Origin: a bacterium HR37
GTDB taxonomy: Bacteria > Desulfobacterota_D > UBA1144 > Nemesobacterales > CSP1-2
DNA: 34,801 bases
Assembly (NCBI GenBank): GCA_002898375.1
Contig: BEIN01000024.1
Coordinates: 1 to 34,801 of the forward strand
Direction: 5' to 3'
Positions 1 through 34,801 of this stretch are shown in pieces (position 1 is the first letter of the stretch; the number at the start of each line of letters is the position of its first letter). The position numbers and the translations under genes were made by a program. Below the pieces are notes generated by a model that was given only the letters and a program-made list of their open reading frames with translations, made no database searches and was not told the origin of the DNA.

Positions 1-711
1 ATCAAGGTCAAGCAGGCTGATACCGTACTTACTCAACATGTCATCAAAGCCCTTTGACACTATATAGGGGTCATTTGAAAGCCTCTTTTCATGGATATGG
101 TACCTGACCAGAGCCTCTTCTATAAAGTCAAACTTAAAGCACCTAGAAATCCTTATCCACAAATCGTGGTCTACCCCATAGGATATACCCTCATCAAACA
201 GGCCAACCCTATCTATACATTCCCTTCTTAAAAGAACGGTAGATGGTGTACCCACCTCGTTTTTAATGAGAAGATCACTGTAAAGATCCCCTCTCTTTGA
301 AGGGAGCCTCTTTCCTATTACCCTCTTTGTGTGGGCATCAACTATGTAAAAACCGGTATAAACACAGCCTATATCTGATGAAGCACTCTCCATAAACTCT
401 ACCTGCTTTCTCAGCTTATCTGGCAACCACTCATCGTCATCATCTAAAAACGCAACAAACTCAGCCCTGGGATCCAAATTCCCTAACCCCGCATTTCTTG
501 CACCAGCCTCCCCTCTATTGTTTTCAAGGCATATGTACCTTATCCTTTTATCACCAAAGCTACTCACTATCTCTTCTGTATTGTCTCCTGAGGCATCATC
601 AACCACTATCAACTCAAAATCCTCAAATGTCTGGTTTAACACACTTGAAATCGCCAAGTGGAGAAAACCAGGACGTCTGTAGGTGGGAAGTATTATACTA
701 ACCCTTGGCAT
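1..711 (-). CDS. Family 2 glycosyltransferase (C-terminus cut by window edge)
   Basis: The reading frame is open from an ATG at 711 to the left edge (237 codons, no stop), so the C-terminus is missing. The N-terminus begins MPRVSIILPTYRRPGFLHLA, the GT-A nucleotide-sugar-binding start of family GT2, followed by a VVDDAS motif near residue 38 and an LDDDDEWLP motif near residue 96 that carries the DXD metal/nucleotide-sugar site. GT2 enzymes transfer a sugar from a UDP- or GDP-sugar during polysaccharide or LPS synthesis on the cytoplasmic side of the membrane. The gene lies 39 nt downstream of ugd, in one leftward unit with ugd and glmS, which supply UDP-glucuronate and glucosamine-6-phosphate. 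The acceptor and sugar cannot be read from the sequence. Confidence 0.9.
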   Translation of the reverse strand, partial: MPRVSIILPTYRRPGFLHLAISSVLNQTFEDFELIVVDDASGDNTEEIVSSFGDKRIRYICLENNRGEAGARNAGLGNLDPRAEFVAFLDDDDEWLPDKLRKQVEFMESASSDIGCVYTGFYIVDAHTKRVIGKRLPSKRGDLYSDLLIKNEVGTPSTVLLRRECIDRVGLFDEGISYGVDHDLWIRISRCFKFDFIEEALVRYHIHEKRLSNDPYIVSKGFDDMLSKYGISLLDLD

Positions 712-750
712 TCTTATAATTATACACCCAAAACATAAACACCTTTATCC

Positions 751-2070
751 TCAATCAACGGGAATAGAATTTGACACACCAACCCCAAAGTACTTAAACC
801 CGAGCCTCTCCAGTTTCTTTGGATCATAGAGGTTTCTGCCATCAAAGATAACAGGGATCCTCATAATCTTCTTTAAAGTATCAAAATCAGGCTGTCTGTA
901 CTCGTTCCACTCCGTATGTATGACAAGGGCATGAGCATCTACACAGGCATCGTAATTTGACTCCGCATACCTCACCTTGTCCCCAAAGTACTCACGTGCC
1001 CTTCCCATGGCCACAGGGTCATGTACAACAACCTCTGCTCCATGTGAAATGAGCCTGTTTACTATAAAGAGAGAGGGCGCCTCCCTTAGATCATCGGTCT
1101 TTGGCTTAAAGGAAAGCCCCCACACACCTATCCTCTTTCCGCTTAAATTGCCCCTAAAGAATGTCTTTATCTTATTCCAGAAGATCTCCCTCTGATTGGT
1201 GTTAACCTCATCTGTAGCCTTACAGATCTTCAACTCATACCCCATTCGCTCTGCAGTCTTTATAAGAGCCTTTATATCCTTGGGAAAGCATGAGCCTCCA
1301 TAACCTATTCCCGGGAAAAGAAAAGAGCGTCCTATTCTGCTGTCAGCCCCTATTATTAGCCTTATCTCTGAAACGTCTGCCCCCACAAGCTCACAGAGAT
1401 TTGCCATCTCGTTCATAAAAGAGATCCTCGTTGCAAGCATGGCATTGGCAGCGTACTTTGCAAGCTCAGCAGACCTTATAGAGGCTATTATTGCCCTATC
1501 ACCTGATCTCATAAAAGGCGAGTAAAGCTCCTTTAATATGCCCGCAACAGATGGCTTATCGGCACCTATTACAACCCTATCAGGCTTCATAAAATCCTCT
1601 ACCGCTGCCCCCTCTTTTAGGAACTCCGGATTCGATGCAACATCGAACTCAATATCGGTAACACTGCGTATCACCTCCCTTACCTTCTCGGTGGTTCCAA
1701 CAGGAACCGTACTCTTTGTAACAACAATCTTGTAGTCGTTCATGCTTTTCCCTATAGAACGGGCAACATCCAAAACAGCACTCACATCCGCTGAACCATC
1801 ACCGTCAGGTGGTGTACCCACAGCAATAAAGATTATAAAAGACCTCTGTACAGCCTCTGAGAGATTGGTCGTAAAGTGAAGTCGCCCCTCCTTCAGGTTC
1901 TTCTGAACAAGGTCATCAAGTCCTGGTTCAAAAAAAGGCACTATTCCCTGTGAGAGGCTTCTTATCTTTCCCTCATCTATATCAACACATATAACGTTGT
2001 TTCCGCTTTCAGCAAGACATGCTCCTGTAACAAGCCCAACGTATCCTGTTCCCACAACACATATATTCAT
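751..2070 (-). CDS. ugd: UDP-glucose 6-dehydrogenase
   Basis: It oxidises UDP-glucose to UDP-glucuronate with two NAD+, a precursor for capsule or LPS sugars. The 439-aa length is normal for the family. The N-terminus has the Rossmann loop GTGYVGLVTG (residues 7-16) followed by VDID; the catalytic cysteine lies in YGGSCFPKD near residue 260; the C-terminal UDP-binding domain contains GLSFKPKTDDLREAPS. A strong AGGAGG ribosome binding site precedes the ATG. It starts 33 nt after glmS and ends 39 nt before the glycosyltransferase, so the three are probably co-transcribed. Paralogues such as UDP-ManNAc dehydrogenase share the fold, but the Cys loop and hinge favour Ugd. Confidence 0.95.
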   Translation of the reverse strand: MNICVVGTGYVGLVTGACLAESGNNVICVDIDEGKIRSLSQGIVPFFEPGLDDLVQKNLKEGRLHFTTNLSEAVQRSFIIFIAVGTPPDGDGSADVSAVLDVARSIGKSMNDYKIVVTKSTVPVGTTEKVREVIRSVTDIEFDVASNPEFLKEGAAVEDFMKPDRVVIGADKPSVAGILKELYSPFMRSGDRAIIASIRSAELAKYAANAMLATRISFMNEMANLCELVGADVSEIRLIIGADSRIGRSFLFPGIGYGGSCFPKDIKALIKTAERMGYELKICKATDEVNTNQREIFWNKIKTFFRGNLSGKRIGVWGLSFKPKTDDLREAPSLFIVNRLISHGAEVVVHDPVAMGRAREYFGDKVRYAESNYDACVDAHALVIHTEWNEYRQPDFDTLKKIMRIPVIFDGRNLYDPKKLERLGFKYFGVGVSNSIPVD

Positions 2071-2103
2071 CTTCCAAAACCTCCTCTACTCATACTTTAA
2101 AAA

Positions 2104-3945
2104 TCACTCAACCGTTACGCTCTTTGCCAGGTTCCTGGGCTGGTCTATATCACATCCCCTGTTTCTGGCTATGTAGTAAGCTAAAAGCTGCAAGGGAACT
2201 GCATAGAGTATAGGGGTTAGAAGATCATTTGACTTTGGAACATAAAAAACGTGGTCAACCTTGCTTCTAAGGTATCTATCCCCCAAGGTTGTAAGTGCTA
2301 TTACGGTTCCTTCCCTTGCCTTTACCTCCTCGACATTGCCAAGCATCTTCTCGTAGATAGAGTTTCTCGGAACAAGTGCAACAACGACCATATCCTCGTC
2401 TATAAGGGCTATTGGACCGTGCTTCATCTCCCCTCCTGCATACCCCTCTGCATGAATATAGGAGATCTCCTTTAACTTTAAAGCCCCCTCTAAAGCCACA
2501 GGATAGGTAACACCTCTTCCAAGGAAAAGAAAGTTCTTTCTCTCCCAGTAGAGGTTTGCTAGGTTCTCAATTTCTGATTCCCTCTCAATTACCCTCTCTA
2601 TACTTTCGGGGATGCTCTTAAGCTCGGATATAAATTTACAGAAAAGAATATCAGATACCAATCCCCTTACCCTTCCCAGGAAAAGAGCAAACATATATAG
2701 TGCTACAAGCTGAGAAGTAAAAGCCTTTGTTGAAGCAACCCCTATTTCAGGACCTGCATGGGTGTAGATCACACCATCTGCTTCCCTTGTAGCACTACTC
2801 TCCACAACGTTACAAATAGTTAAAACCTTGGAGCCTTCTGCCTTGGCCTTCCTCATGGCTCCCAAGGTATCAGCGGTCTCTCCAGACTGTGTTATGCCTA
2901 TTGTCAAGGTTCTCTTATCAATTAAAGGAGACCTGTATCTGAACTCAGATGCCAGATCCACCTCAACAGGAATCCGGGCTAAAGATTCTATCATAAACTT
3001 ACCAATAAGTGAAGCATGCCAGGAAGTTCCACAAGCAACCAGATAGATTCTAGACAGATTCAGGATCTCATCCCTTGAGAGATTAAGATCCCTCCACTCA
3101 AGGCCATCCTTACCATTCACAAGGGTTATTCCGCTCCAGGTATTCCTTATAGCCTGAGGTTGCTCATGTATCTCTTTAAGCATAAAGTGCGGATAGCCGT
3201 TTTTTTCCGCAAGATCAGCATCCCAGGTTACATGGTATGTGCTTTTTTGCTTCCTGCAACCGCTTTCGACATCAAAAACCTCTAAACCTTTTTTATCAAG
3301 TACCGCAACCTCGTTATCGTCTAAAAAGATTACATCTCTTGTATACCGAAGTAGAGGTGTAACATCTGAAGCAACAAAGTACTCTCCCCTGCCACACCCT
3401 ATAACCAGAGGACTGGATCTCCTTGCTACAACCATCCTATCAGGGCTAAGGTTGCTTATAACAGCAAGGGCAAAGGTTCCCTTTATCTCACCCAGTGCCC
3501 TTAAAACGGCATCCCTTAGATCCTTGCCCTCCACCAGGTATTTCTCGATAAGATGAGATACAACCTCTGTATCGGTTTGAGAAGAAAAAACGTGCCCTTC
3601 AGAAGTAAGGGCATCTCTAAGCAGGGCATGATTCTCTATTATCCCGTTGTGAACAACAACCACCCTGCCTGAGCAGTCACAGTGAGGGTGTGCGTTGGTC
3701 TCAGTTGGCCTCCCATGTGTAGCCCAACGCGTATGACCTATTCCAATAGTGCTTCTATACTCGTGTCCGTTAATCTTGGACTCCAGATTCGATAACTTAC
3801 CAACGGTCTTTTTTACAACAATCCCTCCGTTCTCATAAAATGCAATACCTGCTGAATCATATCCCCTGTACTCAAGCCTTTTAAGCCCCTCTAGAAGAAT
3901 GGGTATAGCATTTCTATCTCCAATATATCCTACTATTCCACACAT
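2104..3945 (-). CDS. glmS: Glutamine-fructose-6-phosphate aminotransferase (isomerizing)
   Basis: It makes glucosamine-6-phosphate from fructose-6-phosphate and glutamine, the first step to UDP-GlcNAc for peptidoglycan, LPS and other glycans. The 613-aa length matches the family. It begins MCGIVGYIG, with Cys2 becoming the N-terminal nucleophile of the glutaminase domain after Met removal; GHTRWATHG and HNGIIEN are the glutaminase signatures. Two SIS domains follow (VACGTSWHA, TQSGETADT, GRGVTYPVALEGALKLKE), and the C-terminus ends DQPRNLAKSVTVE, as in E. coli GlmS. An AGGT-type ribosome binding site lies 7 nt before the ATG. I see no glmS ribozyme: only 55 nt separate it from the preceding gene. 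It is in the same leftward unit as ugd. Confidence 0.97.
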   Translation of the reverse strand: MCGIVGYIGDRNAIPILLEGLKRLEYRGYDSAGIAFYENGGIVVKKTVGKLSNLESKINGHEYRSTIGIGHTRWATHGRPTETNAHPHCDCSGRVVVVHNGIIENHALLRDALTSEGHVFSSQTDTEVVSHLIEKYLVEGKDLRDAVLRALGEIKGTFALAVISNLSPDRMVVARRSSPLVIGCGRGEYFVASDVTPLLRYTRDVIFLDDNEVAVLDKKGLEVFDVESGCRKQKSTYHVTWDADLAEKNGYPHFMLKEIHEQPQAIRNTWSGITLVNGKDGLEWRDLNLSRDEILNLSRIYLVACGTSWHASLIGKFMIESLARIPVEVDLASEFRYRSPLIDKRTLTIGITQSGETADTLGAMRKAKAEGSKVLTICNVVESSATREADGVIYTHAGPEIGVASTKAFTSQLVALYMFALFLGRVRGLVSDILFCKFISELKSIPESIERVIERESEIENLANLYWERKNFLFLGRGVTYPVALEGALKLKEISYIHAEGYAGGEMKHGPIALIDEDMVVVALVPRNSIYEKMLGNVEEVKAREGTVIALTTLGDRYLRSKVDHVFYVPKSNDLLTPILYAVPLQLLAYYIARNRGCDIDQPRNLAKSVTVE

Positions 3946-3962
3946 GGTGATACCTCCAAAAC

Positions 3963-3977
3963 GGGGAATTTCTCCCC
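3963..3977 (-). other. Small hairpin between receiver gene and glmS
   Basis: On the minus strand the stem GGGGA / TCCCC encloses the loop GAAAT and is followed by GTTTTGGAGG, which contains the glmS ribosome binding site. It could be a weak attenuator or translational control element for glmS. The stem is only 5 bp and the T-run is poor, so a function is uncertain. Confidence 0.3.
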
Positions 3978-4000
3978 AAGATGCATATGATTAATCACGC

Positions 4001-4471
4001 TTAGAAAGAAACAGCCTCTTTTCCAACAAAGCAGCTGGAAAATCCAGATATTACCTTTGCCATGGTTTTACGTGGTATCCAGACCTCACCGCTGAGCAAA
4101 GCACGCACCGATTTTAAGAACTCAGAGGAATCAGCGTTCTTAAGTATATAACCCAGGGCACCAGCACATAAGGCCCTAATAACCTTTTCCTCATCGTATT
4201 TTGAGAAAAGCAAAAGAACCTTAAGGGAAGGTAGCTCTTTTCTTATCAACCTTAGGATTTTTATAAGATCCAGTTTTTTCATATCTGCATCAAGCAGAAG
4301 CAGCTCAGCCTCGATCCTTCGTGAGATGAGCCTCTGAAGCTCCTTGGACTTGGAAACAAGGGCTATGATCTTTATATCCTTACAGGGTTTTAAGATCCTG
4401 CAAATTGCTTCCCTATCCAGGGCATACTCAGATGCAACAATCAACCTGTGTTCCTTACATTCGGTTAGCAA
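4001..4471 (-). CDS. Receiver-only NarL-type protein lacking the DNA-binding domain
   Basis: This 156-aa protein is a paralogue of the receiver domain of the regulator at 4671-5381: the two align along their whole receivers (IxxVAS/VVAC start, LLLLD phosphoacceptor Asp61, GYILKNAD with the conserved Lys) and both run to an xFSS linker, where this one stops. No LuxR-type helix-turn-helix follows, and none can be found in the 55 nt to glmS. The two acidic residues that normally bind Mg2+ are Ser14-Glu15 here, and the switch Thr/Ser is Phe, so normal phosphorylation is doubtful. The start is a TTG with a GGAG ribosome binding site. It may heterodimerise with the full-length regulator as an antagonist or sensor; this is inference. 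Confidence 0.75.
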   Translation of the reverse strand: MLTECKEHRLIVASEYALDREAICRILKPCKDIKIIALVSKSKELQRLISRRIEAELLLLDADMKKLDLIKILRLIRKELPSLKVLLLFSKYDEEKVIRALCAGALGYILKNADSSEFLKSVRALLSGEVWIPRKTMAKVISGFSSCFVGKEAVSF

Positions 4472-4556
4472 CGTCTATCTCCAAAGCCGAAAAAAGCATC
4501 CGCTACTCACCCCCAGGGTGAATCCTTCAAGATAAAAACAACCAAGTGACGTTTAT

Positions 4557-4586
4557 ATTTAACCTTAGAAAACAACCCTAGTTCAA
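4557..4586 (-). promoter_or_regulatory. Weak sigma-70 promoter for the receiver-glmS-ugd unit
   Basis: On the minus strand TTGAAC (4581-4586) is followed after 18 nt by TTAAAT (4557-4562). The -35 lies inside an inverted repeat TTCAA-N11-TTGAA (4582-4602). The -10 is poor, so the call is tentative. Confidence 0.4.
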
Positions 4587-4589
4587 TTG

Positions 4590-4652
4590 GACTTTGGTTG
4601 AATTAACCCCTTACAGGAAGTATTGATAACCCTATACTCTCTAACTTTAGTC
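4590..4652. promoter_or_regulatory. Two RACTNNRGTY palindromic sites upstream of the receiver gene
   Basis: GACTTTGGTT (4590-4599) sits just upstream of the predicted -35 of the receiver-glmS unit, and AACTTTAGTC (4643-4652) lies between it and the end of the full-length regulator gene. The same motif recurs four times in the promoter region at 5981-6061. Being two-fold symmetric (ACT-NN-AGT) and placed at promoters, they could be operators for the NarL-type regulator encoded here. The binding partner is inferred. Confidence 0.45.
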
Positions 4653-4666
4653 TATAAGATATGGGC

Positions 4667-4678
4667 TAAGCTAGCTTA
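4667..4678. other. 12-bp perfect palindrome at the end of the regulator gene
   Basis: TAAGCTAGCTTA overlaps the TAG stop of the regulator gene, and a wider inverted repeat TATAAG (4654-4659) / CTTATA (4675-4680) surrounds it. There is no T-run after it on the minus strand, so it is not a clear terminator. Confidence 0.3.
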
Positions 4679-5381
4679 TAAACCCGTTTCGGAAGCCATA
4701 GAGTATGAGTTCAGACCTGTTTTTTACAGAGAGTTTCTTAAATATCTTATACAGATGAAACTTAACCGTTTTTTCGCTTAAAAACAGGTCTTGAGCTATG
4801 GCCTTGTTACTATATCCCTTTAAAACCAGCTTTACAATCTTTGCCTCGGTTTCGGTAAGGTTATAAACCTGATCATTCCCCTTACCCCTGCCCCGCTTCT
4901 TGGGCGGTGATGAGAAGGTATCCAGAACCTTTGACATCATCTTTCTCTCAAGCCACAACTCACCATCACTTACAACCCTTACCGCTTTAAGAAGCTGGGA
5001 AGCATCGGCGTTTTTTGATAGATACCCCCTTACACCAGAACGAATAGCGTTTATTATGCTGCTTTCACTGTAGTTATCGTTTACAATAAGAATCACCTTC
5101 GCAGCTTTGTTCTTCTTAAGAAGCTGGAGAACCTTTTTAAAGTTTAACCCCTGTAGCTCTACATCAAGCAAAAGGATATCGAATTTGAATTCCTCACAGG
5201 TTTGAACCAGATCCAAAAGATTGGATACCCTGGATACAACCTGGATATCCTTTTGCCCTTCAAATATCTTACAGATTCCCTCCCTCAGAAGGGGATAGTA
5301 ACAGGCTACAACAACCTTTATAACTTCCTCCCCCTTGCCACCCTTCTTGACCGTAGCAACACTGCTTTTAAGTTCGGACAT
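4671..5381 (-). CDS. NarL/FixJ-type response regulator with atypical receiver
   Basis: A 236-aa transcription regulator. Residues 20-145 are a receiver domain with the phosphoacceptor Asp73 in ILLLDVEL and the conserved Lys in GYLSKNAD; residues 170-236 are a LuxR/GerE helix-turn-helix (LTETEAKIVKLVLKGYSNKA, then SEKTVKFHLYKIFKKL). The acidic pair that should coordinate Mg2+ is Cys27-Tyr28 and the switch Thr is Val, so it may act without phosphorylation or use another signal. A GGAGG ribosome binding site lies 8 nt before the ATG. It follows the NusG-like gene by 20 nt, and its neighbours (glmS, ugd, glycosyltransferase) suggest control of a surface polysaccharide. No cognate kinase is adjacent. 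Confidence 0.85.
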   Translation of the reverse strand: MSELKSSVATVKKGGKGEEVIKVVVACYYPLLREGICKIFEGQKDIQVVSRVSNLLDLVQTCEEFKFDILLLDVELQGLNFKKVLQLLKKNKAAKVILIVNDNYSESSIINAIRSGVRGYLSKNADASQLLKAVRVVSDGELWLERKMMSKVLDTFSSPPKKRGRGKGNDQVYNLTETEAKIVKLVLKGYSNKAIAQDLFLSEKTVKFHLYKIFKKLSVKNRSELILYGFRNGFIS

Positions 5382-5401
5382 TTAACATACCTCCAAATTC
5401 A

Positions 5402-5956
5402 CTAAATAGGTTCTATATCAAGCACATCAATTTCCACACAGACGGACCTCTTGATTAAATCTATTGACAGTACCACCTTGTGCTTGGATTTCTTATCAAC
5501 AATCCTGCCAACAACTCCCTGTAGAGGCCCACTTTTTATAATCACTTCCCTTCCCTTATCAAAATAGGGATAGGGATCATACTTTAGTTTGCTTTCAACA
5601 AGAACCCTTACAGACTCAATCTGCTCCTTTGGAATGGGAACAGGGGTACCATTACAACCCACAACCTTTAAAACCCCTCTTGTATAGATAACCTTGTATA
5701 TATCTTCTTTCCTTATATTGACGAACAGATACGAGGGGAAAAGGGGAACACTTATTAATTTCTTGCGATCCTTCCACTGTGATACAACCTCCCTTAAGGG
5801 CAGAAAGGTTCTAACACCACGTACTCTAAGGTTTATCTCAGCCACCTTTTCGTGCCTGCTTTTGGTATACACAGCATACCACAGGCACTCCCTTTCCTGC
5901 TCCCCAAGTTCCTCATATGAATTGTTTATTATAACGCTTTTAGCCAAAATACCCAT
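5402..5956 (-). CDS. Specialised NusG paralogue (RfaH/UpxY/LoaP-like antiterminator)
   Basis: The 184-aa protein has a NusG N-terminal (NGN) domain starting LWYAVYTKSRHEKVAEINL at about residue 25, with RTFLPLREVVSQWKDR and PLFPSYLFVNI as in NusG. A C-terminal KOW domain follows (GREVIIKSGPLQGVVGRIVD). Housekeeping NusG genes lie beside secE and ribosomal genes; this one heads a glmS-ugd-glycosyltransferase locus, the usual setting of RfaH, UpxY and LoaP paralogues, which ride with RNA polymerase and suppress termination in long polysaccharide operons. The ATG at 5956 has no clear Shine-Dalgarno and adds about 24 residues before the NGN domain. The paralogue assignment rests on context and sequence; the recruitment signal is unknown. 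Confidence 0.85.
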   Translation of the reverse strand: MGILAKSVIINNSYEELGEQERECLWYAVYTKSRHEKVAEINLRVRGVRTFLPLREVVSQWKDRKKLISVPLFPSYLFVNIRKEDIYKVIYTRGVLKVVGCNGTPVPIPKEQIESVRVLVESKLKYDPYPYFDKGREVIIKSGPLQGVVGRIVDKKSKHKVVLSIDLIKRSVCVEIDVLDIEPI

Positions 5957-5980
5957 ATTACTGCTATTACTGCAAACTCA

Positions 5981-6061
5981 AACTAAAGTTAAGTTAATTA
6001 AAACCCTAAATAATACTAAAGTCAATTAGACTTCAGTTAGTCTGTATTTATAACTTTGGTT
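5981..6061. promoter_or_regulatory. Cluster of four RACTNNRGTY palindromes at the nusG-like promoter
   Basis: Sites read AACTAAAGTT (5981-5990), TACTAAAGTC (6014-6023), GACTTCAGTT (6029-6038) and AACTTTGGTT (6052-6061). Relative to the promoter at 5997-6025, one lies at the predicted transcription start, one overlaps the -35 and two are upstream, as for a regulator's multi-site operator. The last overlaps the dprA stop codon. A tenth-base mismatch copy also occurs inside the nusG-like gene near 5580, so some background occurrence exists. Confidence 0.5.
5997..6025 (-). promoter_or_regulatory. Sigma-70 promoter of the nusG-like/regulator operon
   Basis: On the minus strand TTGACT (6020-6025) and TTTAAT (5997-6002) are separated by 17 nt. 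Each hexamer matches consensus at five of six positions. Transcription should start near 5990, about 34 nt before the ATG. Confidence 0.7.
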
Positions 6062-7169
6062 ATAATCTCTTAACCTTAAAGAACTTTCCGGGAAGCTGAA
6101 CAACAAGGCCCTTTAACTCCATAGAGAGAAGAAGAGAAAGCACCCTTGCTGGCTCAAGACCGCTTAGTTTAACAACATCATCGACATGAACAGCCCCATC
6201 CGAAAGCAACACATACAACGCCTTCTCTTCCCCGGATAGAGAATCAGGAAAAACCTTCTTTTCGTCAGACCGAACACCCTCTTTACTTCTTAAGGCCCTA
6301 AATGCCTCTATCTCATCAACTATATCGTCTACCGACTCAACAAGCTTTGCCCCTTTCTTTATTAACCGATTGCATCCAGCACTCAATTTGCTAAATATGT
6401 TTCCGGGCACGGCAAATACATCTCTTCCCTGCTCCAGGGCAAAAAATGCAGTAATAAGAGAGCCGCTTCTGTCTGAGGCCTGAACCACAACCACACCCAG
6501 AGAAAGCCCACTTATTATACGGTTTCTCCTCGGGAAGTTAACGGAGTCAGGAGGTGTTCCAAGGGGAAACTCAGATACTACCGCTCCCTGAGTTAAAATC
6601 CGTTCATAGAGCTTTTTGTTCTCAGGGGGATAAACCACATCCAGACCAGAACCAAGAACAGCTATGGTTCTTCCTCCCCTCTTTAGGGCGCTTAAATGAG
6701 CCAGAGAATCAACTCCCCTTGCAAGACCACTTACAACGGTAATCCCAAGCTCAGCAACCTCCCCGGAGAGCTTCTCAGCAACGGATCTGCCATAGTGATC
6801 AGGATTCCTTGTTCCAACGATTGCAAGAGAAAGCTCATCATCAGCGTGGTAGTTTCCCTTTACGTAAAGCAGGGGAGGAGGGTTGTAAATACCGGTAAGG
6901 TTCCTCGGGTAGAGAGGGTCTGTAAAAGGCAAAATCTTTATTCCAAGCCTCTCTATCCTGTTAACCTCCTTCTCAACGCCTTCCCAGTCAGAAAACTCTT
7001 TTATAGCCTTTACCGCCCTATCCCCTACTCCCTCAACACTTTTAAGGCTGGAGGTATCTGCACTGAAAACCTCTTTTGGATCCCCAAATCTCGAAATCAG
7101 TGCCTTAAACAAGACATCCCCTATACCATTTACCATTCGAAGCGCAATCCAGTACTTCCAGTCTTTCAT
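6060..7169 (-). CDS. dprA: DNA processing protein DprA
   Basis: DprA binds incoming single-stranded DNA and loads RecA during natural transformation. The 369-aa protein has an N-terminal helix-hairpin-helix part (VNGIGDVLFKALISRFGDP, VEGVGDRAVKAI), the central Rossmann-like domain with LAIVGTRNPDHYGRSVA, GLARGVDSLAH and SEFPLGTPPDSVNFPRRNRI, and a C-terminal winged-helix domain (residues 310-369). Its length matches full-length DprA with the DML1 domain. It starts 51 nt after the radical SAM gene. There is no strong ribosome binding site. The presence of dprA hints at competence, but no other competence genes are in view. Confidence 0.95.
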   Translation of the reverse strand: MKDWKYWIALRMVNGIGDVLFKALISRFGDPKEVFSADTSSLKSVEGVGDRAVKAIKEFSDWEGVEKEVNRIERLGIKILPFTDPLYPRNLTGIYNPPPLLYVKGNYHADDELSLAIVGTRNPDHYGRSVAEKLSGEVAELGITVVSGLARGVDSLAHLSALKRGGRTIAVLGSGLDVVYPPENKKLYERILTQGAVVSEFPLGTPPDSVNFPRRNRIISGLSLGVVVVQASDRSGSLITAFFALEQGRDVFAVPGNIFSKLSAGCNRLIKKGAKLVESVDDIVDEIEAFRALRSKEGVRSDEKKVFPDSLSGEEKALYVLLSDGAVHVDDVVKLSGLEPARVLSLLLSMELKGLVVQLPGKFFKVKRL

Positions 7170-7220
7170 ATCAGAAGAAGTTTTAACCCCAGTTACGGTA
7201 AAGAGTCAAGTGGGTTAAAT

Positions 7221-8156
7221 TTAAGGGTTTACCCGGGTTATATGCTCCCTAAAAAGCCTTCCCTGATAGGTGTTTCTCTTCTCAAGCTCCTCTTCTATGC
7301 CCTTTAGTATCTCAACGTGGGTCTTATTCCATAGCGGAGCTATAAGAAGCTCTCTTGGGGTATCTGTAAAAAGCCTTTCAATAACAATATCCGGGGAGAG
7401 CCGCTCAAGAAAACGTGAAATAAAATCCAGGTACTCCTCGTAGCTAAAAAGATGAAAGGGTTCCTTTGCGTAAAGTCTTGCAAGGGGTGTATTCCGTACT
7501 ATATGAAGGTTGTGAATCTTTAGGAAATCAATCCCCAATCTCGATACCTCATCAGCCATTGCAAGCATCTCATCCTCGGTTTCCGTTGGAAACCCAACTA
7601 TAATGTGTGCTCCTATGTATATTCCCCTTCCCCTGGTTAACTCAATTGCATCAACAACCGACTGGTAATTGTGACCCCTGTTTACAAAGCTTAGGGTTTT
7701 ATCGTAGATAGATTCTATGCCGTACTCAACCGTTACGAACCAATCTCTGGCCAGTTCCTCAAGCAAATCAAGCTTTTCCCTATCTATACAGTCAGAACGT
7801 GTTCCTATTGCAATACCAATTACATCATTATAGCTTAGAGCCTCCCTGTAGAGCCTCTCAAGACGTTCAACGCTTTCGTATGTATTGGTATAGGCCTGAA
7901 AGTAAACGATAAATTTTTCGGCCTTAAAACGTCTTCTAAGGTACTCCATACCGGTTGTAATCTGGTAATCCAGAGAATAACGGGAACGAGCATAGGGAGG
8001 AACAAAACTATCGTTGTTACAGTAAATACAACCTCCTCTGGTAATTCTGCCGTCTCTATTTGGACATGTAAACCCTACATCTACAGATACCTTCTGAACC
8101 CTGCAACCAAACCTCCTCCTAAGGAAGCTGCTATATGAATTGTAACGTTTACCCAT
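7221..8156 (-). CDS. Radical SAM protein, TIGR01212 (YhcC) family
   Basis: The protein carries FTCPNRDGRITRGGCIYC, whose three cysteines bind the [4Fe-4S]/SAM cluster in the spacing peculiar to the YhcC/Elp3-like TIGR01212 family, plus AIGTRSDCI, VEYGIES and the family-specific start GKRYNSYSSFLRRRFG. The frame can begin at a GTG at 8183, but the conserved family start fits the ATG at 8156 (311 aa); neither has a good ribosome binding site. The biochemical role of this family is not established. It lies upstream of dprA in the same direction and may share its transcript. Confidence 0.85.
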   Translation of the reverse strand: MGKRYNSYSSFLRRRFGCRVQKVSVDVGFTCPNRDGRITRGGCIYCNNDSFVPPYARSRYSLDYQITTGMEYLRRRFKAEKFIVYFQAYTNTYESVERLERLYREALSYNDVIGIAIGTRSDCIDREKLDLLEELARDWFVTVEYGIESIYDKTLSFVNRGHNYQSVVDAIELTRGRGIYIGAHIIVGFPTETEDEMLAMADEVSRLGIDFLKIHNLHIVRNTPLARLYAKEPFHLFSYEEYLDFISRFLERLSPDIVIERLFTDTPRELLIAPLWNKTHVEILKGIEEELEKRNTYQGRLFREHITRVNP

Positions 8157-8325
8157 ATTTTTATAGTCTAACCCAAACCACACGAAGGAAAAAGTAATCT
8201 CAGGTTATATAATAAAAGCTCTCTAGCCTTAAACATCCTCCCCATACACACCCACCTGGAGTTTTTAAAAAGCTAAAGAAGGTTTTAAGCAATTTATTGG
8301 ATACCGTCCAGTGCATAACAACCGG

Positions 8326-8589
8326 CTATTTTCTAGCAGGCGAGAGTCCTGTTTTTCCCTCAAAGAACTTCCTGTTTTTTTCTATAAAGTGCTTCCACTT
8401 ATCCGGAAGCTCATCTTCGTGGAAGATAGCATCAACCGGGCATGGGTCCACACATGCACCGCAATCTATACACTCGTCAGGGTGAATATAAAGCTGGTCA
8501 TCACCTTCGTATATACAATCTACAGGGCAGGCCTCCACACAGGATTTATCCTTAACTCCTATACAGGGTTCTGCAATGACATAGGCCAT
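8326..8589 (-). CDS. fdxA: 7Fe ferredoxin ([3Fe-4S][4Fe-4S])
   Basis: A small cytoplasmic electron carrier of 87 aa. Cys9-x7-Cys17-x3-Cys21-Pro is the [3Fe-4S] half of a seven-iron ferredoxin, with the complementary [12 protein letters not shown] cluster binding [4Fe-4S]. The C-terminal helix ([19 protein letters not shown]) is typical of Thermus, Mycobacterium and Azotobacter FdxA. An ideal AAGGAGG ribosome binding site precedes the ATG. It is separated from secG by 88 nt and probably has its own promoter. Its redox partner is not evident. Confidence 0.95.
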
Positions 8590-8677
8590 AATATACCTCC
8601 TTCTGTAAATGTTTATAAAATACCCTACACGCTATACCGATTCAAGAACCACTAGAGAAAGCCCTAAAAGGGATCAA

Positions 8678-9037
8678 TCACTTTGTCTCTTCTCCAGAAG
8701 CCGGTTTAGATTCCTTTTCCCCTGGCAAACCAGCATCAGGCTTTCCCCCGGTAGTTGATAGATCCTCTACACCCACATCCTTAACAACGGATGATCTAAC
8801 CCCTTTTGCTGAGAAGTATCCAAGGGAAAGGGAAGTTAGTATAAACAAAACAGCAAGAAACCTTGTAACCTTTGTAAGAAATGGAACAGCACCACTTGCA
8901 CCAAATATCGACTGACTGGTTCCACCAAACATCGTTCCCAGGTCATCACCTTTTCCCGGCTGTAGAAGAACGGTTATAATAAGAAGTATGCTTACAATGA
9001 TATGAATACCCTTGATAACAACTACTATTATATCCAC
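8678..9037 (-). CDS. secG: Preprotein translocase subunit SecG
   Basis: SecG is the small inner-membrane subunit of SecYEG. The 119-aa protein has two transmembrane segments (residues about 3-24 and 55-75) separated by the family loop QPGKGDDLGTMFGGTSQSIFGASG. The C-terminal tail is longer than usual and hydrophilic (KPDAGLPGEKESKPASG). It begins with GTG one nucleotide after the tpiA stop, so translation is likely coupled. The pgk-tpiA-secG order is common in many bacteria. Confidence 0.93.
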   Translation of the reverse strand: MDIIVVVIKGIHIIVSILLIITVLLQPGKGDDLGTMFGGTSQSIFGASGAVPFLTKVTRFLAVLFILTSLSLGYFSAKGVRSSVVKDVGVEDLSTTGGKPDAGLPGEKESKPASGEETK

Positions 9038-9038
9038 G

Positions 9039-9800
9039 TTAACCTATCCTCCCTGCTAACCTGACTATTCTTGCAAAAGACTCGGCTTTAAGGCTTGCTC
9101 CACCAACCAGAACCCCATCTATATTTGGCGGGGAAAGTATATCCTCTATATTCTCTGGTGTTACACTACCCCCGTAAAGAACCCTTATCTTATCCCCAAT
9201 TCCCTCAAACACCCTATCCAGCACATTTCTTATAAACAAATGAACCTCTTCAGCTTCATAAGGGGTAGCACTCCTTCCGGTTCCAATTGCCCAGACAGGC
9301 TCATAGGCAATAACAATAGAATCAGAGCTAAAGAGCTCTACCCCATCCAGTCCCCTCTCCAATTGACCCCTGACAACCTCCATTGTTTTTCCACTCTCCC
9401 TCTGCTCAAGAGTCTCACCAACACAGAGTATGGGAATAAGGCCAGCTTTTATTGAAGCAGCCACCTTTCTTTTAACCATCTCATCTGTCTCACCAAGAAC
9501 AGCCCTTCTCTCCGAGTGTCCAACTATTACCCACTTACAACCGGCATCAATAAGCATATACGGAGAAATCTCTCCTGTAAATGCCCCGGCTTCTTCCCAG
9601 AAGACATTCTGGGCACAGAGCCCTATGTTTGTATTGGATATTACACCGTAAACAACATCAAGAGATGTATAAGGAGGGGCAACTACAATATCAACATAAG
9701 AGACATCACCAACAAGCTCTGCAATACCCCTTGCAAGCTCGTATGCCTCTTTTCTTAACATGTTCATCTTCCAGTTTCCAACAATAAGCCTCTTTCTCAT
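9039..9800 (-). CDS. tpiA: Triosephosphate isomerase
   Basis: It interconverts dihydroxyacetone phosphate and glyceraldehyde-3-phosphate. The 253-aa TIM barrel shows Asn9 and Lys11 (VGNWKMN), the electrophilic His in VGHSERR near residue 93, the catalytic Glu in AYEPVWAIGTG near residue 165 and the phosphate loop VLYGGSV...GVLVGGASL. I chose the ATG at 9800, which overlaps the pgk TGA as TGATG; a GTG one codon upstream (9803) is also possible. It sits between pgk and secG. Confidence 0.97.
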   Translation of the reverse strand: MRKRLIVGNWKMNMLRKEAYELARGIAELVGDVSYVDIVVAPPYTSLDVVYGVISNTNIGLCAQNVFWEEAGAFTGEISPYMLIDAGCKWVIVGHSERRAVLGETDEMVKRKVAASIKAGLIPILCVGETLEQRESGKTMEVVRGQLERGLDGVELFSSDSIVIAYEPVWAIGTGRSATPYEAEEVHLFIRNVLDRVFEGIGDKIRVLYGGSVTPENIEDILSPPNIDGVLVGGASLKAESFARIVRLAGRIG

Positions 9801-10996
9801 CACTTAAATCTCTTCTCCAATGCCTCGATTGCAGGCAGTTTTTTGCCCTGAAGAAACTCCAAGGATGCTTGCCCGCCCATGGAGATATGGGTAATACCAC
9901 TTGAAAGACCCCCTCTTTTTAGAGCGGAGATGGTATCCCATCCGGTAACAACACTAAAAGCCCCTGAGGCAGCTACAGCCTCAGCAACCCTAACGGTTCC
10001 TCTCCCAAAATCTCCCTTTTCATAGATACCAAGTGGTCCGTTCCAGAAAACGGTTTTTGCCTTAAGAACCCTTGAAGAGAAATCCTCTATTGTCTTTGGT
10101 CCTATATCAACCACCATGGCGTCCCCGGGAATTGTCTTTACAGAACCAGTAAAAGAGTAAGCATAGGTATTAAGATCCCCCTTTATAAGAACCACATCCT
10201 CAGGTAGCACAAGCCTTACCTTTCTTACATCCGCAGAGGAAACAAGCTTCATTGCACTGTAAAGAGCAATAGGATCAAAAAAAGACCTACCCACCTCTCC
10301 ACCAAGTGCTTTAATAAATGCATTTGCCACAGCTCCACCAACCACTATGGTATCGACCCTATCGAGCAAACTCTCCATAACTGGGATCTTTTCAGATGCG
10401 TTTCTGCCACCAAAGATGGCAACAAAGGGCCTGGGAGGGTCTTTGAGCAAACGTGAGAGGTTTTCTATCTCCTTCTTGAAATTGAATCCAACACATACGG
10501 TTTGAACAAATTCCAAAATACCGACAACCGAGGAATGAGCACGATGAGAAACAGAAAATGCTTCATTTACATAAACATCCGCTATGGAGGCAAGCCTTTT
10601 TGCAAATCGAGGATCATTTTCCTCTTCTCCCCTGTGAAACCTGAGGTTTTCAAGAAGCATAACGCTCCCAGGGAGAAGGTCACTGGCAAGCTTCTTTACA
10701 GCATCCCCAACACAGTCCTCCGGAAAAAAAATCTCGCGGTCAAGAATCTCTGAAAGCTTCCTTCCCACCGGCTCCAGTGAAAACCTTGGGTTTACCTTGC
10801 CCATTGGCCTTCCAAGATGAGAGGCAACTATAACCTTTGCCCTTTCCTTGATGGCGTATTCTATTGTTGGGATGACAGCACGTATCCGTGTATCATCCAG
10901 AATATCTCCCCCCTTTGTTACCGGAACGTTAAAGTCAACCCTTATAAAAACCCTCTTTTCCCTTATGTCTACCTCGTCTATAGAAACAAGCCTCAT
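9800..10996 (-). CDS. pgk: Phosphoglycerate kinase (variant nucleotide loops)
   Basis: It transfers phosphate between 1,3-bisphosphoglycerate and ADP. The substrate side is canonical: RVDFNVP, SHLGRP, ENLRFHRGEE and HRAH. The nucleotide side departs from consensus: GGRNASEKI where GGAKVSDKI is usual, TGWDT where GGGDT is usual, and ISMGGQASLE where ISTGGGASLE is usual; FWNGPLGIYE is normal. Length (398 aa) is typical. The ATG at 10996 overlaps the aminotransferase stop as ATGA; an ATG two codons upstream is possible. The frame is intact and closely coupled to tpiA, so it is probably functional. Confidence 0.93.
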   Translation of the reverse strand: MRLVSIDEVDIREKRVFIRVDFNVPVTKGGDILDDTRIRAVIPTIEYAIKERAKVIVASHLGRPMGKVNPRFSLEPVGRKLSEILDREIFFPEDCVGDAVKKLASDLLPGSVMLLENLRFHRGEEENDPRFAKRLASIADVYVNEAFSVSHRAHSSVVGILEFVQTVCVGFNFKKEIENLSRLLKDPPRPFVAIFGGRNASEKIPVMESLLDRVDTIVVGGAVANAFIKALGGEVGRSFFDPIALYSAMKLVSSADVRKVRLVLPEDVVLIKGDLNTYAYSFTGSVKTIPGDAMVVDIGPKTIEDFSSRVLKAKTVFWNGPLGIYEKGDFGRGTVRVAEAVAASGAFSVVTGWDTISALKRGGLSSGITHISMGGQASLEFLQGKKLPAIEALEKRFK

Positions 10997-12138
10997 TGGC
11001 ATTTCTCTCTAATGTATCTATCAAGTCTTCTGATACCCTCTTCTATGCTCTCAACAGAGGTTGCATAGGAAAACCTTAGGTATCCTTCTCCACCCTCTCC
11101 AAAATCAATCCCAGGGGTTATTGCAACATGAACCTTCTCAAGTATGTCAAAAGCCAGTTCACAGGAACTATAACCTAACCTTTTTGCATTAACAAAGACG
11201 TAAAAAGCACCCCTGGGTTCATAACCTATCTGGAACCCAAGTTCCCTTAGCCCATCAACCATCCTCTTTCGTCTATCACCAAAGACTCTTACCATTTCCT
11301 GTTTCTGTAATTGGGCTTCCTCTAAAGCCCTGATTCCAGCCCTCTGCACAAATGAGTTAGGAGATATAAAAAGGTTTTGTTGCAGCTTCTGTATTGGACG
11401 AACAAACTCTTCTGGAGCAATTAAGTATCCAAGCCTCCATCCGGTCATTGAATAGAGTTTGGAGAAGCCATTAACTACAAAGGCCTTATCTGTAAACTCA
11501 AATATGGTATGAGACTCCCCTTCATAGACAAGACCATGGTATATCTCATCGGAAATCACATACAAGCCAAGCTCAGCAACACTCCTTATTACCTCCGGCT
11601 CAAGCACCACCCCGGTAGGGTTAGATGGTGAGTTTATAATAACCGCCCTTGTCCTGCTTGAGATTGCCTTTTTTATCCTGTTTGCATCAATCTGGAATCC
11701 CTCTTCCTCATATATTCTTACACGCTTTGGCACACCACCTGCTATTCTTATTATCTGTGGATAGCATGCGTAATGAGGGTCTGTAATTACTATCTCATCA
11801 TCCCTATCAATTAGGGAAAGCATAACAAGGAAAAGGGCAGGAGAGCTCCCCATGGTTACAATTACCCTCTCAGGGGAAACATCTACCCCGTAAGCCTCCC
11901 TATAGTGGGTTGCAATAGCATGCCTGAGCTCAGGTATACCCAAACTATGGGTATACTTTGTGTACCCACTCTTTATAGACTCCACAGCCTCTCTACACAC
12001 CCCTTCAGGGGTAGGAAGATCAGGTTCTCCAACTTCAAAGTGAATAACCCTCCCACCTTGAGCCTCAATCTCCTTGGCTCGCTCCAGAACCTCCATTACA
12101 TAGAAAGGGGATATCTCACTGACAAGCCTAGACGGCAT
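10993..12138 (-). CDS. Class I/II pyridoxal-phosphate aminotransferase
   Basis: The 381-aa fold-type I aminotransferase carries VGEPDLPTPEGV near the N-terminus, INSPSNPTGVV, ISDEIYHGLVY and the PLP lysine in NGFSKLYSMTGWRLGY, with the substrate-carboxylate Arg in YLRFSYATS. These features place it with AspC/PatA-like enzymes; the exact amino-acid substrate cannot be read. It is the first gene of the aminotransferase-pgk-tpiA-secG unit and overlaps pgk by four bases. The predicted -10 ends only 7 nt before the ATG, so the mRNA may have almost no leader. Confidence 0.92.
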   Translation of the reverse strand: MPSRLVSEISPFYVMEVLERAKEIEAQGGRVIHFEVGEPDLPTPEGVCREAVESIKSGYTKYTHSLGIPELRHAIATHYREAYGVDVSPERVIVTMGSSPALFLVMLSLIDRDDEIVITDPHYACYPQIIRIAGGVPKRVRIYEEEGFQIDANRIKKAISSRTRAVIINSPSNPTGVVLEPEVIRSVAELGLYVISDEIYHGLVYEGESHTIFEFTDKAFVVNGFSKLYSMTGWRLGYLIAPEEFVRPIQKLQQNLFISPNSFVQRAGIRALEEAQLQKQEMVRVFGDRRKRMVDGLRELGFQIGYEPRGAFYVFVNAKRLGYSSCELAFDILEKVHVAITPGIDFGEGGEGYLRFSYATSVESIEEGIRRLDRYIREKCQ

Positions 12139-12145
12139 ACCTTTT

Positions 12146-12174
12146 ATTCTAAGTAAAAAGCAAGAAATTGTCTA
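12146..12174 (-). promoter_or_regulatory. Promoter of the aminotransferase operon
   Basis: On the minus strand TAGACA (12169-12174) and TAGAAT (12146-12151) are 17 nt apart. Its -35 shares bases with the -35 of the divergent csoR promoter (12168-12173). The -10 ends 7 nt before the start codon, which implies a leaderless or near-leaderless transcript. Confidence 0.5.
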
Positions 12175-12196
12175 GAAGAGCCACATATGATATATT
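12168..12196 (+). promoter_or_regulatory. Promoter of csoR-copA
   Basis: TTGTCT (12168-12173) and TATATT (12191-12196) are separated by 17 nt, with a predicted start near 12203, at the edge of the CsoR-type operator. This is the expected layout for repression. Confidence 0.65.
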
Positions 12197-12203
12197 TTAC
12201 CCA

Positions 12204-12231
12204 TATACCCCTCCCTATGGGGATGGGTATA
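12204..12231. promoter_or_regulatory. CsoR-type copper operator
   Basis: A 28-bp inverted repeat: the arm TATACCCCTCCC faces GGGATGGGTATA around TATG, with outer arms TATACCC and GGGTATA perfectly complementary. G/C tracts flanked by TA at both ends are the signature of CsoR operators. It begins 7 nt downstream of the csoR -10. Confidence 0.8.
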
Positions 12232-12265
12232 CATAAACCCATGCTGAAATGGAGGCTACAAGAGA

Positions 12266-12538
12266 TTGAAAGAAAAGGAAAGAATAGTAAAAAGGCTAAA
12301 AAGCATTGAAGGACATATAAGGGGCATACAGAGAATGATAGAAGAGGATAAATACTGTATAGACGTTATTAAACAACTCCTTGCAGTAAAGAGCGCACTT
12401 GATAAGGTAAACACCCTTATACTTAAACACCACCTGGAAAACTGTGTAACCACAGCTATAAGGTCAAATAAAAACACAAAAAGAGAGCAGGTGATATCAG
12501 AGCTCCTGGATGTGTTTGAAACATCCGGAAAGATTTAG
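12266..12538 (+). CDS. csoR: Copper-sensing repressor CsoR
   Basis: A 90-aa all-helical repressor of the CsoR/RcnR family. It has the Cu(I) ligand triad Cys31, His56 and Cys60 with the C-x24-H-x3-C spacing of true CsoR proteins, and [21 protein letters not shown] as the family start. Binding of Cu(I) releases the protein from DNA, and the operator at 12204-12231 should be its target. The start is TTG, supported by a GGAGG ribosome binding site at 12251-12255. copA follows after 11 nt, so repressor and pump form an autoregulated operon. Confidence 0.93.
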
Positions 12539-12549
12539 GAGAGAAAAAG

Positions 12550-15063
12550 ATGATGAGATGGAAAAGAGTTGAACTGCCAATTACAGGGATGAGCTGTGCA
12601 AGCTGCGTAAATGCTGTTGAATCCTGTATCAAAGGACTAGATGGGGTTTTAGAGGTAAATGTAAACCTTGCAACACAGAGAGCAACCGTTACCTTTGATC
12701 CTGAAAAGATAACACCTAAAAACATCATAAAAGCTATTAAGGAAACAGGATACGATGTTGGAACACAGAAAGTAAGCATTCCCATACAGGGTATGCACTG
12801 TGCCTCCTGTGTAGAGGCTATAGAGAGTGCACTTAGAGAGCTAGAGGGGGTTATACACGTAGATGTTAACCTTGCAGCGGAGAAGGCCTCAGTAGAGTTT
12901 ATTCCTGAGATTACACCCCTTTTAGAGATAAAATCCAAGATAAAGGATGCAGGTTATACCCCGATTGAGGTAGAAAAAGAATATGAAGACCTTGAAAAAA
13001 GGGAAATACAGGATCTAAAAAGGAGGTTTATATTCAGTGCCGTAGTGGGAGCCATTGTGTTTGCAGGTAGTATGGGAAGCCAATCTTTATGGATACCAGA
13101 CATACTTACAAACTGGGTCACGCTCTTTATCCTTACAACGCCTGTTCAACTCTGGGCTGGATGGCAGTTTTATAAAGGGGCATGGTCCGCACTAAAACAC
13201 AGTCGTGCGGATATGAACACACTCATAGCCCTGGGAACAACCGCAGCTTACCTATACAGTGTTATTGCAACCTTCTTTCCTGGTTTTTTTAAATCAGAGA
13301 GCCTAAGACCTGCTGTCTACTACGATACATCGGCAATGATCATATCCCTCATACTACTCGGGAGGCTCCTTGAGAAAAGAGCAAGAAGTCAAACAGGAGA
13401 GGCAATAAGGAAGCTAATAAGCCTTCAGCCCAAAACCGCAAGGGTAATAAGAGATGGCGAGGAAAAAGACATACCGGTAGAAGAGGTAAAGGTAGGGGAT
13501 ATAGTCGTTGTAAGGCCCGGAGAGAAGATTCCGGTTGATGGAATCGTTATCGAGGGGCACTCAAGCGTTGATGAATCAATGATAACGGGAGAGCCAATCC
13601 CCTCAGAGAAAAAGCCTGGGGACCGGGTGATAGGGGCAACCATCAACACAACAGGCACTTTTAAACTTAAGGCTACCAACGTAGGGGAAGAAACCCTTCT
13701 TTCCCAGATAGTAAAGCTCGTTGAGGAAGCTCAATCATCTAAAGCTCCAATCCAGAGGATCGCTGATAAGATAGCTGCATACTTTGTCCCGGTCGTTATT
13801 GGCATAGCAGTTCTAACCTTTGTAGTATGGAGCTCCTTCGGTCCGGAACCTGCATTCACACATGCACTTTTAAACTTCATAGCCGTTCTTATAATTGCCT
13901 GTCCCTGTGCATTGGGACTTGCAACCCCCACTGCAGTTATTGTTGGAACCGGCAAAGGTGCGGAAAACGGCATACTCATTAAAAGCGGAAAAGCCCTAGA
14001 GACAGCCCAGAGAATAACAACCGTTGTCTTTGATAAGACAGGAACACTCACACAGGGAAAACTTGAAGTTACCGATATAATACCGAACGGGGGTTTTTCC
14101 AGGGAAAAGATACTTGCCCTTTCGGCAAGTGCAGAGAAATCCTCTGAACACCCAATTGGTAAGGCAATAGTTGAGGCTGCTAAAGAAGAAGGTATTCCCT
14201 TAGAGGAGCCAGATAGCTTTAGCATTGAACCAGGTGGGGGAGTTCATGCCACAATAAAAGGGGTCAGAGTGCTTATAGGGAGCAAAAAGTTTATGGATAG
14301 CGGCAGGATCGATATAGCTGAGGAGCTGGGCTATAGAGCCGGGGAGCTTGCAGAGGAAGGGAAAACACCGGTGTTTATAGCAGTAGAAGGTAAGGTAATC
14401 GGCATACTTGCCCTCTCTGATAGGGTCAAGCCCTACTGTAGAGAGGTGGTAGAAGCCCTAAAGAGGCTAAACATAGAAGTTGTTATGATTACAGGGGACA
14501 ATACCCGCACGGCAAAAGCCATAGCCAGACAGGTTGGTATAGAGAGAATACTTGCAGAGGTAAAGCCTCAGGAAAAGGCAAACGAGATAAGGAGGCTTCA
14601 GAGTGAAGGTAAGGTAGTTGCCATGGTAGGAGATGGAATAAACGATGCACCTGCACTTGCCCAGGCAGATATAGGGATAGCAATAGGAGCTGGAACCGAT
14701 ATAGCCGTAGAAGCAGGAGATATAGTACTTATAGGTAATGATTTAAGAGGTGTTGTAACAGCAATAGAGCTAAGCAGGGAAACGATGAGAACAATAAAAC
14801 AAAACTTCTTCTGGGCGTTTTTCTACAATGCTTTGCTCATACCGGTTGCTGCTGGTGTCCTGTATCCATTCACCGGGATTCTCTTAAATCCGGTTTTTGC
14901 TGCTGGGGCAATGGCGCTAAGTTCTGTTTCTGTGGTAACAAACAGCTTAAGGCTAAAGAGGTTTAAACCAAAGACCCTTATCCCTAAAGAGACGGTTCCC
15001 TACAGACAGGAACAACCACTACTTGGCAAAAACGTTACCACAAACCCCTCAAAACAACAATAA
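12550..15063 (+). CDS. copA: Cu+-exporting P1B-type ATPase
   Basis: An 837-aa inner-membrane pump that exports Cu(I) at the cost of ATP. Two N-terminal heavy-metal-associated domains carry GMSCASC and GMHCASC. The core has [10 protein letters not shown] (actuator domain), the membrane CPC site in [13 protein letters not shown], the phosphorylated Asp in DKTGTLTQG, the HP motif in SSEHPIGKA and [12 protein letters not shown]. The Tyr-Asn in FFYNALL and the Met-Ser-Ser-type MALSS of the last helices are Cu+-specific (P1B-1). It follows csoR directly. A YHS-domain gene was probably the next gene of the operon before a mobile element entered (see 15069-16766). Confidence 0.97.
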
Positions 15064-15116
15064 CAGGGAGGTTAACAACAGTTGACAAAACTTAGGCGAA
15101 AGTGGGTATTTTATTA

Positions 15117-16719
15117 ATGGTAAAAGGTATGATAGCCCTGCAATGCAGGCTGGAACTTAATAAGTAAGGATACAGAAATTCTCAAAGACCTTATGAGAAG
15201 ACAGTCCGCCTGTATGAGGTATGCCTACAAGAGGCTTTTGGAAGGCAAGGACAGAAAGGAATTAAAGAGAGAGCTTCAGGTTGCGTTTGGACTAAATTCA
15301 AGGTATGTGGATGATGCTATACTCAAAACTAAGGAAATTTTAAGTGCCTGTAAAGAGAGGGGGCAAATTCTAAAGAAGGTAGTCTTTGGAGGAAGAAACT
15401 AATTTGAAAAACTAAAGAAAAACCATTTGCAAGGCAAAGACAGGCTTAAGCTAATAAAACAGTGGCAAGAGAAAAGAAAATACTCTTTGTATTCAAGAGG
15501 GGATAAATCTAAACAAGGCAATCTAAATACAAGGTTGTTATTAGAACAAGATGGAACTTATCTGAGGATAAATGTAGGAGATAGGACTTGGATAAAGGCA
15601 AAGGTAATAAGGAATGTAAAAAGGCTTACCGACAAATGGATTAACTTTATAGCAAGACTATTAGAGGTAGAAAGAATGGGTAAATGCTTTCCTTACAGCG
15701 TGGAGATAAAGATAAGGGATGATGAGGTGTATGCCTATATATCCTTTGAGGAGGAGATACCGCAAATATCTATAACGAAAGGGAATGGTGTAATAGGAAT
15801 AGATGTAAATGCAAGACCATTTCACCTGGCTTTAGCAGAGGTTAATGCAGATGGTAATTTAGCAAGTTATCAATCTATATCCTTACACGAACTCCTAAAC
15901 AAAACAAAAAATCAAAGAGATTATCTGACTTGGCAGGTAGCACATAAAGTAGTAGACATAGCCAAAGAAAAACAAAAAGCAATTGTTATAGAAAAGCCAT
16001 CAACTGTAGATAAAGGTAATAAAGGAGATGGTAATAAGATATTAAGGAAGAGGCTTCAACAATGGAGTTACAGGGGAATACTTGAGAAGATAAAGACACT
16101 TGCAAGAAGAAATGGCATAGAGGTTATAGAAATAAATCCAGCCTATACGTCAATCATAGGCATGCTTAAATACTGTCCACAATACAATATAGATAAAGAT
16201 ATTGCAGGGGCTTATGTAATAGGAAGAAAAGGATTAGGATTTAAAGAAAGATTGCCTGAAAACTATGAGAAATTGTTAAGAAATCAAGAATATATAAACT
16301 ACGCCGTAGCAAAGTTAGAAGAGGAAGAAGAGAGAAACAAACAAAAACTAAATCAAGAGAAAAACGTATACAAGCAAAAGCCTATAAAGAAATACATCGG
16401 GCAAATTAAGAAAGATATAAACTTACTCAAAAACCTTAGCAGTAAGCCATTGACCCAAGAGCATCTAAACCGATGGAAGGAAGATGTGAGGGGTGAGGTG
16501 AAAACCTCACATAAACAATGGCAAGTTGTTAAGGTAGCCCTTACTTTCCCTATCCTTGAGAAGTCATCCAGCAGGGACTTCTCTCCGCTAAAAAGTTATT
16601 TAGTGGATTGGGATAGGGTAGTAAGAAGGTTAGTTCTTGTGCTTGGTGCGGGGGCTATGGCTGGCTCAAATACCGCCTGCTGGGGACTGAGCCAGCCTGA
16701 AGTGGCGGGATATAAATAA
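15117..16719 (+). pseudogene. tnpB: tnpB (RNA-guided nuclease family), disrupted by frameshift and nonsense codon
   Basis: Reading starts at ATG 15117 (MVKGMIALQCRLELNK) and must shift frame near 15160-15170 to continue as DTEILKDLMRRQSACMRYAY. A TAA at 15400-15402 then interrupts the frame in ...VFGGRN*FEKLKKN, where family members continue without a break; CAA to TAA would explain it. The rest (15403-16719) is open. RuvC residues are present: Asp in IGIDVNARPFHLAL, Glu in IVIEKPS and Asp in the YNIDKDIAGAYVIGRKGLGF segment. The usual four-Cys zinc finger between the last two is absent. The C-terminal 60 residues are encoded by the structured RNA at 16540-16756 and are probably not conserved protein. 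Confidence 0.85.
16493..16510 (+). other. Hairpin with GAAA tetraloop in the tnpB 3' region
   Basis: GTGAGGT and ACCTCAC form a perfect 7-bp stem closed by a GAAA tetraloop. It lies about 30 nt upstream of the branched structure at 16540-16625 and may be part of the same RNA. Confidence 0.5.
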
Positions 16720-16756
16720 CCCAGCCTAAAGTGTGCCAGTTTTGCACACCTTAGCT
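16540..16756 (+). ncRNA. Candidate omegaRNA/reRNA scaffold of the TnpB element
   Basis: A branched fold can be drawn directly. CTTAC and CCCTATCC (16540-16555) pair with GGATAGGG and GTAAG (16611-16625). Inside are two hairpins, GAGAAGTC/GACTTCTC (16558-16583) and CCGCTAAA/TTTAGTGG (16585-16606). Next is a 10-bp stem GGCTGGCTCA/TGAGCCAGCC (16659-16697) whose loop CCGCC (16673-16677) can pair with GGCGG (16704-16708) as a pseudoknot. Last is an imperfect hairpin at 16723-16756. TnpB guide RNAs come from the 3' end of tnpB and the right end, contain a pseudoknot, and take the guide from flanking DNA; here that would begin near 16761-16767. No expression evidence is available. Confidence 0.6.
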
Positions 16757-16770
16757 AACCAGGTTATAAT

Positions 16771-16941
16771 ATGGCAAAGGACCCTGTATGTGGAATGGAA
16801 GTAGATGAGAAAAAGGCTGCTGCAACATCTGAATACAAAGGCAGGGTTTACTACTTCTGTGCCAGAGGATGCAAAATCGCCTTTGATAAATCCCCGGAGA
16901 AGTACATAAGGAAAGACGAAAAAGAAGAAGAAAAGGATTGA
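16771..16941 (+). CDS. YHS-domain metal-binding protein
   Basis: A 56-aa protein, MAKDPVCGMEVDEKKAAATS onward, that is almost entirely a YHS domain: DPVCGM with Cys7, and YYFCARGCKIAFDKSPEKYI with Cys30 and Cys34, followed by an acidic/basic tail. Free-standing YHS proteins and YHS domains attached to copper ATPases are thought to bind heavy metals. Here it follows copA, which suggests a copper chaperone or buffer. The mobile element has removed its ribosome binding site: directly upstream is AGGTTATAAT with only AGG remaining, while GGGAGG is stranded at 15066-15071 after copA. Expression may now be reduced. Confidence 0.88.
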   Translation: MAKDPVCGMEVDEKKAAATSEYKGRVYYFCARGCKIAFDKSPEKYIRKDEKEEEKD

Positions 16942-16960
16942 GTTTCCTTGGTTGCTTGCA

Positions 16961-16981
16961 ATACCCCTGGTTAATGGGTAT
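16961..16981. other. Inverted repeat ATACCC-N9-GGGTAT upstream of rpmB
   Basis: The arms match the core of the CsoR operator at 12204-12231, but the spacing is 9 instead of 14, so it is unlikely to bind CsoR in the same way. It could be a small transcript-end hairpin after the YHS gene, although no T-run follows. Confidence 0.3.
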
Positions 16982-17028
16982 AGTAAGTTACCGACCTTAA
17001 CAGAGAGCAAAAGGAAGAGAGGATAACA

Positions 17029-17223
17029 ATGGCTCAGGTTTGCAGAGTGTGTGGGAAAAAGCCAGTTTCTGGTCACAATGTAAGTCACGCAAATAACAGA
17101 ACCAAAAGACGCTGGAATGTGAACCTAAGAAGGGTAAAAGTACGCCTTGAAAGTGGGGAAGTAAGAAGGATAAGGGTATGTACAGGATGCATTAAATCCG
17201 GCAGGATTCAGAAGGCAGCGTAG
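17029..17223 (+). CDS. rpmB: 50S ribosomal protein L28
   Basis: The 64-aa protein is a complete zinc-binding L28: [19 protein letters not shown] at the N-terminus and CTGCIKSG near the C-terminus give two CxxC pairs. [15 protein letters not shown] is the basic family core. The ribosome binding site is AGAGGA about 6 nt before the ATG. The last 16 bases overlap the end of def on the opposite strand. An inverted repeat ATACCC-N9-GGGTAT lies upstream at 16961-16981. Confidence 0.95.
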
Positions 17224-17735
17224 CTTTCTTCCTTTCCAAATACCTTTTCCAGTTTTTTCTTAAAAAGCTCACGTTTTAATCTGCTCAGTCTGTCTATAAA
17301 GAGTATGCCATCCAAATGGTCTATTTCGTGCTGAAATGCACGGGCAAGAAGCCCCGTTCCTTCTATCTCAACCGGTTTTCCTTTTCTGTCCAAGCCCCTA
17401 ACAACCACCCTTGCTTTTCTCCTGACCTCACTTACAAACCCCGGTATGCTCAAACACCCCTCCTCCCCTATTTGCTCTCCCTCTGCTAGAACGATCTCAG
17501 GATTTACAAGCTCGATAAGCCCGGGAGAGTTCTCTTCCCTGGGAGAGATATCAACAACAATAACCCTAAGGTTAACCCCAACCTGAGGTGCCGCTAATCC
17601 TATCCCCGGAGCATCATACATGGTCTCAGCCATATCATCGAGAAGCTTCTCAATCTGCTTATCGATTCTCTCAACCGGTACAGACTTTTTCCTTAACCTT
17701 GGGTCAGGATAGGTAAGTATCCTTAGTACAGCCAT
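17208..17735 (-). CDS. def: Peptide deformylase
   Basis: It removes the formyl group from N-terminal Met of new proteins. The 175-aa protein has all three family motifs: [10 protein letters not shown] near residue 44, EEGCLSIPG with the metal-ligand Cys, and QHEIDHLDG with two metal-ligand His and the catalytic Glu. The start [15 protein letters not shown] is typical. Its stop lies inside the 3' end of rpmB on the other strand (16-bp overlap). No methionyl-tRNA formyltransferase gene is adjacent. Confidence 0.96.
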
Positions 17736-17816
17736 AGCTAATTAAAAGACTATACAAAAGAAAACGGTTGTCAACAAAAGGGTAAGCACCATTTAGGGCA
17801 AAGGCGCACAGGGAAT

Positions 17817-18104
17817 CTAATCCGTTTTGGTTTCGTTTAACCTTTTTATCAATTCCTTACTTGGTCTAAAATGAGGAAGGACTTTTGCCTTTACCTCAAC
17901 CGTTTCACCGGTTCTTGGGTTCCTACCGCTGTAGGGTTTATAGCTCTTTGTGAAAAAGCTACCAAATCCCCTTATCTCTATCCTCCCCCCATTTTGGAGC
18001 ACATTGGTCATATGCTCTATAATCGTATCCACAATCTGCTCAGATTGATGGATTTGAAGATTAAATCTGGCTGCCAGTTCCTTCTCAAGCTCTGATCTCT
18101 TCAT
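17817..18104 (-). CDS. Integration host factor/HU-family DNA-bending protein
   Basis: A 95-aa nucleoid protein: MKRSELEKELAARF, then the beta-arm region IEIRGFGSFFTKSYKPYSGRNPRTGE and PHFRPSKELIKRLN. The GRNPRTGE arm with the DNA-intercalating Pro and the EIRGFGSF motif fit IHF-beta/HU; I favour IHF-beta because of the MKRSELEKELAARF start. The frame is open up to a TTG at 18167, but a good promoter (18139-18167) lies inside that stretch and AGAGGT precedes the ATG at 18104, so 18104 is the start. Confidence 0.9.
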   Translation of the reverse strand: MKRSELEKELAARFNLQIHQSEQIVDTIIEHMTNVLQNGGRIEIRGFGSFFTKSYKPYSGRNPRTGETVEVKAKVLPHFRPSKELIKRLNETKTD

Positions 18105-18138
18105 CTTAAGACCTCTTGAGGACTTAATCTGAGATTCA

Positions 18139-18167
18139 ATCCTAGTAAACTTCCCAGTGTTTGTCAA
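18139..18167 (-). promoter_or_regulatory. Promoter of the IHF/HU gene
   Basis: On the minus strand TTGACA (18162-18167) and TAGGAT (18139-18144) are 17 nt apart, giving a start near 18132 and a leader of roughly 28 nt. It rules out the longer reading frame. Confidence 0.7.
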
Positions 18168-18199
18168 GAGTTACGGTTCTTCAGGTTTATGGTGTGGAG

Positions 18200-18228
18200 T
18201 TGACAACCTCAAACTCAACAAATATGCT
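18200..18228 (+). promoter_or_regulatory. Promoter of the TPR gene
   Basis: TTGACA (18200-18205) and TATGCT (18223-18228) are 17 nt apart, 30 nt before the ATG of the TPR protein and divergent from the IHF/HU promoter. Confidence 0.65.
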
Positions 18229-18258
18229 TTAAAAAAGCAAACCTTCATGGAGTAAGGT

Positions 18259-19119
18259 ATGGGAAGACTTGAAAGGCTGTTAAATAAAGCTGATAGCTTT
18301 AAAGAAGCTGGAAGATACGAAGACGCACTTAAAGAACTCAGAAAGGCACTTAAGATAGCCCCCCATGATCCGGACGTATACCTGTCATTTGCCCTAACGT
18401 ATGATGCAATGGGAGAATTTGAAACCTCTGTTGCTTACTTTAAGAAGGCGGTTGAGCTAGACCCTGATGACTCATACATATGGACACAGTTTGGGATAAC
18501 ACTTGCACGTATGGGGCGATATAGCGATGCACTCTCTGTTTTTCAAAAGGCACTCGCAATAGAGCCAAAGTACATCGTGGCAAGATGGAACTTAGCCCTA
18601 ACCTACAGGGCACTTGGATGCTATGAGGATGCTCTTGCTGAACTTCAAACCTGCATCCACCTCGATCCCGACTCAGAGTATATAAAGGATGAGATACACT
18701 ACCAGCTAGGTCTTTGCTACTTTGATATGGGATGGACACTGGAGGCTCTAAGAGAATTTAAAAAGCACGTTGAGCTCTTTCCAGAAGATATATGGGCCCA
18801 TCTATCAATAGGGAACTGCTACCTAGACCTTGGATGGACAGACGAGTCCATAAACAAGTACAAGGAAATAATAAATGCCTATCCCGGCTTTATTCCAGCC
18901 TACAACTCCCTGGCGGTATCTCTTGCTGAGAAGGGATGGTATGATGAGGCCCTTGAGGTCCTTAGAAAAGCGCTTGAGATCGCCCCGGAGGATGAGTCAA
19001 TAAAGGATAACATCGACTACATCCAGTCCCTAAAGGACGATGAAGACGGCTTTAAGGGGATGCTTTTACTTACCTTAATACTTCAGTTTCTTAAAAAGAG
19101 ACAAATCTCAAAGGATTAG
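18259..19119 (+). CDS. Tetratricopeptide-repeat protein
   Basis: The 286-aa protein is built almost wholly of TPR units; repeats such as GRYEDALKELRKALKIAPHD, GEFETSVAYFKKAVELDPDD, GRYSDALSVFQKALAIEPKY, GCYEDALAELQTCIHLDPDS, GWTLEALREFKKHVELFPED, GWTDESINKYKEIINAYPG and GWYDEALEVLRKALEIAPED recur every 34 residues or so, followed by a short hydrophobic-basic tail. There is no signal peptide, so it is probably cytoplasmic and mediates protein-protein contacts. The partner is not known. Its stop codon overlaps the stop of the convergent permease gene by 4 bp. Confidence 0.88.
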   Translation: MGRLERLLNKADSFKEAGRYEDALKELRKALKIAPHDPDVYLSFALTYDAMGEFETSVAYFKKAVELDPDDSYIWTQFGITLARMGRYSDALSVFQKALAIEPKYIVARWNLALTYRALGCYEDALAELQTCIHLDPDSEYIKDEIHYQLGLCYFDMGWTLEALREFKKHVELFPEDIWAHLSIGNCYLDLGWTDESINKYKEIINAYPGFIPAYNSLAVSLAEKGWYDEALEVLRKALEIAPEDESIKDNIDYIQSLKDDEDGFKGMLLLTLILQFLKKRQISKD

Positions 19120-20657
19120 CCTGGATACTTCCTCTTACCCTGCTCCTCTAGAAGCGGCATGATATATACACTCTTTGCCACTGGATAAGGAATTCGGTAC
19201 TCGTTTTCATCTATCTCAATAACAAACACCCTATCCACATCGCTTCTCCCCTTTACCTTGACCCTTTTCTGGGGAAACATACCGATAGAGGCAAGGTACT
19301 TTAAAACACCCGGGTCATCATCATTTACCCAGATAACGATACCAGAGCTTCCCGGTTTTGCCTCTGCCAAGGAAAGCCCAGAAGGCTCCGAAAGGACCCC
19401 CTCTTTAGTCGGAATCGGGTGCCCGTGAGGGTCAACCCTTGGCTCACCAAGGATTGCCTCAAGTTGCTCGGTCATATCTTCGCTAATAACATGCTCAAGC
19501 CTTTCTGCCTCATCATGAACCTTATCCCAACCAAGGCCAGCCTCCTCGGTAAGAAAGAGCTCCCAGAGTCTGTGAGAGCGGATAACCTTTAGGGCCCTTT
19601 CCCTACCGCTTTCAGTTAAAATTAGTCCTCCGGCTTTATCCCTTTCAACAAGCCCCATGTTCTCAAGTTTTGCAATAACGTTTAGAGCTGAGGAAAGAGA
19701 AACACCTAGCCTCCTTGAGAGCTCTGATGGAGAGACCACTCCCCTTTCCCTCTGAAGGTGGTAAGCATGCTTTAGGTAGTCCTCAATAGTTGCCATTAGA
19801 TGAGCACGACGCTGTTTTAACCACCTTGGTATGATACCCCTTCTTGGTGAAACAAACATCGCCATAAGAAACAAACAGGTAGAGACAAGAACCATTGTAG
19901 GCCCTGAAGCAACATTTAGATAAAATGACATGTAAAGCCCACTTATGGCAGAAAACACACCAAAGAGGGTTGCAAGAACCATCATGGTAGAGAGCCTCTT
20001 TACAAGGAGAAACGCAGTAGCCCCGGGGGTTATAAGCATGGCTACAACAAGCACTATACCAACTGTCTGAAGGGAAGCAACAATCGTTAAAGATAGCAAG
20101 AACATAAGAAGGTAGTGAAGCAACTTAACGGGAAGACCAATGGCAGATGCCATGGTGGGGTCAAACGACCAGAGCATAAGCTCTTTAAAGAGAAGAAAAA
20201 CCACAAGAAGCACCACCACACCTGTTAGAGCAGTAATTACCAGATCACCCGTTGAGACCCCAAGCACATTGCCAAAGAGTATGTGGTAGAGATCAACACT
20301 TTTACTGCGTATTATACTCATAAGGAGTATCCCAAGAGCAAAGGCCCCTGTAAACATGATACCTATTGCCGCATCTTCCTTTATGCGGGCATTACGCTCA
20401 ACAAAGCCGATACCAAGTGCTGTAAGAACACCGGTTATAACAGCCCCCAAGAAGAAACTTGTACCTATCATGTACGCAAAAGCAACCCCCGGCAATACAG
20501 CATGGGATATGGCATCTCCAAGAAGTGCCCATCTCTTAACAAGCAGATAACAACTCAGGATACTGCATATAAGACCGACCATTATAGCAGCAAGAAGTGC
20601 CCGCTGCATAAACTCATAGTGAAAAGGTGCAACAAGGTACTCAAACAATACACTCAT
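19116..20657 (-). CDS. Metal ABC permease fused to a DtxR/MntR-type repressor
   Basis: One uninterrupted 513-aa frame joins two proteins. Residues 1-270 are an ABC-3 family permease for Mn/Zn/Fe with about eight hydrophobic segments and the family signatures LLGDAISHAVLPGVAFAY and GIVLVVAMLITPGATAFLL. From about 288 comes a full DtxR-type regulator: winged helix (TIEDYLKHAYHLQRERG, SPSELSRRLGVSLSSALNVI), dimer/metal domain (VIRSHRLWELFL, DKVHDEAERLEHVISEDM) and a C-terminal FeoA/SH3-like domain (residues 440-505). The position of DtxR Cys102 is Glu, as in MntR. Chlamydial YtgCR has the same architecture and is cleaved to free its repressor. Overlaps the ATPase stop as ATGA. Confidence 0.92.
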   Translation of the reverse strand: MSVLFEYLVAPFHYEFMQRALLAAIMVGLICSILSCYLLVKRWALLGDAISHAVLPGVAFAYMIGTSFFLGAVITGVLTALGIGFVERNARIKEDAAIGIMFTGAFALGILLMSIIRSKSVDLYHILFGNVLGVSTGDLVITALTGVVVLLVVFLLFKELMLWSFDPTMASAIGLPVKLLHYLLMFLLSLTIVASLQTVGIVLVVAMLITPGATAFLLVKRLSTMMVLATLFGVFSAISGLYMSFYLNVASGPTMVLVSTCLFLMAMFVSPRRGIIPRWLKQRRAHLMATIEDYLKHAYHLQRERGVVSPSELSRRLGVSLSSALNVIAKLENMGLVERDKAGGLILTESGRERALKVIRSHRLWELFLTEEAGLGWDKVHDEAERLEHVISEDMTEQLEAILGEPRVDPHGHPIPTKEGVLSEPSGLSLAEAKPGSSGIVIWVNDDDPGVLKYLASIGMFPQKRVKVKGRSDVDRVFVIEIDENEYRIPYPVAKSVYIMPLLEEQGKRKYPG

Positions 20658-21454
20658 TTCCCCACCACCATCCTCTGACCAAGTGATTCCAAAATAGCAA
20701 GACGCCCCCCATAGGTCTTTCTAAGGAGTTCGGGGGTAAAAACCTCTCTTGCAGGACCATAAGCTATTAGCCTTTGATTTATTAAAATAAGCGAATCGTA
20801 GTAATTTATAGCGTTTCCAAGGTCATGGTTTACAACCAAAACCGTCTTACCCTCACTCTTAAGCTCCCTCATAAGGGAGAATATTGCCTGTTCCGTTGCA
20901 GCATCTACACCCACAAAGGGCTCATCAAGAAGAAGTATTTGAGCTTCCTGTGCCAGCGCCCTGGCCAGAAACACACGCTGTTGCTGTCCACCAGAGAGCT
21001 CTCCAATCTGGCGGTCTTTGTAATCGCTCATCTCTACCTGCTTAAGGCAGCGATCAACTACCTCGTAGTCTACCTTTCTTGGTCTTCTAATCCACCCTAT
21101 ATGGGGATACCTTCCCATCATAACCACATCCGAAACCACAATTGGATAATCCCAATCAACAAGCTCTTTCTGTGGAACGTAAGCCATCAGCCTTCTGCTC
21201 TTTTCCACAGGATTGCCGAAAATCAAAATCCTTCCCCTATCAAGAGGTAGCAGCTTCATTATCGCTTTAAGAAGAGTTGTCTTTCCAGCACCATTTGGAC
21301 CCACAATACCAACCACCTGTCCCGGTGGTATATCAAGGGTAATCCCGATTATTGCGGGTTTGGTATCGTATGATACCGTTACGTTCTCCAGACTGATTGC
21401 ATACTGTTTGTATGATTCGGTATCCACATCCAGCTCCCTATTTTTTTCCAACAT
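20654..21454 (-). CDS. Metal ABC transporter ATP-binding protein
   Basis: The cytoplasmic ATPase of the Mn/Zn/Fe uptake system. Walker A is GPNGAGKTTLLKAI, the signature is LSGGQQQRVFLARALAQEAQ, Walker B is ILLLDEPFVGVD and the switch His is in VVNHDL. MAYVPQKELVDWDYPIVVSD is the Q-loop region typical of MntB/ZnuC/TroB. The ATG at 21454 has a GGAGGGG ribosome binding site 6 nt upstream and is preferred to a TTG at 21469; it overlaps the binding-protein gene by 17 nt and ends with an ATGA overlap to the permease. Confidence 0.95.
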   Translation of the reverse strand: MLEKNRELDVDTESYKQYAISLENVTVSYDTKPAIIGITLDIPPGQVVGIVGPNGAGKTTLLKAIMKLLPLDRGRILIFGNPVEKSRRLMAYVPQKELVDWDYPIVVSDVVMMGRYPHIGWIRRPRKVDYEVVDRCLKQVEMSDYKDRQIGELSGGQQQRVFLARALAQEAQILLLDEPFVGVDAATEQAIFSLMRELKSEGKTVLVVNHDLGNAINYYDSLILINQRLIAYGPAREVFTPELLRKTYGGRLAILESLGQRMVVGK

Positions 21455-22379
21455 CTTCCACCCCTCCAAGTGCCTGAACTATAGACAAAACATTTGACCT
21501 CATCATGCCTATGTAGGTATCAGCTCCACTTCCAGGGGGGCCAAGGGAATCTCCATAGAGCTTCCTTCCAACCTTTACCCCGGCCTCCCTTGCAACCCTT
21601 TCCATGAGCTTTGGGTTAACCGTTGTTTCTATGAAAACCGCCGGAACCCTCTCCCTTCTGATTGCATCAATAAGCTGTGCTATCTCCTGTGCTGATGGTT
21701 CATCCTCTGTGCTTATGCCCCATATGGTTCCAACCACCTTAAATCCGTATCTCTGCCCAAAGTATCTGAATGCATCGTGTGTGGTAACAAGCTTTCTCCT
21801 TTGAGGAGGAATTGTCTCTACCTGCTCAAAAATCCACTTATCGAGTTTCTCAAGCTCTAAGAGATAACCTGCGGCATTTTCCCTGTATACCTGCTCGCCC
21901 TCTGGATCAAACTCAACCAGGGCATCACGGATGTTTCTTACATAACCCATGGCCTTTGTAACATCCATCCACAGATGCGGATCAGGATCGCCTCTTTCAT
22001 CCCTTATCGGTTCGAGGCCATCGGTTACAGCAACATAGGGCCTTGTTCCACCGGCATTTTTAAGTAGCTTCTCAAGCCACTTCTCAAGCCCCAATCCGTT
22101 AAAAAAGACTATATCGGATTCTGCTATCTTCTTTAAATCGCCAGGAACCGGTTCATAGGTATGAGGGTCACCTCCAATCGGCAAAAGGCTTATAACCTCA
22201 ACTCTCTCTCCAGCCACCTGAGCTACCATATCACCTATTATGTTTACAGTTGCAAGGGCTATCTTTTTATTTCCCTTAACCCCTTCCCTTCCCATATCCG
22301 AAAGACAGGAAACAAAAACAAAGAGAACCACCAAGGAAAAACCCCTTAAGATCCTTTTAAAAACACGCTCTTTATACAA
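21438..22379 (-). CDS. Metal-binding lipoprotein (ZnuA/TroA/MntA family)
   Basis: A 313-aa periplasmic binding protein of cluster A-I. A basic N-terminus and hydrophobic stretch end in VFVSC, a plausible lipobox with Cys25. Metal ligands are visible: His in GGDPHTYEP, His in PDPHLWMD, His in VTTHDAFRYF and Asp in the SGADTYIGMM region. There is no His-rich loop, which makes Mn or Fe as likely as Zn. The start is TTG with a CAGGAGG ribosome binding site 10 nt upstream. It overlaps the ATPase gene and follows the outer-membrane gene by 33 nt. Confidence 0.93.
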   Translation of the reverse strand: MYKERVFKRILRGFSLVVLFVFVSCLSDMGREGVKGNKKIALATVNIIGDMVAQVAGERVEVISLLPIGGDPHTYEPVPGDLKKIAESDIVFFNGLGLEKWLEKLLKNAGGTRPYVAVTDGLEPIRDERGDPDPHLWMDVTKAMGYVRNIRDALVEFDPEGEQVYRENAAGYLLELEKLDKWIFEQVETIPPQRRKLVTTHDAFRYFGQRYGFKVVGTIWGISTEDEPSAQEIAQLIDAIRRERVPAVFIETTVNPKLMERVAREAGVKVGRKLYGDSLGPPGSGADTYIGMMRSNVLSIVQALGGVEDVGKK

Positions 22380-22412
22380 CTTATCCAGACCTCCTGGTAA
22401 GAGATTCCACCC

Positions 22413-23198
22413 CTAGAGAACACTTAGGAAAAACGTAAAAGCCGTTAAAAGAGAAGTCTCTTTTTCCGCATTGCGCGTATACACGTCCCTGCTAACCCCA
22501 AAAATCAAAGTAAGCACCCTGTTTACAGGGGAGGTAAAACCCAGAGTCAGGCCAAATGCTGAAATACCCTTTTCATCATAGGGTTTTTCAAGTGAATAAT
22601 GGGCTTCAAAAACCGGTTGAAACCATGGGAAGATAAAGTAGCCAAACCCAACATCCGCAACAAAACCCACATCCTCTGTTTCAATAAAGGCAACTACGAA
22701 ATCTGCATCCATTGAGAATGCCTCGGTAAAATCAGCTGTAAGCACCAAACCCAGAACCTCAAATACCCACCCAGAGTCATTACCGGTAGGAAAGGTAATA
22801 CCCCCCTGGTAAGCAAGGGAAAAAGGAATCTTGCCGTAGTCTTCAAGGAATCTAAACTTTACCCCTGCTCCTATATCACCAAACCCTGTTTCCCCATCCA
22901 CCTGATCAGAATCCTCAAAATCGAGGTATCCAATGTTTACCCCAACCTCAAGGTTTTTAAGAACGCCAAAAGTAACCCTGTTTGAAGCAGAAAAACTAAG
23001 TACGCTGTCCTTACCGGTTACCAGTCCAAAAGAGGGCTCAACCTCCAGATGTCCTGGTGGAACCGTATCCACGCTTGGAACTATAACCTTGGAATTAGAT
23101 ATACCATCCACTGCTATGGCCTTTTTATGCTCCATAAAAAGCAGAGCAACCACAAAAGTTATCAAAAATCCCCGAGTACACAGGTTCTGGATTCTCAT
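22413..23198 (-). CDS. Outer-membrane beta-barrel protein in the metal-uptake operon
   Basis: The 261-aa protein has a signal peptide (hydrophobic residues 10-22, cleavage probably after KKAIA) and then alternating hydrophobic/polar strands separated by Gly/Asp turns (for example LEVGVNIGYLDFED, DIGAGVKFRFLEDY, FEVLGLVLTADFTE), ending in a hydrophobic C-terminal strand FTFFLSVL. It resembles the broad MetA/phenol-type putative transporter barrels. It lies inside the operon between the free repressor and the binding lipoprotein, so it may let the metal, or a chelate of it, cross the outer membrane. That role is inferred from position. A GAGGAG ribosome binding site precedes the ATG. Confidence 0.8.
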   Translation of the reverse strand: MRIQNLCTRGFLITFVVALLFMEHKKAIAVDGISNSKVIVPSVDTVPPGHLEVEPSFGLVTGKDSVLSFSASNRVTFGVLKNLEVGVNIGYLDFEDSDQVDGETGFGDIGAGVKFRFLEDYGKIPFSLAYQGGITFPTGNDSGWVFEVLGLVLTADFTEAFSMDADFVVAFIETEDVGFVADVGFGYFIFPWFQPVFEAHYSLEKPYDEKGISAFGLTLGFTSPVNRVLTLIFGVSRDVYTRNAEKETSLLTAFTFFLSVL

Positions 23199-23234
23199 TA
23201 TACGGCTTCTCCTCTAAGACTACGTCCTTTAATA

Positions 23235-23912
23235 TCATCGCTCTTTGCTAACCTGACTAACATAGATATCCTTTGCCACACTGACCGGCAAACGGTGTTC
23301 AGAGGAGCCAACCCTGATAAATATGTCTCCTCCAAAAGGGGTTTTATCCCTTACATTAACACTTACCCCAGGGAAAAGCCCAAGTTCAGCCATATAGCGA
23401 AGTTTGTCCGAATCCGTATCGCTTACACAGTTTATAACCACTGTATCCCCAACCTCCGTATCAGCCAGAGACAGAGTCTCCTTAAACCCCTCAATCCTTC
23501 CATCCTTTGTAGGTATTGGGTCCCCGTGCGGGTCGGTCTTTGGATATCCCAGAACACAGTCTATTCTGTCAAGGATCTCATCCGAAATTACATGCTCAAG
23601 TTTTTCCGCCTCAACATGGACCTTATCCCACTCAAGCCCTAGAATCTCATTTAGAAACAGCTCAACAAGACGATGACGTCTTATAACCTTAAGGGCCATT
23701 TGCTCCCCCTTAGCCGTTAAAATAACGCCGTGATAGGATATGTGTTTAAGGAGTTTTTTCCTGGCAAGCTTCTTTATCATTGCCGTAACGGTTGCGTTTG
23801 AAAGCCCAAGCTTCTCTGCAATCGCAGATGTTGTTACCCTTCCCTGTCTTCTTTGAAGCTTATAGATTGCCTTTAGGTAATCCTCTACGGTAGGGCTAAT
23901 TGTTTGGTTCAT
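23235..23912 (-). CDS. DtxR/MntR-family metal-dependent repressor
   Basis: A 225-aa free repressor with winged helix (SPTVEDYLKAIYKLQRRQGR, TSAIAEKLGLSNATVTAMI), dimer/metal domain (VIRRHRLVELFL, DKVHVEAEKLEHVISDEI) and a C-terminal FeoA/SH3-like domain (residues 155-220). The Asp of VEDY and Glu at the place of DtxR Cys102 match the MntR ligand set, so Mn(II) is a likely co-repressor, although Fe or Zn cannot be excluded. It is the first gene of the operon, and its promoter carries a 16-bp operator. The whole protein aligns with the C-terminal half of the permease fusion, so the operon encodes two related repressors. Confidence 0.93.
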   Translation of the reverse strand: MNQTISPTVEDYLKAIYKLQRRQGRVTTSAIAEKLGLSNATVTAMIKKLARKKLLKHISYHGVILTAKGEQMALKVIRRHRLVELFLNEILGLEWDKVHVEAEKLEHVISDEILDRIDCVLGYPKTDPHGDPIPTKDGRIEGFKETLSLADTEVGDTVVINCVSDTDSDKLRYMAELGLFPGVSVNVRDKTPFGGDIFIRVGSSEHRLPVSVAKDIYVSQVSKER

Positions 23913-23918
23913 CTAAAT
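23908..23918. repeat. Second copy of the operator half-sequence at the dtxR start codon
   Basis: TTCATCTAAAT here is identical to 23953-23963 inside the operator. This copy overlaps the start codon, and an imperfect TTTTAG half-site follows. It could be a second, weaker binding site. Confidence 0.5.
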
Positions 23919-23945
23919 TTTTTTTTAGTAATATTTAAATTAATT

Positions 23946-23961
23946 TTTAGATTCATCTAAA
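23946..23961. promoter_or_regulatory. DtxR/MntR-type operator
   Basis: A perfect 7-2-7 palindrome, TTTAGAT-TC-ATCTAAA. It touches the -10 and covers the predicted transcription start of the metal-uptake operon, so binding would block initiation. Confidence 0.75.
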
Positions 23962-23988
23962 TTATAGAAAGAAAAAAAGAGATGTCAA
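23961..23988 (-). promoter_or_regulatory. Consensus sigma-70 promoter of the metal-uptake operon
   Basis: On the minus strand TTGACA (23983-23988) and TATAAT (23961-23966) both match consensus exactly, 16 nt apart. Such a strong promoter implies tight repression by metal under replete conditions. Confidence 0.85.
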
Positions 23989-24021
23989 GAAGAAAAGGTA
24001 AATCTCTAAAGCCTTAAGTTA

Positions 24022-25086
24022 TCAGTCCCCTGCTTCTCTATACTCTGTCTTATAAATCTCTATAAAGCTTAGGAAAACAACCAGAACAACAGGGCCAAGT
24101 ATTATTCCTGAAAATCCAAAGGCCTTAACGCTTCCAAGTATGCTTAAGAAGAGAAACAATGTGGGCAGCTTTACCCTGCCCCCTATGATGAGGGGTTTTA
24201 GTATATTGTCAACAGAGCTTACAACAAGTCCCCCGAGAAGAAGAAGCACCGTTCCCTTTAAGAACTCCCCGCTAACAAGCAGATACACTCCAACGGGAAA
24301 CCACACAAAAGCAGAACCCCCTATTGGCAGCAAGGAAAAGACAAAGGTAATAACCCCTCCAAGCACCGCAAAGGAGATACCAAGTGCCCAGAATATCACC
24401 CCGGTTATAAAACCCTGCACCGCTGCAGTAGCAATGATTCCAAGTATGACAGCGTTTAGGATATCGTAGAAACGGTCAAAGATCCTGTTTTTCTGTTCCT
24501 CAGTCATCGGGATCAGGTATTTTAGCTCTTCGTAGAGTTTTCTACCGTCTCTGAAGAAAAAAAACATGGCAAAGATCATCACAATAAAGCTCAGTATAAT
24601 GCTTGTAAGGTTTTTTGCTCCCTGTTGAACCTGATCAAAAATATATCTGCTTATCGTTCCAACAGCGGTTAGTATAACCTGCTCGAGTTTTAGTTCCCCC
24701 ACATTAAACCTCTTCTCAATCTCTTCTAGCACAGTTACAGGTATAAGCTCCTTTAGATGCTCAATCATTGACCTAAGCTTTACAAGCTCAAGCTTGTCCC
24801 TAAGAGACTGATAGGCATCAAACATCTCAACTGCAAGCGTTGTTAAGACAATAACCACGGGAACAACAAGAACAAGGGTTGAGAGCAGAGTCATCAAAAG
24901 AGAAGACATCCCCACCCTGTTTCTCATAAACCTGGTTAGACGTTCGTGAACCGGATACAGAATGAGGGAGATAATTGCGGCCCAGAAGAGGGAGAATATA
25001 AATGGTTTAATTATCTGATAGAAGAGATAGATGAGAAAAATAAAGATCCCAAAGAAGAACCACGAGAAAATCTGCTTTCGTGTCAT
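24022..25086 (-). CDS. AI-2E family membrane permease
   Basis: A 354-aa polytopic membrane protein of the AI-2E transporter family. Hydrophobic segments lie near residues 8-40, 58-85, 150-175 and in a C-terminal block 205-340, with a long charged loop at 90-140. ALGISFAVLGGVITFVFSLLPIGGSAFVWFP and LPTLFLFLSILGSVKAFGFSGIILGPVVLVV are the conserved family regions. Members include exporters, Na+/H+ antiporters and putative quorum-signal transporters; the substrate cannot be assigned. GAGG lies about 8 nt before the ATG. It stands alone, with 154 nt separating it from the histidine kinase. Confidence 0.9.
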   Translation of the reverse strand: MTRKQIFSWFFFGIFIFLIYLFYQIIKPFIFSLFWAAIISLILYPVHERLTRFMRNRVGMSSLLMTLLSTLVLVVPVVIVLTTLAVEMFDAYQSLRDKLELVKLRSMIEHLKELIPVTVLEEIEKRFNVGELKLEQVILTAVGTISRYIFDQVQQGAKNLTSIILSFIVMIFAMFFFFRDGRKLYEELKYLIPMTEEQKNRIFDRFYDILNAVILGIIATAAVQGFITGVIFWALGISFAVLGGVITFVFSLLPIGGSAFVWFPVGVYLLVSGEFLKGTVLLLLGGLVVSSVDNILKPLIIGGRVKLPTLFLFLSILGSVKAFGFSGIILGPVVLVVFLSFIEIYKTEYREAGD

Positions 25087-25240
25087 GTTATATACCTCGA
25101 TTCAGGCAAATAAAATCCCCTTTCTATCCATTTTAATTTACACCTCTGTCCTTCTCAATGTTTAGAGAGCAGAAAAGATTTACAAAGTAAAAGCAGAAAA
25201 AAGGCAACCTGACAGGTAAAAAAGAGCGTACCCAGAAAGC

Positions 25241-26782
25241 CTATACTTTCTCTCCTAATACCCTTTGCACCATGGTTAACAAATCACCCGAAGAGAAGGG
25301 TTTTTGGATAAAATGCTTATTAGCCAAATTCCAAATATTAACCCTATCTGCATAACCAGAAATGTAGATTATCCCTATATCGGGAAATAACCTCCTTGCA
25401 TACTCTTCTACCTCACCGGAATCCATATCCGGTAAAACCACATCGGTAATTAGGAGGTTAAATGCTATTTTTTGGCTCTCCATAAGAATACAGGCATCCT
25501 TTCCCCTTCCAGCCTCAAACACCCTGAAACCCTTTTCCTCCAACACCTCAGCGATGTAGTGCCTAACGGCCGTATCATCCTCAACAACCAAGATGGTTGC
25601 TTCCACACCCGTTTCCGGTGCATGCACCACAGCCAACCCTTCCGAGGTTACAGATGGGCTCCTATCTTCTGTGTCCTGCTGTCCGGATGCAGGAAAGTAG
25701 ATTATAAAAGCCGTTCCTTTACCCGCTTCAGTTCTGACCTCTATATGGCCTCTCATCTGCTTTACTATTCCATAAACGGTTGAAAGCCCAAGCCCCGTGC
25801 CCTGCTTCTTTGTGGTAAAGTAAGGCTCAAATATATGGGGTAAAATTTCTTTTGAAATTCCGCAACCTGTATCCCTCACCTCAAGCACCACATACTCTCC
25901 AGGATCCAGATCCATATACCTTCTTTGCAGACACACATTCCTTGTAGCAAGGGTTAAAATGCCACCCTTTGGCATAGCTTCCCTTGCATTAACAGAAAGA
26001 TTCATTATGACCTGCTCCATATGCCCACGGTCAGAAAGTATGTTCTTTAGAGATGGCTCAAGAAGGGTTACAATCTCTATGTCTTCTCCCACTATCCTTC
26101 TTAACATCTTTAGCACATCAGAGATAACCGTATTCAGATTAACCCAATCATACGTTACAACTCTTTTCCTGCTAAAAGCCAGCAACTGAGAGGTAAGCCA
26201 TGAGGCACGGTCCACAGCCTTTTTTATCTCAAGCGCATAGTTGTAAACTCTACTGTCTTTTTCCAGCTTGCTTAGGATAAGCTCAGAATAACCTCCTATT
26301 ACCGTAAGAATGTTGTTAAAGTCGTGTGCCACCCCACCTGCAAGCCTGCCTATTGACTCCAGTTTTGAAACGTGTTGTGTATAAAGCTCAAGTTGCTTTT
26401 TTTCGGTAACATCACTTGTTATAACAATTAAGCTGGAAGCCTCTCTGCGGTCAGTACTGTAAACGGGTATAAAGATTGAGTTAACAAAACGGAGGTTTCC
26501 CCTAAGGGTTTGAACCTGATACTCGTATTGAAGATGTGGTTTGGCCAATCTTTCACTAAAAGCTACTTTCAGGCTCTCTTCTATAAACTTACGAAGTCCA
26601 TCCCTGCACTCAGGAACAACAAAATCGTATATGGGTCTCCCAACAACCTGCTCCTTACTGTCTGCTTCAAGCATGAAAAGACCGGGTGTGTTTATCTCTA
26701 AAACTACACCTTCTTTTGAAATTACCCTTATACACTCAGGAAGAAAATCAACCAGGTTTCCCAGAGAGTCTAAGATACTCAC
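25241..26782 (-). CDS. Hybrid PAS histidine kinase with C-terminal receiver
   Basis: The 513-aa protein has no membrane segment. Residues 10-130 are a PAS sensor domain. Next is HisKA with the phosphorylated His in LAGGVAHDFNNILTVIGG (near 155), then a HATPase domain with the N box (VIMNLSVNAREAMPKGG), G1 (DTGCGIS), F box and G2 (GTGLGLSTVYG). The C-terminal receiver (residues 395-510) has EDD, the phosphoacceptor Asp in LLITDVVLPDMD and Lys in IQKPF. The GTG start lies 8 nt after the predicted -10, so the mRNA may be leaderless. It is divergent from an XRE regulator. The signal is unknown. Confidence 0.93.
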   Translation of the reverse strand: MSILDSLGNLVDFLPECIRVISKEGVVLEINTPGLFMLEADSKEQVVGRPIYDFVVPECRDGLRKFIEESLKVAFSERLAKPHLQYEYQVQTLRGNLRFVNSIFIPVYSTDRREASSLIVITSDVTEKKQLELYTQHVSKLESIGRLAGGVAHDFNNILTVIGGYSELILSKLEKDSRVYNYALEIKKAVDRASWLTSQLLAFSRKRVVTYDWVNLNTVISDVLKMLRRIVGEDIEIVTLLEPSLKNILSDRGHMEQVIMNLSVNAREAMPKGGILTLATRNVCLQRRYMDLDPGEYVVLEVRDTGCGISKEILPHIFEPYFTTKKQGTGLGLSTVYGIVKQMRGHIEVRTEAGKGTAFIIYFPASGQQDTEDRSPSVTSEGLAVVHAPETGVEATILVVEDDTAVRHYIAEVLEEKGFRVFEAGRGKDACILMESQKIAFNLLITDVVLPDMDSGEVEEYARRLFPDIGIIYISGYADRVNIWNLANKHFIQKPFSSGDLLTMVQRVLGEKV

Positions 26783-26790
26783 CTCGGGTA

Positions 26791-26819
26791 ATTATAGTGC
26801 TTTTAAATCATTTTATCAA
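26791..26819 (-). promoter_or_regulatory. Promoter of the hybrid kinase gene
   Basis: On the minus strand TTGATA (26814-26819) and a perfect TATAAT (26791-26796) are 17 nt apart. The -10 ends 8 nt before the GTG start. Confidence 0.65.
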
Positions 26820-26846
26820 CACACTGTAACAGCATCTATTAACAAT

Positions 26847-26875
26847 TTGACTTTATCACACATCCTTTCTAAAAT
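26847..26875 (+). promoter_or_regulatory. Promoter of the XRE regulator gene
   Basis: TTGACT (26847-26852) and TAAAAT (26870-26875) are 17 nt apart, with GGAGG and the ATG following at a short distance. Confidence 0.65.
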
Positions 26876-26895
26876 CTTCTGGAAAAGGAGGCTTT

Positions 26896-27177
26896 ATGGG
26901 AGACATCCGCTGTAACCTATCAAGGCTACTTGGAGAAAGAAGAATCACCCAGAGAAAGCTTTCAGAGATAAGTGGGCTTTCACTCTACACCATAAACAAG
27001 CTCTACAACGAAAAATGGGAAGGGGTAGGAAGGAAAACACTTGTCAAGCTATGCGAAACGCTTGGTGTTCAGGTAGGGGAGCTTTTTGAGTATGTAAACG
27101 AAACGGATCAGAAGGGCTTAAGAAAACCCCTCCTAACTACGGGGAAACAAGAAGATTCAACACCCAAAATAGGTTAG
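26896..27177 (+). CDS. XRE-family transcriptional regulator
   Basis: A 93-aa protein with one Cro/C1-type helix-turn-helix: LSRLLGERRITQRKLSEISG, then LSLYTINKLYNEKWEGVGRK and TLVKLCETLGVQVGELFEYV (residues 7-67), like the single-domain YozG/Cro regulators. The remaining tail is basic and unstructured. GGAGG lies 5 nt before the ATG. It is transcribed divergently from the hybrid kinase; the 113-bp gap carries both promoters, so it may regulate the kinase gene or itself. Confidence 0.88.
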   Translation: MGDIRCNLSRLLGERRITQRKLSEISGLSLYTINKLYNEKWEGVGRKTLVKLCETLGVQVGELFEYVNETDQKGLRKPLLTTGKQEDSTPKIG

Positions 27178-27265
27178 AAAAAAACTACCCTTTTCCAGAA
27201 CGCCTAAGGAAGCTTATAAGAGGTGTTTTAATTCAGCAAAAAGTGGGTATAATTACCCTTCCAGT

Positions 27266-27355
27266 TTGTGGAAGGAAATCCTGGTTTTCCTGTTGATATG
27301 CCTTGTTTTTACAGCCACACTGGCGGTGATAGCCTGGTGGATTGGCAAACAGTAA
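27266..27355 (+). CDS. Possible 29-aa single-span membrane peptide
   Basis: A short frame starting TTG reads MWKEILVFLLICLVFTATLA and ends AVIAWWIGKQ: basic ends around one hydrophobic helix with flanking Trp, as in small membrane proteins. A TATAAT (27248-27253) within the perfect inverted repeat GGGTA-TAAT-TACCC lies just upstream. There is no good ribosome binding site, so I am not sure it is translated. Confidence 0.3.
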   Translation: MWKEILVFLLICLVFTATLAVIAWWIGKQ

Positions 27356-27377
27356 ATCCTTTTTTATGGAATGAGCT

Positions 27378-27710
27378 TTGAGAATATGGGATATCCCTCC
27401 GGAGATTCTATGCAACAAGCACCTGCTTGGAGAACACAGGGAGCTTCATGCAATCTGGGCGATACTTACCGGAAATAAACAAGGATACTCAAAACACCCT
27501 GAAACCAGAAGGTGGATAGGAAAGCTAAAAGCACTTTTTCTCAGGCACAAGCAGCTTGCTGAGGAAATGCAAAAAAGGGGATACAAGCACAAAAGCCCAC
27601 TTGAAAAGAAGCTTGCAACAGGCTCTGGTAAACAGAAGAAACTGCTTGACCCCATTGAAAGGCAATTGGAGATACTAAATAACAAAGAATGCAAATGCCC
27701 TTTGAGATAA
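27378..27710 (+). CDS. Pyrimidine-dimer DNA glycosylase (DenV/endonuclease V family)
   Basis: The 110-aa protein matches the family of phage T4 endonuclease V: MRIWDIPPEILCNKHLLGEH, then RELHAIWAILTGNKQGYSKH with the conserved catalytic-type Glu in GEHREL, and LFLRHKQLAEEMQKRGYKHKSPL. Family members cut at UV-induced cyclobutane dimers through an N-terminal amine nucleophile and a Glu. In this protein the residue after Met is Arg, not Thr as in T4, so the exact chemistry may differ. The start is TTG with a weak ribosome binding site. It overlaps the next gene by about 20 bases, which suggests co-transcription. Confidence 0.8.
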   Translation: MRIWDIPPEILCNKHLLGEHRELHAIWAILTGNKQGYSKHPETRRWIGKLKALFLRHKQLAEEMQKRGYKHKSPLEKKLATGSGKQKKLLDPIERQLEILNNKECKCPLR

Positions 27711-28660
27711 TTTTAAGCCTGATTAAATTCATTGGTGGATTGGCTCTGGTAATAAAGGGGGCGGATCTTCTTATAAGCGGAGCCTCCGGACTTGCACGCA
27801 GAATAGGTATTCCGGATACAATAATAGGTTTAACCCTTGTTGCCTTTGGAACATCTCTTCCGGAATTTACAATAAACATAAAGGCAAGCCTTAAAGACGC
27901 CTCGGAAATAACCCTTGGAAACGTTATAGGCTCAAACATAGCAAACATACTCCTTATCCTTGGTATATCAGGATTGATAAGGCCTGTCTCAATACATCTA
28001 ACATTTGTTAAAAAAGAGATACCTCTTAACTTCTTAAGTACCCTGATTCTCTTTGCAATGGTAAGCGACACCGTTCTTGACGGAAACGGGATAGCATTTA
28101 TATCCCGCTCAGAAGGGCTTGTCCTGGTAACCACATTTGTAGGATACATATACTTCCTTACCGCCTTTCTTGAAAGACAGGTCTTTAAAGACGGCAAACA
28201 GCTTGGCTACCTCAAAGGAAGCATCCTTATAATCATAGGGCTTTTAGGTCTTATAATGGGCTCTGAATGGACTGTCTCAGGGGGGATTGAGCTTGCTACG
28301 TTCCTTGGAATCAGCCAGATGATAATTGGTCTTTTCCTGATAGCGGTGGGAACATCACTTCCGGAACTTGCAACCTCTATAGTTGCAGCCTATAAAGGGA
28401 ATTCAGATATAGCCGTAGGTAATATCCTGGGTTCAAATATATTTAACGTATCTTTTGTACTGGGAGCGAGTGCGCTTATAAACTCTATCCCTGTACCCAC
28501 AAACGTGTTTAAGGATATGACGATACTTTTTGTAGCAACCTTTCTGTTTTTTATCTCAAACTACCTGGGTAGGAAATACACCATATCCAAAGCCGAAAGC
28601 ATAGCCTTTCTTGTTATCTACATACTATATGCAGCTTACTCCTGGTATCTTGAGGTTTAG
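27689..28660 (+). CDS. Calcium/sodium antiporter
   Basis: A 323-aa inner-membrane exchanger of the CaCA (YrbG) family. The two inverted alpha repeats are clear: GLTLVAFGTSLPEFTINIKA with GNVIGSNIANILLILG, and GLFLIAVGTSLPELATSIVA with GNILGSNIFNVSFVLG. About ten hydrophobic segments cover the rest. The first ATG (27689) lies inside the preceding gene and a second ATG follows two codons later. It exchanges Na+ or H+ for Ca2+; the direction is not shown by sequence. Confidence 0.94.
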   Translation: MQMPFEIILSLIKFIGGLALVIKGADLLISGASGLARRIGIPDTIIGLTLVAFGTSLPEFTINIKASLKDASEITLGNVIGSNIANILLILGISGLIRPVSIHLTFVKKEIPLNFLSTLILFAMVSDTVLDGNGIAFISRSEGLVLVTTFVGYIYFLTAFLERQVFKDGKQLGYLKGSILIIIGLLGLIMGSEWTVSGGIELATFLGISQMIIGLFLIAVGTSLPELATSIVAAYKGNSDIAVGNILGSNIFNVSFVLGASALINSIPVPTNVFKDMTILFVATFLFFISNYLGRKYTISKAESIAFLVIYILYAAYSWYLEV

Positions 28661-28681
28661 GGCTAAGCTTGGAATGATTTA

Positions 28682-28709
28682 TTGACCAAAATATACTGCT
28701 GTGTATACT
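28682..28709 (+). promoter_or_regulatory. Promoter of the small cysteine-containing membrane protein
   Basis: TTGACC (28682-28687) and TATACT (28704-28709) are 16 nt apart, about 40 nt before the ATG. Confidence 0.65.
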
Positions 28710-28748
28710 ACCTGTAGAGGGGAAGAATTTAAAAGGGGGTGAGATAGG

Positions 28749-29075
28749 ATGACACTTGGAGCAGTTATTGGCTCCATATTAAGTTTCCTCTTTTTACTTT
28801 TTCTTAGCCCTTATGCTATAACAGGAATAGTCATTGCTCTTTTGATGGCAATCTTTGTGGTTATTTTCCTAATAACAGAAGCAATCACACTCAGCAGGAA
28901 ATTGGTGTTAAAAAGATTCTTTTGCCCGTTCAGGAAGGTAAACGTTGAGGCAAAGCTTCGCCCTAGCATATTCACATACAGACCTTACGATGATGTTGTT
29001 TTCTGTTCTGCATTTAAGAATGGTAAACCCACCTGTAAGAAGAAGTGCCTGGATCTTCCAGAACTAATGGCCTAG
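28749..29075 (+). CDS. Small membrane protein with a four-cysteine C-terminal domain
   Basis: I do not recognise the family. The 108-aa protein has one long or two short hydrophobic segments (residues 5-48), then a hydrophilic domain with FCPF, VVFCSAF and TCKKKCLDL. The four cysteines could bind a metal or form disulfides. There is an AAGGGGGTG ribosome binding site and its own promoter (28682-28709). The gene stands between the antiporter and the convergent FrhB-like gene and shows no obvious link to either. Confidence 0.65.
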   Translation: MTLGAVIGSILSFLFLLFLSPYAITGIVIALLMAIFVVIFLITEAITLSRKLVLKRFFCPFRKVNVEAKLRPSIFTYRPYDDVVFCSAFKNGKPTCKKKCLDLPELMA

Positions 29076-29098
29076 GTAAGGTAGATTAAAGGAGGACT

Positions 29099-30292
29099 CT
29101 ATTTCTTATGCAGGATCCTTATATAGTGTTCCTCTGCCCTTTTTCTCTGTGCATAAACAAATCTTTTTAAAAGGTTAATGCCCTGCTCGGATACAGGCTT
29201 AATCTCAAGATACCCACTTTCTACTGCATGTTTGAAAATCCTCTCTCCTCTTGCAGACCTTATAACAAGCATTGTCCACCCAGACAGCCCTATACCGCCT
29301 GCTGAAATATCGGCATGCTCTGCACTAAAGTCTGCACAGTACCCACACTGAGGTCTCTGATACGCCTTTGCTTCAGCAAGTGGGGTTTCTATTTTCTCCC
29401 CACCCTTTAACTCTATAATTAGCTTTCCCTTAATGTTTATCTTAACAACCTCTTCAGGTTTAATTCCGAGCTTCTCATAAAGGTACTCACGAATAAATCC
29501 ATCAAATACAAACGTCCCTGCGCAAAAAAGCCCTATGGTTAGTTGTACAGACTCTACGTACTGCTTAAGGTGCCTCTTTTGCCTCTCTACATTTTTCTCC
29601 CCTCTCTCAGCGGTTATAAAGCCTGTATCAGAGCCCAATGCTGTTGCGTATCCAGAAATCTCACATGGCACTCCAACAAGAGCAACCTTCTTTAACCCGT
29701 ACCTGTCAACTGCCTCCTTAAGAGCCATGGGCGTTGCACAGTAGGTATACCAAGACTTCGCAGTTTTTGTAAGCTCCTCCGCACTCGTTACAACCCTTGG
29801 TACAGGATTAAGCCACAACTTATCCGATGGACCAGCTACGGCTGCACCGTCTATCAAACCCTTATGAAAAGCACACCTAAGAATCTCGGTTACTGCTCCA
29901 CCATCCTGTGCATTTGAAACAGTTGCTGGATTTGTGCTCCTTCCAATACATACAAACCTTTTGACACCACAGGGTTCGTACTCTTGCCTTTTCCTGCCAA
30001 AAACCCAGACATCCATTTCCTCCGCCCTTATAGGCTTCATATAAGCTGTTCCCAGCCTTCCACAGGCATTTGCACAGACATCACACCCAATCTCTTCGCT
30101 TATAGGACAGCTATAAGAACCGGCCTTTGGCCTTGCTATGTAAGGGGATGTGGATAATGGGTTGTACTTTATCACTCCATAAGGGCACGTCACAACACAC
30201 ATAGAACATCCACAACATCTTCCGGTTCTTACAACCTCACTCATCATCCTATTAAAGGTCCTTTTTAACTCTCCCTGCCTGGCTTCAATCAT
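29099..30292 (-). CDS. FrhB/FdhB-like iron-sulfur flavoprotein
   Basis: The protein belongs to the coenzyme F420 hydrogenase/dehydrogenase beta-subunit family. It begins with a cluster-binding CCGCSMCVVTCPYG (C-x2-C-x2-C-x3-CP), then CDVCANACG, and has the family core DGGAVTEILRCAFHKGLIDG, VALVGVPCEISG, LTIGLFCAGTF and RPQCGYCADFSAEHADISAGG. Such subunits move electrons between ferredoxin, flavin and F420, or other low-potential partners. The frame is open to a TTG at 30373, but AGGAGG lies 9 nt before the ATG at 30292 (397 aa), which I take as the start. No partner subunit is adjacent, so the redox partner is unknown. Confidence 0.85.
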   Translation of the reverse strand: MIEARQGELKRTFNRMMSEVVRTGRCCGCSMCVVTCPYGVIKYNPLSTSPYIARPKAGSYSCPISEEIGCDVCANACGRLGTAYMKPIRAEEMDVWVFGRKRQEYEPCGVKRFVCIGRSTNPATVSNAQDGGAVTEILRCAFHKGLIDGAAVAGPSDKLWLNPVPRVVTSAEELTKTAKSWYTYCATPMALKEAVDRYGLKKVALVGVPCEISGYATALGSDTGFITAERGEKNVERQKRHLKQYVESVQLTIGLFCAGTFVFDGFIREYLYEKLGIKPEEVVKINIKGKLIIELKGGEKIETPLAEAKAYQRPQCGYCADFSAEHADISAGGIGLSGWTMLVIRSARGERIFKHAVESGYLEIKPVSEQGINLLKRFVYAQRKRAEEHYIRILHKK

Positions 30293-30444
30293 TATCCTGT
30301 TCCTCCTTGCTCCACCCATGTTGAAAATTTCATGCCATTTTGTGTTCAAAATATCAAAGTAAGCACTCGGCAAGGCTACTTTTAACTTTTTCTACTTTTT
30401 ATCCGTCCAGCCAAACTACATAAGGCTTAGAACATATGTCCTAT

Positions 30445-30469
30445 CTTCTGACATCTGACAGACCAGAAG
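30445..30469. other. Inverted repeat upstream of the FrhB-like gene
   Basis: CTTCTG (30445-30450) and CAGAAG (30464-30469) are exact arms around a 13-nt loop that itself contains repeated CTGACA-like units. It lies 150 nt upstream of the FrhB-like start, in the only space available for its promoter, and may be an operator. Confidence 0.3.
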
Positions 30470-30585
30470 TACACAAAAACCCTTTAAAACTTTTGGTCTT
30501 CTAAGGACCCGGATTCTTATGCGGAAACAAAGAAGTTCCCATACAGGAAATTGCAAACAGGTACTGCTCCCAGAGGGTTACAAAA

Positions 30586-30948
30586 TTACCTGCAAAGCAG
30601 TCTATATAGAAAGTCTGAGAATGTATCCGGTATGATGAAATCTTTCTCACTGCTTTTAAAGGTTGCTATTGGATGCCCACTTTCGTTGTACAGCGTGGTT
30701 TCCAAAATGCTAAAGGTTCTCTCCTTACAGTCCACCAGATAATAAGACACTGCAAACATAATAGGTTCCGTGGTAAACTCCATTTTTAACCACGCGTTTG
30801 CTGTACTTCCTTTTTTCTGTATGCTTTCACTGTCTATGTAGACAATAATACCTTCACCGTTAATTGTAGTTGAGAAAATCTCTATCCATTCGGAAGCAAG
30901 AGCCGAAAAGGATAACAATAGAAAACAGAGTAAAGCTATAAATTTAAT
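30586..30948 (-). CDS. Small secreted protein with probable ATT start codon
   Basis: From an ATT at 30948 the frame reads (M)KFIALLCFLLLSFSALAS and then EWIEIFSTTINGEGIIVYID: a textbook signal peptide followed by about 100 residues resembling small surface-adhesin/E-like domains (IYIDSESIQKKG-type strand, AWLKMEF, VDCKERTFSILETTLYNESG). The only in-frame standard start is a TTG at 30918, which would cut the signal peptide and has no ribosome binding site. GGGGG lies 7 nt before the ATT, and the promoter at 30978-31006 supports a start there. Either the gene uses a rare ATT start or its ATG has been lost by mutation. Confidence 0.65.
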   Translation of the reverse strand: MKFIALLCFLLLSFSALASEWIEIFSTTINGEGIIVYIDSESIQKKGSTANAWLKMEFTTEPIMFAVSYYLVDCKERTFSILETTLYNESGHPIATFKSSEKDFIIPDTFSDFLYRLLCR

Positions 30949-30977
30949 TTTACGTCCCCCTTCCCCATATAATTTTA

Positions 30978-31006
30978 ATTCTATATCAGGTAGTAATCCC
31001 TTTCAA
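30978..31006 (-). promoter_or_regulatory. Promoter of the small secreted protein gene
   Basis: On the minus strand TTGAAA (31001-31006) and TAGAAT (30978-30983) are 17 nt apart. The predicted start near 30971 is downstream of every earlier ATG in frame, and 23 nt before the ATT. Confidence 0.6.
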
Positions 31007-31013
31007 CATACTG

Positions 31014-31026
31014 GTTGCAGTGCAAC
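31014..31026. other. 13-nt perfect palindrome
   Basis: GTTGCA-G-TGCAAC is symmetric about 31020 and lies about 10 nt upstream of the -35 at 31001-31006. It may be an operator for the secreted-protein gene. Confidence 0.35.
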
Positions 31027-31092
31027 ACAGATTCATAAGGAACAAAAAGGAGTTTGGAAAGGTGCTTATAGAAAGATATAGGAAGGTAGAAA

Positions 31093-31121
31093 AACCTCTA
31101 ATTCCCATAGGGAATTGAAAC
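31093..31121. repeat. Solitary CRISPR-repeat-like sequence
   Basis: AATTCCC (31100-31106) and GGGAATT (31110-31116) form a 7-bp stem around ATA, followed by GAAAC. Read on the minus strand it begins GTTTCAATTCCC, the usual opening of many thermophile CRISPR repeats. Only one copy is present and no cas gene is in view. It also resembles an intrinsic terminator for the outer-membrane gene at 31130-31930, since a TTTTT run follows 5 nt after the stem on the minus strand. Confidence 0.4.
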
Positions 31122-31129
31122 AAAAGAAA

Positions 31130-31930
31130 CTATTGCCATTCAAATCCAGCTGTTATTCCCCAATCTATAACATTTCTACCTTCTGTGAATCTGAAAAAGG
31201 GTGCAACATCAAATTCTATTTCAATTCCTCCAATTTTTTTGATTACGTTAAAGGGATTTGTCCAATCTATACCTCCAAGTAAAACGTGCTGGACGGGTTC
31301 CCCTTTAGCCCTTTCCAAGCCATATTCAGCTACCAGTCTTAAATCTTTAAAGAAGGGCAGTGGATAATCTATAAACGTACCAAAAGATAGTTTGATATCG
31401 TTGCTGCCACCCAGCTCCTCTACCTCACTTTCTACAAGAAAATGTAAATCAAACTTGTTATATATCTTCCAGAGGCTTAGGGCACAGAATACAGGCAAGT
31501 TAAGTTTATCCGTTTTACGTCTTTCCCGGGTAGTTGGAAAGTCCAATCCTACTTCTCCACCTACTTGAATATCCAGATTTGCCAGTTCCCACGTCTTAAA
31601 CTCCTGTTTATAGAAGAGCGCAAACTCACTAACAGGTTCTACCTGTGTCTCCCCTCCCTCCTCATCCAGTATCTGTGTTCTAAAATCAAAACCAATTTCT
31701 GCATTCCAAGGCAGACCGTAATCCAAGTCAATCTCCCCGGGAAAGTCAATTACAGTTTTTTTTGGACCTTCCGTATTTACTCTCTCCACTACAAAGCCAA
31801 ACTCAAGCTCCCATAGACCAGGATCCTCAGCATCTGCATCATCTGCTATCTGAAATGGTCGTATAGCAGAGGTTTCAGGTATCTGACAGAATAAAAACAC
31901 TATAGTCATTAATATGGGTTGCCATTTCAT
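31130..31930 (-). CDS. Outer-membrane beta-barrel protein
   Basis: The 266-aa protein starts with a signal peptide (MKWQPILMTIVFLFCQIPET, cleavage near SAIRP). The mature part is a series of amphipathic strands with acidic turns (LWELEFGFVVERV, WNAEIGFDFRTQI, EVGLDFPTTRERR, KLSFGTFIDYPLP, GITAGFEWQ), ending in an aromatic residue pattern typical of outer-membrane proteins. It resembles the barrel at 22413-23198 in type, not closely in sequence. The substrate is unknown. It is divergent from the RHH-type gene at 32053. Confidence 0.75.
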   Translation of the reverse strand: MKWQPILMTIVFLFCQIPETSAIRPFQIADDADAEDPGLWELEFGFVVERVNTEGPKKTVIDFPGEIDLDYGLPWNAEIGFDFRTQILDEEGGETQVEPVSEFALFYKQEFKTWELANLDIQVGGEVGLDFPTTRERRKTDKLNLPVFCALSLWKIYNKFDLHFLVESEVEELGGSNDIKLSFGTFIDYPLPFFKDLRLVAEYGLERAKGEPVQHVLLGGIDWTNPFNVIKKIGGIEIEFDVAPFFRFTEGRNVIDWGITAGFEWQ

Positions 31931-32052
31931 AATGTAACTTTCAGCAATAATATAACCTCTATATTTAAATGCAAGAATGCCCTTGTGTTTAACTCTTTAT
32001 TTAAGCAGGTATTGAAGTTTTAAAGAAACGGGTATTAAATTTATGGAGGGTT

Positions 32053-32400
32053 ATGGGACTAAGGGTAGAGGTTGGTTTACCAAAGAGTCTTGAGGAGAAA
32101 TTAAAAGAGTTTTTAATTCTAAACGGATATAACCAGGATAACCAAAGCTCTGTTATAGCCAGCCTTATAAGAAGTTATGTAAAAAACAGGATAAATAGGG
32201 ATGAGATTGGTTTTAAGGGCTGGCCTCAAGAAACATATATAACCCTTACACTTGATTCCCTGGATATGCACTTCTGGGGGTGTTTTCTCTCTCTATGTGG
32301 ATGGTCTATGTCATTAGCAAATGACAGAGTTGTTACACTTATTGATAAACTTGTAAAGGGAGAGGTTAAATTAGAACCAGAAAAAGAAACACATCTTTGA
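32053..32400 (+). CDS. Putative ribbon-helix-helix regulator with extra C-terminal domain
   Basis: Residues 1-47 (LRVEVGLPKSLEEKLKEFLI, then SSVIASLIRSYVKNRI) follow the pattern of a short beta strand and two helices of the CopG/MetJ superfamily. A 65-residue C-terminal part (TYITLTLDSLDMHFWGCFLS) is unlike anything I recognise. GGAGGG is only 2-3 nt before the ATG, closer than usual. It sits beside a tRNA-derived fragment and toxin-antitoxin remnants, so it may belong to a mobile region. Its DNA-binding role is inferred from the N-terminal pattern. Confidence 0.5.
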   Translation: MGLRVEVGLPKSLEEKLKEFLILNGYNQDNQSSVIASLIRSYVKNRINRDEIGFKGWPQETYITLTLDSLDMHFWGCFLSLCGWSMSLANDRVVTLIDKLVKGEVKLEPEKETHL

Positions 32401-32416
32401 GTTGTGTAATTTTTAT

Positions 32417-32460
32417 TGGCGCGCCCGGAGGGATTTGAGTCCCCCACCTTCTTAGTCCGA
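32417..32460 (-). repeat. tRNA 3'-half fragment, likely integration attachment site
   Basis: Read on the minus strand this stretch runs from an anticodon-loop-like start through AGAAGGTG, a T-arm (CTCAAATCCCTC) and the acceptor end CGGGCGCGCCA with encoded CCA. The acceptor matches a tRNA-Arg-type GCGCCCG stem. No 5' half exists upstream. The T-stem has mismatches (GGGGA against CCCTC), so it is not a working gene. Tyrosine integrases often recombine in the anticodon loop and leave exactly such a 3' half. Confidence 0.7.
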
Positions 32461-32650
32461 TTTAAAATTTTTATGCGGCTTCATACAAATTTATATGAAT
32501 TTATATAACCCACTGCAATTAAACAATTTTTTAGATTCCGTTTTTATATAGTAACTTCCGTAACAATGAAAAGAAGAACAGAGTCGAAAAAAGATACTTA
32601 AGCTTGGAAAGATATCTTAAGATGCTATGATTAATAAAGGAGGTTTTGAA

Positions 32651-32872
32651 ATGAGTACAAAGGAGATTTATGAAGAGATTCTAGAACTCCTTAAAACCCT
32701 TCCTCCTGAGAAGATTAGTGAAGCAAGGGATTTCATAGAGCTTTTAAGTCAAAAATCACGGAAAGAAAAAGACTTCTCTAAACTTTGCGGAACATTAAGC
32801 AATGAAGATGCAGAGGCTATGATGAAGGCTATAGAGGATGGTTGTGAGAATATAAATTATGAAGAGTGGTAA
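32651..32872 (+). CDS. VapB/DUF2281-like antitoxin
   Basis: A 73-aa acidic protein, MSTKEIYEEILELLKTLPPE then KISEARDFIELLSQKSRKE; the C-terminus (LSNEDAEAMMKAIEDGCENI, then NYEEW) is the toxin-neutralising tail of VapB-type antitoxins paired with PIN toxins. AAAGGAGG lies 7 nt before the ATG at 32651; an upstream ATG at 32627 in the same frame is not preceded by one. It overlaps the PIN pseudogene by 14 nt. The antitoxin frame is intact while its toxin is broken. Confidence 0.8.
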   Translation: MSTKEIYEEILELLKTLPPEKISEARDFIELLSQKSRKEKDFSKLCGTLSNEDAEAMMKAIEDGCENINYEEW

Positions 32873-33242
32873 ATACCTGCTGGATACCAACATTGTAATT
32901 GCCTTCCTCAACAGCGATAAAAGCATAGAGACAAGATTAAATTCTGCTGAGTCAGTTTATATTTCAGTTATAGCTCTTGGTGAGTTACTCTATGGGGCAA
33001 AAAAATCAAAAAATGTAGACGAGAATATTTAAAAAATTAAGCAGTTCGCTGACCAATGTGTTTTATTGTTTGTGAATGAATCAATATCAGAGCATTATTC
33101 AGACATAAAAACTTGCTTTAAAGAAAAAAGGCGACCTATTGATATTTAGATTGGTGCAACCGCTATTCATTACAGCCTTACTCCTTCTAGTCGTGATGAC
33201 CACTTTAGATTTATAGACGGACTTATGTTAGAGAAGTGGTGA
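32859..33242 (+). pseudogene. PIN-domain toxin (VapC-like) with two nonsense codons
   Basis: The frame reads KYLLDTNIVIAFLNSDKSIE, then ISVIALGELLYGAKKSKN, stops at TAA (33030-33032), resumes KIKQFADQCVLLFVNESISE, stops at TAG (33147-33149) where family members have Trp in DIWIGATAI, and ends SSRDDHFRFIDGLMLEKW. The PIN acidic residues (Asp of LDTN, Glu of GEL, Asp of DI*IG and of RDDHF) are still present. The toxin therefore decayed by nonsense changes, not by active-site loss, next to an intact antitoxin. Confidence 0.88.
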
Positions 33243-33421
33243 ATTTTAAAGTTATAATACCTATTCACACAACATACTTTCCAATGCTTCAGAGAAACCT
33301 GCTCTACACTTCAATAACAATGGCAAAGAGGCTCTTTCATGACCTCAGAGTTATCCCTGAACGCCGTGATTAACCTACTATAACTCTGGAGGAAGTTAAA
33401 GAAAAATTAAGAAAAGATAGG
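33239..33421 (+). pseudogene. Degraded Phd/RelB-type antitoxin
   Basis: A frame starting GTG overlaps the end of the PIN pseudogene (GTGA). It ends RVIPERRD*PTITLEEVKEKLRKD; TAA at 33371-33373 stands where ERRDEPTITLEE is the usual antitoxin tail, so GAA to TAA explains it. The N-terminal half is short and unlike intact antitoxins, so sequence may also be lost there. It runs in frame into the RelE-type toxin remnant. Confidence 0.7.
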
Positions 33422-33689
33422 CTTTATGAAATCCAGTGGAAATGTCTGGTGGAGCAGGACCTACGGAATATAGACCATAAACAGATTCCTCGAATAGAAT
33501 AATTAAAACCATTGAATCCCTTACTGATAATCCCTTTCCAGTTCAACATCGTAAGATTCAAGGTACAGAGAATGACTCTACTGAATCCGTATTGGAGACT
33601 ACAGGGCAATCTATCAGGTGGAGATGGAAACAAAAACTGTGGGTATCTATTATCTTCACCATCGAAGAGAGGCATATAAAGGATTATAA
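33422..33689 (+). pseudogene. RelE/ParE-type toxin broken by a 5-bp duplication, a frameshift and a nonsense codon
   Basis: Pieces in three frames form a RelE toxin: YEIQWKCLVEQDLRNIDHKQ and IPRI; then IIKTIESLTDNPFPVQHRKI and QGTEND; then IRIGDYRAIYQVEMETKTVG and IYYLHHRREAYKGL. The first break is a tandem duplication GAATA GAATA (33492-33501): one copy would read through correctly. The second is a missing base near 33577-33581 plus TGA (33582-33584), probably from CGA, at the YRIRIGDYR motif. The first Met is absent. The toxin is certainly inactive. Confidence 0.88.
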
Positions 33690-33824
33690 AGCAATACAGC
33701 GATGAGGCTAAAGGAACAAGATTTAACTAGAGACTATCTTAGACATCTGTAAATGCAAATTCCCACTAACAGTCATTAACCCTATCTTCATCTGTAAATT
33801 ATTACGCATTATACAATTTAAACA

Positions 33825-33838
33825 GTGTATATATACAC
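33825..33838. promoter_or_regulatory. 14-bp perfect palindrome, possible enhancer-binding-protein site
   Basis: GTGTATATATACAC is perfectly symmetric and centred about 100 bp upstream of the predicted sigma-54 start, the usual position for an upstream activator site. The activator is not encoded in the window. Confidence 0.45.
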
Positions 33839-33903
33839 AATAACAAAACACCTTAGAATACACTTAGTTTATAACTACCCATGAATATTTAAAATGCCTG
33901 TTC

Positions 33904-33919
33904 TGGCACACTTGTTGCA
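33904..33919 (+). promoter_or_regulatory. Sigma-54 promoter
   Basis: TGGCACACTTGTTGCA has the invariant GG and GC separated by exactly ten bases and the flanking TGGCAC / TTGCA of the RpoN consensus. Transcription would start near 33930, toward the 59-aa gene and hydrolase. Confidence 0.75.
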
Positions 33920-33942
33920 ATAATCATAAAACACAAAGAACT

Positions 33943-33965
33943 AACCGGAGAATAACTGGTTTTTT
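33943..33965 (+). terminator. Attenuator-like hairpin in the leader
   Basis: AACCGG pairs with CTGGTT (one G-T pair) around a 7-nt loop and is followed by a run of six T. It lies between the sigma-54 start and the 59-aa gene, so transcription could stop here unless relieved. Confidence 0.45.
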
Positions 33966-34025
33966 AAATTAGATTAATCCTTTTGGGTCAGTATAAAGAC
34001 ACATACACAAAGGAGGAGAAAAACC

Positions 34026-34205
34026 ATGGAAAGAAAAAAGGGGATTTTGAACCTGGGTGAAACCCTGAATGAAATTCAGTACCTAAAAAAACAGATACAG
34101 GATTTCTCCTGGTTAATTGGTGAGGAACTGACAGAGAAATTAATAGAACCCCTTGACGAAAAGGAAAACGATATTATTGAAAACGCCATGTGGTGGACTA
34201 CATAG
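34026..34205 (+). CDS. 59-aa hypothetical protein
   Basis: MERKKGILNLGETLNEIQYL begins a 59-residue charged helical protein (KKQIQDFSWLIGEELTEKLI, EPLDEKENDII) ending ENAMWWTT. A strong AAAGGAGG ribosome binding site 8 nt upstream and a sigma-54 promoter argue that it is real. I do not recognise the family. The hydrolase gene starts 26 nt downstream. Confidence 0.6.
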   Translation: MERKKGILNLGETLNEIQYLKKQIQDFSWLIGEELTEKLIEPLDEKENDIIENAMWWTT

Positions 34206-34231
34206 GTATCATTTATAAACTATCTACCAAA

Positions 34232-34801
34232 ATGAATACCTATACTCCCATTCAATCGGGGAAGGTAAAAGTAAATGACATTAACATATATTATGAAATC
34301 TACGGTAGTGGTGAGCCTCTTTTGCTTATTGAAGGTCTAGGTTACTCAAGCTGGATGTGGTTTAAACAAATTCCAGAGTTCTCAAAGGAATATACGGTAG
34401 TTGTTTTCGATAACCGAGGTGTTGGAAACACAGATAAACCAAATATTGAGTACACAATAGAGATGATGGCTGACGATTCAGTAGGTCTTCTTAAAGCACT
34501 GGGTTTAGAATCAGCCCATATACTTGGAGTTTCAATGGGAGGCTTTATCGCTCAGGAGATAGCTATAAAGCATCCAAACACGGTAAAAAGCCTTATTCTG
34601 GTATCAACAAGTTCAAAAGGAAGTTCAAACCCTTTTTGGAACCTCTTCTTAGAATTATTTGGTATGGAGAATCCAATCCTTGAATTCAATAATAAAGCAG
34701 ATAGCATTTTACCTTTAATAAATTCTTTCAACTTATTACCTCTACCACCTGAAAAAAGGATTCGCAATAAACTCTCCTTTGCCTTTACCCCACAGTACTT
34801 T
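34232..34801 (+). CDS. Alpha/beta hydrolase (C-terminus cut by window edge)
   Basis: The first 190 residues of a serine hydrolase. MNTYTPIQSGKVKVNDINIY is followed by YGSGEPLLLIEGLGYSSWMW (oxyanion-hole strand; HG is replaced by EG), VVVFDNRGVGNTDKP, MADDSVGLLKALGLESAHIL and the nucleophile elbow GVSMGGFIAQEIA with Ser near 98. The catalytic Asp and His should lie beyond the right edge. There is no clear ribosome binding site. It shares the sigma-54 promoter region with the 59-aa gene. The substrate is unknown; 3-oxoadipate enol-lactonase-like and other ester hydrolases look like this. Confidence 0.88.
   Translation, partial: MNTYTPIQSGKVKVNDINIYYEIYGSGEPLLLIEGLGYSSWMWFKQIPEFSKEYTVVVFDNRGVGNTDKPNIEYTIEMMADDSVGLLKALGLESAHILGVSMGGFIAQEIAIKHPNTVKSLILVSTSSKGSSNPFWNLFLELFGMENPILEFNNKADSILPLINSFNLLPLPPEKRIRNKLSFAFTPQYF

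What the first reader, a model, noticed from the sequence alone, without database searches (positions are those of the whole stretch)
19116..23912. Two DtxR-type repressors in one metal operon, one fused to the permease
A free repressor heads the operon and a second complete repressor is the C-terminal half of the permease. Both have MntR-like ligands (Glu at the DtxR Cys102 place). In Chlamydia the YtgCR fusion is cleaved to release a repressor; a membrane-tethered form could couple transport to gene control. Having both a free and a fused copy in the same operon is unusual as far as I know.
Basis: partly seen in the sequence, partly recalled or inferred. Interest (0 to 1): 0.6.

Follow-up and report, generated by a model that had tools for sequence, protein, structure and literature searches.

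The report
Manganese importer with built-in metal sensor
A manganese-import operon carries two copies of the same kind of metal-sensing protein: a free one that almost certainly switches the operon off, and one welded to the importer itself; in related bacteria the welded copy keeps its metal-binding site but loses its DNA-reading part, so it probably senses metal to control the pump and not the genes.

Summary
Window 23912-23235(-) is a complete free DtxR/MntR-type repressor. Window 20657-19116(-) is one 513-aa ORF: ABC-3 permease, HTH, metal-binding/dimerisation domain, FeoA domain. Both copies have Asp/Glu (MntR-like) ligands. They are the only two such proteins in the genome and share one operon. 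The fusion recurs in other phyla, so it is not a sequence error.

The claim that free plus fused is unusual fails. The same operon (free dtxR, SBP, ATPase, permease-DtxR-FeoA) occurs in an Actinomycetota MAG and all 7 members of another family. Of 38 fusion loci, 18 have a free copy in the operon or divergently beside it.

Across 44 fused proteins the metal-binding domain is detected in 44 but the DtxR DNA-binding domain in only 3, against 25 of 25 free copies. In close pairs the fused HTH has dN/dS 0.34-1.13, the fused metal domain 0-0.10. A perfect sigma-70 promoter abuts a palindromic operator conserved at free-dtxR operons.

Best reading: the free copy is the operon's Mn repressor; the fused domain is a cytoplasmic metal sensor feeding back on transport. 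The window's fused HTH is the least decayed, so DNA binding is not excluded. Permease-DtxR fusions are known (Chlamydia YtgCR); the sensor role is untested.

The parts
23961..23988 (-). sigma-70-type promoter TTGACA-16-TATAAT
   Evidence: 12 of 12 consensus bases; only such site in the 190-base leader, 0.5 expected in shuffles
23946..23961 (-). operator 1, TTTAGATGAATCTAAA, perfect 7+7 palindrome abutting the -10 hexamer
   Evidence: only exact match in the genome; TTTAG-N6-CTAAA recurs before dtxR or operon heads in other genomes
23902..23917 (-). operator 2, TTTAGATGAACCAAAC, 13/16 copy of operator 1, 44 bp downstream, over the start codon of free dtxR
   Evidence: 23-nt direct repeat, 87% identical
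23235..23912 (-). free DtxR/MntR-type repressor (HTH, metal/dimerisation, FeoA), 225 aa
   Evidence: 67% identical to own-family G003 copy
22413..23198 (-). porin-like outer-membrane protein (PF13557), 261 aa; candidate outer-membrane metal channel
   Evidence: adjacent to dtxR in own-order relatives
21438..22379 (-). Mn/Fe-type periplasmic binding protein (PF01297)
   Evidence: best solved relatives are MntA/PsaA; aligned His, His, Glu, Asp
20654..21469 (-). ABC ATPase (MntA/SitB-like)
19116..20657 (-). permease-DtxR-FeoA fusion, 513 aa
19851..20618 (-). ABC-3 permease domain of the fusion (residues 14-269)
   Evidence: 71% identical to L103 permease of another phylum
19743..19835 (-). basic helix (residues 275-305) running from the permease end into DtxR helix 1
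   Evidence: structure model, one continuous helix; pLDDT over 90 from about residue 290, 60-74 at its start
19623..19802 (-). winged-helix domain of the fusion (residues 286-345), recognition helix altered
   Evidence: Pfam 53.7 bits; DtxR positions 41-44 read A-L-N-V where free copies read V-T-x-M
19407..19616 (-). metal-binding/dimerisation domain of the fusion (residues 348-417), all ligands kept
19161..19373 (-). FeoA/SH3-like domain of the fusion (residues 429-499)

Best explanation
A two-level manganese feedback operon. SHOWN by sequence: one perfect promoter with a palindromic operator heads dtxR, porin, binding protein, ATPase and permease-DtxR; the binding protein and both DtxR modules have Mn/Fe-type ligands; the fused domain belongs to an old lineage of permease-fused DtxR domains in which metal ligands are invariant or nearly so and DNA-reading residues are not. 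INFERRED: (1) the free MntR-type protein, when loaded with Mn(II), binds the two operators and shuts the operon; (2) the fused domain lies on the cytoplasmic side just below the permease, binds Mn(II) when the cytosol is replete, and the metal-driven change (possibly dimerisation with a second copy) holds the transporter in a resting state through the connecting helix, i.e. trans-inhibition by a domain borrowed from a repressor. The winged helix survives mainly as scaffold. In this genome the fused HTH is still repressor-like, so some DNA contact may persist.
For: Metal ligands: in 14 permease-DtxR-FeoA fusions D10, H79, E83, H98, E105, H106 are 14/14 and position 102 is E/D/H; in 30 permease-DtxR fusions E83, E105 and H106 are 30/30 and H79 29/30. 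DNA-binding Pfam domain found in 3 of 44 fused against 25 of 25 free; metal domain in 44 of 44 and 25 of 25. In 11 genomes with both copies, recognition-helix identity between genomes is lower for fused than free in 55 of 55 pairs (0.29 v 0.69), metal domain nearly equal (0.56 v 0.64). dN/dS in six pairs from one family: fused HTH 0.34-1.13, fused metal domain 0-0.10, free HTH 0.07-0.22, permease 0.07-0.14. Fused domains separate from all free ones even with the HTH left out, 96/92 and 96/93. Free-copy operator conserved: TTTAG-N6-CTAAA 25 times in own-order loci against 0.15 in shuffles, nearly all just upstream of dtxR or the porin gene; it also heads operons whose free regulator lies elsewhere in the genome (L079, L109, L130). 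C-terminal half modelled with pLDDT about 90 and matching Mn repressor 5zr6, TM 0.91. Precedent for fused feedback domains in ABC importers: MetNI, ModABC (PMC10710835).
Against: No transport or binding data. The window's own fused HTH is the best preserved of the set, so family-level decay may not describe it. In Chlamydia the fused domain is reported to be cut off and to repress genes (PMC6504234; PMC5599777). Three near-complete genomes have only the fused copy (G173, G689, G618) and would otherwise lack a DtxR. In several two-permease systems only one partner carries the metal domain (L081, L127, L128, L134), so a within-transporter dimer cannot be general. The membrane half of the model is poor (pLDDT about 40-60), so the docking is unknown.
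Confidence: 0.55

Rival explanations
1. Second repressor: the fused domain binds the operon's operators, either as a membrane-tethered repressor or after proteolytic release as in YtgCR.
For: Pfam HTH 53.7 bits, above cut-off; complete DtxR fold in the model; two operators 44 bp apart could serve two regulators; YtgR precedent (PMC6504234).
Against: Positions conserved in free copies are changed (V41 to A, S/T42 to L, M44 to V, wing Tyr lost); relatives mostly have no detectable DtxR HTH and relaxed selection on it; the free copy already explains the operators.
Confidence: 0.2
2. Anti-repressor: the fused domain pairs with free MntR through the shared dimerisation surface and holds it at the membrane, linking transporter number or state to gene control.
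For: Dimerisation domain is the conserved part; free and fused copies recur together (18 of 38 loci); fusions on only one of two permeases leave a free partner surface.
Against: Many fusions have no neighbouring free copy and three near-complete genomes have none at all; fused and free dimerisation domains are anciently diverged.
Confidence: 0.13
3. Metal hand-off: the fused domain is a cytoplasmic exit site that receives Mn from the permease and passes it to free MntR or other proteins, without gating transport.
For: Invariant metal ligands on a domain attached to the permease.
Against: Does not explain retention of the whole dimerisation fold and FeoA domain; no precedent known to me among DtxR proteins.
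Confidence: 0.07
4. Structural relic: the fused domain is a remnant without function.
For: The HTH decays; some relatives keep only about 95 aa of winged helix.
Against: The metal domain is under purifying selection as strong as or stronger than the permease itself and its ligands are conserved across phyla.
Confidence: 0.05

Closest known systems
Chlamydia YtgCR (permease-DtxR fusion)
   Same: ABC-3 permease with a C-terminal DtxR-type domain in a metal-uptake operon; orthologous fusions reported in 11 phyla (PMC5599777).
   Different: YtgR is described as the only identified iron-dependent regulator of Chlamydia and is cut off to repress genes (PMC6504234). Here a free repressor heads the operon, a FeoA domain is present, and the fused family has mostly lost canonical DNA-reading residues. 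YtgCR itself was not in the data set, so its HTH could not be scored alongside.
MntR/ScaR/SloR/DR2539-type Mn repressors
   Same: Both DtxR modules have this fold and ligand set.
   Different: One is part of a membrane protein and its recognition helix is altered.
PsaBC / MntBC / SitCD manganese importers
   Same: Permease, ATPase and binding protein match at the sequence level.
   Different: The solved PsaB permease ends after the last membrane helix; this one continues for about 240 residues.
MetNI and ModABC importers with C-terminal trans-inhibition domains
   Same: Extra cytoplasmic substrate-sensing domain on an ABC importer (review PMC10710835). Resemblance in working principle only.
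   Different: In MetNI the domain sits on the ATPase and is an unrelated fold; here it is on the permease and is a repressor fold. Not a family member.

Membership tests
Permease-DtxR fusions (YtgCR kind) | ABC-3 permease and DtxR metal/dimerisation domain in one ORF | tested here: met
Permease-DtxR fusions (YtgCR kind) | DtxR domain released by cleavage | not testable with these tools
   needs immunoblot
Permease-DtxR fusions (YtgCR kind) | Released domain represses its own operon | tested here: inconclusive
   HTH recognisable but conserved residues changed; no binding data
MntR-type DtxR repressors (free copy) | HTH, metal/dimerisation domain, Asp/Glu/Glu/His ligands | tested here: met
MntR-type DtxR repressors (free copy) | Palindromic operator at own promoter | tested here: met
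   (sequence only; binding not shown)
MntR-type DtxR repressors (fused copy) | Conserved recognition helix and wing | tested here: not met
   fold present, key residues differ
Mn/Fe cluster A-I ABC importers | Binding protein with His, His, Glu, Asp ligands | tested here: met
   aligned to MntA/PsaA; ligand positions from established knowledge of PsaA
Trans-inhibited ABC importers | Substrate binding on the cytoplasmic side stops transport | not testable with these tools
   needs transport assay

The most novel reading that the evidence does not exclude
A widespread family of Mn/Fe ABC importers carries a DtxR repressor turned into a transport valve: metal sensing kept, DNA reading lost, giving post-translational feedback by the same sensor fold that controls the genes. 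Chlamydia's cleaved repressor would then be a special case.
Probability: 0.45. Interest if true: 0.78.

Novelty: new variant of a known kind. Interest (0 to 1): 0.52.

Why it matters
Control of bacterial Mn/Fe import is described mainly as transcriptional. If the fused domain gates the pump, a DNA-binding repressor fold has become a metal valve conserved in many phyla, and fusions now read as repressors would need re-reading. The free-plus-fused operon gives a built-in control pair for testing it.

Tried and rejected
Sequence error creating the fusion: rejected, same architecture in many independent genomes. Recent duplication of the window's own dtxR: not favoured; the fused domain groups with other fused domains (96/93), and holding it with the own-family free copies costs 10.9 log units, p-AU 0.054, borderline. 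Simple rule 'no free copy, so HTH intact': not seen; fused-only genomes G173, G689, G618 also have poor HTH scores. A genome-wide regulon for the operator: none found; at two mismatches hits do not exceed the reversed control (16 v 18). The 2012 PNAS paper on YtgCR is not held, so the '11 phyla' statement is taken from a review. Paper searches for a described free-plus-fused operon or a non-repressor role of a permease-fused DtxR found none, in an open-licence library only. Naming the organism was not possible.

Full report
CHECK OF THE OBSERVATION. The region is one minus-strand operon: free dtxR (23912-23235), a porin-like gene (23198-22413), a metal-binding protein (22379-21438), an ATPase (21469-20654) and the fusion (20657-19116), with short gaps or overlaps. 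The 513-aa fusion has ABC-3, DtxR HTH, DtxR metal/dimerisation and FeoA domains, all above Pfam cut-offs; the free 225-aa protein has the same three DtxR domains. The nearest solved relatives are the PsaB permease (7kyp) and Mn-dependent repressors (5zr4, ScaR, DR2539). These are the only two DtxR-type metal domains in the genome. The binding protein aligns with MntA/PsaA and keeps their His-His-Glu-Asp positions, which by established knowledge of PsaA points to Mn/Fe and not Zn.

REGULATORY SITE. Upstream of the free gene is a perfect TTGACA-16-TATAAT promoter. A perfect palindrome TTTAGATGAATCTAAA begins at the last base of the -10 box, and a 13/16 copy lies 44 bp downstream over the start codon. 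It is the only exact match in the genome. TTTAG-N6-CTAAA stands just before free dtxR genes, porin genes or operon heads in many other genomes; in own-order loci there are 25 exact matches against 0.15 in shuffles, and 11 against 0.35 in the wider set, 10 of them at operon heads. Several transporter operons without a neighbouring free gene also carry it (L079, L109, L130), and their genomes hold a free DtxR elsewhere. So the free protein is very probably the operon's repressor.

IS FREE PLUS FUSED UNUSUAL? No. The Actinomycetota MAG locus L003 has free dtxR, binding protein, ATPase and permease-DtxR-FeoA in that order. All seven genomes of family f83, in another phylum, have the same four-gene operon. 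Among fusions without FeoA, L080, L085 and L126 have the free gene in the operon and L088, L128, L129, L135, L136, L137 have one divergently beside it. In all, 9 of 14 loci of the first kind and 9 of 24 of the second have a neighbouring free copy; three of the 24 are cut by contig ends. In the window's own order the permeases come in pairs, each with only about 95 aa of winged helix at the end, and the operon also holds a free dtxR, often next to the porin gene. Permease-DtxR fusions as such are known: YtgCR of Chlamydia, with orthologous fusions reported in 11 phyla (PMC5599777).

WHAT THE FUSED DOMAIN IS. I compared 44 fused and 25 free proteins. Pfam finds the metal domain in all, but the DtxR DNA-binding domain in only 3 fused against 25 free. 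In free copies the recognition helix reads mostly P-A-S-V-T-x-M with a Tyr in the wing; in fused copies these positions are scrambled, while metal ligands are invariant or nearly so. A fused-specific Trp (HRLWE) is present in 39 of 44, hinting at an interface of its own. In 11 genomes with both copies, recognition-helix identity is lower for fused than free in all 55 pairs, whereas the metal domain is about equally conserved. In six pairs within one family, dN/dS is 0.34-1.13 for the fused HTH, 0-0.10 for the fused metal domain, 0.07-0.22 for the free HTH and 0.07-0.14 for the permease. These pairs are not independent and the method is simple (Nei-Gojobori), but the contrast is large and in one direction. 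This is the pattern of a domain kept for sensing metal and released from reading DNA. A caution: failing to match the Pfam HTH is not proof of no DNA binding, since Chlamydia's fused domain is reported to bind DNA and could not be scored here.

THE WINDOW COPY. It belongs to the fused lineage, not to the free one, even when the HTH is left out of the tree (96/92; 96/93); derivation from the own-family free copies is not favoured (p-AU 0.054, borderline). It is, however, the least decayed: 60 bits on an HTH model from free copies, where other fused copies score -0.5 to 41 and full-length free MntR-type copies 81-119. So this copy is the best candidate in the set for residual DNA binding, and also the best place to test the two roles against each other.

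ORIGIN. The operon is a mosaic. Free dtxR is 67% and the porin 56% identical to genes of the same family (G003), but permease and binding protein are 71% identical to family f83 of another phylum and only 35% and 43% to own-family genes. The permease tree places the window inside the fused clade of other phyla. A horizontally acquired transporter, with its sensor, was probably set behind a native repressor and porin.

STRUCTURE. The model of the fusion is poor in the membrane half (few relatives could be used) but confident (pLDDT about 90) for most of residues 290-500. A single helix, 275-305, runs from the end of the permease into the first DtxR helix, a link suited to passing a conformational change. 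The C-terminal half matches the Mn-bound repressor 5zr6 at TM 0.91. A cytoplasmic location is inferred from the many Arg/Lys after the last membrane helix.

MECHANISM. Shown: anatomy, ligand conservation, HTH decay in relatives, conserved operator. Inferred: the free protein represses; the fused domain senses cytoplasmic Mn and slows the pump. Rivals are a second repressor, an anti-repressor that captures the free protein, a metal hand-off site, and a relic; the last is unlikely given the selection on the metal domain. Feedback domains on ABC importers exist (MetNI, ModABC), but a recent review of such controls does not mention DtxR (PMC10710835).

VERDICT. Real feature; the stated novelty (free plus fused) is ordinary for this family; the better question is why the fused copies keep metal sensing and lose DNA reading. 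New variant of a known kind; interest 0.52.

Noticed in passing
window 22413-23198 (-); L025, L026, L028, L030, L031, L033, L035, L036, L039, L096: A porin-like PF13557 protein sits beside dtxR in the Mn operon, in the window's order often at its head with its own TTTAG-N6-CTAAA operator; candidate outer-membrane Mn channel.
   Followed up: partly
window 19116-22379: Binding protein and permease are about 71% identical to a family of another phylum, while dtxR and porin are native: a mosaic operon probably made by horizontal transfer.
   Followed up: partly
L024, L029, L032, L037, L096 and other own-order loci: Paired permeases end in about 95 aa of winged helix without the DtxR metal domain, in operons with a free dtxR: the opposite loss to that seen in the full fusions.
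   Followed up: partly
fused proteins, window fusion residue W365 (about 19563-19565): Trp in the HRLWE motif is nearly specific to fused DtxR domains (39 of 44); free copies have Leu, Ile or Val there. Possible contact with the permease or ATPase.
   Followed up: no
L084 (G173), L134 (G689), L139 (G618): Near-complete genomes whose only DtxR-type protein is the permease-fused one, as in Chlamydia, yet with a poorly scoring HTH; how their uptake genes are controlled is open.
   Followed up: no
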